Of a stretch of 64,000 nt of DNA, positions 1-64,000 are shown one piece after another (the first letter of the stretch is position 1; every line of letters begins with the position of its first letter). The notes beneath the pieces are model-generated. The model ran no database searches. It was not told the origin of the DNA and saw only the letters and a program-made list of their open reading frames with translations. A program made the position numbers and the translations under genes. This stretch comes from Photobacterium sp. DA100 (lineage in GTDB: Bacteria; Pseudomonadota; Gammaproteobacteria; Enterobacterales; Vibrionaceae): assembly GCF_029223585.1 (NCBI RefSeq), contig NZ_CP119423.1:1860001-1924000 (forward strand). Direction: 5' to 3'.

Positions 1-82
1 TCATTCCATCGTTGGGTTTTATGTTTACGGTGGTATGGTTGGGTTTCGTGGTAGCGTTGCTCACACCTTTATGCGGCTAAGC
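1..82 (+). repeat. attC site, right part only (cut by window start)
   Basis: This is the 3' part of a cassette recombination site belonging to a cassette left of the window. It carries the GTTGCTCACACCTTTATGCG segment and ends in GGCTAAGC at 75-82. The core reads GCTAAGC rather than the canonical GTTRRRY. Confidence 0.7.
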
Positions 83-106
83 AGCTAGGTGATTTGGTAA
101 GAAGAA

Positions 107-1345
107 ATGAATTTTAATCAAAGATTTGAATGTACAACTTGTGAAAGTTTGGTTGATTGTAGAATCGGAATGTCTAACAGAGATGTTCAACCAATAAGGT
201 TTTGCTGCCCAAGTTGTGGCGAGGCCATCCATATTGATATTGAAAATGGAAAAGGCGTAAAAGTAAAAGGGGCTAAAGCAGTTGAGTTTGAGGGACCTTT
301 TACCAACGAGTATCCATTTGTCGATCTACACCTAGATTTTCCTGTTACTTTTGGTGAATATCAAATGGGTCATACACCATTTTTGAAAGCTATAGGCCGA
401 ATTGGGCATGAAAACTTCGGTATTCACAATGCCAGATTGAATGGCTTGAACATATTACATTCGAAAACTGAAGAATTAGAACGTGTTCTACGTTTGTACT
501 CAAAAAATGTGAATTTATTTGGACGGTTATGTAAAAAAGAGTTTGGAGAAACTCTAAGGTCTGAAAAGCCTCAAGATGTAAACTTAGCCCTATATTGCGT
601 CATAGCGAAAGTGTTTGCCCCTTTTTCAATGCCATCTGAAAACGCAGAGTCTGTTGCTATTCATATGAAAGGTATTAATGATGCATTATCTTCTGATGCT
701 GAGGCATTTGATGCACTTTTTGAGGAGATTATTGGAACCGATTTTTTAAAGAATACACAACACGATTGCATAGAAATTTACCCGCAAATTTTGGCAGGAG
801 AGTTGGCATTTAGACCAGCACTATTTCTGGACTTTGACACCGATTACGATAAAGAGTTGGTAGCTTTTAGGGTGTCTACAGATGACTTTAATAAGTACAA
901 AGATCTATACAAAGATATCTCTGAAATTTTATCTCGTCAGCTCATTTTGGTCGCAGGGATTAACAACGTTATTCATCGTAAAGATCATAATAAGTTCAAA
1001 GATGTTGGCAAGGCAACGCCGAAGTCACTCAGCCACTTTGCAGACTTACCTTATGGATTTAAAGTCAGTCATTTAGATGAGTGCTGGTACCAAATTGGTG
1101 AAGATGCAATTAATAACCAGTTGCGTAACTCAATTGCACATGTCAAAGCGGAATATGATGATACAACTCAAGTTATCACTTATTACCCCAAGAAAGAAGG
1201 TATAAAGCAAGAGAAAGCAAAGTCAATGTACTTCATTGATTTTATGAGAAAAATACTCATGTCATACCGTGAAATGCATCGACTACATCAATTAATTAAA
1301 TGCCTGTTTAACTATGAGCATTTGATTCGCCAAAAAGCTGCTTAA
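107..1345 (+). CDS. Integron cassette protein with zinc ribbon and HEPN-like motif
   Basis: A 412-residue protein of no recognised family. The N-terminus has a zinc-ribbon pattern (C9-x2-C12 and C34-x2-C37). Near the C-terminus the helix-rich region carries LRNSIAHVK, where R340-x4-H345 preceded by a polar helix matches the RxxxxH signature of HEPN nucleases. The middle is rich in charged helices. It is the only gene of its cassette, with attC directly after the stop. Many HEPN proteins in cassette arrays and defence islands are RNases acting against phage or as toxins; that role here is inference from the short motif and the context. A catalytically inactive or unrelated helical protein is possible. 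Confidence 0.75.
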   Translation: MNFNQRFECTTCESLVDCRIGMSNRDVQPIRFCCPSCGEAIHIDIENGKGVKVKGAKAVEFEGPFTNEYPFVDLHLDFPVTFGEYQMGHTPFLKAIGRIGHENFGIHNARLNGLNILHSKTEELERVLRLYSKNVNLFGRLCKKEFGETLRSEKPQDVNLALYCVIAKVFAPFSMPSENAESVAIHMKGINDALSSDAEAFDALFEEIIGTDFLKNTQHDCIEIYPQILAGELAFRPALFLDFDTDYDKELVAFRVSTDDFNKYKDLYKDISEILSRQLILVAGINNVIHRKDHNKFKDVGKATPKSLSHFADLPYGFKVSHLDECWYQIGEDAINNQLRNSIAHVKAEYDDTTQVITYYPKKEGIKQEKAKSMYFIDFMRKILMSYREMHRLHQLIKCLFNYEHLIRQKAA

Positions 1346-1464
1346 CAAACTGTTGAAGAGTGATTCTACAACGCGTGGCATTTTTACTATGCGTTGCGTT
1401 TAGTGTTTAAGGTGGTATGCGGCGGCATCGGTATTCCGTTGCTCACACCTTAACAGGGCTAAGT
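1340..1464 (+). repeat. attC site after the HEPN-like cassette
   Basis: The left simple site GCTTAAC (RYYYAAC type) overlaps the stop codon of the preceding gene. The body contains CAACGCGTGGC and TGCGTTGCGTTTAG segments typical of Vibrio cassette repeats, then GTTGCTCACACC. The right end reads GGGCTAAGT, so the core is GCTAAGT instead of GTTAAGT. Confidence 0.8.
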
Positions 1465-1513
1465 GCTCTTAGATTATTGAAATAATTTAAGTTATGAGGA
1501 TGAAAAATGAAAA

Positions 1514-1969
1514 ATGAGTAATGTTGCAGACAGCAATGCTAATGTTGTGACGCAGACTGATACTGGGGTTGACGCATTTGAAGCCTTGACTGTTCGAGAA
1601 GATGTCGCTGTCAAACAACCAGTAGCTGATAAGAAAGATTTTTTTGTCCAAACTAGAGCAAGCACATTAAATAAGTGTAGAGAAAAACTTAATAAAATTA
1701 AAAATCATAGTTTTACCTATGGTGAAATACTACTGAGTATTTGTTCTGTCGGAATAGGTGTTATTGCGAGTGCTTACTTCTCAAATGTTCAATTAAACAA
1801 AGATGCTTTGTTTCCGTATGTAATAACTCCTGTTGTAAGCTCAGTTTGTGGAGTGTGGTATTTTATAAAGAGAAAGGACAGCCATAAAGCAGCTAGTGAT
1901 TTAGCTGAAGAAATACTTGATGAATTACCAAATCCAGCAGAAACTGTTGATGTTAAGGTTAAACAATGA
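1514..1969 (+). CDS. Integron cassette membrane protein paired with a trypsin-like protease
   Basis: A 151-residue protein with a polar, acidic N-terminal third, then two predicted membrane segments (about residues 70-90 and 98-118) separated by a short loop, and a charged C-terminal tail. No family recognised. The start is the ATG at 1514; an overlapping ATG at 1507 opens only a four-codon frame. Its last codons overlap the ATG of the following protease gene by 4 bp, and no attC lies between the two, so they form one bicistronic cassette. It may anchor the protease at the membrane or be its partner or regulator; this is inferred only from the coupling. Confidence 0.75.
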   Translation: MSNVADSNANVVTQTDTGVDAFEALTVREDVAVKQPVADKKDFFVQTRASTLNKCREKLNKIKNHSFTYGEILLSICSVGIGVIASAYFSNVQLNKDALFPYVITPVVSSVCGVWYFIKRKDSHKAASDLAEEILDELPNPAETVDVKVKQ

Positions 1970-2712
1970 ACATTAATGATATCTACACTCAATTATTATA
2001 CTCAACAGCACCAATTTCGGTTGAAAATGTCGATGGAACTAATGTCGAGGCTACAGCATTTTTCTATATGTTCTATGATGAGAATAAACAAAATATTCCG
2101 TTTTTGATTACCAACTATCATGTAATCGAACGCGCAAAGAGAATATACAGTGAGTTTTTCGTTAGAGAAGGCAACCTCCCTTCTAAAACAAATAAAGTTA
2201 CTGTTGAGTTGAATTTGCCCACCGCTAAAAGGTATTCTTCACCTGAACTTGACTTAGTTGCGATTCCAATTGGTCACTTAATTAACCAATTAGAAAACAC
2301 TTCGACACCGATATTTATACGGGCGATTACTTCAGATTTAGTCCCATCATTAGAACAAATCAACCAATTGTCAGCGGTTGAAAATGTAAAATATATCGGC
2401 TATCAAAAAAACTTAAGTAAATTACTGCCACTTGTACGTGGAGCTTCAACCTCTACACCGGTTTGGTCAAATTATAATGATAAGAAAGCATTCTTGATCG
2501 ACAGTAATATCATGCCTGGAGTAAGTGGTAGTCCTGTATTTATTGCTAGCCAAGGAATGTATAGTGAAAATGGTGGCATTGTCCTAGGTGGGAATCGGGT
2601 CATGTTTTTAGGTGTTGTATCCGCAGGTTTACCAAATTCATTGGGGTTGGTTTTAAATTCAGAACTGATTGACCAATTCTTGCACAGTGTCGTGATAAAT
2701 AAGAGCACTTAA
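1966..2712 (+). CDS. Trypsin-like serine peptidase of a two-gene integron cassette
   Basis: A 248-residue protein with the chymotrypsin-fold triad in order: His52 in TNYHVI, Asp96 in ELDLVAI and Ser187 in PGVSGSPVF. The FLITNYHVI stretch and the glycine-rich strand after the serine (GGIVLGGNRVMFLGVVSAG) are typical of trypsin-like peptidases and DegP relatives. No signal peptide, membrane segment or PDZ domain is seen, so it is probably cytoplasmic unless held by the upstream membrane protein. The ATG overlaps the end of that gene by 4 bp, indicating translational coupling, and attC follows the stop. Trypsin-like peptidases occur as effectors or activators in several bacterial defence modules; such a role is inference. 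Confidence 0.85.
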   Translation: MNINDIYTQLLYSTAPISVENVDGTNVEATAFFYMFYDENKQNIPFLITNYHVIERAKRIYSEFFVREGNLPSKTNKVTVELNLPTAKRYSSPELDLVAIPIGHLINQLENTSTPIFIRAITSDLVPSLEQINQLSAVENVKYIGYQKNLSKLLPLVRGASTSTPVWSNYNDKKAFLIDSNIMPGVSGSPVFIASQGMYSENGGIVLGGNRVMFLGVVSAGLPNSLGLVLNSELIDQFLHSVVINKST

Positions 2713-2812
2713 CAAAGCAATCAAGGTGACTTGTTAAACTTGACGGTTCTGGTATGGAGTTTGGTGCGCTTGGTTGGTTTATCGTGGCGCAATTTATGTT
2801 CGGCGTTAACTG
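2707..2812 (+). repeat. attC site after the protease cassette
   Basis: The left site ACTTAAC (RYYYAAC) overlaps the protease stop. The right end carries TTCGGCGTTAAC (core GTTAAC at 2805-2810). The site is about 105 bp, shorter than its neighbours. The open frame running through it (from 2731) is an artefact of the repeat. Confidence 0.75.
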
Positions 2813-2826
2813 CACAGGAGGAAGTC

Positions 2827-3627
2827 GTGCAAGAAGAATATATGAATTACTACGCAAACTTTGACGAAGAGAAGCGTCTTCTATGTCAAAATATAACGCG
2901 TATTGAGTTTGATACAACACTAAGTGTGTTGGAGCCTTATATTAACTCAGCAAGTCATTTAACTGAACTTGGTGCCGCGACTGGACGCTATTCGCTTCAC
3001 TATGCTCAGCAAGGTATGCATGTAACAGCAGTAGAGTTAGTTCCTGAATTAGTTGAGCAACTTAATAGTAATGCTAAGAGCCAATATTTAGACTTAGCTG
3101 TTTACGAAGCAAATGCAACTAACGTGAGCTTTATTGAAAACGCCACTCAAGACATTGTTTTAATTTTAGGACCGCTTTATCACATTCAATCAAGGTCTGA
3201 TCGAGAAGCTGTTTTAAAAGAAGCCAACCGCATATTAAAGCCAAATGGTGTGGTAGCGATTGCGTATATTAGCCGTTTCTTTGTAGCAGGTTTGCTTGCA
3301 AAAATGTCCAAGAGTTTAGTTTCTCCTGAAGTTCTAAGTGAATTGAATGAAAGTGGCTTAGTTACGTCTCCCGATGTAGATCCATTTTTTAGAACGGGTT
3401 ATTTTGCTAAGCCTTTAGAAATTGAAGATTTAGCTGTTCAAGCAGGTTTTAGTGTTGAAAGTCATATTGCAACTGATGGATACGTTCGTTTTATTGGTCA
3501 GGAAGTCAATCAACTCAATGAACAACAGTATCAAGCATGGTTCAAGTATCATCTTTCAACTTGTTTCGAGCAATCATTGCTTGGTAGTAGTAACCATGGT
3601 TTAGTTATTGCGAAAAAGTGTAGTTAA
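2827..3627 (+). CDS. Class I SAM-dependent methyltransferase (integron cassette)
   Basis: About 266 residues if started at the GTG at 2827, which has a strong AGGAGG at 2816-2821 with 5-nt spacing; translation further upstream would run through attC. Motif I is LTELGAATGRYSLHYAQ, followed by the motif II acidic residue (VTAVELVPELVEQL), and VLILGPLYHIQ fits motif IV/post-II. This is the Rossmann-fold layout of Methyltransf_11/25-type small-molecule methyltransferases. The substrate cannot be read from sequence. It sits alone in its cassette and has no visible promoter of its own. Confidence 0.85.
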   Translation: MQEEYMNYYANFDEEKRLLCQNITRIEFDTTLSVLEPYINSASHLTELGAATGRYSLHYAQQGMHVTAVELVPELVEQLNSNAKSQYLDLAVYEANATNVSFIENATQDIVLILGPLYHIQSRSDREAVLKEANRILKPNGVVAIAYISRFFVAGLLAKMSKSLVSPEVLSELNESGLVTSPDVDPFFRTGYFAKPLEIEDLAVQAGFSVESHIATDGYVRFIGQEVNQLNEQQYQAWFKYHLSTCFEQSLLGSSNHGLVIAKKCS

Positions 3628-3748
3628 CAAAGCGTTTAAGGCAGCATTCCCAATGCTTAGCATTTTCAGTTCAAGTTGGGTTTAGTGTTTGCGGTGTAAT
3701 GTTTAGGTTAGGTGGTAGCGTTGCTCACTACTTAATTGGGCGTTAAGT
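3622..3748 (+). repeat. attC site after the methyltransferase cassette
   Basis: It begins at AGTTAACAAAGCG over the methyltransferase stop, includes the GGGTTTAGTGTTTGCGG and GCGTTGCTCACTA segments, and ends with GGGCGTTAAGT. Its GTTAAGT core at 3742-3748 is canonical, unlike the GCTAAG cores of the two leftmost sites. Confidence 0.85.
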
Positions 3749-3909
3749 TTATGGAGTCGATTTACGTGCGCTTTATCGAAAGTTAATCGGTAAATAAACT
3801 GCTTAACCTCATTACGTTAGACTTGGCTTATTTTGGAATGGAGTTTAGTAGGCATTGTGACTTGGGCGTGCCACTCCTTATATCAGGGATTAAACATTAG
3901 GAGAGTTAA

Positions 3910-4347
3910 ATGTTGAAGTTGGAAAGATCAAAGGTTGAAGACGCTGACTTCTTCTTTGAGATAGAGCGGTTAAGTGGGACCGAAGAATTTATTATCCCAT
4001 ATTCTCTTGAGAAGCATCGAGAGTTAATTGGCAGCAACGAGCCAATTTACCTATCAGTGTTTCATAATGATGAACTGGTTGGCTTTATTATATTGCATCA
4101 GGAGAGTAGTGAAGCCGTCGAGTTTCGACGGATCGTGATTTTATCCAAAGGTCGTGGATTGGGTCAGTTAGCAATCAAAGCGATGGAGCGATTCTGTTCT
4201 AAAGAACTAGGGTGCTCGAGAGTTTGGCTAGATGTCTTTGAGTCGAACGTGCGTGGATTGCACATTTATAGAAAGCTGGGATACAAGCCTTTTAAAACCA
4301 GTATTTATGATGGCCAGCGGTTACTCTTCATGGAAAAATCACTTTAA
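3910..4347 (+). CDS. GNAT-family N-acetyltransferase (integron cassette)
   Basis: A 145-residue protein with the GNAT fold. The acetyl-CoA loop is seen as RRIVILSKGRGLGQLAIKA (the R/Q-x-x-G-x-G/A pattern as GRGLGQ) and the C-terminal FESNVRGLHIYRKLGY segment carries the conserved Asn and Tyr of RimI-type enzymes. SD TAGGAGAG lies 7 nt before the ATG. The acceptor is unknown; cassette acetyltransferases modify antibiotics, toxins or proteins in different cases. A 160-bp stretch without coding signal separates it from the previous attC. Confidence 0.85.
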   Translation: MLKLERSKVEDADFFFEIERLSGTEEFIIPYSLEKHRELIGSNEPIYLSVFHNDELVGFIILHQESSEAVEFRRIVILSKGRGLGQLAIKAMERFCSKELGCSRVWLDVFESNVRGLHIYRKLGYKPFKTSIYDGQRLLFMEKSL

Positions 4348-4485
4348 TATCTTGCTCAACTCAGCAGATAACGTCCGGCACTTTTCTTTCAAAGCTTAGA
4401 GTTCACGCTGCCTTCGCTTGAGGCTTTATTGTTTACGCTGCGATTGAGCGGGTACTTAGCTCCTGTTGACCATCAGATTTAAACT

Positions 4486-4498
4486 GTGACGGCGTCAC
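4486..4498. promoter_or_regulatory. matS site (MatP-binding), perfect consensus
   Basis: The sequence GTGACGGCGTCAC matches GTGACRNYGTCAC at all constrained positions. MatP binds such sites to organise the Ter macrodomain in Enterobacteria and Vibrio. The matP gene itself is in this window at 52225. A perfect match is expected well under once by chance in 64 kb. Confidence 0.88.
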
Positions 4499-4648
4499 GA
4501 AATGTCTGATTTCGCATAGTTAAAGGTGGCTAATATAAAATAGCCAGGATGTGTTTGCTAACTGGCAAAAACAGATAGGTATTAACGGGTCAATAGCGTT
4601 AGTGGAGCAAGGGAAGTAGAAAAATTGATACCCCGAGATGAAAAATAC

Positions 4649-4679
4649 AGGTATAGCGACATCAAACCGCTATACCTGA
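4649..4679 (-). terminator. Rho-independent terminator
   Basis: The 11-bp perfect stem CAGGTATAGCG/CGCTATACCTG has a 9-nt loop and is followed on the minus strand by TATTTTTC. It ends the minus-strand transcript from 5153. Confidence 0.85.
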
Positions 4680-4685
4680 AAGTCG

Positions 4686-5153
4686 TTATCCTGCTTTTTG
4701 CAGAGCACTTTTCTCAGCATTGCTGAGAATATCAGCTACGGTTAACGATGGATAAGCACTATAAAGCGGTTGCAGTTCGCCGTTTACGTATGAGCGATCA
4801 TTGTTTTGTACGTACAGCATAAATTCCTTGAGATTATTCTGTACCGGTAGTGGTGGGGCATCTGCCATGTGGGAGAGAAGGGTATTAAATATATCGCCAA
4901 TCTCGTTCGTGAAATCTTGGATATAACGGGCAAACTCGCCATCGTAACTGGTGATTACCGCGAGTTGTAGCTCACTTAAAAACACGAAACGGGCAAAGTG
5001 TACGGTACCAATCTTTGTTAGCGCGACATTGATGGGGTTTTTGCCTTCTGGCATGTTTTCAAATCCATCTAGGATTTCTTTTAGCTGTTGCGCATCTGCT
5101 GGTGATTTAATGTTCATCACCAAAGTTAATGGGTGTGATACTTGCTCAGTCAT
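4686..5153 (-). CDS. Small protein resembling a ferredoxin-like peroxidase domain, function unknown
   Basis: A 155-residue protein with no signal peptide. The stretch TVHFARFVFLSELQLAVITSY followed by DGEFARYIQDF resembles the first ferredoxin-like (dimeric alpha/beta barrel) half seen in some peroxidase-like proteins, where an HFARW/HFARF strand and a YDG turn are conserved. It lacks a second half and an obvious heme ligand context, so enzymatic function cannot be claimed. It starts at an ATG preceded by AAGGAAAAGG. It ends at the terminator 4649-4679 and lies 64 bp downstream of an exported monoheme gene on the same strand, so the two may be co-transcribed. Confidence 0.7.
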   Translation of the reverse strand: MTEQVSHPLTLVMNIKSPADAQQLKEILDGFENMPEGKNPINVALTKIGTVHFARFVFLSELQLAVITSYDGEFARYIQDFTNEIGDIFNTLLSHMADAPPLPVQNNLKEFMLYVQNNDRSYVNGELQPLYSAYPSLTVADILSNAEKSALQKAG

Positions 5154-5217
5154 AACCTTTTCCTTGTCGTAGATTTTGCCGCTATGGCATGGGTTTAGAA
5201 TGAATAAGGCTTAGCCT

Positions 5218-6549
5218 CTAATTCGCGTAGTGCTCTTTGATAAATTTCAGTGAGCTAGCCGTTTCATTCGCTGCTCTCGTACTGATAATTGGTTTTGGAT
5301 CCGTGAGTACATCTTTAGTGAACCATCCAAAGTTTCTTACATTCCATTTGTCTTTGGGTAATAAGTCGTCCATGACGTAAGGTTCGAGTTCGGGTAGCTG
5401 GAACTGATCAGCGCTAACCGTGGTCAGTTTTAGAATGCTTCTGCGTGTCGACTCGGTATGACAGCTGACACAGTCTGTATTCATTACATTGCTGTTGACT
5501 GGGTTGGCGATAATATTGGGAATATCTTGTAGTTTTGGTAGAGCCGGGCTTGTAGCAGCAGAGTCAACACACTGCACAGTATTGCCAAGTTCAGTATCAA
5601 TACCGTTGTTGAATAGCACTGCGGTACTAATGCCATTACAGTTATCAAAGTTCTGGTTGACGTTGTTGCCAATCCGATTACCCACGAATCCACTGGTAGA
5701 GCTTGGCTTTACATGCAGCAGCTGTGAATTGGGTGACAGGGCATTGCTGGCTAAGTTGAAGAAAATCCATTGATCTGAATTTGCCGTCCCCATGAAAGAG
5801 ATGAACTCAAGTCTGTTGGCGGACAAGTTGTCATGCAGGAATGCTTTTACTTGATCTGCAAAGCTCTTAGTCAATAGGTTGCTATTGACGTTTAGTGGAC
5901 CTTCCCGCTGACTAGACGCCTGCATTTGTTGTTGTGATTTTTTCAGGGTGAGTAAATCGTTGAGGATCTTTTCAAAGGCGATTTTATCTGGCTGGAAGGG
6001 CCATGTGGTGTTGAGGACGAAATTGAAGGGGAGGTGGGCCGTCATATCATGAATGGTAACAACACCGGATTCGTTTACTGTCACCGGCTGTAGCACGAGG
6101 CGAATTTGTGGGATGCTGCCCCATTGTTCAATGCTCTCGGGAGATGCACTCGGGGCTGAGGGATCTACCCGAAACCCAACCACTTTCCAGTTTTTTCTTT
6201 TTCTTAATTGGCCTTCAAATACGCCAACGCCGCTGACAAAAGAGATTTTGACGATATTTCCGCTAGCATCTTTACCATTGACTTTATTTTCTGCAAAGTA
6301 AATGACATCATTGAATTTTTCTTCAGGCCATAATTCGCCATCATTTATTAAAAAATCAGCACTAATTAATGCATTAACATCGTCTTGGCTCTTTGGTGTT
6401 GGCCAAAGGTATGCAATATCATTTAGGTTTAAATCGCTAATATCTGATATTTTATCCTTGGCTGCTGATTTTTCTATAAATATAAAACTACATAAAATAA
6501 AAAACAGTATGGATATATTTCTTGATGAGTTTCCTTTCCCTGTAAACAT
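5218..6549 (-). CDS. Exported protein with a single c-type heme motif
   Basis: A 443-residue protein with an N-terminal hydrophobic export signal (about residues 12-30, ending near KSAAKDK). Near the C-terminus C360-VS-C363-H364 is a CxxCH heme-attachment motif; the surrounding sequence is NTDCVSCHTESTRR. No other CxxCH or recognised domain is seen in the first 350 residues, which look globular and beta-rich. Covalent heme would be added in the periplasm. SD GAGGGAG precedes the ATG. It lies upstream of the small peroxidase-like gene on the same strand, which suggests a shared redox role. Function is otherwise unknown. Confidence 0.75.
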   Translation of the reverse strand: MFTGKGNSSRNISILFFILCSFIFIEKSAAKDKISDISDLNLNDIAYLWPTPKSQDDVNALISADFLINDGELWPEEKFNDVIYFAENKVNGKDASGNIVKISFVSGVGVFEGQLRKRKNWKVVGFRVDPSAPSASPESIEQWGSIPQIRLVLQPVTVNESGVVTIHDMTAHLPFNFVLNTTWPFQPDKIAFEKILNDLLTLKKSQQQMQASSQREGPLNVNSNLLTKSFADQVKAFLHDNLSANRLEFISFMGTANSDQWIFFNLASNALSPNSQLLHVKPSSTSGFVGNRIGNNVNQNFDNCNGISTAVLFNNGIDTELGNTVQCVDSAATSPALPKLQDIPNIIANPVNSNVMNTDCVSCHTESTRRSILKLTTVSADQFQLPELEPYVMDDLLPKDKWNVRNFGWFTKDVLTDPKPIISTRAANETASSLKFIKEHYAN

Positions 6550-6718
6550 TGGTTACTCCCTCAATATAACAAATTCAATAAAAGTTTGAATATATAAAAG
6601 ATAGGTCATCTTTTTTCTTGGGCTTATTAATATACAGCTATGAATTTAATCATATGGGTTTGTCAGGGATTATCCTGAAAACCCACACGATTCAATTGAC
6701 ACTTGATCCGGTTTGATG

Positions 6719-7156
6719 TTAGCTGACCTTTTCTGCATTTAAGATCTTAACTTTACAGGCATTTCCGTCACCAAAGGTTAAGTTGCCGTACAGTGTCGTA
6801 CTATCAGGGTCGGCGGCGCTTCGGCTTACGGCTTTTGTGGTATCTTTACCACTAATAATAGCGTGTAACTCGCCATCAACTTCTTCCCAGGCTACGATTG
6901 ATGACATTGCCAAAGAAATACTTGGTTTGTCGGCAAATAAAACGGAGCTGGTTGCTTTGATGTCTAAATAGTGTTTGTTAACTTTCACCACTTCATAATA
7001 ATAAGCATTAGATCGTTTAGGGTATTCAACTTGCTTAAATTCAACGGCATCTGACTTATCAGCTCCACCATAGAATACATGCATGTTGCCATTTTTCTTC
7101 ATTCCCATGTAGCCGAAATCTTTGCCTTCGTAACTCAGTTTGATAATTTTGTTCAT
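6719..7156 (-). CDS. Hypothetical protein, 145 residues
   Basis: No family recognised. The protein has no signal peptide or membrane segment and is rich in alternating beta-type segments (YEGKDFGYMGMKKNGNMHVFYGG). SD AAAGGGAAT precedes the ATG. It stands alone: 169 bp separate it from the heme-protein start downstream, and upstream lies an inverted repeat at 7189-7216. Confidence 0.6.
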   Translation of the reverse strand: MNKIIKLSYEGKDFGYMGMKKNGNMHVFYGGADKSDAVEFKQVEYPKRSNAYYYEVVKVNKHYLDIKATSSVLFADKPSISLAMSSIVAWEEVDGELHAIISGKDTTKAVSRSAADPDSTTLYGNLTFGDGNACKVKILNAEKVS

Positions 7157-7188
7157 AATGTATTCCCTTTATTATTTTTAATCAGTGT

Positions 7189-7216
7189 GAGCTATCAATA
7201 ATTGGTTTGATAGCTC
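7189..7216. repeat. Inverted repeat upstream of the 145-residue hypothetical gene
   Basis: GAGCTATCA and TGATAGCTC (9-bp perfect arms, 10-bp spacer) lie 33 bp upstream of the minus-strand start at 7156. It could be an operator or a leader hairpin. No U-run follows on either strand, so it is unlikely to be a terminator. Confidence 0.5.
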
Positions 7217-7441
7217 AACCTCAATATGGCAGCGAATTAGTATTAAATGTTACATGGGAAATAATAGGCTTTGCCTAGTGAAATCGTATTACATGTTATT
7301 ACAGCGGGGATAATATATCGTCGGCGGTGCTTGGCCACTGGGGTTGTTGCAAAGGGTTGCGACTGTTTGGCTTAGGCGGGGATGTCTGCAGTGTTGTAGC
7401 GCACGCATGCTTACAAAAGCAGCTATTGATCAAGGTGCATC

Positions 7442-7492
7442 TTGACCCGTGCTGAGTCTGGGATAACAATAATACTGTATAAATAAACAGTA
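7442..7492 (+). promoter_or_regulatory. umuDC promoter with LexA (SOS) box
   Basis: The LexA box TACTGTATAAATAAACAGTA at 7473-7492 fits CTGT-N8-ACAG exactly, with flanking T and A. A -35 TTGACC (7442-7447) and an AACAAT -10 (7465-7470), 17 bp apart, would start transcription about 7477, inside the box, so LexA would block the promoter directly. The leader would be only about 27 nt before the umuD ATG at 7504. Confidence 0.85.
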
Positions 7493-7503
7493 TCTCGTGA
7501 ATT

Positions 7504-7914
7504 ATGAACTTTATTCCATTTTATGCCAGTGCGGGGATCTCCGGGTTCGAGAGTCCTGCGACGGATTACCTGCAGCTTCCGCTGTCGCTGGATGAACTGC
7601 TGGTAGAGCACCCGAGTGCGACTTATATCGGTTTGGCGCAAGGCCGGAGCATGGAAGGTGTGGGCATCTATGATGGCGATGTGCTGATTGTCGACCGTCA
7701 TATCACGGTGAAGGATCATGATGTGGTGGTGGCGAACCTCAATGGTGAGTTTGTCTGTAAGCTCATTGACACCAAACGACGCCGTCTGCTCTCTGCGGCC
7801 TCCGGGTATATGCCCGTGTATGTCTCGCAGCACGATCAATTCACATTGGAGGGGGTGGTAACACGCTCGATTCGCTGCCACCGCCAGAGTCAGATTTTTG
7901 CTGATAATCGTTAG
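7504..7914 (+). CDS. umuD: UmuD, LexA-like self-cleaving subunit of DNA polymerase V
   Basis: A 136-residue S24-family protein. The Ser-Lys dyad is Ser49 (GRSMEG) and Lys86 (FVCKLI), matching E. coli S60/K97 with an 11-residue offset because the N-terminus is shorter. The cleavage region is SGFESPATDY, so the scissile bond would be Ser13-Gly14, where E. coli has Cys-Gly. RecA-stimulated autocleavage gives UmuD', which joins UmuC in translesion synthesis. The gene lies directly behind a LexA box and is followed by umuC after 64 bp. No strong ribosome-binding site precedes the ATG. Confidence 0.95.
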   Translation: MNFIPFYASAGISGFESPATDYLQLPLSLDELLVEHPSATYIGLAQGRSMEGVGIYDGDVLIVDRHITVKDHDVVVANLNGEFVCKLIDTKRRRLLSAASGYMPVYVSQHDQFTLEGVVTRSIRCHRQSQIFADNR

Positions 7915-7978
7915 GGGCGGGGCAGATGGTTTTGGCGTTAGTGAGTAGAAGCTTGATAGCACTGGGAAGGAGGCCACC

Positions 7979-9235
7979 ATGTTCGCCCTGGTAGATGCCA
8001 ATTCATTCTATTGCTCGGCCGAGCAGGTATTTCGGCCTGACTGGCGGAACAGGCCGATGGTGGTCCTGTCGAACAACGACGGTTGTATTGTCGCGGCCAA
8101 TCGGCTGGCAAAAGAGGCCGGGGTCGAGAAGTTCAAAGCCTATTTTGAAATGCGCGGTTTGTGCGAGGCCAAAGGCGTGATTGCTTGTTCGTCGAACTAT
8201 GAACTCTATGGCGATCTGTCTGCCAAGATGATGGAGGTGATTGGCCGTTTTGCCCCCGAACAGCATGTGTATTCCATTGATGAGTCCTTTCTGGCATTCC
8301 ACCAGTGCCAGCAAGCGATACCCGATTTATCCCACCATGCGCAGCTGTTAAGGCGGGCGGTGTGGCGGGAGTGCCGGCTGCCGGTCTGTGTCGGTATCGG
8401 CACGACCTTGACCCTTGCCAAGGTAGCCAATCATGCGGCAAAGAAGATTCAGGGTTACCAAGGTGTGTGTGTGATAGCCACCAAAGCCCAACGACAGGCG
8501 ATATTGGCGCAGATGAAAACCTCTGAGCTCTGGGGGATTGGCCGACGGATTGCCAAGCGGCTGGAGTTCATGGGGATCAATACTGCATTGCAGCTCGCCG
8601 CGATGAAGCCGGGGCTAGCGAGGAAGTCATTCAATGTCGAGGTTGAACGCACCGTGCGCGAGCTTAATGGCGAGGTGTGCAAGGGGTGGGATCAGGCAAG
8701 GGCTGACAAGAAACAGATCTTCTCTACCCGCAGTGTCGGCGAGCGTATCACGTGCCCCGACAGCCTGTGCCAAGCTCTGTGCAAGCATGCCGGTATTGCG
8801 GCAGAGAAGCTGAGAAAGCAACGTTCTCTGGTGCGTGTGATGATGGTGTTTGCTTCGAACTCGCCCTATGACGAACGGCCACAGAGCTTTAAACAGGTTT
8901 ACCGCTTTGCCTATCCAACCGATGACAGTGCGGCTATTACCAAAGCGGTCGCGTCACTGCTCGATCGACTTTATGCGCCGGGGGTACGTTATTACAAAAT
9001 CGGGGTCGGGCTGATCGATTTGGTCAGCGGTGAACATGCACAGGGTGATCTGTTCGATGAATCAACAACCAATCCGGCATTGATGAAGGTCTTTGATAGC
9101 CTTAACCAGCGCTATGGCCGAGACAGCCTGTTCCTGGCGGCTCAGGGTATCAATCCCAGATGGGCGATGCGACGGGAGTTTTTGACACCGCAATATACCA
9201 CCCGGTGGCGGGATATCCCGCGGGTGAAGTGTTGA
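7979..9235 (+). CDS. umuC: UmuC, Y-family translesion polymerase (Pol V catalytic subunit)
   Basis: A 418-residue protein. Catalytic metal ligands are Asp6 (ALVDANSFY) and Asp101-Glu102 in YSIDES, at the same positions as in E. coli UmuC. The palm/finger signature VVLSNNDGCIVA and the helix-hairpin-helix region (ELWGIGRRIAKRL) are intact, as is the C-terminal little-finger domain with a GDLF segment that could be the beta-clamp contact. SD GGAAGGAGG lies before the ATG. It is transcribed with umuD from the SOS promoter and bypasses lesions at the cost of fidelity. The GC-rich codon use contrasts with the cassette array. Confidence 0.96.
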   Translation: MFALVDANSFYCSAEQVFRPDWRNRPMVVLSNNDGCIVAANRLAKEAGVEKFKAYFEMRGLCEAKGVIACSSNYELYGDLSAKMMEVIGRFAPEQHVYSIDESFLAFHQCQQAIPDLSHHAQLLRRAVWRECRLPVCVGIGTTLTLAKVANHAAKKIQGYQGVCVIATKAQRQAILAQMKTSELWGIGRRIAKRLEFMGINTALQLAAMKPGLARKSFNVEVERTVRELNGEVCKGWDQARADKKQIFSTRSVGERITCPDSLCQALCKHAGIAAEKLRKQRSLVRVMMVFASNSPYDERPQSFKQVYRFAYPTDDSAAITKAVASLLDRLYAPGVRYYKIGVGLIDLVSGEHAQGDLFDESTTNPALMKVFDSLNQRYGRDSLFLAAQGINPRWAMRREFLTPQYTTRWRDIPRVKC

Positions 9236-9467
9236 GTGACACAGACGCGACTAAAGATAAATGGCCTTCAGAGGGAGCTTTGGGGGCACTTTTCAGTGAA
9301 AAGTCGGGTTTCTCGTTTGGTTTTATCGTTTCTACTGGTGTGATCTAATTCAAAATATAATATTTATTAACAAGTTAAATTGATGCTTGTCTCGACTGTA
9401 CGATAGTTCAAGGTTAAATTTTAGAGGTTTTTATTGAAACGATTCTATTAATGAGAGTGAGGCTGTA

Positions 9468-10877
9468 TTGATTTATACGAAGAAGGTATTAGCGCTGGTG
9501 TTAGGGACTTTTATGCTTGGTGGATGTGCATCGAGTGTTGAAGATGTAAGTACACCATTGATTACAGACGTTTATATAGGAGAGCATCATTACCCTGAAA
9601 ACTTTGCTCAACAGCTTCATACCAATTTGCAGTATTTCCGGGATGGCGTCGGCGTCGATTCCCAATCAGGTATGCCATATGATTTTATTCGCTTGATGGA
9701 TAACGGTGTTATTGAGCCTCGCCCTGCGGTGAACAGCACCACAGTTGGCCTGTACCTCAATGTATTAACCGAGATGGAGCGGGCGGGATCGGCAGAAGCG
9801 CGCCAGCGCCTAGGGGAGGTCTTGAGCCAGCTGGAAAATGCCCCGAAATGGAATGGCCTGTTTATCTGGATGTATAAAGTTGACGCAGGGGAGCTGTCTC
9901 TCAATAGCCGGTCGGTGGCGTCTGCCGTTGATGCAGCTAACTTGGTATCGTCGCTGGCGGCGGTAGCGGGCGCATATTGGCAGCATGAAGATCCCGAGTT
10001 AGCAAAGCTGGCTCAGCGCGCCGATGCGTTGATCATGGAAAGTAAACAGGGTTGGTATGGCCTCTACGACCGTGAGAACAATAACCGCGAGCTGCTGCGT
10101 GCAGCATGGCAAGATAGAGGCGACGGCCAGCGGGGCTACGCCAAATACAAGATCGACCGTAAGGCAAACGAGAGCCGACTGGCACCGCTTTGGGCTGCTG
10201 TGCTGACTTATGGTGATGAGGAGCCGATCCCCGAAGCTACTTTTACCAATATGAGGCTCTACACCGGCGAGTATATGACGCGGGATGGGGAGGTGATCAA
10301 CCCGATGCTGACCTGGAACGGGGCCTACTTCCAGGGCATGTTGCCATCGGTTTGGTTTGATGAGCAGTCAATGGTGCCGGTACCGCAGATGTTTGACGAC
10401 ATGGCAACAGTGCAGATCGAGTACAGCACTGAATACGGCATACCTTTCCTGTCATCGTCAGCAACGATAGATAGCCGTTACAGCGAATATGGAGTTGACG
10501 GAATGGCAGAAGCGTACCAGCGTGGCCGACGGAGTTTTCAAGAGCCGGTGGGTACCCCGCATGCCAGCGCTTTGTATGCAATGATTAACCGTGATCATGC
10601 CATCGAGTTGCTACGCGATGTTGAGCGCCGCCATCCGCAGATTGTCAGCCCGGTAGGCTGGTTTGATGCGGTGAACGATAAAGGAGAAGTCACCAATAAG
10701 ATCATCGGCCTTGACCAAGGGATGTTCGCGGCATCGTTTTTTGCCGACACAATCCGTGCAGATGTCGAAAACTATATCAGGCAAGCACACGGCGAAGAGG
10801 CCTGGCAGGTGGTCGAGCGTCTGTATGGGCAGTTTGAGAGCAACGGCATATTAATACGTGAGGAAAACGCTTCGTAG
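9468..10877 (+). CDS. Lipoprotein with glycoamylase/DUF3131-like (alpha/alpha)6-barrel domain
   Basis: A 469-residue protein. The start is TTG at 9468, the only in-frame start giving a full signal sequence; the lipobox MLGGC puts the lipid on Cys20. Residues about 90-180 (VNSTTVGLYLNVLTEMERAG) resemble DUF3131. The C-terminal half (WNGAYFQGMLPSVWF, STEYGIPFLSSS, IVSPVGWFDAVN, IIGLDQGMFAAS) resembles the glycoamylase family (PF10091), whose characterised members act on beta-1,2-glucans or related glycans. Substrate and activity are unknown here. It is monocistronic and ends at a hairpin shared with the convergent gene. Confidence 0.8.
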   Translation: MIYTKKVLALVLGTFMLGGCASSVEDVSTPLITDVYIGEHHYPENFAQQLHTNLQYFRDGVGVDSQSGMPYDFIRLMDNGVIEPRPAVNSTTVGLYLNVLTEMERAGSAEARQRLGEVLSQLENAPKWNGLFIWMYKVDAGELSLNSRSVASAVDAANLVSSLAAVAGAYWQHEDPELAKLAQRADALIMESKQGWYGLYDRENNNRELLRAAWQDRGDGQRGYAKYKIDRKANESRLAPLWAAVLTYGDEEPIPEATFTNMRLYTGEYMTRDGEVINPMLTWNGAYFQGMLPSVWFDEQSMVPVPQMFDDMATVQIEYSTEYGIPFLSSSATIDSRYSEYGVDGMAEAYQRGRRSFQEPVGTPHASALYAMINRDHAIELLRDVERRHPQIVSPVGWFDAVNDKGEVTNKIIGLDQGMFAASFFADTIRADVENYIRQAHGEEAWQVVERLYGQFESNGILIREENAS

Positions 10878-10915
10878 TTTCGGTTTCCTTGTTAGAAAAC
10901 CCCGCTTCACGGTCA

Positions 10916-10950
10916 ACGCCAGGTCACGATTAAAAATCGTTGCCTGGCGT
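10916..10950. terminator. Hairpin between convergent genes
   Basis: ACGCCAGGTCACGAT pairs with ATCGTTGCCTGGCGT across a 5-nt loop, with a small internal mismatch. It lies between the lipoprotein gene and the convergent outer-membrane gene. A weak T-rich tail (CATTCCCATTT) follows on the plus strand. Confidence 0.6.
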
Positions 10951-10974
10951 CATTCCCATTTCATGATGAGGCAG

Positions 10975-11985
10975 TTAGAAGCGATAGAGCAGGCCAACAC
11001 TGAACAAGCTGACCGATGCATCATAGAAATCGATATCACTATCGTCGTCGAACCAGGCGACAGTACCGTTTGCCAGCCAGTTCTTCCAACCAAAGGGGCT
11101 GGCATAAAACGCAGTGAAGCTCGCGCCCAGCTGGCTACTATCTATTTTTCTATCATAGACAGGGTGGACTTCGTCAAATGAAAGCTCAGAGAGATAGACG
11201 TTAGTGACTAGGCGCCAGCGGTTTATGGAGTAGATATAGTTTGCCCCTAGGGAATAGGCATCATAAGCCATCGCGTCGCCATCGCTCTGGTGGTCGATCA
11301 CCGAGAAGGAAGGTACTAAGCGATGTCTGGGGGTATCCCAGTTGAAGGTGTATTGTACGGTGAAGCGGTGAACATCCCCGTTGCGGTTCAGTAAAGCTCG
11401 CTCTTGGCTATCCAAACCCAGAGAGACCCCACTTAGTTCGTCATCAATATCGACATCTCGGTAGGAATACCTTAGTTCTAGCTCTGTACCGTACATACGA
11501 GCCCAAATCAACCGGTAACCATTGGCAGAACGATCCGTTTTTGTTCTTGGGGAACCGGTGAGGAAAGGATCTGCCCACACTTCTGTAGCCAGTGGGGTGT
11601 AAAGGAAGCTTGCACCCAATACGCCAGCCTTGCCAATTTCTTGTCTGACTCCAGCAAGGGTAGAGAAGTCGAAACGGATATAGTCTTCCAGTTGGTTACC
11701 AATGAAAATTTGTGTACGGCTATCAGCAAAGGTATAGGCGAGCTCGGCGGCAATAATAGGAATGGCTGAATCTTCGCTGTCGGGTTTTGCATTGATTGAA
11801 CTTAGGGTGTTGTTACTTAAATCGACCGAGCCAAACTTGGCGAGATTATTTGACTCCACACTCACACCGCCAGCTCCGACATTGATAAAGCCAGAAAAGC
11901 CACTTTCTTTGGGGATCGGCTCTATCGCATAGGCATTGGAAATAAAGGCGGTTGTTATCACGAATGGCAGTAACGGCCGAATCAT
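10975..11985 (-). CDS. DUF2860-family outer-membrane beta-barrel protein
   Basis: A 336-residue protein with a cleavable signal peptide (MIRPLLPFVITTAFISNAYA) and then alternating amphipathic strands with a C-terminal aromatic (GLLYRF), as in outer-membrane barrels. The EPIPKESGFSGFINVG start of the mature protein and the overall length match the DUF2860 family, which is common in Vibrionaceae and has no known function. It is convergent with the lipoprotein gene and separated from the divergent atoE-like gene by 360 bp. Confidence 0.8.
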   Translation of the reverse strand: MIRPLLPFVITTAFISNAYAIEPIPKESGFSGFINVGAGGVSVESNNLAKFGSVDLSNNTLSSINAKPDSEDSAIPIIAAELAYTFADSRTQIFIGNQLEDYIRFDFSTLAGVRQEIGKAGVLGASFLYTPLATEVWADPFLTGSPRTKTDRSANGYRLIWARMYGTELELRYSYRDVDIDDELSGVSLGLDSQERALLNRNGDVHRFTVQYTFNWDTPRHRLVPSFSVIDHQSDGDAMAYDAYSLGANYIYSINRWRLVTNVYLSELSFDEVHPVYDRKIDSSQLGASFTAFYASPFGWKNWLANGTVAWFDDDSDIDFYDASVSLFSVGLLYRF

Positions 11986-12345
11986 ATTGAAGCCCCAATT
12001 TGGTTTTAAGTCGTGTTAAAAAATTAGGAGAACTTCTCAAAATTGTAAAATGCCGGGGGAGTTTTTCTTATATTTAATAAATCAGGCTCAAAACTGAACA
12101 TGATAAAGCAGTCTTTTTGACCATCCGGCTAATATCTTGGCTGCTAGGGAAGGCAAGCCATAACAAGGAATAACGATCGATACCGTTAGCCAAGCCAGAA
12201 ATATCAAGTGTATTTTTCCAGTATTTGCAAATCGACTTCCTGTTTTTACAAGTGTCAATTTAGCTAGGGTTAAGCTTCAATGGTGGATGAGAAATAACTC
12301 AATTATATCCAATGACGTTGTAGACATATTCTAAAGGAGAAGAAA
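11986..12345. other. Intergenic region between DUF2860 gene and atoE-like gene
   Basis: 360 bp that must hold the divergent promoters. It is AT-rich. No convincing operator or RNA structure was recognised. Confidence 0.5.
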
Positions 12346-13731
12346 ATGGCTACTGAAACTCTATCCTATCAGAAAACAACTTTCATCCAGCGCTTATCAA
12401 GGGTGTGTACCGCATTGGTACAGCGCTATCTGCCCGATCCGTTCTTATTTGCGGCGTTGCTAACCTTTGCTGTCTTCCTTATTGCAATGCCTGTCACCCA
12501 ACAAAGCCCGCTCCAAATGGTCAATGCGTTTTCCGGCGGATTTTGGTCATTGCTAACCTTTGCCATGCAGATGGCTCTCGTGGTTGTGACCGGGCATGCC
12601 ATGGCATCGGCCCCCGTTTTCCGGCGAACCTTGTCGTACCTTGCGATGACAGCCAAAACGCCGGGCCATGCTATTTTGATTGTCACTGTCGTTTCCGCGA
12701 TTGCTTGCTGGATTAACTGGGGGTTCGGCCTAGTCGTCGGGGCTATTTTTGCCCGTGAACTTGCTGCCAAGGTCAAAGGCGTCGATTACCGACTCCTTAT
12801 TGCATCGGCTTATACCGGTTTCCTGTTCTGGCATGCTGGGCTTTCTGGCTCGGTGCCATTAGCGCTTGCCTCGGGAAGTAACTTGGAGGCAGTGACCGCC
12901 GGTGCGGTATTGTCACCGGTTTCAACCGCGGAAACGCTTTTCTCGAGCATGAACATTGTTATTCTTTTGGCCATGCTGATCACCATTCCTTTGTTGAATC
13001 GCTCTATGCACCCGTCAGCGGATCAGGTTGTGACTATTTCACCGGCCCTTTTGTCACTGGATGAGAGCCCGGAAGAGGAAAAAAGCACAGATTTAACACC
13101 AGCTGAGAAGCTAGAGCAATCACCTTGGGTTAACCGCTTGCTGGCATTGTTGGGATTTAGCTACATTGTGATGTATTTCAGCGAGAACGGTTTTGCGCTT
13201 AACCTTAACATTGTGAATTTCATCTTCTTGTTTACTGCCATTCTGTTACATGGAACGCCTAAACGATTATTGAAAGCGGTAGCCGAAGGTACCAAAAATA
13301 CCGCCGGGATTTTACTGCAGTTCCCTTTCTACGCCGGAATCATGGGAATGATGGTTGCTAAAGGCCCAGAGGGCATCTCGTTGGCTGGGGCGATGTCAGA
13401 TATGTTTGTCAGTATCTCAAACGAACACACGTTCCCGCTGTTTACCTTCATCAGTGCAGGGATCGTTAATTTCTTTGTGCCATCTGGTGGGGGCCAATGG
13501 GCCGTTCAGGCTCCCATTATGATGCCAGCAGGCGCAGAGCTTGGTGTCCCAGCAGCCAAGACAGCCATGGCGATTGCGTGGGGCGATGCCTGGACTAATA
13601 TGATTCAGCCTTTCTGGGCTTTGCCTGCTCTCAGTATCGCGGGACTAAATGCCAAAGATATTATGGGTTTCTGTATTATTTCATTGTTTGCTTCAGGTGC
13701 GATTATCGGCTGTGGTTTACTGCTGCTCTAG
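12346..13731 (+). CDS. atoE: AtoE-type short-chain fatty acid transporter
   Basis: A 461-residue polytopic inner-membrane protein with about ten hydrophobic segments. Family marks are the N-terminal RYLPDPFLFAALLTF, the INWGFGLVVGAIFAREL and GLSGSVPLALAS segments, and the C-terminal FFVPSGGGQWAVQAPIM. AtoE proteins carry short-chain fatty acids such as butyrate and acetoacetate across the inner membrane. SD AAAGGAG precedes the ATG. No catabolic ato genes sit beside it, so its physiological substrate here is inferred. The symbol reflects the family. Confidence 0.88.
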   Translation: MATETLSYQKTTFIQRLSRVCTALVQRYLPDPFLFAALLTFAVFLIAMPVTQQSPLQMVNAFSGGFWSLLTFAMQMALVVVTGHAMASAPVFRRTLSYLAMTAKTPGHAILIVTVVSAIACWINWGFGLVVGAIFARELAAKVKGVDYRLLIASAYTGFLFWHAGLSGSVPLALASGSNLEAVTAGAVLSPVSTAETLFSSMNIVILLAMLITIPLLNRSMHPSADQVVTISPALLSLDESPEEEKSTDLTPAEKLEQSPWVNRLLALLGFSYIVMYFSENGFALNLNIVNFIFLFTAILLHGTPKRLLKAVAEGTKNTAGILLQFPFYAGIMGMMVAKGPEGISLAGAMSDMFVSISNEHTFPLFTFISAGIVNFFVPSGGGQWAVQAPIMMPAGAELGVPAAKTAMAIAWGDAWTNMIQPFWALPALSIAGLNAKDIMGFCIISLFASGAIIGCGLLLL

Positions 13732-13874
13732 GTAGCCCCACGGTCTGTACCCGTCGAACTCTTGAGGTTGATGACGCTGATTATCAAGAAATACAAGGCT
13801 GATTGATATTGGCCTTGGTATCAAATGCTTCAGCAGGCAGGACGAGATATAGAGGTGAGGGGATAAGAAAATAA

Positions 13875-13900
13875 AAAAGGGCGCCCGAGGGCACCCTTTT
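13875..13900 (-). terminator. Terminator of the first cold-shock gene
   Basis: The AAAAGGGCGCCC/GGGCACCCTTTT stem pairs fully on the minus strand with one G-U pair and ends in a run of T (TTTTTTAT). It lies 24 bp beyond the stop of the gene at 13924-14133. Confidence 0.85.
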
Positions 13901-13923
13901 AGTATTCTTCACGTTAACGCGAA

Positions 13924-14133
13924 TTAGATGCGCTCAACGTTAGCAGCTTGAGGACCTTTCTGACCTTGTTCGATGTCGAAAGATACTTTCTGGCCTTCAG
14001 CTAGAGATTTGAAACCTTCACCAGCGATAGCACGGAAGTGAACGAATACGTCAGCACCGCCGTTGTCTTGAGTGATGAAACCAAAACCTTTCTCGTCGTT
14101 GAACCACTTAACGATACCAGTTGCTTTAGACAT
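13924..14133 (-). CDS. CspA-family cold-shock RNA chaperone
   Basis: A 69-residue single cold-shock domain. RNP1 (KGFGFI) and RNP2 (DVFVHF) are intact and the KWFN start is typical. It binds single-stranded RNA/DNA and melts secondary structure. SD CAGGAGACATC precedes the ATG. About 410 bp upstream carry no other gene before the second cold-shock gene's terminator, consistent with the long 5' leader known for cspA-type mRNAs. Assignment to CspA, CspE or another paralogue cannot be made. Confidence 0.95.
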
Positions 14134-14540
14134 GTGATGTCTCCTGAATAAAATAATTAATTAACGCTTGTTGCGTACTTAAGCCATCATAATGAATTAC
14201 TTATGGACAAAAGAATGTTGAGCTCTTCAGGACAACGTCGCTCGATGAAGCGGTGTAACGAAGTTTTCTATTTCAATTTGTTGCATAAATAGGTCTGCAT
14301 TTCAGGCCAAGCACATTAGGCCACACGAGAGGGTGGGTGGCAAGCAATTACTTGAAAATTTAATTATTTATATTGAAAAGTGTGATTTAGATGGCGGCAA
14401 AACCACTGCATTGACAAGGTTAAACAAAAGGTTATCGCTTTTTTGACTAATTTGTCGGCACATTAGAGTGAAAGGTCGAAAATAGAGCAGTTACTGTGGT
14501 TTAACGTGTTTTTAGAGGAGTAAAGTATTAATCTAGAAAG
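14134..14540. other. Long upstream region of the first cold-shock gene
   Basis: No coding signal. It probably holds the promoter and a long 5' leader for the minus-strand cold-shock gene, by analogy with cspA. Leader structure was not resolved by eye. Confidence 0.45.
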
Positions 14541-14543
14541 TAA

Positions 14544-14566
14544 AAAAGGGCCTAAGCAGCCCTTTT
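14544..14566 (-). terminator. Terminator of the second cold-shock gene
   Basis: The stem AAAAGGGC/GCCCTTTT with a 7-nt loop ends in a T-run on the minus strand (TTTTTTAC). It lies 20 bp past the stop at 14587. Confidence 0.85.
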
Positions 14567-14586
14567 ATCCAAGTGTGAATAAGAGA

Positions 14587-14796
14587 TTAAATTTTCTCTA
14601 CGTTCGCCGCTTGTAAACCTTTAGGGCCTTGCTCTGTTTCAAAGCTTACTTTTTGACCTTCCGCGAGTGTCTTGAAGCCGTCTCCAGTGATCGCACGGAA
14701 ATGAACGAATACATCAGCACCGCCGTTGTCCTGTGTGATGAAACCGAAACCCTTTTCTTCATTGAACCACTTAACGGTACCTGTTGCTTTAGACAT
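14587..14796 (-). CDS. Second CspA-family cold-shock protein
   Basis: A 69-residue protein nearly identical to the one at 13924-14133 (RNP1 KGFGFI, RNP2 DVFVHF). Differences cluster at a few positions such as NEEKG for NDEKG and the C-terminus VEKI for VERI. The start is the ATG at 14796 with CAGGAGACAAC upstream; the frame extends 20 codons further but without conservation. It has its own terminator, so the pair is a tandem duplication of separate transcription units, not an operon. Confidence 0.95.
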
Positions 14797-15252
14797 GTTG
14801 TCTCCTGAATAACTTACATCTGTACATGTGCCAATACTATTTAACCAAGGTGACAATTGAATCTTTTTGCTCCAGTTGGACTTGCAAAATAGTATTGCTA
14901 GATGAAGCGAGTCAGAGTCACTGTTGTTTCAACGCCAAACACTACTGGTCAATTCAAAGATTAGGCAGCATTGAGCTAATTGCAAATAAAAAAATGAGAA
15001 TTTTGTGGCGACTTTCACAGGATTTTCGGCAACCTGAACCTCTGCTGAAATAGTCTCACAAGTTTAACTAAATCTTACTTTTAGCTTTCATCATTTTGTG
15101 ATGTATAAGTGCTCTCTCTTGAGTGAAACTGAAATAAGTCAAGGAAGCAGCCGGTTTTGGTTTAACTGCTCAAAATGTGACTTGAGTGGCAATACCGGTT
15201 TCTGCTATAACGGGAGGCAGTTAGGTTTTGTAGATTCATATAAGGACAAACA
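14797..15252. other. Divergent intergenic region, csp to yeeX
   Basis: 456 bp without a supported gene. It should contain the long leader of the second cold-shock gene (minus strand) and the yeeX promoter (plus strand). Confidence 0.45.
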
Positions 15253-15561
15253 ATGAACACTATCCTAGAGCTAGTTCGTCAAACTCGTCGTAAGAACAAG
15301 CTAAAGCGTGAAATCCTGGACAACGACCGTAAAATTCGCGACAACCGTAAGCGTGTTGAATTATTGGAAAACCTACTCGACTATATCAAAGCTGATATGA
15401 CACACGATCAGATCGTCGAAATCGTTGAAAACATGAAAGGCGATTACGAAGATCGTGTTGACGACCACATCATCATCAGTGCTGAACTTTCTAAAGAGCG
15501 CCGTGAAGTAAGCAAGAGTGTGAAAGAGCTGAAGAAAGCAGAAATCGCTTCTCATCAGTAA
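15253..15561 (+). CDS. yeeX: YeeX, DUF496 family coiled-coil protein
   Basis: A 102-residue, highly charged helical protein. Conserved family blocks are [40 protein letters not shown] and AELSKERRE, matching E. coli YeeX/DUF496 over the whole length. Predicted to form a coiled coil. Its function is not established. SD AAGGACA precedes the ATG, and a strong terminator follows 23 bp after the stop. Confidence 0.93.
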
Positions 15562-15583
15562 TTGTTAAGACTGATTTATAAAG

Positions 15584-15610
15584 GCCCGATCATGTGATCG
15601 GGCTTTTTTT
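15584..15610 (+). terminator. yeeX terminator
   Basis: The 9-bp stem GCCCGATCA/TGATCGGGC is followed by seven T. Confidence 0.93.
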
Positions 15611-15735
15611 GTGCTTTTTTGTCTCGGCACGACAACTTTTTTACTCTAGCACGACAAAAATGTCGATAAATTCAGGTATATATAGGTATGAGACAGCTAC
15701 TATTATAGTTGCGGGTTATTTTTGAGGGTTATTGC

Positions 15736-17100
15736 TTGTTTAAACATTTTGGATTCATCGCTTGTCTGCCATTGGTTGCCTTGGCAGCCGAGACAGAACA
15801 ACAACCTGTGGTCACGGAAGATACAAAGCCTTTAGGTTTCATCTCGGTGGATGACTTACGGCAGCAAAGAGACGGTGAACAAAAGTGGGGTATCGCGGCG
15901 GTTATGCGCAGTGCCTCAATCCCCTATGCGACAGAATCGGTCGTCGAGGATTCTACGGTCTCAAGTTTTGTTCCGATGATGTTCTACCAGGGGAACCGCC
16001 TGTTCATCAATGGGACAGAAGGTGGGCTCAACCTTTACCGTGAGCAAGACTGGGAAGTTAATGCCCTCATTCGAATGCACTTTATCGACATTCCATCTTC
16101 TTTTCAGAATGAGATAGGCGGCGACACAGCGGATTTCGGGTTGCAGTACAAGTACCGCTGGGATGAAAACTACTACACCGACTTTGAATTGTTGTCGGAT
16201 CCTGATGGTAGGTTCAGCTCGCAGTTTTCTATCGGTGGCGATTACCAGTTCGATGATTGGCGCATCCTGCCCAAAGCATCGCTACTTTGGAAAGACAGTG
16301 ATTATAACAGTTACTACTATGGGCTGAACTTTGAGGATATTTCTTCAGGTGTTGATTTGCGGGTAGGGTCGGCATTTAGTTACCACGTCACGTCAAATTT
16401 GTACCTATTGGGTGGAGTGTATGCTCGCTATTTTGACAGCAATACGCGCGATTCTGCTTTGGTTAGCGATAACTGGCAGGGGGAAGGTTATTTAGGCTTT
16501 GGTTTCTTTAATGATGTCAAGAAACCGAGAAAATCGAGTATTGGTAACAAGCCTTATTTGCGCGTCGCCCATGGCTGGGCAACACCGTCGAATATTGGCG
16601 AGATATTCTCTGGAAATAGAGTAAAAGATGAATTCAACAATCAGCTGACGTCATTCTTCTACGGCCATCCGCTAACCGATGAGCTGTTCGGCTTTCCGTT
16701 GGATATTTACCTGACGCCTGGTTTTGTTTGGCACTGGAGTTCCGATGTTCAAAGCTCAACGCAAGAATATGTCATGGCCATCAAAGCCTATTACACCTTC
16801 ACATGGCCGGTACAGTGGCGTTTTGGTGTGGCAGAGGGCCTGTCTTACGTCAACCGCATTACCTATATCGAGCAGTCGGAGATGGATCGCAAGGGGTATG
16901 AGCCAAGCAAGCTGCTTAACTATTTAGATTTCTCTTTTGACGTCAACCTTGGAGATGTTTTCAACCATAAACCGTTAGATAGTGTATGGTTTGGTTACAG
17001 CTTGCATCACCGCTCAGCTATCTTTGAAAGTGCCTCCCAGTTCGGCCGTATCAAAGGGGGTAGTAATTACAATACGGTCTACGTGCAATTTGATTTCTAA
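15736..17100 (+). CDS. Outer-membrane beta-barrel protein, MipA/OmpV-like
   Basis: About 454 residues. The preferred start is TTG at 15736, 7 nt after GAGGG, giving a signal peptide ending ALA before AETEQ; the frame is open from another TTG at 15709. The mature part is a series of amphipathic strands with a C-terminal phenylalanine (VYVQFDF), the signature recognised by the Bam complex. The EKWGIAAVMRSASIPY-like opening and GGSNYNTVYVQFDF ending suggest the MipA/OmpV superfamily, but the protein is longer than typical members, so family assignment is tentative. Monocistronic. Confidence 0.75.
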   Translation: MFKHFGFIACLPLVALAAETEQQPVVTEDTKPLGFISVDDLRQQRDGEQKWGIAAVMRSASIPYATESVVEDSTVSSFVPMMFYQGNRLFINGTEGGLNLYREQDWEVNALIRMHFIDIPSSFQNEIGGDTADFGLQYKYRWDENYYTDFELLSDPDGRFSSQFSIGGDYQFDDWRILPKASLLWKDSDYNSYYYGLNFEDISSGVDLRVGSAFSYHVTSNLYLLGGVYARYFDSNTRDSALVSDNWQGEGYLGFGFFNDVKKPRKSSIGNKPYLRVAHGWATPSNIGEIFSGNRVKDEFNNQLTSFFYGHPLTDELFGFPLDIYLTPGFVWHWSSDVQSSTQEYVMAIKAYYTFTWPVQWRFGVAEGLSYVNRITYIEQSEMDRKGYEPSKLLNYLDFSFDVNLGDVFNHKPLDSVWFGYSLHHRSAIFESASQFGRIKGGSNYNTVYVQFDF

Positions 17101-17104
17101 AAAA

Positions 17105-17147
17105 GCCTTACCCATATATTCAATCCAGTAGCGAGAGTGGGTAAGGC
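17105..17147. terminator. Hairpin between convergent genes, first
   Basis: The 10-bp perfect arms GCCTTACCCA/TGGGTAAGGC lie 5 bp after the barrel gene stop. No strong T-run follows, so its efficiency as an intrinsic terminator is uncertain. Confidence 0.6.
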
Positions 17148-17153
17148 ACAACA

Positions 17154-17178
17154 AGCCGTGCCGCGAGAAGGCACGGCT
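17154..17178. terminator. Hairpin between convergent genes, second
   Basis: The 9-bp perfect arms AGCCGTGCC/GGCACGGCT end 8 bp before the azoR stop on the opposite strand. The tails are not U-rich. Confidence 0.6.
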
Positions 17179-17186
17179 GTACACAA

Positions 17187-17774
17187 TTATTGCGCCAGGC
17201 TATCTAGCTCTTGCTTGGCTTGTGCAATACCTTTGGCTGCCATTTCTTCGCCCATCGCCAATGCTTCGCTATAAACCACTTCAACATTGTTAAGGCCGAC
17301 AAAACCCAGGAAGGTTTTCAGGTAAGGTACCATGATGTCAGTGTCGCCACCTTTGTGCATACCGCCACGAGTTGTCACTACAATGACTTTTTTGCCGGTG
17401 AGCAGGCCGACAGGGCCGTTTTCAGTGTAGCTGAAGGTCACCCCTGCACGGGCAATCAAGTCGAACCAGTTCTTAAGCTGAGTCGGAATAGAAAAATTGT
17501 ACATTGGCGCGCCGATGACAATGGTATCGCTGGCTTTGATTTCTTCAATAAGCTGATCAGAAAGAGCCAGAGCCGTTTGCTGTTTTTCACTCAGGTTGTC
17601 ACCACCGCGTAGGCCGCCAGCAATCTCGCCATCCAAAACCGGCAGTGGCTGAGCCGCTAAGTCACGCTCAATAATGGCACTGGTGTTCATTGAATTAACC
17701 AGGTGATCGATAAGACCGTTTGATTGCGAGTAGTCACCGAGGATGCTTGATTTTAGTACTAGAACGTTTGACAT
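17187..17774 (-). CDS. azoR: FMN-dependent NADH-azoreductase
   Basis: A 195-residue flavodoxin-fold enzyme that reduces azo bonds and quinones with NADH. Family marks are the N-terminal [16 protein letters not shown] phosphate-binding loop, the [18 protein letters not shown] block and [11 protein letters not shown]. The start at 17774 follows AAGGAGC; an in-frame ATG 7 codons upstream lacks an SD. Cytosolic, homodimer in known members. Monocistronic, with hairpins downstream. Confidence 0.95.
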
Positions 17775-18268
17775 AGTTTGCTCCTTGAAATGCATTGCCG
17801 TTTGGCTTGGGAGTAACTATACAAATGGTCAAGCATGGAAGATAGCGGAAAAAATCGGTTAAGTTATTCGAAAAAACTGAATGGTAATAATTGGTCTCAA
17901 CTGATTGATTTGTAATGGTTAGATTTGATGCCATAAAGAGATGGCAATGATTTTGCGCGAGTATGAACAGTTATATCAAAAAGGCCAGGCAAAGACAGAT
18001 GGGGGAGCGAAAGATAAAAAATAGCCCGAAACGACTCCTGTTTCGGGCTTAGGGGAATGGCTCGTGAGAGCCTTGCGCTAACTGGTTAGTAAATGGAGAT
18101 CAATTACACTATCAATGTTAGTTCAAGCAGTACGATTTGCCAGTTTTACCACTAAGAATGTCATTCATCTCTGATACTTAACAAAAATATCCTGTCTATT
18201 GAGCGAATCTGTTGCAGTAACTTAATGCTAGTCTTTAAAACCATAAATTACTTGCTTAGAACGCGATA
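17775..18268. other. Intergenic region azoR-rsmF
   Basis: 494 bp with no supported gene. It contains the azoR promoter side (right of 17774) and the terminator-like hairpin at 18023-18049. The roughly 220 bp between that hairpin and the rsmF stop could be the rsmF 3' UTR or hold a small RNA on the minus strand; nothing decides between them. Confidence 0.4.
18023..18049 (-). terminator. Terminator reading on the minus strand
   Basis: The 10-bp stem AGCCCGAAAC/GTTTCGGGCT with a 7-nt loop is followed on the minus strand by ATTTTTTATC. It lies 220 bp past the end of rsmF. Confidence 0.85.
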
Positions 18269-19699
18269 TTAAATGTCAAATAAGTTGGTGTCTCTTACCA
18301 GCTCGCGAGGCAAGCCATTTTTAATGCGGTTACCGACCCATTTACCAATACCGATAGGGAAGTCACGGTAAGTGACAATGAGCTCACCCTTGCCCGAGAG
18401 GTCATCTGGACGGATATCACGTCCCATGAACCACTCTTTTGCCTGCGCCGCATCAAGTGCAACGGCTGTTTTTTCCTGGCCTGTTGCCAGAGTCATGATG
18501 GCTTCATGTTGCCAGCGGTAACCTTTTTTGTGCTGTTCAGCCAGCTTGATACCGATACGCTGGAAGCGGATTTCACTCAGGAGATCACGCAGCTTCGATG
18601 GGAACAGCCATACCTCTTTATCGCGAAGCCAAATTTCGCTGTCGGCAGGAATGTCCAGATCCAGATCTTGCTTGAATGCCTGGGAAATCGCTTCGCTATC
18701 TTTGCTGCTGGCTGGGCTGAACGGGAATTTACCCTTGCGCTTTTTGACCGCAGGAGATTCAACGGCAGCGAGTTTGCGAATACGCGCGACAAAGAAGCCC
18801 TCGCTGTCGAAAATCTGCGGGTAGACGTGCAAGAAGCCTTCTTCGGTAAGCGCCTTATCCGCGCCATCGAACAAGTCAGCCAAAGATTCGAACTCTACCG
18901 CATCGCCAAAGGTCTCTTTAAGATGTTGGCAGACCTTCTGGTTTTCACTCAGGTTCAAGGTACAGGTAGAGTAGACCATCACACCGCCTGGCTTGAGCGC
19001 CTGGAAGCCACTGATGATCAAATCACGCTGTACTGCGGCAATGTCTTCGACGGACTCAAGACTCCAGTTTGCCATGGCATCGTCGTCTTTTCGGATAGCC
19101 CCTTCACCAGAGCATGGCGCATCGAGCAAAATAGAGTCGAAAGATTCAGGTGCCCAGCCACCGAAGACACAGCCGTCGAAGTGGGTCAGGGCTGCGTTGA
19201 ACACGCCGCAGCGCTGCAGGTTGGAGTGCAGTACCTTGATACGGCTGGCGGCCAGCTCATTGGCCACCAAGGCACCCTGGTTATTCATGGCACAGGCAAT
19301 CTGGGTCGTCTTCGAGCCCGGTGCCGAGGCCATATCCAGCACGCAATCAAGCTTGTCGTTGTCTTTGAGCAGTGCCACCACCGGCATCATTGAACTGGCT
19401 TCTTGGATATAGAATAGGCCCGCCATGTGCTCGGCAGTGTTGCCCAGAGAGACGGACTCTTCATCTTCACGCTCAATCCAGAATCCTGTATCGCACCATG
19501 GCACCGGTGTGAGTGTCCAGCCTTTGTCAGCCACACGGGCAAGGAAGTCTTCCACACTGATCTTCAAGGTGTTGACACGAATACTGCGACGCAATGGCGT
19601 TTTACAGATAGCGATGAACTCATCCATGCTCAGGTGCTCTGGCATGATTTGACGAATTTGCTCAATGAATGCGTCTGGAATATGGATATTAGGATGCAA
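18269..19699 (-). CDS. rsmF: 16S rRNA m5C1407 methyltransferase RsmF
   Basis: A 476-residue RNA m5C methyltransferase. The SAM site is LDMASAPGSKTTQIA. The two catalytic cysteines are in DAPCSGEGAIRKD and VYSTCTLN, the NSUN/RsmB arrangement. The C-terminal part (KRKGKFPF onwards, with the RsmF-type PUA-like region) matches E. coli YebU in length. It methylates C1407 in the decoding region of 30S subunits. It is downstream of letB as in E. coli, but a terminator at 19765-19786 separates the two, so it probably has its own promoter. Confidence 0.95.
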   Translation of the reverse strand: MHPNIHIPDAFIEQIRQIMPEHLSMDEFIAICKTPLRRSIRVNTLKISVEDFLARVADKGWTLTPVPWCDTGFWIEREDEESVSLGNTAEHMAGLFYIQEASSMMPVVALLKDNDKLDCVLDMASAPGSKTTQIACAMNNQGALVANELAASRIKVLHSNLQRCGVFNAALTHFDGCVFGGWAPESFDSILLDAPCSGEGAIRKDDDAMANWSLESVEDIAAVQRDLIISGFQALKPGGVMVYSTCTLNLSENQKVCQHLKETFGDAVEFESLADLFDGADKALTEEGFLHVYPQIFDSEGFFVARIRKLAAVESPAVKKRKGKFPFSPASSKDSEAISQAFKQDLDLDIPADSEIWLRDKEVWLFPSKLRDLLSEIRFQRIGIKLAEQHKKGYRWQHEAIMTLATGQEKTAVALDAAQAKEWFMGRDIRPDDLSGKGELIVTYRDFPIGIGKWVGNRIKNGLPRELVRDTNLFDI

Positions 19700-19764
19700 G
19701 GGAATGTCTCGATTATCTAGCAGTGGGGCGGAAGTTTATCATTTGTGGTTAGCGAGGTAAAAAG

Positions 19765-19786
19765 AAAGGAGCATTGCTGCTCCTTT
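19765..19786 (-). terminator. letB terminator
   Basis: The stem AAAGGAGCA/TGCTCCTTT is followed on the minus strand by CTTTTTACC. It lies between the letB stop and the rsmF start. Confidence 0.85.
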
Positions 19787-19812
19787 CCAGTGATTGTCGT
19801 TTTACCGGTTTT

Positions 19813-22440
19813 TTAGTGCCTTGGAATGGCTGTACGCCAATTTTTCCATTCTGGTTTGGCCGTATCGTGTAGCAAGAAGCGGCTATCACTCTTGGCGACT
19901 GGTGCCAGTGGCTGAGCCTCAGGCGTGGCAAAAGCGATCCCGCCACGGATCAAGCTATCAACGGTACCGCTCTGTACCGAAGCACCCGTCAAACCGATCG
20001 TGACGTCAATACCCGATACATTCCAAAAGACGCTATCCTTACGCACGAGGTGGCTGAAGTTCTTTTCGACCTGCGCCTCGATAATGACTCTGTCAGCCAA
20101 CTCACCAAGGCTGACCTTCACCACTTCGCCCACTTGAATATCACGGTACAGCAGCGGCGTGCCTTCAGTCACTGAGTTGCGTTTTTCTGATTCGAGGATC
20201 ACCGTCAGCCCGCTGTTTACCTGCCTGGTTGAACCCAGTGTGAAATTCTGCGAGTAGGTGCCTTTGCCCGGTGTAACAGCAATATAGCTACTCAGCAGCG
20301 TATCAAGATCCTTGGCGCCAGTAATACTAATTTGAGGTGTGACAATCCAGAAGTGGCTATCTGTTTTGGCGAGTATCTCGGCATACTTCGGATACAGGCG
20401 GGCTTTGACAATCACTTTGCCGGTGTTGAAATCGGGCTCAGTTTCAATCACCTTACCCACGCTGACTCCCTGATAGCGAATTGGGGTCGTCACTTTTATT
20501 GTTTTGGCATCTTCTGCAATCATTGTGACAACCAGACCAAAATTTTTGGCTTCTAGGTAGCTGTCATAAAGTTTGTAGCGGTTTCCAAGGCGGTTGGTAA
20601 CCCCTTGGATTTCGTCAAAGGCAATGCCGCCCTTGATCAAGGTGCTAATAGGATCGGCCTTGACATGGACACCATCAAGACCGGCCTGTATTTCCACCCC
20701 GGAACGATTCCAAAAAACAGTATCTGCGGTGATCAGGTGGCGGTATTTGTTATCTATTTTTATTTTGATACTGACGCCGTCGCGAGAGAGTGCATAGCTG
20801 TGGACTTCACCGACAGCCATGTTGCGGTATAGCACCGGGCTGCCTTTGTCTACCGGGGGAAGCTCGTCGGCAAACAGTTCGACAGTCGTAAAGCCATGCG
20901 CCTGTTCCGCGGCAAGCGTGGCCAACTGGCGGCTTTTGTACAGTGGGTATTGGTCGAGTACTTTGCTGCTGCCACTGCTGGTAAAGCTGATGCTCTGACT
21001 GATCAACTGATCCGCCGGTGGGACTGATAGATCCAAGCCTTTGCTGCTTAAATTCGCCTCGATACCGCCATCAAGATAAAACCGGCTGCCAGAGCGAATG
21101 AGCTTGGTGTATTCCGGGCGGACAATCACATCAAAGCGGACGGTATTGCCATCTAGCTTCACGGATTTTACCCGGCCGACTTCCAAACCACGGTGCTTGA
21201 GCTTGGTACCACGTTTAATGCCGTAGCTGTCATCTGCGTAGAGGGCGAACGAGGCCACGCCAGGCTGCTGCTCTTGCAGTTCGTCTTGGTTGATGGCGAT
21301 GAACTGGCGGCTGGTCTCTCCCGGTCCTGGGATCAGGGTCAGGAAGTTGCCGCGAAGAAGGTTGCCAATGTTTTTAACGCCGTTCAAAGAGAGTTCGGCT
21401 TCTTCCAGCAACATTTTGGACCCAGTGGTCAGTAGATCACTCATCATCGGCTCAATGGCGGCGTGGGCGACAATTGTCCCGCGCTCTTTATCAAGGCGGA
21501 TATCGGAAATCTGACCAATCTGCAGGCTGCGGTAGACAATCGGGGCGCCACTTGCGCTGATGTTGCTGTTCTCCGGCAGGTCAATCGTAATCGCAATACC
21601 GCGTCCAGCAGTGTTGAGGTCGGGATACAGGCGGAAAAGGTGATCAGGCTCGATTGGCAGTCCTTTATCCGGCGAATCAAAAGCAATGGCTCCGCTTATC
21701 ATTGCGGAAAGGCTTTCGAACTGCACGTCGACACCGTTGAAGCCGATATTGGCGCTCATGCCACTGACATTCCAAAAACGGCTTTTATTCGTCACCAAGT
21801 CCGCGTATTGCGGTTTGATCAATACATCAATGATCACTTGCTTGTTGTCCTGATCGAGGCTGTGATTGTATACCTCACCAACCGGTATTTTCTTGTAGAG
21901 GACTTGGGAGCCGATATTGATGGAGCCCAGATTAGGCGCGCGCAGTTGGATTTTCAGGCCTTCCCCGACAGGGGTGTCCGCCGGCTGGCTGTCGAGCGCA
22001 TCGAATTCATTGGTAAATTTGCCTTCGCCCGGCTGCAAAGCGATGTAGTTACCAGAGACGAGGGCATCTAGGCCGGAGATCCCGGTAATAGATGCTTTTG
22101 GCTTAACCAGCCAGAAGCGGGTGCCCGAGCGGAGGATTTGGACCGCTTCAGGATAGATATCCGCTTCGACATAAATGCTTTTCAGATCATTGGATAGGTT
22201 AACGTCACGAACAATACCCACTTCAAGCCCCTGATAACGGATGGTTGTTCGTCCGGCGACCAAGCCGGCAGCATCATTGAAGTGAATTTTAATCCGCTCT
22301 CCGGCTTCATTGACGGCTTTGAAGACAAGCCAACCTGCGAGAACCAAGGCAAGCATCGGGAGGATCCAGAGGGGGGAAATCCCACGATCGCGTTTTACAT
22401 TGACCGGTTTAGGTTGTTGATTATTTGGTCCGTTGTTCAT
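19813..22440 (-). CDS. letB: LetB (YebT), seven-MCE-domain envelope lipid tunnel
   Basis: An 875-residue protein with one N-terminal membrane anchor (about residues 24-44, ISPLWILPMLALVLAGWLVF) and seven tandem MCE/MlaD domains, visible as recurring GLVAGRTTIRYQGLEVG-like openings (for example IRYQGLEVG, VLYKKIPVG, IVYRSLQIG, LKHRGLEVG, VLYRNMAVG, IRYQGVSVG, LLYRDIQVG). In E. coli the protein forms stacked hexameric rings spanning the periplasm and moves lipids between membranes. Its start overlaps the end of letA by 20 bp, so the pair is translationally coupled. Confidence 0.96.
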   Translation of the reverse strand: MNNGPNNQQPKPVNVKRDRGISPLWILPMLALVLAGWLVFKAVNEAGERIKIHFNDAAGLVAGRTTIRYQGLEVGIVRDVNLSNDLKSIYVEADIYPEAVQILRSGTRFWLVKPKASITGISGLDALVSGNYIALQPGEGKFTNEFDALDSQPADTPVGEGLKIQLRAPNLGSINIGSQVLYKKIPVGEVYNHSLDQDNKQVIIDVLIKPQYADLVTNKSRFWNVSGMSANIGFNGVDVQFESLSAMISGAIAFDSPDKGLPIEPDHLFRLYPDLNTAGRGIAITIDLPENSNISASGAPIVYRSLQIGQISDIRLDKERGTIVAHAAIEPMMSDLLTTGSKMLLEEAELSLNGVKNIGNLLRGNFLTLIPGPGETSRQFIAINQDELQEQQPGVASFALYADDSYGIKRGTKLKHRGLEVGRVKSVKLDGNTVRFDVIVRPEYTKLIRSGSRFYLDGGIEANLSSKGLDLSVPPADQLISQSISFTSSGSSKVLDQYPLYKSRQLATLAAEQAHGFTTVELFADELPPVDKGSPVLYRNMAVGEVHSYALSRDGVSIKIKIDNKYRHLITADTVFWNRSGVEIQAGLDGVHVKADPISTLIKGGIAFDEIQGVTNRLGNRYKLYDSYLEAKNFGLVVTMIAEDAKTIKVTTPIRYQGVSVGKVIETEPDFNTGKVIVKARLYPKYAEILAKTDSHFWIVTPQISITGAKDLDTLLSSYIAVTPGKGTYSQNFTLGSTRQVNSGLTVILESEKRNSVTEGTPLLYRDIQVGEVVKVSLGELADRVIIEAQVEKNFSHLVRKDSVFWNVSGIDVTIGLTGASVQSGTVDSLIRGGIAFATPEAQPLAPVAKSDSRFLLHDTAKPEWKNWRTAIPRH

Positions 22441-23617
22441 AGTTGTCCCATATCAGACGAGAATCCAAGCTTTCAGCGGCAAGCATTGTAAGCACCACCA
22501 CGACACCAAAGGCAATGGCGCCCGGGCCGGGGGTAAAATCGAGTAATTGATCACGGTCTATCAGGGCGACCATGATCGAGATAACAAACAGATCCATCAT
22601 CGACCATTTGCCAATCCATTGGATGAAACGGTATAGCTTCATGCGCTGCAGGTGGTTGACGCTGCGTTTGAACTGGATAGTCAGAAGGATAAAGGCCAAG
22701 CCAAGGATTTTGGCGACCGGCACGACAATACTGGCAACAAAAATAATGATGGCAATGCCGATCATATCGGAGTTTACCAATGAGGCGACACCAGAGAAGA
22801 TGGTATCTTCGACACGTTTACCATTATTCAGGAAAATAGAAATCGGATACAGGTTAGCAGGGAAGATAAACACTGTTGCCGCGATAAGGTATGCCCATGT
22901 TTTTTGGATGGACTGCGGCATTCGCTTGTGGAGCGGGGTATCGCAACGCACACAGTATTCATGATCATCTTGGGTCATGTGGCAGTGATGGCAATGGCGA
23001 GCATGACTGAATTTCTTGTGTTCAGTTTCTGGTTGCCAGGCTTCCCAGTAGCGGTTGATGCTGATGCGGGTAAGGAGCAGGGCGGTCAGCAACTGCAACA
23101 ATACCAGTGAATATAGTCCCGGACCGACAAAAATGTCAGCGTAGTCCTGGACCTTGAAACAGGAGATCCCAAGGCTCACTAAAAAGACATCAAACATGGC
23201 CCAGTGTTTGAGGTGTTCGATTATCCATAGTGAACGGCGAAAAAGTTTTATGCGGCGGAATCTGAGCCCTACCTGTGCCCCCAGTACCGAGCCACAGACA
23301 AGCAAAGGCGCGATGGAGCTACAGAACAAAATAAGGGCCGCAACGGCCGGGAAATTTGGCGCTAGCGAGAAAGTACCCGACGTCAGGGTAGCAGGGATCA
23401 TCACTCCGAACAGGCGTATCGTGATCAGCGGAAATAAATGAGCCGGAATAAAAAGGATAAGGCAGGCGAAGGCAATCGCTAGCTCACTGGAAAAACGAAA
23501 ATGACCACCTCGGTACAAGCGGGTGTTGCAGCGTGGACAATACGCACTTTGTCCCTGTTCAGCGACCTTCGGAAGCAAAGGCAAATCGCAACCGGGGCAT
23601 AGTCTCGCTGTGGTCAT
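22421..23617 (-). CDS. letA: LetA (YebS/PqiA family) inner-membrane partner of LetB
   Basis: A 398-residue protein with two PqiA-type halves. Each begins with a zinc-ribbon (CPGCDLPLLPK...YCPRCNTRL near the N-terminus; CHHCHMTQDDHEYCVRCDTPLHKR near residue 210), followed by four hydrophobic segments. It works with LetB in lipid transport across the envelope. It sits 45 bp downstream of the ABC exporter gene on the same strand, so the three may be one transcript. Confidence 0.95.
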   Translation of the reverse strand: MTTARLCPGCDLPLLPKVAEQGQSAYCPRCNTRLYRGGHFRFSSELAIAFACLILFIPAHLFPLITIRLFGVMIPATLTSGTFSLAPNFPAVAALILFCSSIAPLLVCGSVLGAQVGLRFRRIKLFRRSLWIIEHLKHWAMFDVFLVSLGISCFKVQDYADIFVGPGLYSLVLLQLLTALLLTRISINRYWEAWQPETEHKKFSHARHCHHCHMTQDDHEYCVRCDTPLHKRMPQSIQKTWAYLIAATVFIFPANLYPISIFLNNGKRVEDTIFSGVASLVNSDMIGIAIIIFVASIVVPVAKILGLAFILLTIQFKRSVNHLQRMKLYRFIQWIGKWSMMDLFVISIMVALIDRDQLLDFTPGPGAIAFGVVVVLTMLAAESLDSRLIWDNYEQRTK

Positions 23618-23662
23618 TAACGTTTATTCCTTTAATAAAAGCTTTAAATGAACACTATATTA

Positions 23663-25531
23663 TTATTTTAGGTTCATTCTGGCTACAGATACTTGTGCCA
23701 CCGAATCGGTTTGGCTTTCGGCTGACTGTACCGAGCCATACAGGGTTTGGTACAAGCCTTCTTCGTTAACCAGCTCGAGGTGCGTACCGCTTTGGCTGAC
23801 CTGTCCGTCTTCAAGCACGTAGATTACATCAGCTTGTTTAACCGCAGATAAACGGTGAGCAACAATCAGCGTGGTCCGGCCGGCCAAGAACTGGTTTAGC
23901 GCAGTATGCAGCGCCGCCTCCGTGGCAGTGTCCAATGCTGATGTCGCTTCGTCCAAAATGACAAACTCAGGGTTGGTTAGCACCATTCGCGCAATGGCGA
24001 GCCGCTGGCGCTGGCCGCCTGAGAGCTTGATCCCCTGGCGACCAATCTCGGTATCCAACCCCTCGGTCAGGCGCTGGGTGACATCCATCATTTGTGCGAT
24101 TTCTAGCGCCTGCCATAGTTGATCGTCGCTGTAATCCCCTCCTAAGGTGAGGTTGTGGCGCATAGTATCATTAAATAATACAGGGTGTTGTAGGACCACT
24201 GCCATTTTGTTACGGAGTGCTTCATAGCTGACGTCTTCAATCGGATAACCATTGACCAATATCTCACCGGCATCCTTCTGGTAGATCCCCAGCAACAGCT
24301 GGATCAATGTTGATTTGCCACCGCCGGAAGAGCCCACTAGTGCTACCCGCTTACCGGCAGGAATGGTCAGGCTCATCCCGCCCAGTACTTCCTTATCCTC
24401 GTCATAGGCAAAGTGAATATTCTTTACTTCTATATCGAGACGGTGATCGTCCTGGAAGGGATTGATTTTCTGTACTGGGCGAACTTCTTCTTCGATTGCA
24501 ATCAGGCCATTGAGGCGCTGCATAGCTGCCGAGGCGCTGTACCAGGCAAACTGGATCCCCAGCAGTTCCTGTACCGGACCCAGCATGAACCATAGGTAGC
24601 CGAATACGGCAAACATCTGGCCTACGGTCAGATCAGTAAACAGCACCATAATCATCGCCATGGCGCGGAACAATTCGAAGCCAACCAGAAACAGCAAGAA
24701 GGAGATACGGCCAGCGGCTTCCGACTGCCACGCATATTTATCCGCGTCATGGCGGATATCGTTGGCATTGGACTTCAGCTGGTTAAGGAAATCCCGCTCG
24801 CGGTTGGCAGCTCGCAGTTGGTAGATACCATCAAGGGTTTCCACCAGACGTTGCTGGAACCGCTCGAACGCCTGGTTTTCTTTTTTCTTCAGGGTCTTTA
24901 CCCGGTTTCCCATTAGTTTGGAGGCGTAAACGACTATCGGGTTGACCAGAAGGATGAATAGGCCGAGTTGCCAGTTCAACCACAGTAAGATTGCGGCGGT
25001 GCCAAGAACGGTCAGGAAACCGATCAGGAAGCGACTTAGGGTATCGCCAACGAATTTATCGATGGTTTCGACATCCGTAATAAGGTGGGAGGTAATGCCA
25101 CCGCTACCACGCTCTTCGTACTGTCGCATGCTGATACGACCAAGTTTATCGATCAGATGCTGTCGCATGTTGTAGGTGATATCTTTGGCCACGAGGGTGA
25201 ATTGGCGGCTTTGCAGGATATTGAGCGCTTGGCTCCCCACGCGCATCAAGACAACGAACAACAGAACCAGCAGGATATAGGCGGTAGGCTGGTGCAGCGA
25301 CTGAGGCAGAAAGTGGTTAAGGAATTCGATACCGCCAGCGGGCTTGTCGAGCAGGATCTCATCGACCATCAAAGGCATTAGCAGTGGGATAGGGACACTA
25401 ATAAGGGTCGCGATGAGCGCAATAAAATTCGCGGCAATCAAGCGGGGACGATGATGTTTTGCTTGCTTTAACAGCCAAGACCAGTTAATCATTTGGTTTG
25501 AATCGTTGCTCACAATGATAATGATTCCCAT
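23663..25531 (-). CDS. ABC-type exporter, fused membrane and ATPase domains (MsbA/MdlB-like)
   Basis: About 609-622 residues. An N-terminal six-helix transmembrane domain (to about residue 330) is followed by one ATPase: Walker A GSSGGGKST, signature LSGGQRQRLAIAR, Walker B FVILDEATSALD and switch histidine IVAHRLS. Substrate unknown. Start choice is uncertain: ATG at 25531, GTG at 25510 or ATG at 25492 (MINWSWLL) are all in frame and none has a strong SD. A Fur-box-like sequence overlaps the upstream starts, which favours one of the two inner ones. Iron-linked regulation is inferred from this. Confidence 0.85.
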   Translation of the reverse strand: MGIIIIVSNDSNQMINWSWLLKQAKHHRPRLIAANFIALIATLISVPIPLLMPLMVDEILLDKPAGGIEFLNHFLPQSLHQPTAYILLVLLFVVLMRVGSQALNILQSRQFTLVAKDITYNMRQHLIDKLGRISMRQYEERGSGGITSHLITDVETIDKFVGDTLSRFLIGFLTVLGTAAILLWLNWQLGLFILLVNPIVVYASKLMGNRVKTLKKKENQAFERFQQRLVETLDGIYQLRAANRERDFLNQLKSNANDIRHDADKYAWQSEAAGRISFLLFLVGFELFRAMAMIMVLFTDLTVGQMFAVFGYLWFMLGPVQELLGIQFAWYSASAAMQRLNGLIAIEEEVRPVQKINPFQDDHRLDIEVKNIHFAYDEDKEVLGGMSLTIPAGKRVALVGSSGGGKSTLIQLLLGIYQKDAGEILVNGYPIEDVSYEALRNKMAVVLQHPVLFNDTMRHNLTLGGDYSDDQLWQALEIAQMMDVTQRLTEGLDTEIGRQGIKLSGGQRQRLAIARMVLTNPEFVILDEATSALDTATEAALHTALNQFLAGRTTLIVAHRLSAVKQADVIYVLEDGQVSQSGTHLELVNEEGLYQTLYGSVQSAESQTDSVAQVSVARMNLK

Positions 25532-25535
25532 TATT
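25517..25535. promoter_or_regulatory. Fur-box-like operator at the ABC exporter start
   Basis: GATAATGATTCCCATTATT matches the 19-bp Fur consensus at 15 of 19 positions with both half-sites preserved. It lies between the exporter gene (minus) and msrC (plus), 40 bp before the msrC ATG, so it could act on either. Confidence 0.65.
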
Positions 25536-25574
25536 GATAAAAAGCCATTCTAACGGCTCAAAAAGGAGTAAGCC

Positions 25575-26033
25575 ATGGAAATTAGATCAGAGAATTATCA
25601 AACGCTGACGAAACAAGCTATCGCGTTGATCGAGGGTGAGTCTGATCTCATTGCTAATATGTCTAATATTAGTGCGTTACTGGCCATGGAGTTAGAAGAT
25701 ATTAACTGGGTGGGCTTTTATATCTTGAAAGGGGACCAATTGGTATTGGGACCTTTCCAGGGGAAACCGGCTTGTGTCAGGATTCCAGTCGGTCGAGGCG
25801 TCTGCGGAACAGCCATTGCCGAGAATCGTGTTCAGCGGGTTGCCGATGTGCACCAGTTCGAAGGGCACATTGCCTGTGATGCTGCAAGCAATTCGGAGAT
25901 TGTTATTCCGTTCTCGGTGAAGGGGGAATTGTTCGGTGTATTGGATATTGATAGCCCAATCTTATCAAGATTTAGTCAATCCGACGAAGATGGACTAGTT
26001 TCTTTGTTAGAAGAACTACAAAAAAGGCTCTAA
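25575..26033 (+). CDS. msrC: Free methionine-R-sulfoxide reductase MsrC (GAF domain)
   Basis: A 152-residue fRMsr enzyme. The GAF fold and the three redox cysteines are present: C67 and C77 in ACVRIPVGRGVCGTA and C101 in GHIACDAASNSEIV. It reduces free Met-R-sulfoxide via thioredoxin. SD AAAGGAG precedes the ATG. The neighbourhood letA/letB-msrC-proQ-prc matches that in Enterobacteria. Confidence 0.95.
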   Translation: MEIRSENYQTLTKQAIALIEGESDLIANMSNISALLAMELEDINWVGFYILKGDQLVLGPFQGKPACVRIPVGRGVCGTAIAENRVQRVADVHQFEGHIACDAASNSEIVIPFSVKGELFGVLDIDSPILSRFSQSDEDGLVSLLEELQKRL

Positions 26034-26141
26034 TTGCATGCTTTCGGTGGTTTTTCAGCGTTAGGTAACTATAATAGCGGAACAATTTCTTTTTGATTAA
26101 AGTACTAACGGCGAGGAAACTCGCTTTTGTCAGGAAAGTCC

Positions 26142-26786
26142 ATGGAAAACTCTGAAAAGCTAACGAACAGTAAAGAAGTCATTGCCTACATTGCTGAGCG
26201 TTTCCCAAAATGTTTTACTGTTGAAGGTGAAGCGAAGCCACTTAAGATTGGTATCTTCCAAGATCTGGCTGAGCGTCTAAGCGAAGACCCTAAAGTCAGT
26301 AAAACTCAACTGCGTACCGCTCTGCGTCAATACACTTCTTCCTGGCGTTATCTTCACGGTGTAAAAGCGGGTGCAAACCGCGTTGACCTTGATGGCAACG
26401 AGTGTGGTGTGTTAGAACAAGAACACGTAGATCACGCTAAACAAGCACTTGAAGAAAGCAAGGCTAAAGTACGTGCGCGTCGTAAAGAGCAAGCAGAAGC
26501 GAAAGCAGTTGCTAGCAAGGATGGTGAAGCTAAGGCGAAAAAAATTCGTCCAAAATCTGCTAAACCAAAGAACACAAAACAAAAAACGACTAAGCTAAAT
26601 AAAAAGCCTGCAGAAACGACCCGTGCACTGACTGCTGATGAAGTCGTCGTTGGCAAGAACGTTAGTGTTAATATGGGCAACGGAAACATGCCGGCAACTA
26701 TCGTTGAAATTAATAAGGACGATGTGCGTGTTCGCCTATCAAATGGTTTGACCATGGTAGTTAAAGCGGAGCACCTGCGTTCGTAA
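26142..26786 (+). CDS. proQ: ProQ RNA chaperone
   Basis: A 214-residue protein. The N-terminal FinO/ProQ domain (about residues 1-120, with [19 protein letters not shown] and [15 protein letters not shown] segments) is joined by a Lys/Ala-rich linker to a C-terminal Tudor-like domain ([20 protein letters not shown]). It binds structured RNAs and 3' ends of mRNAs globally. The start is the ATG at 26142 after AGGAAA; the frame extends to a TTG at 26127. The prc gene follows after 17 bp. Confidence 0.96.
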
Positions 26787-26803
26787 AGGAGAATGCTCGA
26801 CGC

Positions 26804-28804
26804 ATGAAAGGTCGATTCCGTTTCTCACTGATTGCTGCTGGCATGATGCTAGCAGCTTCAGCACAAGCCCTAGAGGCCACATACACGTTAAGTGATCTTC
26901 CGCAGCTGGAGCCTGAAAAACAGCATGCGACTGCGAGCAAACGGGTAGCATCTCGCTTCACTCGTTCGCATTACAAGCAGTTTTCACTTGATGATGAATT
27001 TTCTTCCAGTGTCTTCACTCGATACATTGAGATGCTGGACTTCAACAAAAGCTTCCTTACTGCTTCCGATATTAGGCAATTTGAAAAATGGGAAAACCAG
27101 CTAGATGATCAACTGAAAAGGGGTGATACATCAGCGGCTTTCGACATTTTCAATACCCTGCTTAAGCGTCGTTACGACCGCTACCAATACGCGCTGACAC
27201 TGCTTGATCGTGAAATCACGTTTGACGCTGATGAAGATATGGTGCTCGACCGTTCAGAAATGGACTGGCCGAAAGATCGCAACGAGCTAAATGAAATTTG
27301 GCGTCAGCGAGTTAAATACGATGCACTTAATCTGAAGCTTGCGGGTAAAGAGTGGGATGAAATTAAAGAGACACTAGGCAAGCGTTATAACAACGCACTT
27401 AAGCGTCTTACCCAGACCCATAGCGAAGATGTATTCCAGATTTATATGAATGCCTTTGCTCGTGAGGTTGACCCCCATACTAGTTATTTGTCACCGCGTA
27501 ACGCCGAGCAGTTCCAGTCAGAAATGAACCTTTCCTTGGAAGGTATTGGTGCTGTTCTGCAAGTGGTTGATGACTATACAGTTATTCGCTCTTTGGTAGC
27601 TGGTGGTCCGGCTTCTGCGTCGAAAAAACTTGCCGCAGGTGACAGGATCATCGGTGTCGCGCAAGACGGCAAGGAAATGGTCGACGTGATCGGCTGGCGA
27701 CTGGATGATGTTGTTCAGCTGATTAAAGGCCCTAAAGGCAGTAAAGTGGTTCTGGAGATCCTTCCAGAGGGGAATAACGCCAAAAGTTACGATGTCACTA
27801 TTGTCCGTGACAAAATTCGCCTGGAAGACCGCGCTGTAAAATCTTCGGTTGAACTGTCGAGCGGCAAGAAAATTGGGGTGATTGAAATTCCAAGTTTCTA
27901 TGTTGGCTTGTCTGAGGACACCAAGAAAGAGTTGGCAAAACTCAACGACCAGCAGGTTGACGGTGTTGTCATCGACTTGCGTAACAATGGTGGTGGTGCA
28001 CTTACCGAAGCGACAGCACTGACTGGCTTGTTTATTAACAGTGGTCCAGTTGTACAGGTTCGTGATAGTTATGGACGAGTGAAGGTGAATGGCGATTCTG
28101 ATGATCGTGTTTACTTTGACGGCCCGCTAACCGTACTGGTTAACCGCTACAGTGCATCAGCATCGGAAATTTTCGCTGCCGCGATGCAGGATTACGGGCG
28201 TGCGGTGATTCTTGGCGAGCAATCATTTGGTAAGGGTACTGTTCAGCAGCACCGTTCCCTGAACCATATTTATGATTTGTTTGATAAGCCATTGGGGCAT
28301 GTTCAGTACACTATCCAGAAGTTCTACCGTATTAACGGTGGTAGTACTCAGAACTTAGGTGTAGTACCGGATTTGGCATTCCCGACGGCGGTTGATCCTT
28401 CTGAAACCGGTGAAAGTGTCGAAGACAACGCTTTGCCTTGGGATAGTATCAAGGCGGCGGAGTACCAGAAACTCTACAATTTCTCGGCGCTACTGCCTTC
28501 ACTGAAAGCAAAGCATGACAAGCGTATCAGTAAAGATATGGAGTTTGGCTTTATTCAGGATGATATTGCCAAGTACCGTCTAGAGAAAGACATCAATACG
28601 ATCTCCCTTAACAAGAGCAAGCGTATTGCCGAGCAAGACAAGGAAGATGCGGAGCGACTGACAAGGTTGAATCAGCGTCAGAAGGTTGCGGGCAAAAAGC
28701 CTTTCGCTAAATTGGATGATGTGCCTAAGGACTACGAAGCTCCTGATGCTTATCTGAAAGAAGCGGTTGCCATCACATCTGATCTAGCAAAATCACAAAG
28801 CTGA
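26804..28804 (+). CDS. prc: Periplasmic tail-specific protease Prc (Tsp)
   Basis: A 666-residue S41 protease. Signal peptide MKGRFRFSLIAAGMMLAASAQA; N-terminal helical domain; PDZ domain near residues 245-320 (LEGIGAVLQVVDDYTVI, LAAGDRIIGV); catalytic Ser452 (SASASE) and Lys477 (FGKGTVQ), equal to E. coli S430/K455. It degrades proteins with non-polar C-termini and, with NlpI in Enterobacteria, peptidoglycan hydrolases. Co-transcribed with proQ. Confidence 0.97.
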   Translation: MKGRFRFSLIAAGMMLAASAQALEATYTLSDLPQLEPEKQHATASKRVASRFTRSHYKQFSLDDEFSSSVFTRYIEMLDFNKSFLTASDIRQFEKWENQLDDQLKRGDTSAAFDIFNTLLKRRYDRYQYALTLLDREITFDADEDMVLDRSEMDWPKDRNELNEIWRQRVKYDALNLKLAGKEWDEIKETLGKRYNNALKRLTQTHSEDVFQIYMNAFAREVDPHTSYLSPRNAEQFQSEMNLSLEGIGAVLQVVDDYTVIRSLVAGGPASASKKLAAGDRIIGVAQDGKEMVDVIGWRLDDVVQLIKGPKGSKVVLEILPEGNNAKSYDVTIVRDKIRLEDRAVKSSVELSSGKKIGVIEIPSFYVGLSEDTKKELAKLNDQQVDGVVIDLRNNGGGALTEATALTGLFINSGPVVQVRDSYGRVKVNGDSDDRVYFDGPLTVLVNRYSASASEIFAAAMQDYGRAVILGEQSFGKGTVQQHRSLNHIYDLFDKPLGHVQYTIQKFYRINGGSTQNLGVVPDLAFPTAVDPSETGESVEDNALPWDSIKAAEYQKLYNFSALLPSLKAKHDKRISKDMEFGFIQDDIAKYRLEKDINTISLNKSKRIAEQDKEDAERLTRLNQRQKVAGKKPFAKLDDVPKDYEAPDAYLKEAVAITSDLAKSQS

Positions 28805-28838
28805 TCCGGCAACAGCAGCAAAACCTTTATCGACACCA

Positions 28839-28867
28839 ACGGCACCTCTTAGAGGTGCCGTTTTTTT
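28839..28867 (+). terminator. prc terminator
   Basis: Near-perfect palindrome ACGGCACCTCT/AGAGGTGCCGT followed by T6. Confidence 0.92.
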
Positions 28868-29009
28868 ATAGAAATCCGTTGGATAGACTTGTTTCATTAA
28901 TGAGACAGCCAAAGAAATAGCACTGTTAATTCTCAATTTTTTCAATCTATGGGCTAATTGCAGGCTAGGGTTAAAGGTAGGTGATCAATTCTGGTGTTAG
29001 GGGAATGCT

Positions 29010-29672
29010 ATGCTGAAATATGTGATTCTTGCTGTAACCCTGTTTTTTACGACATTTTCTGTCAGTTCTCGAGCTACAGATTTGACGGAATTTGATTATC
29101 CGCTTCTTCTCGGTGATTGGTACTGGTTTAGTAATACAGACGCGGGGGTTGAGAGCGAAGGGGCAAACTACCGTGCGATGAACATCAAATTTAAGTCAAA
29201 CTACCGCTTTGTTATCCGCCTTCTGCAAACTAACGGCAATGTAGAAGAGTGGGATGGGACATACGACATCGATGAAACCACGGTAACTTTTCTTACCCAT
29301 GGCCAGCCCGAGCAGCAGCACAGCTATATGTTGAGCTACAATCAGTTCCTGCTTGACGGTGCCCGTTTTACCAAGCTGGCACCGGAGAATCTACCGGGTA
29401 ACTGGCGTTCTTCACAAATATCAGGTCAGGATGTTGGCGAGGTTGTCTCTGAAATTGCCTTGTCTCTGCGTCCGGATTTTTTGTTCTCGGCAGAAGTGTC
29501 GGGTAAAAATGGCAAGAAAAAAGAGCATCGCGGGATCTACTTTATCGAAGATGACCGTATCGTTCTTATCTACGAAGACGGTCAGCAAGACAGCCAGTTC
29601 AGCTTGGGAAGCAATACCCTTACATTGACAAACAAGCAGTTTGGAATGGAAGCGGTAATGAGAAGGGAGTGA
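29010..29672 (+). CDS. Exported hypothetical protein, two lipocalin-like repeats
   Basis: A 220-residue protein with a signal peptide (MLKYVILAVTLFFTTFSVSSRA). The mature part has two similar beta-rich halves, each opening with a GDW/GNW motif (LLGDWYWF and LPGNWRSS) and containing a glycine-ended strand (WDGTYDIDETTVTFL; EHRGIYFIEDDRIVLIY). The pattern is lipocalin- or DUF-type periplasmic, but no family is recognised. Monocistronic between the prc and pncB terminators. Confidence 0.72.
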   Translation: MLKYVILAVTLFFTTFSVSSRATDLTEFDYPLLLGDWYWFSNTDAGVESEGANYRAMNIKFKSNYRFVIRLLQTNGNVEEWDGTYDIDETTVTFLTHGQPEQQHSYMLSYNQFLLDGARFTKLAPENLPGNWRSSQISGQDVGEVVSEIALSLRPDFLFSAEVSGKNGKKKEHRGIYFIEDDRIVLIYEDGQQDSQFSLGSNTLTLTNKQFGMEAVMRRE

Positions 29673-29720
29673 TGGGTTGTTGGCGTAGAAGGATCATCAA
29701 CACTGGATAAACAATAAGAA

Positions 29721-29745
29721 AGCGAGGCAATTGCCTCGCTTTTTT
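29721..29745. terminator. Bidirectional terminator, exported protein gene / pncB
   Basis: Perfect 20-bp palindrome AGCGAGGCAATTGCCTCGCT with T5 after it on the plus strand. It lies between convergent genes. Confidence 0.9.
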
Positions 29746-29767
29746 AATGGACTACTGACTGTTCAGA

Positions 29768-30967
29768 TCAACTCACGACTTTAAATGCCTGTCGCAGCTG
29801 AGACAGGTAATCTTCATCGCGGCAAATACTTTTGCCCGGCTCGTCAGAAATCTTCGCTACCGGTCGGCCTTCGCATTCGGTCAGTTTCAAAACCACATTA
29901 AGTGTTTTGACGCCGGGTAGATCGCACGTCAGCTGGGTACCAATACCAAAACTGATATTAATACGGTGGGCAAAGTGCTTGTAGATCGTCAGTGCCTTGT
30001 CCAGCGTCAGGCTATCGGAGAAGACCAGAGATTTGGTTTTTGGATCAATCCCGAGTGACTGGTAATGGGCAATGGCTTTTTCACCCCAGGCAATTGGATC
30101 ACCGCTGTCGTGACGCAGGCCGATGAAACGCTCAGACAAGCGCAGGTCAAAGTCACGCAGGAAGGCATCCATGTTGATGCAGTCGGTGAGGGCGATTCCC
30201 AGTGTATCGGGGTATTCCTGCAGCCAGCGGTTTAGTGCCAGCTGTTGCGAGTCTGCCAGTTCGCCAGACAGTTGTTGGTGAGCCTGGAACCATTCATGGG
30301 CCTGGGTACCGACAGGCGTCAGGCCACGGGTACGTGCCAGGTGGTAGTTAGACGTGCCCTTGAGCTCTGGCATATGGTCTTTCAGGTAATCAACTACCTC
30401 ATGGTGTACATGGCGTGAGAAGCGGCGGCGTGTACCAAAGTCGACCAGTGAGAATGCGTCAATATTGATACCTTCGTCGTTGGCACGTTGATAAAAGTCC
30501 GCCAGCTTGATCTTCAGCGAAGCCAAGGCATCGTCAGCCGTCGAATCTGGGTAGCAGCGCTGGCAGCGAATTTCACAGATGATAGCCAGTAGTGGCACTT
30601 CCCACAGAATAATATCGAGCCATTTTCCCTTGATAGTAATGGCCAGTTGATCACCAGACGTATCAATGTGGACTTGTTTACTGTCGAGCTGGAAAGACTT
30701 TAGGAACTCAAGGTAGTCAGCCTTGAAAAAACTGAGTGTAGACAGGTACTCAATTTCTTCCTGAGTGAAAGAGAGGTTTGCTAGTCGCTCGATATGCTCT
30801 TGAATCTCTTGGCTATACGGACGTAGATCTTCGTCGCTCCGGCAATGAAACTCGGCAACGGCCTCAACATTGGGGTATTGATGAAAGATGGCTTGCTGCA
30901 TATGCAGTTTGTATGCATCTGTATCAAGCAGGGAATCGATAATCCCTGTGTGTCCAAAATGATTCAT
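29768..30967 (-). CDS. pncB: Nicotinate phosphoribosyltransferase PncB
   Basis: A 399-residue enzyme that makes nicotinate mononucleotide from nicotinate and PRPP, the salvage entry into NAD synthesis. Conserved blocks are the N-terminal [15 protein letters not shown], the catalytic-histidine region [18 protein letters not shown], and [17 protein letters not shown] near the phosphate site. The ATG at 30967 is preferred because homology to E. coli PncB begins there; a TTG 8 codons upstream is in frame. Divergent from pepN. Confidence 0.95.
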
Positions 30968-31400
30968 AACTAATTTGGTTGTTTTATGCAATCCGTAGAT
31001 TTTACCTTATTTTGAGGCTAGGTTGTCTCAAAATGTTTCAGATCGTTGAAAAATTTAGGGGCAGTAAGATACGCGTAAAAGCCACTAACGACAAGACTAC
31101 AGAAGACATTGAGTGTTTATTTGTGGTGTTCTGTTATCGCATTGTGTTAGCGGTGATCTTGCTGTAAAGCGGAATTTGAGTAAACATTACTGCTCGTAAG
31201 CTAAGTATAGTAAAGATGATAAGCTACTCTTCAAAGTACAACCAGCAAAATTATTGGTTGGATGTGCATTAATTAACCGTGTAAGCAGGCAATTGAGAAA
31301 CATCTCGCCAATTCAAAGTAATATGCTTGTCTGCTTTGGCTTAAGACAGAATAATGGAAACATACCGCGAAACTATACTGCGGAAAAATAAGGAATAAAC
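30968..31400. other. Divergent promoter region pncB/pepN
   Basis: 433 bp. The small open frame 30979-31167 has no SD or conservation and is not accepted as a gene. No specific operator recognised. Confidence 0.45.
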
Positions 31401-34022
31401 ATGGCCGAACAACCAACTATCCAGCCAACGGCAAAGTACCGTTCAGATTACCAAGCACCTGAATTTACAATTACCGATCTTTCCCTTGAGTTTGACTTGC
31501 ATGATACCGCTACTCGGGTTGTGGCGATCAGTAAGGTCGAGCAAAAAGTGGACGGTGCTACCTCGATGGAGCTTGATGGTGATGCGCTGACCTTGGTTCG
31601 TATTGAGATCAATGGTGAAAGCTGGACAGACTACCAACAGAGCGAAGGCAAGTTGACAGTGAATGGACTGCCAGCCTCGTTCGAGATGCTGATTGAAACT
31701 GAAATCAACCCTGAAGCTAATACGTTGCTTGAAGGTTTGTATAAATCAGGCGGTGCATACTGTACCCAGTGTGAGGCAGAAGGCTTCCGCCGTATTACTT
31801 ATTACCTTGACCGTCCTGATGTGTTGGCGCGATTCACGACCAAAGTGATTGCCGACAAAGCACAGTATCCATATCTATTGAGTAACGGTAACCGTGTTGA
31901 CGGCGGTGAGCTCGATAATGGCCGCCACTGGGTACAGTGGCAGGATCCATTCCCGAAACCAAGTTACCTGTTTGCGTTAGTGGCAGGGGATTTTGATGTG
32001 TTGCGTGATAAGTACACCACCGTAAGTGGTCGTGATGTAGCACTTGAGATTTTTGTCGATAAGGGCAACCTGGATCGTGCCGAGTACGCGATGACATCTC
32101 TGATTAACTCAATGAAATGGGACGAAGAGCGCTTCGGCCTTGAGTACGATCTGGATATTTACATGATTGTCGCGGTTGATTTCTTCAACATGGGGGCGAT
32201 GGAGAACAAAGGCCTGAATGTCTTTAACTCAAAGTACGTTTTGGCGAATGCGAAAACGGCGACAGATACTGACTACCAAGGTATCGAAGCGGTGATCGGT
32301 CACGAGTATTTCCATAACTGGACAGGCAACCGTGTAACTTGCCGTGACTGGTTCCAGTTGAGCCTGAAGGAAGGTTTGACTGTGTTCCGTGACCAGGAGT
32401 TCTCCTCTGATCTCGGCTCACGCCCAGTGAACCGCATTAACAACGTACGTGTAATGCGCGGACCGCAGTTCTCCGAGGACCGTGGGCCTATGTCACATCC
32501 AATCCGTCCTGAAAAAGTCATTGAAATGAATAACTTCTATACACTGACAGTGTATGAGAAGGGCAGTGAAGTCATCCGCATGATGCACACCTTGCTGGGT
32601 GAGGAAAACTTCCAGGCCGGCATGAAGTTGTACTTCGAACGCCATGATGGCACTGCCGCAACCTGTGATGATTTTGTCCAGGCGATGGAAGATGCCTCGG
32701 GTATCAGCCTCGAAAGATTCCGCCGTTGGTACAGCCAGTCTGGTACCCCGGTTGTGCAGGTAGAGACAGAATATCTTGAACAGGAAAACCGTTACCGTGT
32801 AACAGTGAGGCAGCATACTGCGCCAACTCCGGGTCAGGAAGAGAAACACCCACTGCATATTCCGTTTGATATCGAGTTGTATGATGCGCAGGGGAATGCG
32901 ATTCCGTTACAGTGTAATGGCGAGCCAATCCATAATGTCCTCGACGTAACGGAAGCAGAGCAGGAGTTTGTGTTTGATGGCATAGAACACCAGCCGGTTA
33001 TTTCTATGCTGCGCGAATTCTCGGCACCGGTGATTTTGGAGTATGACTACTCGGATACAGAGCTGACTTTCTTGATGGTTCATGCCCGTAATGAGTTTGC
33101 TCGTTGGGATGCTGGCCAAATTCTATTGGCGAAATACATCAAACAAAATGTAGCTCGTTGCCAGAAGGGAGAGTCGTTTGAGTTGCCTGAGGCCGTGGTT
33201 GATGCATTCCGTGGTGTGTTGCTTGATGAAAAACTTGATCCTGCCTTCATTGCTGAAATGCTGACTCTGCCAAGTGAAAACGAAGTGGCGGGTTGGTATG
33301 AAACCGTCGACGTTGATGCCATCAATACTGTAATGGCTGAGCTTGAGAAAGCGTTGGCTCTCGCTATGGAAGATGAGTTCAGTGCTATTTACCATTCGCT
33401 TACTCAAGCGGCATATACCATTGAACATGAAGCGATGGCAAAACGTTCGCTTCGCAATACCTGTTTGGCTTACCTTGCATTGACCGAGCAAGGCAATAAC
33501 CTAGTGGCAAAACAGTACGAAGCGTCAGATAACATGACCGATACCATGGCGGCGATGGCTGCGGCGAACAATGCGGAGTTGGCATGCCGCGCAACGCAAA
33601 TGGCGGACTTCAGTGAGAAGTGGACGCATGACGGTCTGGTGATGGACAAGTGGTTTATTCTGCAGGGCAAGAACCCAGCGGAAAATGCACTGGAAAACGT
33701 GCGTGAAACCATGAACCATAAAGCGTTTGATATTAAGAACCCGAACCGAACCCGTAGTTTGGTTGCTAGTTTCTGTGCAAACAACCCGGTGCGCTTCCAC
33801 GCCAAAGATGGCTCTGGCTACCAGTTCCTGACGGAAATCCTGACGGTATTGAACACCAGTAACCCGCAGGTAGCGTCTCGATTGATTGAACCGTTCCTCA
33901 AGTACCGACAGTACGATCAGCAGCGTCAGGCATTGATGCGTGCCGAGTTAGAGAAACTGTCCCAGCTTGAAAACCTAGCCAAAGACTTGTTCGAAAAAGT
34001 ACAGAAAGCACTAGAACTTTAA
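31401..34022 (+). CDS. pepN: Aminopeptidase N (M1 family)
   Basis: An 873-residue zinc metallopeptidase that removes N-terminal residues from peptides in the cytosol. The substrate-recognition GAMEN motif is at residues 265-269; the zinc site HEYFH at 301-305 with Glu324 (KEGLT) completes HExxH-x18-E. Length and domain order (beta N-terminal, thermolysin-like, C-terminal helical) match E. coli PepN. A perfect-palindrome terminator follows. Confidence 0.97.
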   Translation: MAEQPTIQPTAKYRSDYQAPEFTITDLSLEFDLHDTATRVVAISKVEQKVDGATSMELDGDALTLVRIEINGESWTDYQQSEGKLTVNGLPASFEMLIETEINPEANTLLEGLYKSGGAYCTQCEAEGFRRITYYLDRPDVLARFTTKVIADKAQYPYLLSNGNRVDGGELDNGRHWVQWQDPFPKPSYLFALVAGDFDVLRDKYTTVSGRDVALEIFVDKGNLDRAEYAMTSLINSMKWDEERFGLEYDLDIYMIVAVDFFNMGAMENKGLNVFNSKYVLANAKTATDTDYQGIEAVIGHEYFHNWTGNRVTCRDWFQLSLKEGLTVFRDQEFSSDLGSRPVNRINNVRVMRGPQFSEDRGPMSHPIRPEKVIEMNNFYTLTVYEKGSEVIRMMHTLLGEENFQAGMKLYFERHDGTAATCDDFVQAMEDASGISLERFRRWYSQSGTPVVQVETEYLEQENRYRVTVRQHTAPTPGQEEKHPLHIPFDIELYDAQGNAIPLQCNGEPIHNVLDVTEAEQEFVFDGIEHQPVISMLREFSAPVILEYDYSDTELTFLMVHARNEFARWDAGQILLAKYIKQNVARCQKGESFELPEAVVDAFRGVLLDEKLDPAFIAEMLTLPSENEVAGWYETVDVDAINTVMAELEKALALAMEDEFSAIYHSLTQAAYTIEHEAMAKRSLRNTCLAYLALTEQGNNLVAKQYEASDNMTDTMAAMAAANNAELACRATQMADFSEKWTHDGLVMDKWFILQGKNPAENALENVRETMNHKAFDIKNPNRTRSLVASFCANNPVRFHAKDGSGYQFLTEILTVLNTSNPQVASRLIEPFLKYRQYDQQRQALMRAELEKLSQLENLAKDLFEKVQKALEL

Positions 34023-34043
34023 GTTAAGAACGTATGAAGAAAG

Positions 34044-34070
34044 GGGGCAAGCATGCTTGCCCCTCGTTTT
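34044..34070 (+). terminator. pepN terminator
   Basis: Perfect 20-bp palindrome GGGGCAAGCATGCTTGCCCC followed by TCGTTTT. The next gene begins 23 bp later. Confidence 0.9.
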
Positions 34071-34092
34071 ATCTATAACCGAACTTTTTGAT

Positions 34093-34314
34093 ATGAAAGC
34101 TTATACCTTCTCGATGCACATTAGTTACCAGCAATTTCTTCGGCATTATTCGGGGGCTGCCAGTAATGTGTTGGTGATGACAGATAACGGCCTGCGTCTT
34201 CAACTACCGGCCTCTCGGTTACGTCCTTTTTTGAGCCAGCTTGGGATACGGGGGCGATTTCGGGTGACGGTTTCTGAATCAAACAGGCTGCAAGCCATAG
34301 AGCAAATTATGTAA
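34093..34314 (+). CDS. DUF2835 family protein
   Basis: A 73-residue protein. The block YTFSMHISYQQFLRHYSGAASNVLVMTDNGLRLQLPASRLRPFLS matches in part the DUF2835 family of small gamma-proteobacterial proteins of unknown function, usually found beside pepN. The ATG at 34093 is chosen because the upstream in-frame TTG (34057) lies inside the pepN terminator. Confidence 0.85.
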   Translation: MKAYTFSMHISYQQFLRHYSGAASNVLVMTDNGLRLQLPASRLRPFLSQLGIRGRFRVTVSESNRLQAIEQIM

Positions 34315-34733
34315 TCGGAAAATGATTAATTTGTAACATATGATTGCTGACATGAAGAAAGAAGTGACGTTGCAGAAATGTGGGGTATACCTCTTTTGAG
34401 TAGGATTCCATTAGAAATAATAATCCAAGGAGTTAAGGAAAATAACCTTAAAAATAAATGGTTATACCAATTTACAGCATACTGGCGTCATCTTGATGCT
34501 AATTTCACCAACCTCAGATAATCCGCCCAACCAAAATATCTACATTAGTCACATATTCGATTTTTTCCGGCATACACAGAGTAATTAGCGTAACCATCTC
34601 GCAACAAAAACCCCTACAATAGCAGTCACGCAGGATAGCGTCTTCCGACGGTATGTTCCCCCAATAACCTACCATTGGATGTTTTATAAAAACTCTATAC
34701 TTGATTGATAATATATAACGATGGAGCATTGCT
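34315..34733. other. Intergenic region before NAD-glutamate dehydrogenase
   Basis: 419 bp, AT-rich, no supported gene. A plausible promoter stretch, TTGATTGATAATATATAAC, lies just before the gene. A minus-strand frame at 34514-34798 overlaps the glutamate dehydrogenase start and is rejected. Confidence 0.45.
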
Positions 34734-37700
34734 ATGACCGCACCTGACCCTATAGTGCCGGTACTGCTTGAGAAAGTGTATAACTTAATCCAGGACAAGA
34801 TTGAGACACCCCAGCAGTCATTAGTAGAAGTGTTTGCTCAGCGATTGTTAGGACAACTGGCAGATGATGATCTGCTTCAACGGAATGAATCTGACCTTTA
34901 TGGTGCTGTACTGAGTCTATGGCACCACCTAGTACAAAATAAGCCAGACCAAATCTCTGTTCGTGTCTATAACCCGACGCTTAGCCGCTACGGTTGGCAG
35001 TCACCGCATACAGTTGTTGAGATCATTACCCCGGACCGTCCGTTCCTTGTTGATTCGGTTCGGATGACCTTGACCCGGCTGGGGATCACCAGCCACATGA
35101 TGCTTAATGGCCCGTATTTCTTTAAGCGAAATGCGCAAGGCGCCATCACCGAGGCGTGCGGTAAGGACGGCGACTTACAGACACTGTTCCATATTGAGGT
35201 TGATCGTCTTAACGACAAGAAAGAGCTTGAAGCATTAAAACAAGAACTAGAACAAGTACTTCAAGATGTTGATTTGGTCGTTAATGATTGGCAGCCGATG
35301 CAAGCCAAAATGCAGGCGATTGTTAAAGATCTCAAGAAAGCCGATCTCCCTGTTAACAAAGAACACCGAGAAGAAGCAATTGCATTTTTGGATTGGGTAA
35401 CCCATCACAATTTCACCTTTATGGGGTATCACAAGTATGATCTTGTGCCTGTAGAAGGGGATTACGAATTGCGACCTTGCGATGAGCAAGGGCTAGGGCT
35501 GCTATGTAAAAAAGATAAAGTCAGAACTCTCCGCCTGTCACAGCTTCCTGAGTCTGCTCGCTTTGAAGCCCGTAAGCCCGAGTTGCTGATTCTCACTAAA
35601 AGCAACGGTAAGTCGAAAATCCATCGGCCGGCCTACACCGATTACATTGGGATAAAACGTTTTGACAAAGACGGCAATGTTATCGGTGAACACCGGTTTA
35701 CCGGTCTTTATGCCTCAACGGCCTACCATCAGTCGACCATGAACATTCCGCTGATCAGTAACAAGGTTACGCGTATTTTGGAAGAAAGCCGTTATCCGGC
35801 GGGTTCGCATTCATGGAAGGCTCTGAACAATCTACTTGAAACATATCCGCGCGATGAGCTGATTCAGGCTAACGAAAAGGAAATGCTGGACGTAGGTTGT
35901 GGTGTTGTCCGAATGCAAGACCGTGACTTGCTGCGCTTATTTGTTCGCCGCGATCCTTTCGGCCGCTTCTTCTCTTGCATGGTGTATGTAACCAAAGAAC
36001 GTTACAACACCGAGCTTCGTAGCAAGACCCAGGAAGTCTTGAAAGATTACTTTGCCTCAGAGCAGGATGTGGAATTCACCACCTTCTTCTCAGAAAGTCC
36101 ACTGGCGAGAACTCATTATATCGTGCGAGTAGAAAATAATAATTTCGATGTGGATATCAAAGCTATCGAACACAACCTGGTGGAAGCAGCTGCTTCGTGG
36201 GATGATCGTTTAAGCGCTTCGCTGATCGCTAACTTTGGTGAAAGCCAAGGGACATCGCTGGCGAAAAACTACGAACGAGCCTTCCCGCGCTCATACAAAG
36301 AACAGATGTTGCCGGGCTCTGCCGTCGCTGATATCGAACAGCTTGAAAGCCTGAGTGAGGACAACAAGCTGGGTATGCTGTTCTACCGCCCTCAGGAAGA
36401 AGCCAATGATTCACGCTTCGTAAAACTGAAGCTATTCCACCGCGATGAGCCTATTCATCTTTCTGATGTCATGCCGATGCTGGAGAACCTGGGCTTGAGG
36501 GTAATTGGTGAGTCGCCTTACCAAGTGATCACCAAAAGCGGTACGGTTTACTGGATCCTGGATTTTGCTATGTTGCACAACGCCTGCACGGGGATAGATC
36601 TGGGTGAGGCACGCGATCGTTTCCAGGAAGCGTTCTCGGCCATATGGCATGGCGAATTAGAGAGTGATGGCTTCAACCGTCTGGTTCTGTGTGCAGGATT
36701 AACCGGGCGTGAAATTACCATTTTGCGTAGTTTTGCCCGTTACATGCGCCAAGTCGGTTTCCCATTCAGTCAGCACTATATTGAAGAAACGCTGTCTGGT
36801 CATAGTGATCTTGCGAGATCTTTGGTCGATTTGTTCTCCCTGCGGTTCGATCCATGCCGGAAATATTCGGAAAGTGCGGAGAAGGGACTGATCGCCAAAC
36901 TGAATGACAAGCTCGAGCATGTAGAAAGCCTGGATGACGATAGGATCATTCGCCGTTATATGGAGATGATCCTTGCGACGCAGCGGACAAATTATTATCA
37001 GCTCGATACCAATGGCCAGCCAAAGCCATGGCTGTCGCTCAAGCTGCGTCCATCGGAAATCCCAGAAATCCCCGCACCGGTACCGTTCTTCGAGATCTTT
37101 GTGTATGCACCGGATATTGAGGGTGTTCACCTACGTGGTGGTAAGGTCGCTCGTGGTGGCTTGCGATGGTCGGATCGTCAGGAAGACTTCCGGACAGAGA
37201 TCCTTGGTCTAGTGAAGGCACAGCAGGTTAAAAACACGGTTATTGTTCCGGTAGGGGCAAAAGGTGGGTTTGTCTGTAAGCGTCAGCCTCAACTGACAAC
37301 ACGTGAAGAGATTTGGGCTGAAGGTCAGCGTTGTTACAAGCGCTTTATTCGCGCCTTGCTGGATGTGACAGATAACATTATTGATGGCGAATTGAGCCCA
37401 CCAGCCAATGTCGTACGTCATGATGAAGATGATCCGTATTTGGTCGTTGCGGCGGATAAAGGTACCGCGACATTCTCCGATTTGGCCAACTCAGTCTCTG
37501 AGGATTACAACTTCTGGCTGGGTGATGCCTTTGCCTCTGGTGGTTCAAACGGTTACGACCACAAGAAAATGGGTATTACAGCCAAAGGTGGTTGGGAGTC
37601 GGTAAAACGCCATTTCCGCGAGTTGGGTATCAACTGCCAGACCACGGACTTCACCTGCGCCGGTATCGGTGATATGGCAGGGGACGTGTTTGGTAACGGT

Positions 37701-39563
37701 ATGCTGCTGTCTAAGCATATTCGTTTGGTCGCAGCTTTTAACCATATGCATATTTTCTTGGATCCGAATCCAGATGCAGAATCCGGCTGGAAAGAACGTG
37801 AACGGTTGTTCAATCTGCCTCGCTCCAGTTGGGAAGACTATGATGCCAAACTGATTTCTGAGGGAGGGGGCATTTTCTCCCGCCGTAGCAAGTCGATCAA
37901 ACTTACTCCGCAGATCCAGAAATTACTCGGTACTCGCAAACAGAGCCTGACACCAAACGAGGTGATCCGCTTGATCCTGAAAATGGAAGTAGATCTCCTA
38001 TGGAACGGCGGTATCGGTACTTACGTGAAATCCGAATCAGAAACCCACACCGATGTTGGCGACCGTGCGAATGACGCGCTTCGTATCAACGGTAGCGAGC
38101 TTCGCGCCCGTGTTGTTGGCGAAGGCGGTAACTTGGGCATGACCCAACTAGGCCGGGTTGAGTTTTCGAAGAAAGGCGGTTTGGTCAATACCGACTTCAT
38201 CGATAACGTTGGCGGTGTGGATTGTTCGGATAACGAAGTCAATATCAAGATCCTGCTCAACTCACTGGTCGCCAGTGGCGATCTTACTTACAAGCAGCGA
38301 AATGAACTGCTTGAGAGTATGGAGGATGAAGTTGGTGATATCGTCCTTGATGATGCGTATTGCCAGAGCGAGTCCATTTCGGTGACCCAGCAGCAACAAG
38401 TGCAACTGCTCAAGGAGCAGATCCGCTTTATCCACCACCTGGAGAAAAATGGTAAGTTGGATCGTATGCTGGAGTACTTGCCCGATGACGATACGTTGGC
38501 AGAACGTGAAAAGTCCCGAATGGGGTTAACCCGTCCGGAACTCGCAGTGCTGGTGGCATACGGCAAGATGGTATTGAAAGAAGAGTTGGTAACCGAAGAA
38601 GTTGCCGATGATCCTTACCATGCTCGACTATTGCCGGCATACTTTCCGAAAGAGCTGCAAGAGCGCTACCGAAGCCATATGGAGCTCCATCCGCTGCGCA
38701 AGGAACTGATAGCGACTTCGTTGGCCAACCAAATGTCCAATGAAATGGGATGCAACTTTGTCACTCGTCTGCAGGAAGAGACTGGCGCAACGGTTGCAGA
38801 AATTTCTTCGGCATACTCTGTTGGACGGGAAGTGTTTAACTTCGAACAGTACTTTAACCAGGTTCGTTCGCTGGACAATGTAATCCCGGCGGAAGTGCAG
38901 TATGAAGTGCTTTACCGCTGTCGCCGCATGCTTCGCCGCGCGACTCGTTGGATCTTGCGTAACCGCGACAGAAAGCTGGGTATCGAGCAGTTGATTGCTT
39001 TCTATCAGCCGATTGTGAACAATTTGCGTGAGAACTTAGAGCGTTACCTTGTCACGGAAGAGGTCCAGGAGCATAACGAGCAGGCTGAGGAGATGATCAA
39101 GCAGGGGATCCCTGATGATTTGGCACACAATATTGCACGCTTGAGCAGCCTCTACTCGGCAATGGATATTGCCCAGATTGCAACAGGTGCGGATAAAGAT
39201 CTAGATTTTATCGCCCGTGTTTACTTTGTCGTCGGTGCGGATCTGTCGTTGCACTGGTTCCTCAAGCAGGTTCATAACCAGCCAGTTGAAAACCACTGGC
39301 AGGCGCTGGCCAGGGCCTCGTTCCGTGAAGATCTCGATTGGCAGCAACGCCAATTGACTCTAGCTGTCATTAGCAGTGGTTTAGAAGCTCCTGATGCGGA
39401 AAGCCTGATAGAAAACTGGATGGATGAACATAAGTCGGCTATCCATCGCTGGAATACCGTGTTAGCAGAATTCAAAGTGGGTACTACGCATGAATTTGCT
39501 AAGTTCTCTGTGGCATTGCGTGAGCTTATGTTGTTGAATCTTAACTGCCAAACAGTAGCATAA
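34734..39563 (+). CDS. gdhB: NAD-specific glutamate dehydrogenase, large (180-kDa) type
   Basis: A 1609-residue protein of the L_180 class (PF05088). It has long N-terminal ACT-like regulatory segments. The catalytic core is marked by GGLRWSDRQEDFRTEILGL, VIVPVGAKGGF (with the substrate lysine region), GIGDMAGDVFGNGMLLS and the Rossmann-type stretch with ARVVGEGGNLGMTQLGR. The C-terminal helical domain is complete. It oxidises glutamate to 2-oxoglutarate and ammonia with NAD, typically in amino acid catabolism. Single-gene transcript with a strong terminator. The symbol is the usual one for this class, not read from the sequence. Confidence 0.95.
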   Translation: MTAPDPIVPVLLEKVYNLIQDKIETPQQSLVEVFAQRLLGQLADDDLLQRNESDLYGAVLSLWHHLVQNKPDQISVRVYNPTLSRYGWQSPHTVVEIITPDRPFLVDSVRMTLTRLGITSHMMLNGPYFFKRNAQGAITEACGKDGDLQTLFHIEVDRLNDKKELEALKQELEQVLQDVDLVVNDWQPMQAKMQAIVKDLKKADLPVNKEHREEAIAFLDWVTHHNFTFMGYHKYDLVPVEGDYELRPCDEQGLGLLCKKDKVRTLRLSQLPESARFEARKPELLILTKSNGKSKIHRPAYTDYIGIKRFDKDGNVIGEHRFTGLYASTAYHQSTMNIPLISNKVTRILEESRYPAGSHSWKALNNLLETYPRDELIQANEKEMLDVGCGVVRMQDRDLLRLFVRRDPFGRFFSCMVYVTKERYNTELRSKTQEVLKDYFASEQDVEFTTFFSESPLARTHYIVRVENNNFDVDIKAIEHNLVEAAASWDDRLSASLIANFGESQGTSLAKNYERAFPRSYKEQMLPGSAVADIEQLESLSEDNKLGMLFYRPQEEANDSRFVKLKLFHRDEPIHLSDVMPMLENLGLRVIGESPYQVITKSGTVYWILDFAMLHNACTGIDLGEARDRFQEAFSAIWHGELESDGFNRLVLCAGLTGREITILRSFARYMRQVGFPFSQHYIEETLSGHSDLARSLVDLFSLRFDPCRKYSESAEKGLIAKLNDKLEHVESLDDDRIIRRYMEMILATQRTNYYQLDTNGQPKPWLSLKLRPSEIPEIPAPVPFFEIFVYAPDIEGVHLRGGKVARGGLRWSDRQEDFRTEILGLVKAQQVKNTVIVPVGAKGGFVCKRQPQLTTREEIWAEGQRCYKRFIRALLDVTDNIIDGELSPPANVVRHDEDDPYLVVAADKGTATFSDLANSVSEDYNFWLGDAFASGGSNGYDHKKMGITAKGGWESVKRHFRELGINCQTTDFTCAGIGDMAGDVFGNGMLLSKHIRLVAAFNHMHIFLDPNPDAESGWKERERLFNLPRSSWEDYDAKLISEGGGIFSRRSKSIKLTPQIQKLLGTRKQSLTPNEVIRLILKMEVDLLWNGGIGTYVKSESETHTDVGDRANDALRINGSELRARVVGEGGNLGMTQLGRVEFSKKGGLVNTDFIDNVGGVDCSDNEVNIKILLNSLVASGDLTYKQRNELLESMEDEVGDIVLDDAYCQSESISVTQQQQVQLLKEQIRFIHHLEKNGKLDRMLEYLPDDDTLAEREKSRMGLTRPELAVLVAYGKMVLKEELVTEEVADDPYHARLLPAYFPKELQERYRSHMELHPLRKELIATSLANQMSNEMGCNFVTRLQEETGATVAEISSAYSVGREVFNFEQYFNQVRSLDNVIPAEVQYEVLYRCRRMLRRATRWILRNRDRKLGIEQLIAFYQPIVNNLRENLERYLVTEEVQEHNEQAEEMIKQGIPDDLAHNIARLSSLYSAMDIAQIATGADKDLDFIARVYFVVGADLSLHWFLKQVHNQPVENHWQALARASFREDLDWQQRQLTLAVISSGLEAPDAESLIENWMDEHKSAIHRWNTVLAEFKVGTTHEFAKFSVALRELMLLNLNCQTVA

Positions 39564-39634
39564 TGTAATAAATTGGCTTTTATATTGATTAATTATTCTA
39601 AAGCCAGATAAATAACAAAATTACTGTTCAAAAA

Positions 39635-39666
39635 GCCACCATGATAACGATGGTGGCTTTTTTTTG
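39635..39666 (+). terminator. Glutamate dehydrogenase terminator
   Basis: The 9-bp stem AGCCACCAT/ATGGTGGCT with a 7-nt loop is followed by a run of seven or more T. Confidence 0.92.
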
Positions 39667-39680
39667 ATAAAACGCTTGCC

Positions 39681-39696
39681 ATATAAACGTTTGCTT
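39681..39696. promoter_or_regulatory. PurR-like operator upstream of pyrD
   Basis: ATATAAACGTTTGCTT matches the 16-bp PurR consensus ACGCAAACGTTTGCGT at 12 positions, including the central AAACGTTTGC. E. coli pyrD is in the PurR regulon. The distance to the ATG (160 bp) is compatible with the promoter region. Confidence 0.5.
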
Positions 39697-39818
39697 TTGA
39701 GGGGGTGAAATAAAAGTAGTATTTTCAAGTATCTAACCGTATATCTTATGGGGTAGGCCATATTTTTCGATATAAAGACAAATTAGTCATTGAATTTCGA
39801 TAGTAAAGTGTGAATAAT

Positions 39819-39853
39819 ACCTTCCCGTTTATACGGGGCTTTTATTAGGAGGT
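39819..39853 (+). promoter_or_regulatory. Candidate pyrimidine-sensitive leader hairpin of pyrD
   Basis: ACCTTC (39819-39824) can pair with GGAGGT (39848-39853), the pyrD ribosome-binding site, around an inner CCCGT/ACGGG stem. This is the arrangement by which the choice of start nucleotide controls translation of E. coli pyrC and pyrD. The real transcription start here is unknown: the nearest -10-like AATAAT would place it at about 39825, which would exclude the outer stem. Confidence 0.4.
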
Positions 39854-39856
39854 ACA

Positions 39857-40867
39857 ATGCTTTACCGCCTCGCTCGATCCGCTATTTTCAAGCTTGATGC
39901 AGAAAAAGCGCACGATCTAGCTATTCAGAACTTTTCTCGCTTTACTGGCACTCCTCTTGATCTTTTCTATCGCCAACATGTTCCTGATCGTCCTGTTGAA
40001 GTGATGGGTATCAAATTCAAAAACCCTGTTGGTCTGGCTGCTGGCCTAGATAAAAACGGCGAATGTATTGAAGCATTTGGCGCGATGGGCTTTGGTTTCG
40101 TTGAAGTAGGGACCGTGACGCCACGCCCACAGCCGGGTAACGATAAGCCTCGTTTGTTCCGTGTTATTCCTGCCGAGGGTATTATTAACCGTTTTGGTTT
40201 CAACAATTTAGGTGTTGATAACCTGATTGAAAACGTTAAGAAAGCCAACTATGACGGTGTGATCGGCATTAACATTGGTAAGAACAAAGATACGCCGATT
40301 GAAAAGGGTGCAGAAGATTACCTTATCTGTATGGAGAAGGTGTACCCGTACGCAGGCTATATCACCGTGAATATCTCTTCGCCGAATACGCCGGGATTGC
40401 GCACGCTTCAGTACGGTGAAATGCTTGACGATCTGCTTTCTCAGTTAAAGGAGAAACAGAAGGAATTGGCAGAAAAACACGGGAAGTATGTGCCATTGAC
40501 GCTGAAGATCGCGCCGGATCTAGAAGATCATGAGATAAAGCAGATCGCTGAATCTTTGATCAAGAATGAGATCGACGGTGTGATTGCAACCAACACGACT
40601 TTGGATCGCTCTCTGGTTAAAGATATGCCGCATTGTGACGAGGCTGGGGGCCTAAGTGGTCGTCCACTTCAGAACCGCAGTACGAAAGTGATCCGTATGT
40701 TGGCAGAAGAGCTAGACGGCGCGTTGCCAATTATCGGCGTTGGCGGTATCGATTCCGCTATATCGGCTCGTGAAAAAATGGCTGCAGGTGCTAGCCTGGT
40801 TCAGATTTACTCTGGCTTTATCTACCACGGTCCGAAACTGGTTAAAGATATCGTAACCAATATCTAG
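39857..40867 (+). CDS. pyrD: Dihydroorotate dehydrogenase, class 2 (quinone)
   Basis: A 336-residue FMN enzyme on the inner membrane, fourth step of UMP synthesis. The N-terminal membrane-contact helices are present, the FMN/phosphate motifs are [11 protein letters not shown] and IIGVGGIDS, and the catalytic base is Ser175 in [11 protein letters not shown], as in E. coli. A strong AGGAGG precedes the ATG. Confidence 0.97.
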
Positions 40868-41131
40868 TTAATATTGGTGTAAAGCACCATCTCATTTGAG
40901 AGTGAGACACCTGAGTACCTGCAAGAGGAATTTTGCAGGTACTTTTTTTATGTCGATTTAATGTCGAGCACCTTATCAATAGGTTTTTTGTCAAACTTAC
41001 GGTTTTTTATTCGGGTTTTTTTGATTTTACTTCCTCTTTTTATTTGCAAATAGGGAAGTAGAATTTGTTCTAAAGATTTGTTTGTTGTAGTGGATAAGCT
41101 TTGTAACGGAAGTCGGATATGGAGCGTACTT

Positions 41132-41677
41132 ATGTTGAAACCCAATAATTCATGGATGTGGTATTACGACCAGAAGTACGATGCTCTTATGTTGGATCTC
41201 GGCGACGACATGCTTTTCCGCGTTGCAATTCCCACCAAAAATCTCATTCCATGCGCATTCACCCGTTCTACCTTTACGGTTGATGATGCATCGGTCTACC
41301 AAAGTTTCCTTGAAGGGATGTCAATTCTCGAACTGTCTGCACCGCGCAAAGCCGAACTGGCACTAAATGCCGTTGCTGCGAGTCGCTTTCATAAGCCGCT
41401 TATGCCTAAAAGTTGGTTCTTCAATCAGCAATCAGGCGCTCATCAGCCGCAGTTGGGTGACATTGTCACGTTGTCAACCGATCTAGGCGAAGGTCAGTTC
41501 CTGATTATCGAAAACAGTGGTACGGCAAGTCTGTGTATGATGGCCAATACATCCTCGCTGGCGCTCAATGCAGCGAAAGAAATGGCGTTCTGTGAGACGA
41601 TAAAAGTCATGAACGACCGTATGAAGGCCTATGAAGGGGCCGTAGAGGCGCCAGTTAGGTTTGCCTTAGTGGGCTAA
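41132..41677 (+). CDS. zapC: Cell division protein ZapC
   Basis: A 181-residue cytosolic protein that stabilises FtsZ rings. The start MLKPNNSWMWYYD matches the family; the ATG at 41132 follows GGAG and the frame extends 18 codons upstream without conservation. A later conserved stretch is QPQLGDIVTLSTDLGEGQFLIIE. A perfect matS site lies inside the coding sequence. pyrD precedes it, as in other gamma-proteobacteria. Confidence 0.93.
   Translation: MLKPNNSWMWYYDQKYDALMLDLGDDMLFRVAIPTKNLIPCAFTRSTFTVDDASVYQSFLEGMSILELSAPRKAELALNAVAASRFHKPLMPKSWFFNQQSGAHQPQLGDIVTLSTDLGEGQFLIIENSGTASLCMMANTSSLALNAAKEMAFCETIKVMNDRMKAYEGAVEAPVRFALVG
41457..41469. promoter_or_regulatory. matS site inside zapC, perfect consensus
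   Basis: GTGACATTGTCAC matches GTGACRNYGTCAC at every constrained position. It is the second perfect site in the window, 37 kb from the first. Confidence 0.88.
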
Positions 41678-42111
41678 GCTGTCTTTTCTGCCTTTCTGTT
41701 ATTTAACGGCCAACCGCTTGTGGCTTGAATATAGGCTAGCCTTGGGCTAGCTGCCAAACTCTGCTGTTTGAACTCCTATTTAACCTTCTATCGCTTTCGC
41801 CAGCCTCAAAGGCGGTCCTTTGCCGTAACCTTCAAAGCAGCCATGTCAGGCTCTTTTCATTGGCATTCAAGCGTTGTTTTAATCCCGTCTATACCTTGCC
41901 AACCTGTTCATTGAAAGCCCATCATCAGGAGCGGTGATAGGGGCAGGGTGACCACTGTGCGCTTTCATCCATTCTAAGGTAAGCCGGGCCATTGCCAGGT
42001 TTTATCTCGACCTTGAAAATCACGTCGGTATTTTACTCAGTATTGGTCGGTAATTGACCGATTCTGTGTCCAAACCCAGGGTGTCCAAATTGGGAATGTG
42101 ACAGTAATCAC

Positions 42112-42130
42112 GCCCTGAAACAGGGCTTTT
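42112..42130 (+). terminator. Hairpin with T-run in the zapC-rlmKL interval
   Basis: GCCCTG/CAGGGC with an AAA loop followed by TTTTCTT. It would end a plus-strand transcript, either from zapC or from an unknown RNA. Confidence 0.65.
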
Positions 42131-42567
42131 CTTATTTTTCCTGTTTAATAAAGCACCATTCTTAGTGATGCAAGTCTAAAAATCTTATCTTTTTATCACT
42201 TTTTTTCTGCCTCATTTTCGGCCTTAAGATTAAAAAAACACCATAATTTTGCACATGAAAACACAGTAATTCGTACTCAACTTCCTCGTTTTCCACCTTT
42301 GTGTAATTAACTTACAAGCTGGTTTGGCTGGAGATAGCTTGGGGATTCTGTCTTGATTGGGATTAATTCCTTAAAGGAAATTATCGGTAAGATAATTCAG
42401 GCATAACAGGTTTTATCTGAGCTATGGTGTGAGTCAGCGCATACTTATACCTAATTAGTTCAAGCGTGTAGTGGTTCTTAAGTTGTTGATACTTATCGGC
42501 ATGTATGGCTGTGTTTCTGTCGGTGAACAATGCTAAAGTTGCTAGGGTGACGTTCATAATGATCGGT

Positions 42568-42585
42568 TGTTTACAGCTGTAGACA
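42568..42585. repeat. 18-bp palindrome, possible operator
   Basis: TGTTTACAGCTGTAGACA is a palindrome with a single mismatched pair. It is centred between inverted arms GTGAACAAT (42523-42531) and ATTGTTCAC (42601-42609). No known regulator is assigned. Confidence 0.5.
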
Positions 42586-42804
42586 ATGATGCGCCCGTCG
42601 ATTGTTCACTAATGGAAACACAGGAGCGTAAACTCTGTTCACTGTCACGAAGCGTAAAATATGGCCTGGCAATCCGCAGGAGAGCCATAGTGGCGTTTGA
42701 CTGCTGTTTTTTTAGCTAAATAGCCGGGTTAGAACCTTTTATGACAAGGTATTTATTAGGTTTTCAGTTATAATTCACCGCAACATAAGTGTGAAAAGAA
42801 CTCC

Positions 42805-44943
42805 ATGAATCAATATTTAGCTATCACTTCACGAGGTCTTGAGAACCTCCTTGCAGAAGAACTTAAGCAACTTGGCGCAGATAGCGTACAGGTTGTAAAT
42901 GCTGGTGTCCGTTTTAAGGCCGAACAAGCGACAGCATACCGTTGCTGTTTGTGGACGCGTATTGCATCACGAATCATCCTGGTACTAAGCGAATTTACCG
43001 TTCGTGATGACATGGATTTGTATTTGGGTGCTACCGCGATCAACTGGCCGAATTATTTTGGTAGTGATACCCGTATCATTGTTGATTTCAATGGTACCAA
43101 CCGTGAAATCCGTAACAGTCAATACGGTGCGATGAAGGTTAAAGATGCCATTGTCGATCGCTTTACCAAAGCCGATTTGCGACGTCCTAGTATCGATCGC
43201 GAGCGTCCAGAGCTGCGTATTCATATGCGTCTTTCTGGTGAGAAAGGCGTGTTGGGTCTTGATATGGCCGGTAGCGGTCTTCATCAGCGCGGCTACCGAA
43301 GCGAGTCGGGTAAAGCACCACTTCGTGAAACGCATGCTGCAGCATTGGTGATTAAGTCTGGCTGGACACCGGAAAAGCCTTTGCTTGATCCTATGTGTGG
43401 CTCGGGGACTTTGCTAATTGAAGCAGCCATGATGGCCGCTGATATTGCCCCGGGCATCAAGCGTAAGCGCTGGGGTTTTGAGTCGATCAAAGACTTTGAC
43501 CGTGAAGGTTGGCTAGAGATTCATGCGGAAGCTAAGGTTAAAGCACGCCGTGGTCCAGGTAATGTGACGACTAAGTTCTTCGGCCGTGAAATGGATCGCC
43601 GTGTATTGAGTATTGCCCGTGATAATGCCGGTCGTGCGGGTGTTAAAGATCTTATTGATTTTGAATATGGTGATGCCACTCAGCTAACCTGCCCAGAAGG
43701 TTTTTCTGAAGGTGTGATCCTGTGTAACCCTCCATACGGTGAGCGTTTGGGTACTACCCCTGAACTGATCTCTCTTTATAGTGAGTTGGGTAACCGCTTG
43801 AAGCTTGCATTCGCGGGCTCGACAGCTTCTATCTATTCATCGTCGAATGAATTGCTAAGCTGCTTGCGTATGCGTGCAGACAAGCAGTTCAAACTGCGCA
43901 ATGGTGCGCTGGATTGTGTGCTGAAAACCTACCTGATCACTGCCGGTGGTGTTAAGCACGTCGAAGGTGAGAAAGAAGGTCGTATCGAAGAAGCCGAAAT
44001 TGCGCCTGATTTCGCCAACCGTTTGAAGAAGAATATTGCCAAGCTTGGCAAATGGGCCAAGAAAGAAGGCCTTGAGTGCTACCGCTTGTACGATGCTGAC
44101 TTGCCTAACTACAACGCAGCCATCGACAAATACAAAGATTACTTGGTGATTCAGGAATACGCTGCGCCGAAATCGGTACCTGAAGAGACAGCACGTCGCC
44201 GCCTGATGGATATCATGCGAGCCACCATCCAGGTAACGGGCGTTGAGAACAACAAGGTTATCCTGAAAGTGCGTGAGCGCCAGAAGGGTAAAAGCCAGTA
44301 CCAGAAGCTATCCAGTGCTGAGCGTCACATGGTGGTGAATGAATACGGTGTTGATCTCAAGGTTAATCTTTATGATTACCTTGATACCGGTTTGTTCCTT
44401 GATCACAAAGTGACTCGTCGTCAGTTGGGTAAGATGGCAGCAGGTAAAGACTTCCTTAACCTGTTTGCTTACACCGGCTCGGCAACATGTCACGCGGCAT
44501 GCGGTGGAGCGAAGTCGACAACGACAGTGGATATGTCTAACACCTACTTGCGCTGGGCGCAGGAAAACATGGAGCTAAATGGTCAGGTTGGCCGCCAGCA
44601 CCAGTTTATCCAGGCGGACTGCCTTCAGTGGCTGCAAGAGGCCGACGGCGAGTTTGATCTTATCTTCATTGATCCGCCAACGTTCTCTAACTCGAAGCGT
44701 ATGAAGCAGAGTTTCGATGTTCAGCGCGACCACATTATGTTGCTTGAGAACCTGAAACGCATGCTTCGTCCGAATGGCGAGATTGTTTTCTCCAATAATA
44801 AACGCCATTTCAAGATGGACTTCGAGAAACTTGAAGCACTTGGCTTACAAGCGAAGAACATTTCTGATAAAACGTTGCCAATGGATTTTAGTCGCAACAA
44901 ACAGATTCATAACTGCTGGATCATTACCCACAAGGAAGGTTAA
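42805..44943 (+). CDS. rlmL: Bifunctional 23S rRNA methyltransferase RlmKL
   Basis: A 712-residue fusion. N-terminal THUMP domain (to about residue 155), then the RlmL methyltransferase with [15 protein letters not shown] and catalytic NPPYGERL (m2G2445), then the RlmK domain with [16 protein letters not shown] and [11 protein letters not shown] (m7G2069). It modifies the peptidyl-transferase region of 23S rRNA. It is the first gene of a tight cluster with the glutaredoxin-like gene, uup and the DUF3466 gene. Confidence 0.97.
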
Positions 44944-45201
44944 GTGCTAATTACTCTGTATAGCACAGAAGGGTGTCACCTTTGCGAGCAGGCATATAGC
45001 CTGCTCGTACAAGCCGGTGTTGAAGAGCGCGTTCAGGTGGTAGATATTGCCTTCGATGACGCGCTCTTTTCTCGTTACGGCGTCACAATTCCTGTGCTTT
45101 CCATTTTCAATCCTGATTCAGATTCAAACAGCCCTGAACTCGGTTGGCCTTTTGATGCTGACGAGCTGGCACTATGGTTAAACAACAATGGCATTAATTA
45201 A
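44944..45201 (+). CDS. Glutaredoxin-like protein (DUF836)
   Basis: An 85-residue thioredoxin-fold protein with the motif TEGCHLCEQAY near the N-terminus (CHLC, a CxxC active site) and a cis-proline region ...VTIPVLSI. The start is GTG at 44944, directly after the rlmL stop. Its end overlaps the uup start by 14 bp, so all three are translationally linked. Redox partner unknown. Confidence 0.9.
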   Translation: MLITLYSTEGCHLCEQAYSLLVQAGVEERVQVVDIAFDDALFSRYGVTIPVLSIFNPDSDSNSPELGWPFDADELALWLNNNGIN

Positions 45202-47110
45202 TATCAGTAACGCCCAGTTGGCGTACGGTGATCATGCGCTGCTAGATAAAGCAGAGTTTCTTCTACAGCCTAATGAACGTGTGTGTTTGGTAGGCCGCAA
45301 TGGTGCCGGTAAATCAACTTTGATGAAAGTGATTGCCGGTGATGTATTGCTTGATGACGGCAGCATCCAGCGCGAGTCTGAATTGCGTGTTTCGCGATTG
45401 GAGCAGGATCCACCGCGTGATGCAGAAGGGACCGTGTTTGATTTCGTTTCAGAAGGTTTGGCTGAAATCGGCCAGGTGCTAAAAGATTACCACCGTCTGC
45501 TGGATTTGATCACCAATGATCCGTCCGAGTCAAACTTTGCGAAATTGAATCGTGCACAAGAGAAAATTGATCATGCTGATGCGTGGCAGTTCGACAATAA
45601 GATCACCTCGGTACTGGAGCACCTCCAGCTTCAGCCGCAAACCTTGCTGAAAGATTTGTCGGGTGGTTGGCAGCGCAAGGCGGCTCTGGCCCGTGCGCTG
45701 GTTTGCGACCCTGACATCTTGTTGCTTGATGAGCCAACGAACCACCTTGATGTTTCGACTATCGAATGGCTTGAAGGGTTCCTGAAAGAGTTCAGAGGCG
45801 CCATTGTGTTTATCTCGCACGACCGTGCCTTTATTCGCTCTATGGCCACGCGTATTGTCGACCTTGACCGTGGTCAGTTGGTTTCTTTCCCTGGGGATTA
45901 CGATAAGTACCTTGAAGAGAAAGAAGAGCAGTTGCGTGTCGAAGCCGAGCAAAATGCCGAATTTGATAAAAAGCTGGCTCAGGAAGAAGTCTGGATCCGC
46001 CAAGGGATCAAAGCCCGTCGTACTCGTAACGAAGGCCGGGTTAGGGCGCTCAAGCAGCTTCGCCGTGAACGCAGCGAGCGCCGCGAGGTCATGGGTAAAG
46101 CCGACATGCAGCTTCAGGAGGCCCAGCGTTCAGGCAAGATTGTGTTTGAAGCCGAGCACATCAGCTACAGCTACGGTGATAAGCCAATCATCAAAGATTT
46201 CAGTTTTAATGTCATGCGCGGTGATCGTATCGCACTGATTGGCCCCAACGGTTGTGGCAAGAGTACATTGCTGAAAATTATGCTGGGCGACTTGAAGTCA
46301 CAGGGTCACTTCCATTGTGGCACCAAGCTCGAAGTTGCCTATTTTGACCAGTATCGCGAAGTGCTGGATCCAGAAAAAACCGTGATGGACAACCTTGCTG
46401 ATGGCAAGCAGGAAGTTACGGTAAATGGCCGTACTCGCCATGCTCTTGGCTATCTACAAGACTTCCTGTTCCACCCTCGTCGTGCCCGCACTCCGGTCAA
46501 GGCGCTGTCTGGTGGTGAGAAAAACCGCCTACTGTTGGCGAAACTTTTCCTTAAGCCTAATAATTTATTGGTGCTCGATGAACCAACCAATGATTTAGAT
46601 ATCGAAACATTGGAACTTTTGGAAGAAATTCTTGCCAACTATCAGGGCACATTATTGTTAGTGAGCCACGACCGTCAGTTTGTTGATAATACAGTGACAA
46701 CAAGCTGGATTTTCGAAGGGAACGGTGTCATTGATGAATATGTCGGCGGCTACCATGATGCGCAGGAACAACGTGCTAATTCGCTGAGTCAAATCGCGAA
46801 AGAGCAGGCTGCTCAAATTGAAGCAGCAAAAAAGAAAGAAGAGAACAAGCAGCGCCAGGCTGCCCGTCCTAAAACTGGTAAGAAGCTCTCTTACAAGTTG
46901 CAGAAGGAACTGGAAGACCTGCCGCTACGAATTGAAGAACTGGAAAACGAAATTGCGCAATTGCAGGAGTTGATCAACGATCCTGCTTTCTTCCAAGACG
47001 TGAAAAATGATACTCAGGGTACGCTGAACCGCTTGGCGGAAGCAGAAGCCGAGTTTGAGCTGGCATTTGAACGTTGGGAAGAGCTTGAAGCAATGCAGAA
47101 GGAAGCTTAA
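45188..47110 (+). CDS. uup: ABC-F ATPase Uup
   Basis: A 640-residue soluble protein with two ABC domains: Walker A GRNGAGKST and GPNGCGKST; signatures LSGGWQRKAALAR and LSGGEKNRLLLAK; Walker B ILLLDEPTNHLD and LLVLDEPTNDLD. A charged linker lies between them and a C-terminal coiled coil (KKLSYKLQKELEDLPLRIEELENEI) is typical of Uup. It acts on ribosomes or branched DNA intermediates; no membrane domain. Its stop overlaps the next ATG by 1 bp. Confidence 0.96.
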   Translation: MALINISNAQLAYGDHALLDKAEFLLQPNERVCLVGRNGAGKSTLMKVIAGDVLLDDGSIQRESELRVSRLEQDPPRDAEGTVFDFVSEGLAEIGQVLKDYHRLLDLITNDPSESNFAKLNRAQEKIDHADAWQFDNKITSVLEHLQLQPQTLLKDLSGGWQRKAALARALVCDPDILLLDEPTNHLDVSTIEWLEGFLKEFRGAIVFISHDRAFIRSMATRIVDLDRGQLVSFPGDYDKYLEEKEEQLRVEAEQNAEFDKKLAQEEVWIRQGIKARRTRNEGRVRALKQLRRERSERREVMGKADMQLQEAQRSGKIVFEAEHISYSYGDKPIIKDFSFNVMRGDRIALIGPNGCGKSTLLKIMLGDLKSQGHFHCGTKLEVAYFDQYREVLDPEKTVMDNLADGKQEVTVNGRTRHALGYLQDFLFHPRRARTPVKALSGGEKNRLLLAKLFLKPNNLLVLDEPTNDLDIETLELLEEILANYQGTLLLVSHDRQFVDNTVTTSWIFEGNGVIDEYVGGYHDAQEQRANSLSQIAKEQAAQIEAAKKKEENKQRQAARPKTGKKLSYKLQKELEDLPLRIEELENEIAQLQELINDPAFFQDVKNDTQGTLNRLAEAEAEFELAFERWEELEAMQKEA

Positions 47111-49167
47111 TGCAACATAAGACTTTAAAACTGTCTGCACTGGCCGTATTGGTTGCCGGTGCAACAGGAGCCAATGCCGCTGTTTACCGTGTAGTTGAAG
47201 TGACTGATGGCACTGATATTGCGTCTCAACAATATTTCCCTGAGGTAAATCAGTCTGACATTACCCAGCGGTTAGCATTTTATGGGCAGGGCATTACAGC
47301 ATCTGGTGCTGATGAGAACTGTTTCGACGGCAGTTGTAATGAGGCGGGGTATTTAGTATTCGGTGAGAGCCGCTTTGGTGCCGATGGCATCAACTATCGT
47401 GATGAAGTGGCATTTATCCTTGATAACTTGCAGCGTATTAACGATGAAGACAACCTATACCGCTATTGTGACAGCAACCTAGGTCCGAATACCTGTCGCG
47501 AATGGGCACGTACGCAATATTATGGTAACGGTTACAATACCAACGATTTGGGTGACCGTACCGGATTTGGTGGCTTGGTTCGTGAGCAGGAAGCGTGGAG
47601 CAAGAACTTCTTCTCCAATGCGACAGCGGTAAGCGGCTCGTCGTCTTTGGCACAGGTAGAAACGTTTGCTGATATCTCTGCGGGATATGATGACGATGTC
47701 CGTGCAGCACTGGGTACTATTGTCGATTCGGGCAACCATAAAACCACCAATACTGTCATCAATGCCCAGGGCACCTCTGTCGCTGGCGATTACGTCCTAG
47801 GTATTTCTAGTGGAGCGTATTTTTACGATGGCCAGCGTTATGCCCGCCAATTCAACAAGCGCGGCTTTGTTAACCTGGGTGACAACAAGGTTGGTCTGTC
47901 TCCTGCTGGTTCTGATTCGCTGACCACAACTGCCGGCCAGTCTCTGGCATGGGATGCTGTTGAATATAACAATCAGCTTTTGGTTGTTGGTAGTGCCTCT
48001 TACGATCGCAGTTCGTTCAATGACACAGACAACAAGGTACCGGATAACTACGGCGACCGTGGTGACCCGACGTTTAATGAGAGCACATTCAGAGATTGTC
48101 CTAAGACGTTTGAGGAGAAAGGGCTAGAGAGCTTCTACGCTACCAAGGAGTGTCAGCTTTCGGTCTTTGCCAACGACGGTGTTTTCTGGACGGTTGATGG
48201 CAGCACGTCAGGTAATGTTGAAGCGCAGCTGCTGGCGAAGAACGACCTGGCGACTTTAGATCCCGATGAGAATGATCGCTCTTTCCAGGCGGGGGCCCGT
48301 GCCGTTGAGCTAGTGAACGGCCAACCTGTGGTGGTCGGTTTTACCACTGACCGTTACGACAATGACTACTATGCAATGCGCGCGTCAATTTGGGAATTGC
48401 CTGCGGACGCTACCAGTGTGTCAGCAGAGAGCTTTGAGCGAACCTTGATTCCGGGCCTTGCATTGGAAAGTGGCGGTGACCGAGTGCTGACCTACACGTT
48501 GGCAACGGGCGTTAATGCCAACAACAAGGTGATTGGCGTGGCGAAGAACTTCCGTGCCGATAACCGTTCTTACGTTGAGCGCATGTTTGTTTATGACAAT
48601 GCGACTAAACCTGATGCGCCTACTTTCCTGAATAGCTCGATTTCATCGATCTTCTTTGATGGGGCCAATGGTTACCCGGCGGCAATCAACAACAGTAACC
48701 AGATTGTTGGTCGCTTAGATAGCGAGTCGGTAAACCAGGTGGATGGTCGTTTCCGTCGCCAGCGTGCCTTCACTTATGCTATGGGTGACATCGACGGTTC
48801 AGCGGCGTTGAAGAAAGGCGATGCGTATTTCCTTGATGATTTGACCAACGATGGTGAAACAGGCGGAAATGCGAACAAGTACCGTATATTTGAAGCCACA
48901 GGCATTAATGATGCTGGTGTGATTTCTGCAACCGCCTACAAGTGTGAAGGTGGCTATGATGATCTCACCACAGACTCTTACTGTCAGGGTGGGGAACCGG
49001 GTGTAGAACGCACGGTAGCCGTGAAGCTTATCCCGATTGCGGCCTCAGAAGAACCTACGGTACAGAAGCGTCCAGAGGCAGAAGCGAATATTGAGCGTAG
49101 CGGTGCATCGCTTGGTATGTTGGCAATGGCTTTCCTCGGGTTCCTAGGGTTCCGTCGCAGAAAGTGA
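47110..49167 (+). CDS. DUF3466 exported protein with GlyGly-CTERM-type sorting tail
   Basis: A 685-residue protein. Signal peptide MQHKTLKLSALAVLVAGATGANA. The body is acidic, asparagine- and aspartate-rich and fits the DUF3466 family. The C-terminus is SGASLG, a hydrophobic helix (MLAMAFLGFLGF) and RRRK, the tripartite layout of GlyGly-CTERM signals that rhombosortase cuts before surface delivery by type II secretion in Vibrio and Shewanella. Function unknown. Overlaps uup by 1 bp; a terminator follows. Confidence 0.88.
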   Translation: MQHKTLKLSALAVLVAGATGANAAVYRVVEVTDGTDIASQQYFPEVNQSDITQRLAFYGQGITASGADENCFDGSCNEAGYLVFGESRFGADGINYRDEVAFILDNLQRINDEDNLYRYCDSNLGPNTCREWARTQYYGNGYNTNDLGDRTGFGGLVREQEAWSKNFFSNATAVSGSSSLAQVETFADISAGYDDDVRAALGTIVDSGNHKTTNTVINAQGTSVAGDYVLGISSGAYFYDGQRYARQFNKRGFVNLGDNKVGLSPAGSDSLTTTAGQSLAWDAVEYNNQLLVVGSASYDRSSFNDTDNKVPDNYGDRGDPTFNESTFRDCPKTFEEKGLESFYATKECQLSVFANDGVFWTVDGSTSGNVEAQLLAKNDLATLDPDENDRSFQAGARAVELVNGQPVVVGFTTDRYDNDYYAMRASIWELPADATSVSAESFERTLIPGLALESGGDRVLTYTLATGVNANNKVIGVAKNFRADNRSYVERMFVYDNATKPDAPTFLNSSISSIFFDGANGYPAAINNSNQIVGRLDSESVNQVDGRFRRQRAFTYAMGDIDGSAALKKGDAYFLDDLTNDGETGGNANKYRIFEATGINDAGVISATAYKCEGGYDDLTTDSYCQGGEPGVERTVAVKLIPIAASEEPTVQKRPEAEANIERSGASLGMLAMAFLGFLGFRRRK

Positions 49168-49196
49168 TTTTTTGTCAAAATTGGTCAAAATACACT

Positions 49197-49228
49197 CAGG
49201 CTCACAATTTGTGAGCCTGTTTTGTTTT
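49197..49228 (+). terminator. Terminator of the rlmL-uup-DUF3466 cluster
   Basis: CAGGCTCACA/TGTGAGCCTG stem with a 3-nt loop, followed by TTTTGTTTT. Confidence 0.9.
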
Positions 49229-49337
49229 GTGAGTTGATCTCAGCTCCTATTTAGCTAATTCTTAATAGTGGAGACACAAAATCTCCATCATTATGCAATA
49301 GTAATGAATGTAAATGATAAGGATGAGGATCGAACTT

Positions 49338-49511
49338 ATGAAGAGACAAAAGCGGGATCGTCTGGAACGCGCACAATCTCAAGGCTACAAGGCTGGCATA
49401 AATGGTCGTTCCAGTGAAGACTGTCCGTACCAATCGACAGAGGCCCGTACGAACTGGCTAGGTGGCTGGCGAGAAGCAAGAGAAGATTTGCAATCTGGCC
49501 TGTTTAAATAA
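49338..49511 (+). CDS. rmf: Ribosome modulation factor RMF
   Basis: A 57-residue basic protein with the family block RDRLERAQSQGYKAGINGRS, CPYQ and WLGGWREAREDL. It pairs 70S ribosomes into inactive 100S dimers in stationary phase. The ATG at 49338 is chosen over one 8 codons upstream because homology begins there. It has its own terminator. Confidence 0.95.
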   Translation: MKRQKRDRLERAQSQGYKAGINGRSSEDCPYQSTEARTNWLGGWREAREDLQSGLFK

Positions 49512-49538
49512 TAAACCTCCCTTCATATCTCCCTTATT

Positions 49539-49568
49539 GAGCCCCTATTAGGAACAGGGGCTCTTTCT
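49539..49568 (+). terminator. rmf terminator
   Basis: GAGCCCCT/AGGGGCTC stem with a 9-nt loop, followed by TTTCT. Confidence 0.88.
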
Positions 49569-49685
49569 ATTTTAGCGATCCTAGATACGAGGCCCAGGGC
49601 CCTAGGAAGTAATACTAGAGCTAATGTGATTAGTACGTGACAACGTAATGATCATGAGCCGATTCTCCCCAGACCCCAAGATCAA

Positions 49686-49710
49686 AAAAGGCCGCCTGTG
49701 GCGACCTTCA
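49686..49710 (-). terminator. fabA terminator
   Basis: On the minus strand AAGGTCGCC pairs with GGCGGCCTT (one G-U) around ACA and is followed by TTTTTGA. It lies 22 bp past the fabA stop. Confidence 0.85.
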
Positions 49711-49731
49711 GAACTCGAAAGCGAGTTAATT

Positions 49732-50247
49732 TTAGAATGATGACGTATCTTTGAATAGGCCAACTTTCAAGTCTTTAGCAACGTAGATTTCTTTGCCATC
49801 AACCAATACACGGCCGTCGGCAACACCCATGATCAGTTTACGGTTAATCACGCGCTTAAGCTGGATTTCATACGTTACTTTCTTCGCATCTGGCAGGATT
49901 TGACCTGTAAATTTCACTTCACCCACACCCAGAGCACGACCTTTACCTTCGCCGCCAGCCCAACCTAGGAAGAAGCCTACTAGCTGCCACATAGCATCTA
50001 GGCCAAGGCAACCTGGCATTACAGGGTCACCTTTGAAGTGGCAGTCAAAGAACCATAGGTCAGGGCGGATATCTAATTCAGCATGGATGAAACCTTTACC
50101 GTGTTCACCACCTTCGTCGGTGATGTTTACAATACGGTCGATCATCAGCATGTTGTCAGATGGCAAGGATGGAAAAGCAGGACCGTAAAGTTCGCCTTTA
50201 CCACATGCAACAAGTTCGTCGTAATTATAAGATTGCTGGCGTTTCAT
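49732..50247 (-). CDS. fabA: 3-hydroxydecanoyl-ACP dehydratase/isomerase FabA
   Basis: A 171-residue hotdog-fold enzyme that introduces the cis double bond in unsaturated fatty acid synthesis. Catalytic His70 ([15 protein letters not shown]) and Asp84 (LGLDAMWQ) are at the E. coli positions. It follows the lonP gene on the same strand with a 68-bp gap. FabR/FadR sites were not resolved. Confidence 0.97.
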
Positions 50248-50315
50248 CAGACTTTAAAGCTCCTTAAAAAGTATGGAGGCAATTTAGCTTACACATGTAC
50301 GCCAGACAACTCGGA

Positions 50316-52004
50316 TCAGTTCTGGACAAACCAGTGGCGTAGTCGTGTTAATAAGCCGACATGCTTAACTATTTCACCGTTATGAAAGAGATCAATACGC
50401 TCTGCAATCTTTGCCAATAAGGTCTCTGCATCTTCATCATCGCTACGGAAGGCTTGTCCGGTAAGCAGAGGCAGAGCGTCATCGACACTTTCAGCTGTCC
50501 ATAGATGGAATTTATCGGCTTTAATGGCAGCTAGGACTTCGTCGTTAAGGCATAGGTTAGTCAGGTTTGTTTTCGGTAAGATGACACCCTGGCTACCGGT
50601 CAGTCCTCGGAACGCACAAACTTTGTAGAAGCCCTCGATTTTCTCGTTAATGCCGCCGACGGCCTGTACACGGCCGAATTGGTCTACGGCACCGGTAACG
50701 GCGATTTGTTGGTTGATCGGTTGCATTGACAGGGCTGAGACCAGAGAGCAGAGTTCTGCTAACGAGGCGCTGTCGCCATCGACTTCCGAGTACGACTGTT
50801 CAAAGACGATAGAGGCGGAGAAGGGCAATGGCTGATCTAGGTCCAATGCGGTACTTAGGAAGGCTTGCATGATCATCATGCCTTTAGCATGGATATTCCC
50901 GCCCAGCTCTGCTTTACGCTCAACATCAGAGATATCACCGTCACCAAAGTGAACCACACACGAGATACGAGCCGGCTCGCCGTAGGCGCGAGGGTGGCCC
51001 GGTACTTCAACCACGGTAAGTCCATTGACCTGACCGACTTCTTCACCCTGACAGTTAATCACTACCTGACCATGGTGGATATCCTCGATGGCACGTTCAG
51101 GCAGGTATGACTCGCGGTATTCGCGGGCTTGAATTGAGTCTTTCAGGTGCTGGGCGGTGATCTTTTGCCCTTGGGACTCCAGAGCGGCTTCACAGAGTAG
51201 ACTTTGGTGCCAGATTGGGCACAGCGGTACTCGGGTCTGGTCTTCTGCGTAGCGGGCGCCAGTTTTAAGTACCATCTCCAGCGCTTCGGCATCTGCTAGC
51301 TCAGGCAACTTGGCCGTTTTGATGATGGCTTTCAGGTAGGCAAGATAGAGCGGCAGGTTGGTTTCGTTGATCACCATATCTTGCTCGAATTCGCCGTACA
51401 TGGTGAAGCCCGAAGAGATATCCGGCTCGGCATTTTCAAGCTCTGCCATCAGATACCGGTCGCCAATCAATACCAGCTTGATGTTGAGCTGCTCTGCTGG
51501 TGGCAGGGGGTAAAGACTTTTGTTTGAAGCTGCTTGCCACTCAAGGGTGCCGTTCATCAAAATACTTTTCAAACGCGGCCATAGGCTCGGATTGGCGAGG
51601 ATAGCACCGACAGATAGAACCAGGTAACCGTTGTTGGCCTGGTGTACCAGTCCGTGCTTGACCTGCTGCTTGTTGATCTTGTTTTCTTCGACTGGTGGAT
51701 ACACGGCACCAAACAGGCTTTGCTCTGTCACACTTTCACCGGCAACGATAACCGGGGATTCATTTTTGGCTTTGGCTTGTTGTGAAATCAGCTCAATGAC
51801 ATAATCACGGTACACCTTGTTGTCAGGCGCTGTAATTCGCAAAACACGAGGTTGAAGTTCGACAGCAGTAAACCGGCGCACAGCATCTGTGAGACGATCT
51901 TGCAAGGTTCCTGTGATAGCGGGAGCGAGATCATCGTACTGTTCAAGGATGGCTTGGTACTGGGAGTAGTCTGGAGTCATCGAGCGCCAGTTTTGTTCAT
52001 GCAT
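50316..52004 (-). CDS. Lon-like protease LonP (YcbZ family)
   Basis: A 562-residue protein. The N-terminal two-thirds are a degenerate AAA+-like region without a clear Walker A lysine motif. The C-terminal Lon protease domain has the Ser-Lys dyad: Ser in DGDSASLAELC (about residue 410) and Lys in GGINEKIEGFYKVC (about residue 453). It is the YcbZ/Lon-2-related family that sits beside fabA and matP in Enterobacteria and Vibrio. Substrates unknown. Divergent from matP. Confidence 0.92.
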   Translation of the reverse strand: MHEQNWRSMTPDYSQYQAILEQYDDLAPAITGTLQDRLTDAVRRFTAVELQPRVLRITAPDNKVYRDYVIELISQQAKAKNESPVIVAGESVTEQSLFGAVYPPVEENKINKQQVKHGLVHQANNGYLVLSVGAILANPSLWPRLKSILMNGTLEWQAASNKSLYPLPPAEQLNIKLVLIGDRYLMAELENAEPDISSGFTMYGEFEQDMVINETNLPLYLAYLKAIIKTAKLPELADAEALEMVLKTGARYAEDQTRVPLCPIWHQSLLCEAALESQGQKITAQHLKDSIQAREYRESYLPERAIEDIHHGQVVINCQGEEVGQVNGLTVVEVPGHPRAYGEPARISCVVHFGDGDISDVERKAELGGNIHAKGMMIMQAFLSTALDLDQPLPFSASIVFEQSYSEVDGDSASLAELCSLVSALSMQPINQQIAVTGAVDQFGRVQAVGGINEKIEGFYKVCAFRGLTGSQGVILPKTNLTNLCLNDEVLAAIKADKFHLWTAESVDDALPLLTGQAFRSDDEDAETLLAKIAERIDLFHNGEIVKHVGLLTRLRHWFVQN

Positions 52005-52174
52005 GGGCGTGTGCTTTATTTCGTTAGTGTGAAAAAGTCAGCAGTATAAATGAATCAATGGCCGCATAATAGCTTAGTGTGTAATGTTATTGACTTCATT
52101 TGCAGTTCAGTTGAGATCGACTTAAAAACAACCGCTTAAAGTTCAAAAGGGAATTGAGCTTTGGAAGTCCAGCA

Positions 52175-52187
52175 GTTACACTGTCAC
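52175..52187. promoter_or_regulatory. Near-consensus matS site upstream of matP
   Basis: GTTACACTGTCAC matches GTGACRNYGTCAC at all constrained positions but one (G3 to T). It ends 37 bp before the matP ATG. Confidence 0.5.
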
Positions 52188-52224
52188 CACTTAAGTTTAG
52201 ACTTATCGAGAATCTCTGACGACT

Positions 52225-52677
52225 ATGAAATATCAGCAGCTTGAAAACCTTGAAGCCGGATGGAAATGGAATTATTTAGTAAAAAAATGGAAAGAAGGTG
52301 AAGCGATCACCGGGTACATCGATACCAGTGAAGCGAAAGCAGCTGTAGATGAGCTTCTATCACTCGAGCATGAGCCGACTAAGGTACTGAAGTGGATTGA
52401 TAAGCACATGTCGCCAGAGCTTGATAAGAAGCTCAAGCAGGCCATTCGTGCTAAGCGCAAGCGCCACTTTAATGCCGAGCAAGTTCATACTCGCAAGAAA
52501 TCGATCGACCTCGATTACCGTGTTTGGGAAAAGTTGGCGGAAAAATCCAAAGAATTGGATTGTACCTTGTCTGACACTATCGAGTATTTAATCGGTGAGT
52601 CGAACAAGACAGAAGTGGCGAGCAAGAAGGTGCTGGATCTCAAGAATGATCTTCACGAGCTGCTGGACTTTGAATAG
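52225..52677 (+). CDS. matP: Macrodomain Ter protein MatP
   Basis: A 150-residue DNA-binding protein that organises the terminus by binding matS. Conserved blocks are the N-terminal [20 protein letters not shown] and the ribbon-helix-helix with [19 protein letters not shown]; a C-terminal coiled coil provides tetramer contacts. It acts with ZapAB at the divisome. Two perfect matS sites in this window agree with its presence. Confidence 0.97.
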
Positions 52678-52847
52678 GAGCTTGAGCCACAAGCCTGTTT
52701 CGCTTCAGAGTTGTTAACTTGACTCAGGCGCGAGTCGCTAACATGTTGTAAAATATAACTGAGATGCCATAGCTTCTACCCGAATACCATTTAGCAAACC
52801 ATTTTGTAGGGCTGGGCCAGAAAAAGGAACTTAGAAAGGAGCCGAGC

Positions 52848-53153
52848 ATGGAATATGTCATTGTCCTTGCTGTCGTTGTATTTATTCTTGTGTTTAAAGA
52901 CCGTCCGGTGATGGTGCTGGTATTTGAAGAGGGAAAGTTGACCAAGCAGAAAGGCCAGATCCCAAATGGGTTTTTGGTTGGTTGCAAAGATATTGCGCAC
53001 AAGCAGCCATTTTCAGGCAAGATCAAAGTCTATAAGAACCGATTTGCCACTAAGCTGGTTTTTTCTAAGTCGGTGCCTGCAAAAGTCAAACAACGGGTCC
53101 ACAATGTTTTTCCGTATAGCGGTGGCTCGAAGAAGCGTGGAAGACGCGCCTAA
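52848..53153 (+). CDS. DUF3634 family membrane-anchored protein
   Basis: A 101-residue protein with one N-terminal membrane segment (EYVIVLAVVVFILVF) and a basic cytoplasmic part, VYKNRFATKLVFSKSVPAKVKQRVHNVFP. This matches DUF3634, a small Vibrionaceae family found next to matP. Function unknown. SD AAAGGAG; terminator at 53172. Confidence 0.85.
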   Translation: MEYVIVLAVVVFILVFKDRPVMVLVFEEGKLTKQKGQIPNGFLVGCKDIAHKQPFSGKIKVYKNRFATKLVFSKSVPAKVKQRVHNVFPYSGGSKKRGRRA

Positions 53154-53171
53154 TTTAATCATTTGCTGTCT

Positions 53172-53200
53172 AAAAGCTCTCCATTAAGGGGAGCTTTTTT
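53172..53200 (+). terminator. Terminator of DUF3634 gene
   Basis: AAAAGCTCTCC pairs with GGGGAGCTTTT (one wobble) around ATTAA, followed by TTTTT. Confidence 0.85.
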
Positions 53201-53246
53201 GTATCATAAGCACTTCATTTCTCTGGCAACAATACAGGTATCTATC

Positions 53247-53651
53247 ATGATCATGCCACATGCTTTTCGCTTAACACTCGGTATGGATTTAAAACAGTCT
53301 ATTTTGGCATACGTGAAGCAAGAGGAAATGAAAGCCGGTTCATTGTTAAGTTGTGTCGGTTGTCTTTCCCAGGCCTCGATAAGGCTGGCGAATGAATCCG
53401 AGAGCCTCGAGCTGGCAGGCCCATTAGAGATCCTGACGCTCAGTGGAACCCTAACCCCAGAGCATGTCCATTTGCATATTTCAGTGGCCGATAGATTGGG
53501 CCGTGTCTATGGCGGTCATCTACAAGACGGTTCGATTGTGTCCCATACCGCAGAGATTTGCTTGGCAGAGTATACCAATCTCTCATTCAGCCGTGAGCCT
53601 GATACAACAACCGGTTTTACCGAGCTGGTGGTCAAAGAAGTGGAACTTTAG
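53247..53651 (+). CDS. PPC-domain (DUF296) protein
   Basis: A 134-residue single PPC/DUF296 domain: AFRLTLGMDLKQSILAYV, LLSCVGCLSQASIRLAN, the metal-site-like TPEHVHLHISVADRLGRVYGGHL (histidines H-x-H) and the C-terminal FTELVVKEVEL. In plants the domain accompanies AT-hooks; the bacterial stand-alone forms have no defined role. The start at 53247 is preferred (SD AGG upstream); the frame opens earlier inside the upstream terminator. Confidence 0.85.
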   Translation: MIMPHAFRLTLGMDLKQSILAYVKQEEMKAGSLLSCVGCLSQASIRLANESESLELAGPLEILTLSGTLTPEHVHLHISVADRLGRVYGGHLQDGSIVSHTAEICLAEYTNLSFSREPDTTTGFTELVVKEVEL

Positions 53652-53730
53652 ATAGTCGCTAAAGCTATAATCCCAGGCCTACTGTATATACTTGTAAGTA
53701 CAAGAATTCTGACAATTAGATGGTGGAGCT

Positions 53731-54219
53731 ATGGGGAAAGCGACTGGGGAGCTGTCATTTCAGGCTCAGCTTAAAGGGAATCATTGTTTTGGTTGTGGGA
53801 CTGAAAACCCCCATGGGCTTCATATTCAAAGCTTCTGGGCAGCAGGAGATACGGCGTCGTGTCAGTTTATCCCACAGGCCCATCATTGTGCTGCACCGAC
53901 TCACTTTCTTAATGGCGGTATTATTGCCACTGTGATTGATTGCCACTGTATCTGTACCGCCATGGCCGATGCCTATAGGCGTGCAGGCAGAGGAATCGGT
54001 CAGGGAGAGGCGATATGGTTTGCAACCGGGAGTTTGTCGCTGAAATATCTTCGCCCGGTGTTGATAAATGCTGATATTGTATTGGAAGCGCATATTTCGG
54101 CTGTGGAAGCGCGGACAACCCATTTGGTGTGCAACCTTATTGCAGATGGTAAAACAGCCGTCGAAGCTAAGCTAACGGCTGTTAGGGTCCCAGAACAATG
54201 GATGTCTGCTAAGGCTTAA
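53731..54219 (+). CDS. Hotdog-fold thioesterase (PaaI/4HBT-like)
   Basis: A 162-residue protein. CFGCGTENPHGLHIQ and HFLNGGIIATVIDCHCICTAM, with the acidic residue on the central helix, fit the YbgC/PaaI acyl-CoA thioesterase superfamily; SLSLKYLRPVLINADIVLEA is the following strand pair. The natural acyl-CoA is not predictable. Its TAA shares TTAA with the stop of the convergent gene at 54216. Confidence 0.85.
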   Translation: MGKATGELSFQAQLKGNHCFGCGTENPHGLHIQSFWAAGDTASCQFIPQAHHCAAPTHFLNGGIIATVIDCHCICTAMADAYRRAGRGIGQGEAIWFATGSLSLKYLRPVLINADIVLEAHISAVEARTTHLVCNLIADGKTAVEAKLTAVRVPEQWMSAKA

Positions 54220-54479
54220 TTCTGAGTTGTTTTGGATGCTGCAATATCGACAAGGGCCTGGTGGCTAGAAAGATAGAGTTGGATTTTCTGTTGTAGCTCG
54301 TTCAAGGCTTGCTCTGCTTTTATTCTTTTTTCTTTTTCCTGTTCCAATTCCTTGCCAAGTTCAACAGCCATATAGCCGCCTTTGATTAATGCTTTGGTTG
54401 TGACGTTGCTCTCAGTAATCGACTTTAACTCTTCAATCATGAAATAGTGTTTGTCGATATCTCTTATTGTAATTGCCAT
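54216..54479 (-). CDS. Small coiled-coil protein, unknown
   Basis: An 87-residue soluble protein. Its second half (ELGKELEQEKEKRIKAEQALNELQQKIQLYL) is a strongly predicted coiled coil. No family recognised. The 3' end overlaps the convergent thioesterase gene by 4 bp through shared TTAA stops. No SD stronger than moderate is seen upstream of the ATG. Confidence 0.55.
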   Translation of the reverse strand: MAITIRDIDKHYFMIEELKSITESNVTTKALIKGGYMAVELGKELEQEKEKRIKAEQALNELQQKIQLYLSSHQALVDIAASKTTQN

Positions 54480-54741
54480 GTGTTTAATAACGCTTAAAAG
54501 ATAGCATTATCTATCAGATTGTATGGCTGTCAATATTTCTGATGGCTTTTTCTGCAGGGTAAATATTTTCTGAAAATGAATTTTGCTATCACACTTATAA
54601 GTGGTCCAGCTTCAATTTATCGTGAGGCTAGAGCGTTTATATTAAAAATTAAGCTTAACTAGGTTGTTGAAACTATTGTAGTCACTATTCGACAAGGATT
54701 AGAATCCACTTACAAAACAAATAGTGGTCGTAAGGAAAGTC

Positions 54742-55185
54742 GTGAACCTGCAACTGAGTCAGATTAAACGTCGAGCGATGGAAAATCGTATTAGGCAGCT
54801 ATCAAAACCTTCGTTACCAGGGCTGATGGAAATTACGCACGGAAGTGAGATCACACTCAGTGTTAAAACCCCGGTAGGGCAACTCTATCAAGTTAATTCG
54901 GTTTTTATCGGTACCAATGGTAAAGACAAGCTATTTATTGAATTGCCTGAGGTTAACAAGGCGGAAAGGGATCAATTTTTTCAGCTTGGCTATCGGATGA
55001 CAATAAAAGCGGTTTCTGACAAAGGCGAGGGCGCTTTGGTAAGAATTAGAACCCAAATTAGCCATATCATTACCGAACCCGTTCCGCTGCTAGTTGTAGA
55101 TATTCCGCTTAAAATTGATGTGGTGCAACTACAAAAGGAATCCCGTTATGACGATAATCTCGAGGTCAAACGGGGGATGGTCTAA
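54742..55185 (+). CDS. Stand-alone YcgR-N-like (flagellar brake) domain protein
   Basis: 147 residues from the GTG at 54742, which follows AAGGAAA; an earlier in-frame GTG at 54724 lacks an SD. ITHGSEITLSVKTPVGQLYQVNSVFIGTNG resembles the N-terminal barrel that precedes PilZ in YcgR-type c-di-GMP effectors, but the chain ends about where PilZ should begin; no RxxxR plus D/NxSxxG motif is present. It may be a truncated effector or a c-di-GMP-blind relative. Convergent with the CheY-like gene, 18 bp apart. Confidence 0.6.
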   Translation: MNLQLSQIKRRAMENRIRQLSKPSLPGLMEITHGSEITLSVKTPVGQLYQVNSVFIGTNGKDKLFIELPEVNKAERDQFFQLGYRMTIKAVSDKGEGALVRIRTQISHIITEPVPLLVVDIPLKIDVVQLQKESRYDDNLEVKRGMV

Positions 55186-55203
55186 CCATTAGCAGCACGG
55201 AAA

Positions 55204-55587
55204 CTAGCTATCACTTGGCTGAAAAATCCCGAGTTTTTCGAGGCAGCGCTGAACTTTCTGCATAGAAAGGGGCTTGACGAGGTAGTCATTCGGATTATGC
55301 GAAATAACACGTTTAACGGTATCCATTTCACTATCACCGGTTACAATCACAACCGGCAATGAAGGGTATTGTGTCCGGATATATTGCAAGACCTCAATCC
55401 CGTCCAGCGGCTTGCACAGGTTTAGATCGAGAAAAATGCAGTCAACCTTACTTTTTAGCAATGTACTATAGGCTTGCTGTGCTGTGGGTGCATAAAGGAG
55501 CTTTTGAATCGGGATACTTTTTCTTAGCAATTCGGCCAGGATCTTAGCCATCATTTTATTGTCTTCAATGATGAGAAATTTATTCAT
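55204..55587 (-). CDS. Single-domain response regulator (CheY-like)
   Basis: A 127-residue receiver domain. Acidic pocket E8/D9, phospho-acceptor Asp54 in CIFLDLNL, Thr83 in VIVTGDS and Lys105 in YLVKPLS are all present. No output domain and no adjacent histidine kinase. It would signal by protein contact. The upstream region contains a copy of the 17-mer also found upstream of the barrel gene at 58353. Confidence 0.9.
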   Translation of the reverse strand: MNKFLIIEDNKMMAKILAELLRKSIPIQKLLYAPTAQQAYSTLLKSKVDCIFLDLNLCKPLDGIEVLQYIRTQYPSLPVVIVTGDSEMDTVKRVISHNPNDYLVKPLSMQKVQRCLEKLGIFQPSDS

Positions 55588-55753
55588 ATTGGTTCTTCCT
55601 TAAACTCATCCTGTTCCTGCTAAGAATAACAAAAGTACTAATAAATATAAGTCATTATAAGGTGCTCTGGTACCTAGTATGATAGGGAAAATTAACGTTC
55701 AACTTGATTAACTATAAGTCAATCTGTGATCTTCCTCTTTATCATTCATCATT

Positions 55754-55770
55754 CTAGCGCACTATAATTT
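55754..55770. repeat. 17-mer repeat, copy 1
   Basis: CTAGCGCACTATAATTT, identical to 59160-59176. It lies 167 bp upstream of the CheY-like gene (minus strand). On the minus strand it includes a TATAGT hexamer and on the plus strand TATAAT. Confidence 0.65.
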
Positions 55771-55854
55771 CATGAGTGTCTAAAATTTAATCACACTTGG
55801 CTGGCAAAAAAGAGCGCTTCGGTAAGGGCAGTACGAAAGGAAAGGTCGAATGAC

Positions 55855-55877
55855 AGGCTGCACATTTCATGCAGCCT
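55855..55877 (-). terminator. Hairpin after the ToxS-like gene
   Basis: AGGCTGCA/TGCAGCCT stem with a 7-nt loop, just past the minus-strand stop at 55885. The tail is only weakly T-rich. Confidence 0.6.
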
Positions 55878-55884
55878 AGTTGAG

Positions 55885-56331
55885 TTAACCGGTGAGTGGT
55901 TTCCCGAGTAACACACTGTTTAGGTTCAGCAGTTGGTTATCTTTAGTGATAAAGACACCGCGTTGATCTGAAATATATGCCGCTTTGTCTGCAGACTCGA
56001 CGATGTAAAAACTACGGGCAGTGAGAGATTGCCGGTTTTCTGCCGTGTCTTGCTCCTTGGCAAGGACGAGATAATGAGCGCCATAGCGTAAGAAGATGCC
56101 ATAGAACTGCTTTGAAATCGTGATCTTATCAGCCGTGTTATAACCCAAAAATTGCATCTTGATCCGCCCATGAGTGAAGACGGTTGAAAGTCTTTCATGG
56201 CCAATGCCTGGGTAATTAGAATCAAACTGATATCGATCTTTTGTCGTTAAAGCAGAAAAAATACCGACACTGATTGTAAATAACAACCCGAGAAGAACCC
56301 CGATTGCCGCTTTTGTAAGGGACTTAGCCAT
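55885..56331 (-). CDS. ToxS/VtrC-like periplasmic partner of the ToxR-like regulator
   Basis: 148 residues from the ATG at 56331 (SD AAGGTG). One N-terminal membrane segment (AIGVLLGLLFTISVGIFSAL) is followed by a periplasmic beta-rich domain. No sequence family is firmly recognised, but the layout (short cytosolic tail, one membrane helix, about 120-residue periplasmic domain), the position and the 8-bp overlap with the regulator gene are those of ToxS, TcpH and VtrC. Such partners stabilise the ToxR-type protein or form a shared ligand pocket, bile in VtrA/VtrC. Function here is inferred. Confidence 0.7.
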   Translation of the reverse strand: MAKSLTKAAIGVLLGLLFTISVGIFSALTTKDRYQFDSNYPGIGHERLSTVFTHGRIKMQFLGYNTADKITISKQFYGIFLRYGAHYLVLAKEQDTAENRQSLTARSFYIVESADKAAYISDQRGVFITKDNQLLNLNSVLLGKPLTG

Positions 56332-57088
56332 GGCATTCACCTTGCTCAATCGTTGAAGTCACGTCGATAAAGCCACTCTGTTGGTCGATAGCAATTAATT
56401 GATACTTACCGCAAATGCCGCCAAGCGGATAGGCAATCATTTTTGCTTTTGGATCGGGGTATGCTCTGATTGCCTCTACAATCGCTGGTGGCATATGTTG
56501 GCCATCAAAAAGTATCTCATGTTTATCTACACGCGTACTTTCAACAAAGAGTGTCATTTGATAAAGGGTTAATACCGTAACGAAAAATGCCACCGCTGTT
56601 ACAAGGTAACGCTTTGATAGGGTAGTGATCAATGGTAACAGGTTGAGAACGTTGCTTTTCCCAACTTGCATTCGTAATAACGGAGTCGCTGAATCTGGGT
56701 TACTGATAGCTGCTGGGATCTCGTCCTGTGCTGGTGGCGTTTCAGCTTGCTCCGGTAAATTGCTTTCAGCCGAAGGAAAGCGAATGAGGTAGCCTTTCTT
56801 TGGCTCAGTCACAATCACATCTTCTGCACCGAGTTCAGAAAAAGCCGAACGAATATGTTTAATTGCCACGGTCAACGAGCTGTTGGTTACAACCTTACCG
56901 GTCCAACAAGCTTCAAGCAGGGTATCGCGGCTGACGGCTACATTGGGCTGCTCTGCCAGCATACAGATAATCAGGGATTCTGAGCGGGATAGTTTCACGC
57001 TCCGGTTATCAGTGGTGCGGATCAGCACTTGTGTTACAGGGTCTATCTTAAAATCCCCCAGTAAAACCGGTGTTGTCATGTCATGCAT
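56324..57088 (-). CDS. ToxR-like membrane-bound winged-helix regulator
   Basis: 254 residues from the ATG at 57088 (SD GAGGAAA). Cytosolic OmpR/ToxR-type winged helix at about residues 8-106 (VKLSRSESLIICMLAEQP, NSSLTVAIKHIRSAF, VTEPKKGYLIRF), a proline-rich linker, one membrane segment at about 161-181 and a periplasmic domain with two cysteines (GGICGKYQ and EQGECHG) that could form a disulfide as in ToxR. It binds DNA directly from the membrane without phosphorylation. The downstream partner gene overlaps by 8 bp. It is not close enough by eye to be called ToxR, TcpP or VtrA. Confidence 0.88.
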   Translation of the reverse strand: MHDMTTPVLLGDFKIDPVTQVLIRTTDNRSVKLSRSESLIICMLAEQPNVAVSRDTLLEACWTGKVVTNSSLTVAIKHIRSAFSELGAEDVIVTEPKKGYLIRFPSAESNLPEQAETPPAQDEIPAAISNPDSATPLLRMQVGKSNVLNLLPLITTLSKRYLVTAVAFFVTVLTLYQMTLFVESTRVDKHEILFDGQHMPPAIVEAIRAYPDPKAKMIAYPLGGICGKYQLIAIDQQSGFIDVTSTIEQGECHG

Positions 57089-57233
57089 AAATTTCCTCAT
57101 ATTCACCACTTTGAGCTGGGGATTTTATGGGAATGTATAGCTCAAAACAATGCTGTGAAGGGTAAAAAACTAGGAGCTGAATAAGCAAAGGTTTGTATGG
57201 CCGAACGATAGGTACAGTTCGGCCTGTGAATGA

Positions 57234-57896
57234 TTAAATGTTCAACTTATAACCAAGGTACATAATGTTGTAAGAGGCACTTTCTGTTTTGACTGCTTCA
57301 AGCTCTTTGGCTATGTCCTGGACGTGGTTTTCATCCCGAGCTTGAATTGCAATAGAGTAGGTTGGCTGCTTCATGTTGCCATCGAACTCTTGAATGCTGA
57401 GGTAAGCAGAGGTGACAATACCTTGCGCATTCCAGTTAACGACTTTCTGGAGGTCTTTTCCGAGAATTTGATCGACCAAAAGGTTTTGCTGGGGCTCTAG
57501 CCAGGTAAGTTCTAGTGCATAGGTGTTTTGGACGACTTCTTTATCCAGCCATTTAGTGCCAATATCTCTAATTTCGCTCACTTTGACGATATCTTCTTTA
57601 AAGAAAGGCAAAGGTTCCAAACGTTTAAGAACTTGATCGGCCGAGTCGGCTTCCATGACAAAGTTAATGATCGGAAACTGCTTATCATCAATAGTAGAAT
57701 GTCGAACAAATAGATCGTGAATGACGCCTTGTTCGATTAATTCAGAAAATGCATTGCGCTGGGCATTCATACCTTCGAATACGGTCAACGCATCGTCTGT
57801 TTTCCATTCAAGGCTAACACCATAGGCGGCACTATGTACTTGAGTTGCAGTCATGGCTAAACCAAACGCCAATGGAATTAATTTCTTGTGCTTCAT
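57234..57896 (-). CDS. Exported protein with two ferredoxin-like (YCII/ABM-type) repeats
   Basis: A 220-residue protein. Signal peptide MKHKKLIPLAFGLAMTATQVHSA. Two repeats start with YGVSLEWKTDD (about residue 25) and YALELTWLEPQ (about residue 123). Each has the beta-alpha-beta layout with a central INFVMEADSADQV / YSIAIQARDENHV strand-turn, like YCII or muconolactone-isomerase-type barrels. No catalytic residues recognised. It lies 12 bp downstream of the ABM-like gene, clearly one operon, and 125 bp upstream of the regulator's promoter region. Confidence 0.7.
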   Translation of the reverse strand: MKHKKLIPLAFGLAMTATQVHSAAYGVSLEWKTDDALTVFEGMNAQRNAFSELIEQGVIHDLFVRHSTIDDKQFPIINFVMEADSADQVLKRLEPLPFFKEDIVKVSEIRDIGTKWLDKEVVQNTYALELTWLEPQQNLLVDQILGKDLQKVVNWNAQGIVTSAYLSIQEFDGNMKQPTYSIAIQARDENHVQDIAKELEAVKTESASYNIMYLGYKLNI

Positions 57897-57908
57897 ACTA
57901 TATTCCTT

Positions 57909-58256
57909 TTAGTTTCTGATAACTTCATATAGTGCAGGGTAGAACTCAACTTCTGAGATATTCAGAGGGGGCAATGACTTGTTCATTGCGGAAATAGCCG
58001 ATTTAAAATCGGATTCTGATTCCCACTTAGCGACATTGATGTAATGAAACTGGCTATTTGGTTGGATAGAGCGGTGCAAGGTCGTTGAGATGTAACCTGG
58101 TTGTTCAGCCAAGAAGTCTCTAGCTTTTTCCCAATGCTCGAGCACGGCTTGCTGGTGAGATTCAGGTACGTGAAAAGGATTAATAAGAGTGACTTCAGCA
58201 CTTGCCGATGTGGCAGCAAGTAGAAGCACTAGGCTAGGCATGACTTTATTGAGCAT
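57909..58256 (-). CDS. Exported antibiotic-biosynthesis-monooxygenase-like (ABM) domain protein
   Basis: A 115-residue protein with a signal peptide (MLNKVMPSLVLLLAATSASA) and a single dimeric alpha/beta barrel of the ABM type: VTLINPFHVPESHQQAVLEHWEKARDFLAEQPGYISTTLHRS in part, then FHYINVAKWESESDFKSAIS. Cytosolic ABM proteins are common; exported ones are not. Ligand unknown. First gene of the pair with 57234-57896. Confidence 0.8.
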   Translation of the reverse strand: MLNKVMPSLVLLLAATSASAEVTLINPFHVPESHQQAVLEHWEKARDFLAEQPGYISTTLHRSIQPNSQFHYINVAKWESESDFKSAISAMNKSLPPLNISEVEFYPALYEVIRN

Positions 58257-58352
58257 TTGAATTTCCTTGTTATTGTATGGCGTTCAAAATTTATCACATA
58301 CAAAAAACAGAAAACTCAAATGCTCAGTTAATTAATATTAATTATTACTGAA

Positions 58353-59021
58353 TTACGAGATATTGAACTGGTATCGTACACCTAGCCGGAAGTTCATTTC
58401 TTTTAGCACCGGAAGTTCACCAAATTGAGTATTACCTAAATCCATAGCGCGATGGGCGATGTTCGCTTCAACGCTCCAGTCTTCAGTCAGATGGATCTGG
58501 TTATCTAGGCGAAGTTCGTACAGAGGCTCATCGAATGTTGCAATGCGGATAGCTGGTTCAGCAGTCCAGCGCTGCATAATATTGATTTTGGCACCGAGTT
58601 CAGCGGTAAAAGCGGTATCGGAATAGCTCATCGAGATATTCGAGAACAATGGGTTCGATAGGTCCATTTCCGCGGTCAGTTTTTCGGCACCCAATAGGGC
58701 GTATACCGAGCTGTTCTTGCCTGCAGGCATGTAGTAACCGAGGCCAATGAGCGAGTGGCTAAAGCCAAGGCGGTCTCGGGAGACATCGTCATAGCGACCT
58801 TCTAAAAAGACTTGGCCAACAGGGTTGATGCTTGCGCGGGCGTAGTAACCAGACATGTTGTCGTAACTACTGTAGATATCGGTCGGAAGGTATTCACTGT
58901 AAAGCGAGTATTGGTAACCCGCAGAGACATAAGAATAGTTTTGCTGAAGCTCAACAGGACCAGCAATTGCTGATGTTGTAATGGCACAGCCCAGGGCAAA
59001 AAGAGTGAAAGCGTTTTTCAT
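58353..59021 (-). CDS. Outer-membrane beta-barrel protein (OmpW/porin-like size)
   Basis: 222 residues from the ATG at 59021, which follows GGAG; the frame extends 16 codons further without a signal-like start. Signal peptide MKNAFTLFALGCAITTSAIA. The mature chain is about eight to ten amphipathic strands with a C-terminal strand ending FRLGVRYQFNIS. No family firmly recognised. ToxR-type regulators control outer-membrane proteins in Vibrio, so this is a candidate target of the neighbour regulator. Confidence 0.75.
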   Translation of the reverse strand: MKNAFTLFALGCAITTSAIAGPVELQQNYSYVSAGYQYSLYSEYLPTDIYSSYDNMSGYYARASINPVGQVFLEGRYDDVSRDRLGFSHSLIGLGYYMPAGKNSSVYALLGAEKLTAEMDLSNPLFSNISMSYSDTAFTAELGAKINIMQRWTAEPAIRIATFDEPLYELRLDNQIHLTEDWSVEANIAHRAMDLGNTQFGELPVLKEMNFRLGVRYQFNIS

Positions 59022-59159
59022 AGTATAAGTCTCCAAAAACGGTGGGGAGACTAAGTGATGATATGACAAATTGAAACATTTGAAGGTGATAATTCATATT
59101 AATTAATTTCTCAATACCCATATACTGTTGATTTTAAAGGGTATTGATTGACATCAAAC

Positions 59160-59176
59160 CTAGCGCACTATAATTT
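59160..59176. repeat. 17-mer repeat, copy 2
   Basis: Identical to 55754-55770. On the minus strand its TATAGT is preceded by TTGTTA with a 17-bp spacer, giving a reasonable sigma-70 promoter 140 bp upstream of the barrel gene. On the plus strand TTGACA lies 15 bp before TATAAT. Confidence 0.65.
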
Positions 59177-59432
59177 ATATTTCAAGGCTTAACAAAAAAA
59201 CATCCGTAAACCTCAGTTAGAAGCATCACAAGACATAAACATTCTTAGCTGCAGCAACATGCTGAAACCCGAAAAAATCACACTTAATATCCAAGCTTGC
59301 TGTACCGGTTAGGCTGAGGATGATCTATTTGAGAAAGCGGTAAATCGTCTTGTTGGGGCTAGGTGAGTATTTCAACAAGCCAAAAGCTACAGTGTCACTT
59401 AATTGGATTGGTGACAAGGTAGCTTTTTTCGT
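59177..59432 (+). ncRNA. Candidate small RNA
   Basis: No ORF or SD of note. A plus-strand promoter-like TTGACA-15-TATAAT (59147-59173) precedes it, and it ends with a long stem: AAAAGCTAC and TGTCAC pairing with GTGACA and GTAGCTTTTTT. The spacer of the promoter is short, so the start is uncertain. No known Vibrio sRNA is recognised. Confidence 0.4.
59384..59432 (+). terminator. Strong plus-strand terminator without an upstream gene
   Basis: Outer stem AAAAGCTAC/GTAGCTTTT and inner stem TGTCAC/GTGACA, then TT and C. The nearest plus-strand gene upstream is more than 4 kb away, which is why an RNA gene is proposed. Confidence 0.8.
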
Positions 59433-59623
59433 AATCTAACTAAGCCGATAACCTAACAACTACAATGCGAATAAGTAGCTGAGCATAGCAACCTTATTAA
59501 AGGTACCGTGGACAAAGTAATAAGCTAACAAGGCACACTTTATCCGCGCAATTTAGCCTTAATGGAATCGACATGTCCCAACGTATGCAGGATTTTTTTC
59601 TTTTGATAGTTAATATGAAATGA

Positions 59624-59878
59624 TTATTTTGCAGCTTCAATCCATTTAGTTAGTAGGCGGATTCGCTTTTGGTAGCTTGACTTAATGAGCTCAAATTCTC
59701 GCTCTAAACTCAATCGTTTAAAGTACAGCATTTGTTGATGAGTTAATGATAAGTCACTCTTACTAACATCGCATTGATAATTACAATTTCTGGTATTAGG
59801 GCACGACAGCTTTTTTTCTTTGATTTTATTGAGTTTGTAAAAACACAAAGGGCAGTATTTTTCAATTTCTTTAGCCAT
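59624..59878 (-). CDS. Small zinc-ribbon-like protein
   Basis: An 84-residue protein with cysteine pairs YCPLC near residue 9 and C-x5-C-x3-C around residues 26-36, suggesting one zinc site, followed by a long charged helix (HQQMLYFKRLSLEREFELIKSSYQKRIRLL). No family recognised. Isolated, AT-rich, with weak SD. Probably accessory DNA. Confidence 0.55.
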   Translation of the reverse strand: MAKEIEKYCPLCFYKLNKIKEKKLSCPNTRNCNYQCDVSKSDLSLTHQQMLYFKRLSLEREFELIKSSYQKRIRLLTKWIEAAK

Positions 59879-60106
59879 GCATAATTCCTGCTGATTTATA
59901 ATTCACCACTAATAACAGATTAAGAATTCGCCACAATATAGCGTGCTACTAATCTGCGTTTGAGATGTGAATTATTGCGAAAATTCTCGCAGTTAAAAGT
60001 AAAAAGAAGATTAATTAACATTAAAACCACCAATGGCGACAGATAACTCTATTTGCTAATAGCATAAAAACGGCACCTTCAACTAGAATGAAGACCAAGA
60101 AAGCCC

Positions 60107-60119
60107 GTGACCGCGTCAC
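60107..60119. promoter_or_regulatory. matS-like sequence with perfect arms
   Basis: GTGACCGCGTCAC: both GTGAC/GTCAC arms are perfect; the R position is C. One constrained mismatch. Confidence 0.4.
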
Positions 60120-60706
60120 AACTTCCAAGCGATAATTTGGCAGAAGGTCAACAAGTGGCCGTAACGTGAAACTGGAAACCGGGCAAGCGGTTCGCGTCTA
60201 CACCACAACGCCGATGCTCACCAAACCCGTCGGCGGAGAAAGCATGGCAACCAGCTTGCTGACTATCAGCGAAGGCATGGCAGAGCTGAACGCCAAAACG
60301 TCACGCTGTCACGTTTTATTGAAAGCCAGCTCAACCAGCACTGATGCGATCACGCTCGGTACTGGTTGGATAGTCGCGGCTGGCGAACAGCGAAAACATT
60401 ACGTGAATTGCTGTCGCAGGCTTGCTAACTGGTCACAGTGCACTAGTCACCATGACAATCGGAGAACCTGGCGCGCAACTTGGTGGCACGACTCCGGCCA
60501 TTGCCACGATTTTTATCGGCCTGTTCTACACAGTTTGCAAAAAAAGGTTAGGGGGCTTGCGCGGGAGAGCTGCTGATACTGGTTAATGAACTGGGTGTGA
60601 ATCCGCCAACGCTGTTCATTTGCTATGTGTCAGTTAAGTCTCATGAATCGGTGTGGAGTGAGTTAAAGTCAATGTTAGCTAGCGCAGCATGAAAAGAGGA
60701 TTTTAA
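60110..60706 (+). pseudogene. Decayed coding DNA, possibly phage-derived
   Basis: A stretch of higher GC than its surroundings with coding-like fragments in shifting frames. One (ending GQQVAVT at a TGA near 60164) continues in the next frame from 60166 (KLETGQAVRVYTTTPMLTK to about 60400). A later one (GELLILVNELGVNPPTLF to SMLASAA, ending about 60690) is in a third frame. At least two frameshifts are therefore present. The open frame 60166-60576 is read as an artefact beyond residue about 78. The parental family was not identified; short structural phage proteins are a guess. Confidence 0.5.
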
Positions 60707-60797
60707 AGTTAGAATGGAAAAGTGATGATCTAAGTCATTAGGATTGCTAGTAAAAAGCTGCTACGGTATGGCGTTCTATAATAGTTAGAGATAAAAA

Positions 60798-61193
60798 ATG
60801 GAAAAACAAAAAGTTTTGGCAGAAGCAGCTAAAATTGCCATAAATCCAACAGGTTACCTACTAAATCAAATTGTTCAGTCAACCTTGGGGAATATGTCTG
60901 ATCCTGAAGGACCTGTTAGTGAAATTGATGAACTTCGTTTGGAAAGTGAACGGCAAGAACTACAAATGAGAATTGCCGAAGCGCAAGCTAAAGTAGCTCA
61001 GGAGATTGCTATTGCAAAACGTATCGAGACTGCTGAAGAAGTAGAAATGGAAGAGTTTTACGATTACAGCGGCTCAGGTAAATTGGGGGTGGCAATGGAC
61101 CAACAAAGTATGAATATTGGAGCAAGTGGTGAAGGAAAACGAGTAAGTAAAAGAATTTATCGCTTCAAAGGTTCTTCTGTTCAAACTTCATAA
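60798..61193 (+). CDS. Hypothetical protein with coiled coil, 131 residues
   Basis: No family recognised. N-terminal amphipathic segment (KIAINPTGYLLNQIVQSTLG), a charged coiled coil (ELRLESERQELQMRIAEAQAKVAQEIAIAKRIE, residues about 45-77) and a polar C-terminus with GASGEGKRVSKRIYRFKG. No signal peptide. Codon use looks normal and a bidirectional terminator follows directly, so it is likely a real gene. Flanked by decayed DNA and a lipoprotein gene. Confidence 0.65.
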   Translation: MEKQKVLAEAAKIAINPTGYLLNQIVQSTLGNMSDPEGPVSEIDELRLESERQELQMRIAEAQAKVAQEIAIAKRIETAEEVEMEEFYDYSGSGKLGVAMDQQSMNIGASGEGKRVSKRIYRFKGSSVQTS

Positions 61194-61199
61194 GTTTTA

Positions 61200-61223
61200 A
61201 GCCCGCATGACTGCGGGCTTTGT
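61200..61223. terminator. Bidirectional terminator
   Basis: AGCCCGCA/TGCGGGCT stem with a 4-nt loop, T-rich on the plus strand (TTTGTGTTTTT) and AAAA on the other side. It lies between convergent genes. Confidence 0.85.
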
Positions 61224-61230
61224 GTTTTTA

Positions 61231-61920
61231 TTAGTTTAGCGGAACCGAACCCCACATGAAGGCTTCTTTAGCATCGTTATAGATGAAACCTGCCAAGTAT
61301 TTAGTGCTGTCGACAGTCACATTAAATGCCATACCTTCGTAGCTGCCATCAAATCCAGAGTTTGGACATCCCGAAGCATCAACATCGACCGTGTGATAGA
61401 ACGACACTTCACTGATTAGCTTGCCGGACAATGTGCAGTCAGCGTTGATTGTCAGGTTCGCGGCACTGTCCAGTGACCAAGAGTCACCAGTCATTGGATC
61501 AGTGAAGGTACCAACAAGGCTATCCAATGGTTCAAGCTTATCGGTTTGTCGATCAAACGAGTATACAAACGGGTCGCCGTTGATAGTCGTTGAAACTCTA
61601 GCAGTATTACCTTCATAGAAAATGCTGACAACTTGGCTAGGTTCATAGAAATAGAGCCCATCAGAAATAACAGCTGCTCCCGTTAGCCTGAGTTCATTGG
61701 CAAGCGTGTAGATATTGTCAAAGTAAAAAATGGTGGTGCCATCTGAGATAAGCACTTTGCCTGCATTGTTTTTATCAACCAGCATGACAACTTCACCAGA
61801 TTGAAATAGACCATCGAACTTCGTGCCGGTTTCTTTGCCTGAGCTGTCAGCATTGCCACCAGAGCCGCCGCCACATGCAGTGATAAAAATAGCGAGTAAC
61901 AGTACAACTAGATTTCTCAT
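61231..61920 (-). CDS. Hypothetical lipoprotein
   Basis: A 229-residue protein with signal MRNLVVLLLAIFITAC; the lipobox gives Cys16, followed by a glycine/serine linker (GGGSGGNADSSG). The mature part is beta-rich; CTLSGKLIS and ASGCPNSGFDGSY hold two cysteines that could pair, and the overall pattern resembles small lipocalin-like lipoproteins. Function unknown. Isolated gene next to the IS remnant. Confidence 0.72.
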   Translation of the reverse strand: MRNLVVLLLAIFITACGGGSGGNADSSGKETGTKFDGLFQSGEVVMLVDKNNAGKVLISDGTTIFYFDNIYTLANELRLTGAAVISDGLYFYEPSQVVSIFYEGNTARVSTTINGDPFVYSFDRQTDKLEPLDSLVGTFTDPMTGDSWSLDSAANLTINADCTLSGKLISEVSFYHTVDVDASGCPNSGFDGSYEGMAFNVTVDSTKYLAGFIYNDAKEAFMWGSVPLN

Positions 61921-62029
61921 TGGATCATCCTTGAAAGTGAATAAGGGATTTTAGTATGCAAGCAAATAACCGATTGGAAACCATAAAAGTGTTTAGGTTA
62001 GAGTCAGTTAACGGATCAAATTGCAAAGG

Positions 62030-62582
62030 CTAGGGAGCTTGCTTCTTGGCTGCATGCTTCGCCATAATTTTGCGTTGTTGCTTCTTTTTATCCTTGCTAA
62101 TCGTCTCATGCCGAGGTTGCTTGAGTCGGCGGCCGCCACGGAACGGCAGCTGCGTAACGACATTTGAACAAGCAACAGATAATCTCGGCGATGACGAGAC
62201 TGATAGATAAGTGGTTTGCGTTTAGTCTGGGGGAACCTGTAAAGACCATCGGCGATCATCCATTGGCGTAAGGTTTCAACCTATGAGCCTCGGACAGTTT
62301 TTCATGGGCCAGTGTCGGGCCGAAATCGCTATATTGCTGATGGAGCATAGCTAATGTCTGTAATTTTAATTTCTTATCATGGCGATGGTTGCCAGGCTGA
62401 CCACGTTTTAAGGAAACCAAACCAGCAGCACCAAATTCGATGAAGCGTTTGACCAAGCGATAAATTTGGCGAGGACTGAGTTTAAGTAAGCGGGCAGCAT
62501 CGACACCGGTGATCCGTTTATCACAGATGTCTTGGATTAGTTTGATGCTCTGTAATTCATTGTCAGTCATGGTCAATAGCAT
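62030..62582 (-). pseudogene. ISNCY-type transposase remnant, catalytic core deleted
   Basis: Three pieces of one transposase. The N-terminal helix-turn-helix region (62582 to about 62265: VDAARLLKLSPRQIYRLVKRF, GAAGLVSLKRGQPGNH, FGPTLAHEKLSE) is intact. A frameshift moves the continuation (LRQWMIADGL, KRKPLIYQSRHRRDY) to the next frame. A junction near 62175 then leads straight to the C-terminal tail in a third frame (QLPFRGGRRLKQPRHETISKD to the stop at 62030). The DDE domain between is missing, so several hundred residues were lost. Family call is from the N-terminal pattern and the subterminal TGACATTTC repeats. Confidence 0.75.
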
Positions 62583-62633
62583 CTAAAGGCTCCAAACACG
62601 GCAAAGAAAGCGTGTTTTGAAGCTAGAACAACA

Positions 62634-62666
62634 TGACATTTCAATCTGGCTCAAACCTGACATTTC
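62634..62666. repeat. Subterminal repeats of the IS remnant
   Basis: Two direct copies of TGACATTTC at 62634-62642 and 62658-62666, start to start 24 bp. Such repeats mark the ends of ISNCY/IS1202-type elements and are transposase contacts in the intact relatives. The opposite end of the element was not found. Confidence 0.6.
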
Positions 62667-62685
62667 TAACTAGATCTTACACCTC

Positions 62686-62715
62686 AGTGCGCATTATGGG
62701 TGCGTTATGTTAAAT
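62686..62715 (+). other. dif-like Xer recombination site with 8-bp centre
   Basis: Left arm AGTGCGCATTA (XerC-type, 62686-62696) and right arm TTATGTTAAAT (XerD-type, 62705-62715) are exactly the arms of Vibrio dif1. The centre is TGGGTGCG, 8 bp instead of 6. It may be the chromosomal dif, a hybrid left by an Xer-integrated element, or an inactive scar. Confidence 0.8.
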
Positions 62716-62771
62716 ACAGTCGTTGGCAAAGTTGTTAAATAACTCGAAACATCAACAGTTTAGGGGATTTA

Positions 62772-62806
62772 TTATTCAATCGGTTGATTAATGATAGATT
62801 GAATAA
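62772..62806. promoter_or_regulatory. Perfect inverted repeat before the phage-type regulator gene
   Basis: Arms TTATTCAATC and GATTGAATAA (10 bp, spacer 15 bp) end 9 bp before the ATG at 62816. The position over the translation start and probable promoter fits an autoregulatory operator. Confidence 0.6.
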
Positions 62807-62815
62807 ATAAGCGCT

Positions 62816-63187
62816 ATGACTAGTAAGTTGACCGAAAACTACATTTTTCGAAAGTTTGTCTGTGGACTGAGTAAAAAAAGGGTAGCTGAGCTATGTTTCA
62901 AATCTGTGAGAACCATCACACGTTGGGACTCGGGTCAGAAGATACCACCGGAGTGCAGACGACTAATGAAGCTCTATTCATGTAGAGATCTTGCAGCGAT
63001 TAATGACGACTGGAGAGGGTGGCAAATTAAACAAGGTGAGTTGGTGACGCCGAACGGATGGACTTTAACCCCAGACAGGATCGTAACGGGGAATGCGCTT
63101 TTACAAATCAGTGCCGAGAACGATAGGGAGATGAAGGCCGCGATCATCAGAACAGCTAGGATGTTGAAGCGATTACCTACAATTTAG
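62816..63187 (+). CDS. Phage-type DNA-binding regulator (DUF3653-like)
   Basis: A 123-residue protein. IFRKFVCGLSKKRVAELCFKSVRTITRWDSGQKIPPECRRLMKLY, read here in part, has a helix-turn-helix layout with an RWDSG turn, and VTPNGWTLTPDRIVTGNALLQI follows. This resembles DUF3653 proteins seen in Vibrio phages and phage-like elements. Its place 100 bp beyond a dif-like site and behind an inverted repeat suggests a repressor of an Xer-integrated element. DUF number is from memory of the pattern. Confidence 0.65.
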   Translation: MTSKLTENYIFRKFVCGLSKKRVAELCFKSVRTITRWDSGQKIPPECRRLMKLYSCRDLAAINDDWRGWQIKQGELVTPNGWTLTPDRIVTGNALLQISAENDREMKAAIIRTARMLKRLPTI

Positions 63188-63234
63188 TTTTTATCCCACC
63201 ACCAAAAATTACTTAATTAAAGCTGATCAAGTAG

Positions 63235-63269
63235 ATCGTGATATGAAAAATCACTAAACATATCACGAT
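63235..63269. promoter_or_regulatory. Second perfect inverted repeat in the regulator locus
   Basis: Arms ATCGTGATATG and CATATCACGAT (11 bp, spacer 13 bp) lie between the regulator gene and the next gene, about 100 bp before the latter's start. No T-run follows, so an operator is more likely than a terminator. Confidence 0.6.
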
Positions 63270-63368
63270 TTCTATACGATATTTGTTCTTCATTTTCAGT
63301 ATCTTACACACACTAAAAAATGATAAAGTAGATAGATCATAGTAAATTGTTAGATAGAAGGAGAGTAC

Positions 63369-64000
63369 GTGAATAGCTCAGAACTTTTCGAGCATATTAT
63401 GGTTGATAATAGTGAATCTAGAGCATTGTTTTTAAGTGACTTTCGTGATGAAGTCGTAGAACTTTTAGATATATTTTCACAAGCATTCAATCTTCTAGAA
63501 GAGTCACCATGTAATAATGACCCATCTAATCGAGCTTGCACTGTTTCAGGTTACATATATTTAGCTATTGAATCTGCAGTAACAGCAACTCAGTTATTAT
63601 CACTTGGTCACGTAGCTCCTGCTGGCAACTCAATGCGTATTTCTTATGAATCTCTTTGTTTTTCTGCTCTGCTCAAGAGAAAGGACAAATTGAAGGTGGC
63701 CAAAGGGAAGCATCAATTTAACTTTTATGAAGAATATATGAAAAAATCAGCTCACACTAGAGCCGATAAGGTTGTAGGCTTAGTTGTTGAAAATAAAGAT
63801 CTTCTTGGTTTGAATTCAGAAGGGGTAGACTTCTTGAAGGGGGCCAAGAACTTCTACAATGGTTATAGTCATGCATCATATCTGTTGCTTCATTCAAAAA
63901 TAAAACTATCAACGAAGCAGCTATACATTGCTGGGAATTATGACAACGAAAGAAAGGAGTTGTTTAAACAACAGCTTGAGTTTATCAAACGGTATAGCAG
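63369..64000 (+). CDS. Hypothetical protein, 3' end outside the window
   Basis: Open from GTG at 63369 (SD AAGGAGAG 63358-63365) to the window end, at least 210 residues. The protein is soluble and helix-rich; GYIYLAIESAVTATQLLSLGHVAPAGNSMRISYESLCFSALLKRK and the later KNFYNGYSHASYLLLHSK hint at a helical bundle. No family recognised. Being next to a phage-type regulator it may be element cargo. Confidence 0.65.
   Translation, partial: MNSSELFEHIMVDNSESRALFLSDFRDEVVELLDIFSQAFNLLEESPCNNDPSNRACTVSGYIYLAIESAVTATQLLSLGHVAPAGNSMRISYESLCFSALLKRKDKLKVAKGKHQFNFYEEYMKKSAHTRADKVVGLVVENKDLLGLNSEGVDFLKGAKNFYNGYSHASYLLLHSKIKLSTKQLYIAGNYDNERKELFKQQLEFIKRYS

Follow-up and report, generated by a model that had tools for sequence, protein, structure and literature searches.

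Is a site with two perfect dif arms and a centre two bases too long the dif of its chromosome, or the edge of an element that has used the dif? The question is raised by positions 62686-62715 (+ strand) of the window, by which we mean the whole 64-kb stretch of DNA that was analysed. Read from the window sequence, the site is AGTGCGCATTA-TGGGTGCG-TTATGTTAAAT, i.e. 11 + 8 + 11 bp, with exactly the sequence and coordinates of a preliminary description that had weighed a hybrid left by an Xer-exploiting element against a dif lineage with altered spacing. The arms, both of which we take to be identical to those of Vibrio dif1, are identical to those of many single dif sites of the genus Photobacterium. 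A chromosomal dif has 28 bp with a 6-bp centre; the centre of this site has 8 bp. The earlier statement that XerCD normally needs 6 bp is correct for dif; other Xer sites can deviate from it, as the descriptions of ColE1 cer (8 bp, PMC5357621) and of the 29-bp VGJphi attP (PMC4246890, Table 2) indicate.

The exact pair of 11-bp arms, at a spacing of 4-12 bp, occurs in one place in the 6.01-Mb, two-contig genome (G000), with about 6e-6 matches expected by chance if equal base frequencies are assumed. The genome-wide look for arm copies that had been proposed thus returned the exact pair at no other place. With relaxed arms and 6-bp spacing, it returned two further Xer sites, at C1:1934685 on the large chromosome and at C2:972758 on the second one. 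An E. coli-type dif consensus with 3 mismatches allowed matched nowhere in the 64-kb window. The three sites are as follows.

62686-62715, + strand: attL of the prophage in our reading, consisting of the host XerC arm (62686-62696), the phage 8-bp centre TGGGTGCG (62697-62704) and the phage XerD arm (62705-62715)
C1:1934685-1934712, + strand: large-chromosome dif, the attR side; AGTACGCATTA-TGTACC-TTATGTTAAAT, 28 bp, 12.0 kb right of the 8-bp site and beyond the window
C2:972758-972785, - strand: second-chromosome dif; AGTACGCATTA-TGTATA-TTATGTTAAAT, 28 bp, 6-bp centre

The large-chromosome dif has the same orientation as 62686-62715 and is the second dif-like site that the preliminary description had proposed to look for at the right-hand boundary of an element. 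GC skew was +0.06 to +0.08 left of the 8-bp site and -0.017 within the element; it then stayed at 0.0 for 9 kb before falling to -0.035 and -0.055 in the following 40 kb. This shift places the locus in the replication terminus region. The centres TGTACC (large chromosome) and TGTATA (small chromosome) are distributed the opposite way in some other large-contig genomes (G003, G006 and G029 among them).

We regard it as highly probable that 62686-62715 is the attL of a VGJphi-like filamentous prophage at the large-chromosome dif of a Photobacterium, an explanation that includes strand exchange by XerC only.

The element and its host flanks

The window covers the left end of the element:

62716-64000, + strand: left end of the filamentous prophage, which runs on to C1:1934684 (L005:10684) and is closed by the host dif at C1:1934685-1934712
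62772-62781 and 62797-62806, no strand: operator-like inverted repeat TTATTCAATC-15-GATTGAATAA with 10-nt arms, just upstream of the DUF3653 gene
62816-63187, + strand: DUF3653 gene, 123 aa, PF12375 with 29.7 bits (cut-off 22.4), homologous to VGJphi ORF136
63369-64000, on to C1:1924046, + strand: first cargo ORF, 225 aa

Pfam searches identified Zot (PF05707, 6e-46) and Rep_trans (PF02486, 1.7e-23) as encoded between the two sites. The gene order from left to right is DUF3653, cargo, Zot, DUF2523, a putative adsorption protein, a small coat-like protein, Rep_trans and DUF3693, the adsorption and coat-like proteins being assigned by their position in the prophage. The combination of Zot, Rep_trans, DUF3693 and DUF2523 between the sites indicates a filamentous (Inoviridae) prophage of the Zot type, 12.0 kb long. 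The cargo ORF starting at 63369 had no Pfam or PHROGs match for its part in the window, and no PADLOC match for the whole 225 aa.

The DUF3693 protein has 118 aa in all eight prophages compared. In this prophage, the last codons and the stop of the repressor-like gene (L005:10354-10710) lie inside the right-hand dif (attR). Reading by eye, we noted that the 8-bp centre would alter the reading frame and the C-terminus in the circular phage, so that the protein would differ between the integrated and the free form. A degenerate internal dif-like site, GGTAGACATTA-TATCCA-TTACGTTAAAT, was seen at L005:3255-3282, with counterparts at L170:11697-11724, L171:7065-7092 and L174:5994-6021. The idea that the phage is only the part to the right of L005:3255-3282 was rejected, because three prophages share the internal site and G028 has a variant of it, and because the DUF3653 and DUF3693 genes stand at opposite ends of one unit in 8 of 8 prophages.

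The gene at 62816-63187 and the repeat before it are present as first described, but the label "phage-type regulator" fits less well than a protein resembling an Xer activation factor. The protein matched NCBIfam NF040522 (VC1465 family Xer recombination activation factor; we take VC1465 to be XafT) with 56.4 bits (E 2.6e-15), below the cut-off of 70, and the corresponding proteins of VGJ, VEJ, VCY and two 10N phages reached 39-43 bits. Judged by its sequence, it is a distant relative of the VC1465/XafT family and not a member by the cut-off. XafT of TLCphi, which comes from a V. cholerae Xer-using element, is described as activating XerD (PMC9765430). It is thus known for XerD and not for XerC, and the help that the DUF3653 protein probably gives to the host enzymes is putative. 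An AlphaFold model was confident for the four N-terminal helices alone (mean pLDDT 79, pTM 0.50), comparison of the DUF3653 family with solved structures gave no convincing match (best E 0.26), and two relatives weakly matched an HTH family. With its four short helices, the weak HTH hits of its relatives and the operator-like repeat, the protein may also be a DNA-binding regulator.

A relative (G024) provided the unoccupied site. Both flanks are contiguous there around one 28-bp dif with the centre TGTACC; identity to the left flank is 93.6% over 409 bp, up to the XerC arm, and identity to the right flank, from the centre on, is 75.8% (query 1-617). Since the left 409 bp are mostly an IS found beside several dif sites, the right-flank match and the dif carry most of the weight of this comparison. 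A second view is given by a related prophage at the second-chromosome dif of G000. Its left site (C2:987215-987244, - strand) has the left arm AGTACGTATTA and the same centre, TGGGTGCG, and its right site is that chromosome's own dif with the centre TGTATA. Compared between the two prophages, the left junctions were identical at 32/100 positions outside attL and 115/119 inside, and the right junctions at 93/100 inside attR and 32/100 outside, indicating that host and phage DNA switch at or beside the border of XerC arm and centre at both ends. The shared TGGGTGCG on the left and the differing 6-bp centres on the right further indicate that the 8-bp centre arrives with the phage and that the host centre is retained. 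The second dif 12.0 kb to the right, the Zot, Rep_trans and DUF3693 genes in between, the contiguous flanks of the relative and the same 8-bp centre on the other chromosome all bear out the hybrid site of an Xer-exploiting element, which the preliminary description had favoured.

By eye, attC-like cassette ends were seen in the cargo of both prophages (L005:996-1083, L005:1804-1891; L170:14168-14254). They resemble five host copies in C1:1806345-1862797, including window 2710-2797, and these five look like a chromosomal integron. A cargo gene of the second-chromosome prophage (L170:13343-14170) matched the defence protein PD-Lambda-3_B (E 3.7e-87).

The host side left of attL holds one further feature:

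62008-62582, - strand: decayed ISNCY-type transposase with its HTH part at 62256-62582; 62008-62259 gave no match

The fragment matched NF033594 with 7.2e-23, under the cut-off. In the left flanks of dif in several Photobacterium genomes, at least two kinds of IS-like sequence were seen by eye to stop 5-6 bp short of the XerC arm, and the one at window 62008-62680 seems to end about 5 bp from it. This placement resembles the dif targeting of the IS1202 family, whose elements are described as ending about 5 bp from the XerC arm of dif (PMC10132070).

Right of the dif, we noticed a conserved block (L005:10803-10922, C1:1934803-1934922) with an inverted XerD-arm-like half-site, ATTTACCATAAA. The half-site lies on the reverse strand 110 bp right of attR; it belongs to the host and is present at unoccupied dif sites too. 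At 90-120 bp on the XerD side of TTATGTTAAAT, it was found in 152 of 329 Vibrionaceae genomes, 10 of 13 genera and 47 of 52 Photobacterium genomes, commonly with two copies in a genome, and a reversed control gave no hits; on the second chromosome of G000 it lies 131 bp away, outside the 90-120 bp pattern. An imperfect hairpin sometimes follows the block (DNA fold z -5.5, -1.5, -1.6, -5.5 and -4.7 at five loci), its consensus being weak, with 8 pairs of which 4 show double changes. An Rfam search beside the dif-flanking element gave a single chance-like match (E 0.15), far below the gathering score. According to Val et al. (2008; PMC2533119), no conserved motif directly adjoins dif1 and dif2 in different Vibrio species.

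Strand exchange

VGJphi is described as integrating by XerC exchange alone, since it is only next to the XerC arm that its centre agrees with dif; replication or repair afterwards resolves the junction, and excision of the prophage is possible (PMC4246890). Under such a mechanism, one end should carry the phage centre and the other the host centre, and the two should match on the XerC side only. Both predictions hold here. TGGGTGCG shares 2 leading and 0 trailing bases with TGTACC as well as with TGTATA. In the 13 prophages whose two ends could both be seen (arrays being represented by their outermost left site), the long centre of 7-8 bp was without exception at the DUF3653 (left) end, and the right end had a 6-bp centre. 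Phage and host centres were identical over at least 2 bp on the XerC side in 12 of the 13 (1 bp in G026) and over none on the XerD side in 12 (2 bp in G020). As exchange at the XerD side would place the long centre at the opposite end, the uniform polarity favours the XerC side. From the junctions we infer that strands were exchanged only at the XerC side, as is described for VGJphi, with XerC as the presumable catalyst; the pattern agrees with a reversible, XerC-catalysed integration of dsDNA.

Integration would then proceed as follows. In the circular phage, the site would be a 30-bp attP made of XerC arm, TGGGTGCG and XerD arm, and attP and dif would each be bound by XerC and XerD. One strand pair would be exchanged by XerC at the XerC side, where both centres share TG; XerD would make no exchange because the other side of the centres is unmatched, and replication would settle the Holliday junction. 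The right flank would retain the host centre and hence an intact 28-bp dif, and the phage centre would remain at attL. The adjacent XafT-like protein would probably aid the assembly or activation of the imperfect synapse.

The relatedness of the neighbouring gene product to the XafT family, a feature shared with TLCphi, raises the alternative that the XafT-like protein drives an XerD-first exchange by the TLCphi route and that the 8-bp centre is incidental to it. We consider this improbable. An XerD-first, XerC-second exchange should require matching centres, and the XerD sides are unmatched in 12 of the 13 prophages; a crossover on that side also predicts the 8-bp centre at the right end, the reverse of what all 13 show. 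The attP of TLCphi is described with a degenerate XerD site and a dif-like centre, used XerD first (PMC4246890), whereas here the XerD arm TTATGTTAAAT is intact and perfect and the centre is mismatched.

The closest likeness of the XerC-only reading is to the VGJphi class. As there, a single dif-like attP with no inverted partner lies between the gene for an ORF154-like (RstR-like) repressor and an ORF136-like gene, the DUF3693 gene here ending in attR and the DUF3653 gene following attL; the centre is homologous to dif at the XerC side only, and the order of genes from Rep to Zot is that of VGJ. Unlike in that class, attP has 30 bp with an 8-bp centre instead of 29 bp with a 7-bp centre (as the VGJphi attP reads in its GenBank record), the distance from att to gene is 88-100 bp instead of 56-77 bp (one doubtful 8-bp site has 60), the cargo region is bigger and has integron-type cassette ends, and the phages occupy the dif of both chromosomes. 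On sequence grounds, the prophage is a variant that would work like VGJphi and is set apart by the length of its attP.

Other Xer systems are more distant. At ColE1 cer, an Xer site of 11 + 8 + 11 bp, strands are described as being exchanged by XerC only (PMC5357621), but cer resolves plasmid multimers with PepA and ArgR on accessory sequences of about 180 bp, whereas the present site serves integration. CTXphi is likewise a Zot-type filamentous phage integrated via Xer, but is described as using a folded pair of inverted attP sites in an irreversible integration (PMC4246890). Two inverted attP sites about 90 bp apart, as in the CTXphi class, were not found here in a scan at up to 5 mismatches, which returned no inverted partner within the phage near attL and, elsewhere inside it, two weak hits: a direct one, and a reverse-strand one with 5 mismatches that lies 3.1 kb from the right end.

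Phage lineages and centre length

The site might still be the dif of the species, whose centre would then be longer by nature: its arms are perfect, it lies near the replication terminus, and the genome holds no other exact copy of the arm pair. Comparison with relatives makes this very unlikely. The pattern matched in 48 of 52 genomes of the genus, yet an 8-bp centre with exact inner arms was present in 6, each time 8.7-13.1 kb left of a 6-bp site; among the matches listed, all but seven 8-bp sites had a 6-bp centre, which speaks against a dif lineage with altered spacing. With a 6-bp dif 12 kb to the right, and with no site but a 6-bp one in the empty relative G024, 62686-62715 is not the species' own dif. 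A lone 8-bp site in all relatives with no element to its right, the pattern by which the preliminary description would have recognised such a dif, is not what these genomes contain.

Across the 329 genomes of the family, 7 had the exact 8-bp pattern; one of these, G121, has a poor left arm and the centre AGTAAACA, and its match looks fortuitous. In a further search, 2 of 7 hits (Shewanella and Oscillospiraceae) had poor left arms. The DUF3653 protein was found in 119 of the 329 genomes. We read upstream of the gene at 30 automatic loci, 59 further places with matches (a 60th fetched region had none), the second copy in G000, the G040 array, a viral contig and five phage records, giving 109 tblastn rows, 99 of them full-length. 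No recognisable upstream att site (up to 6 mismatches, about 450 bp) accompanied 17 of the 99 full-length matches, a few of which are repeat views and several second array copies, suggesting that gene and att site are not always coupled. Besides these 17, we dropped 10 partial rows, five with poor or distant sites (G100, G156, G121, G237, G102) and two duplicates, and retained the doubtful G223 (8 bp, 4 mismatches).

The 75 usable junctions comprised 51 with a 7-bp and 24 with an 8-bp centre, and none with 6 bp. Photobacterium accounted for 21 of the 8-bp junctions, other genera for two (one of them doubtful) and a viral contig for the last; all 24 centres start with TG. Nine 7-bp junctions were also from Photobacterium. 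On a tree of the 75 DUF3653 sequences, which has few alignment columns and many weak forks, centre length changed 4 times, compared to 20.5 times with shuffled labels, and none of 500 shuffles came as low. The 8-bp rows do not form one clade, as at least 2 of the 4 changes are forced by well-supported branches. By these sequences, the 8-bp centre is a lineage trait, mostly of Photobacterium phages. Taken alone, one genome could suggest that the left junction has decayed or been repaired, having gained its 2 extra bases by mutation once the phage was integrated, but the 24 of 75 junctions, the few changes on the tree and the identical TGGGTGCG in two species (G000, G028) and on both G000 chromosomes leave this next to no credit.

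A 7-bp centre stood in the same place in all ten VGJ-class GenBank records examined (VGJ, VEJ, VCY, fs2, Vf33, VfO3K6, Vaf1, K05K4_1 and two 10N phages), out of 70 with a related gene. Among the matches listed in a scan of viral sequences, one contig (L096) had both a long and a 6-bp site.

Rep-less units and wider meaning

Mapping of 15 loci, picked for several such genes or an odd place, revealed arrays in which att, an XafT-like gene, one or two cargo genes and att follow each other over 0.8-2.6 kb with no Rep or Zot match. Ten such mini-units were found: two in G040 (1468 and 1542 bp), one in G049 (1326 bp), two in G157, four in G185 and one in G137 (826 bp). A 2,539-bp unit of G185 is present on two contigs (1.5 and 2.9 Mb), with 2508/2539 positions identical and unrelated left flanks (74/200). 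The units stand in tandem at Xer sites (L175:3467-6506, L279, L284, L285, L286, L287, L288). We also saw a solitary 3.6-kb element away from dif in G000 (C2:1884948-1888583, - strand; L211:10948-14583), with an 8-bp att (TGGGTGCG), an XafT-like gene, two unknown genes and a degenerate 6-bp far site (4 mismatches).

No description of such mini-units was found in the titles and abstracts listed by searches of open-access literature. They resemble the dif modules of Acinetobacter plasmids as these have been described, in being small gene units bounded by Xer sites and shuffled by XerCD; unlike those modules, each has an XafT-like gene, and they lie at or near chromosomal dif beside filamentous prophages. 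Tentatively, and with rather more doubt than confidence, we suggest that an XafT-like gene and a long-centre att may form a self-sufficient mobility module, carried by filamentous phages as well as by Rep-less, virion-less stacking units, in which protein and centre length (7 or 8 bp) would have co-evolved and the protein would let XerCD use mismatched, over-long centres.

A "dif" with perfect arms can be an attL, so that dif annotation needs the centre checked. The natural pairs of 7- and 8-bp sites make the spacing tolerance of XerC-only exchange, and the roles of XafT-like proteins outside TLCphi, directly testable. Judging from the junctions alone, a centre 2 bp longer than that of dif seems to be usable by phages while the host dif stays intact, and the spacing seems to be passed on within a phage lineage.
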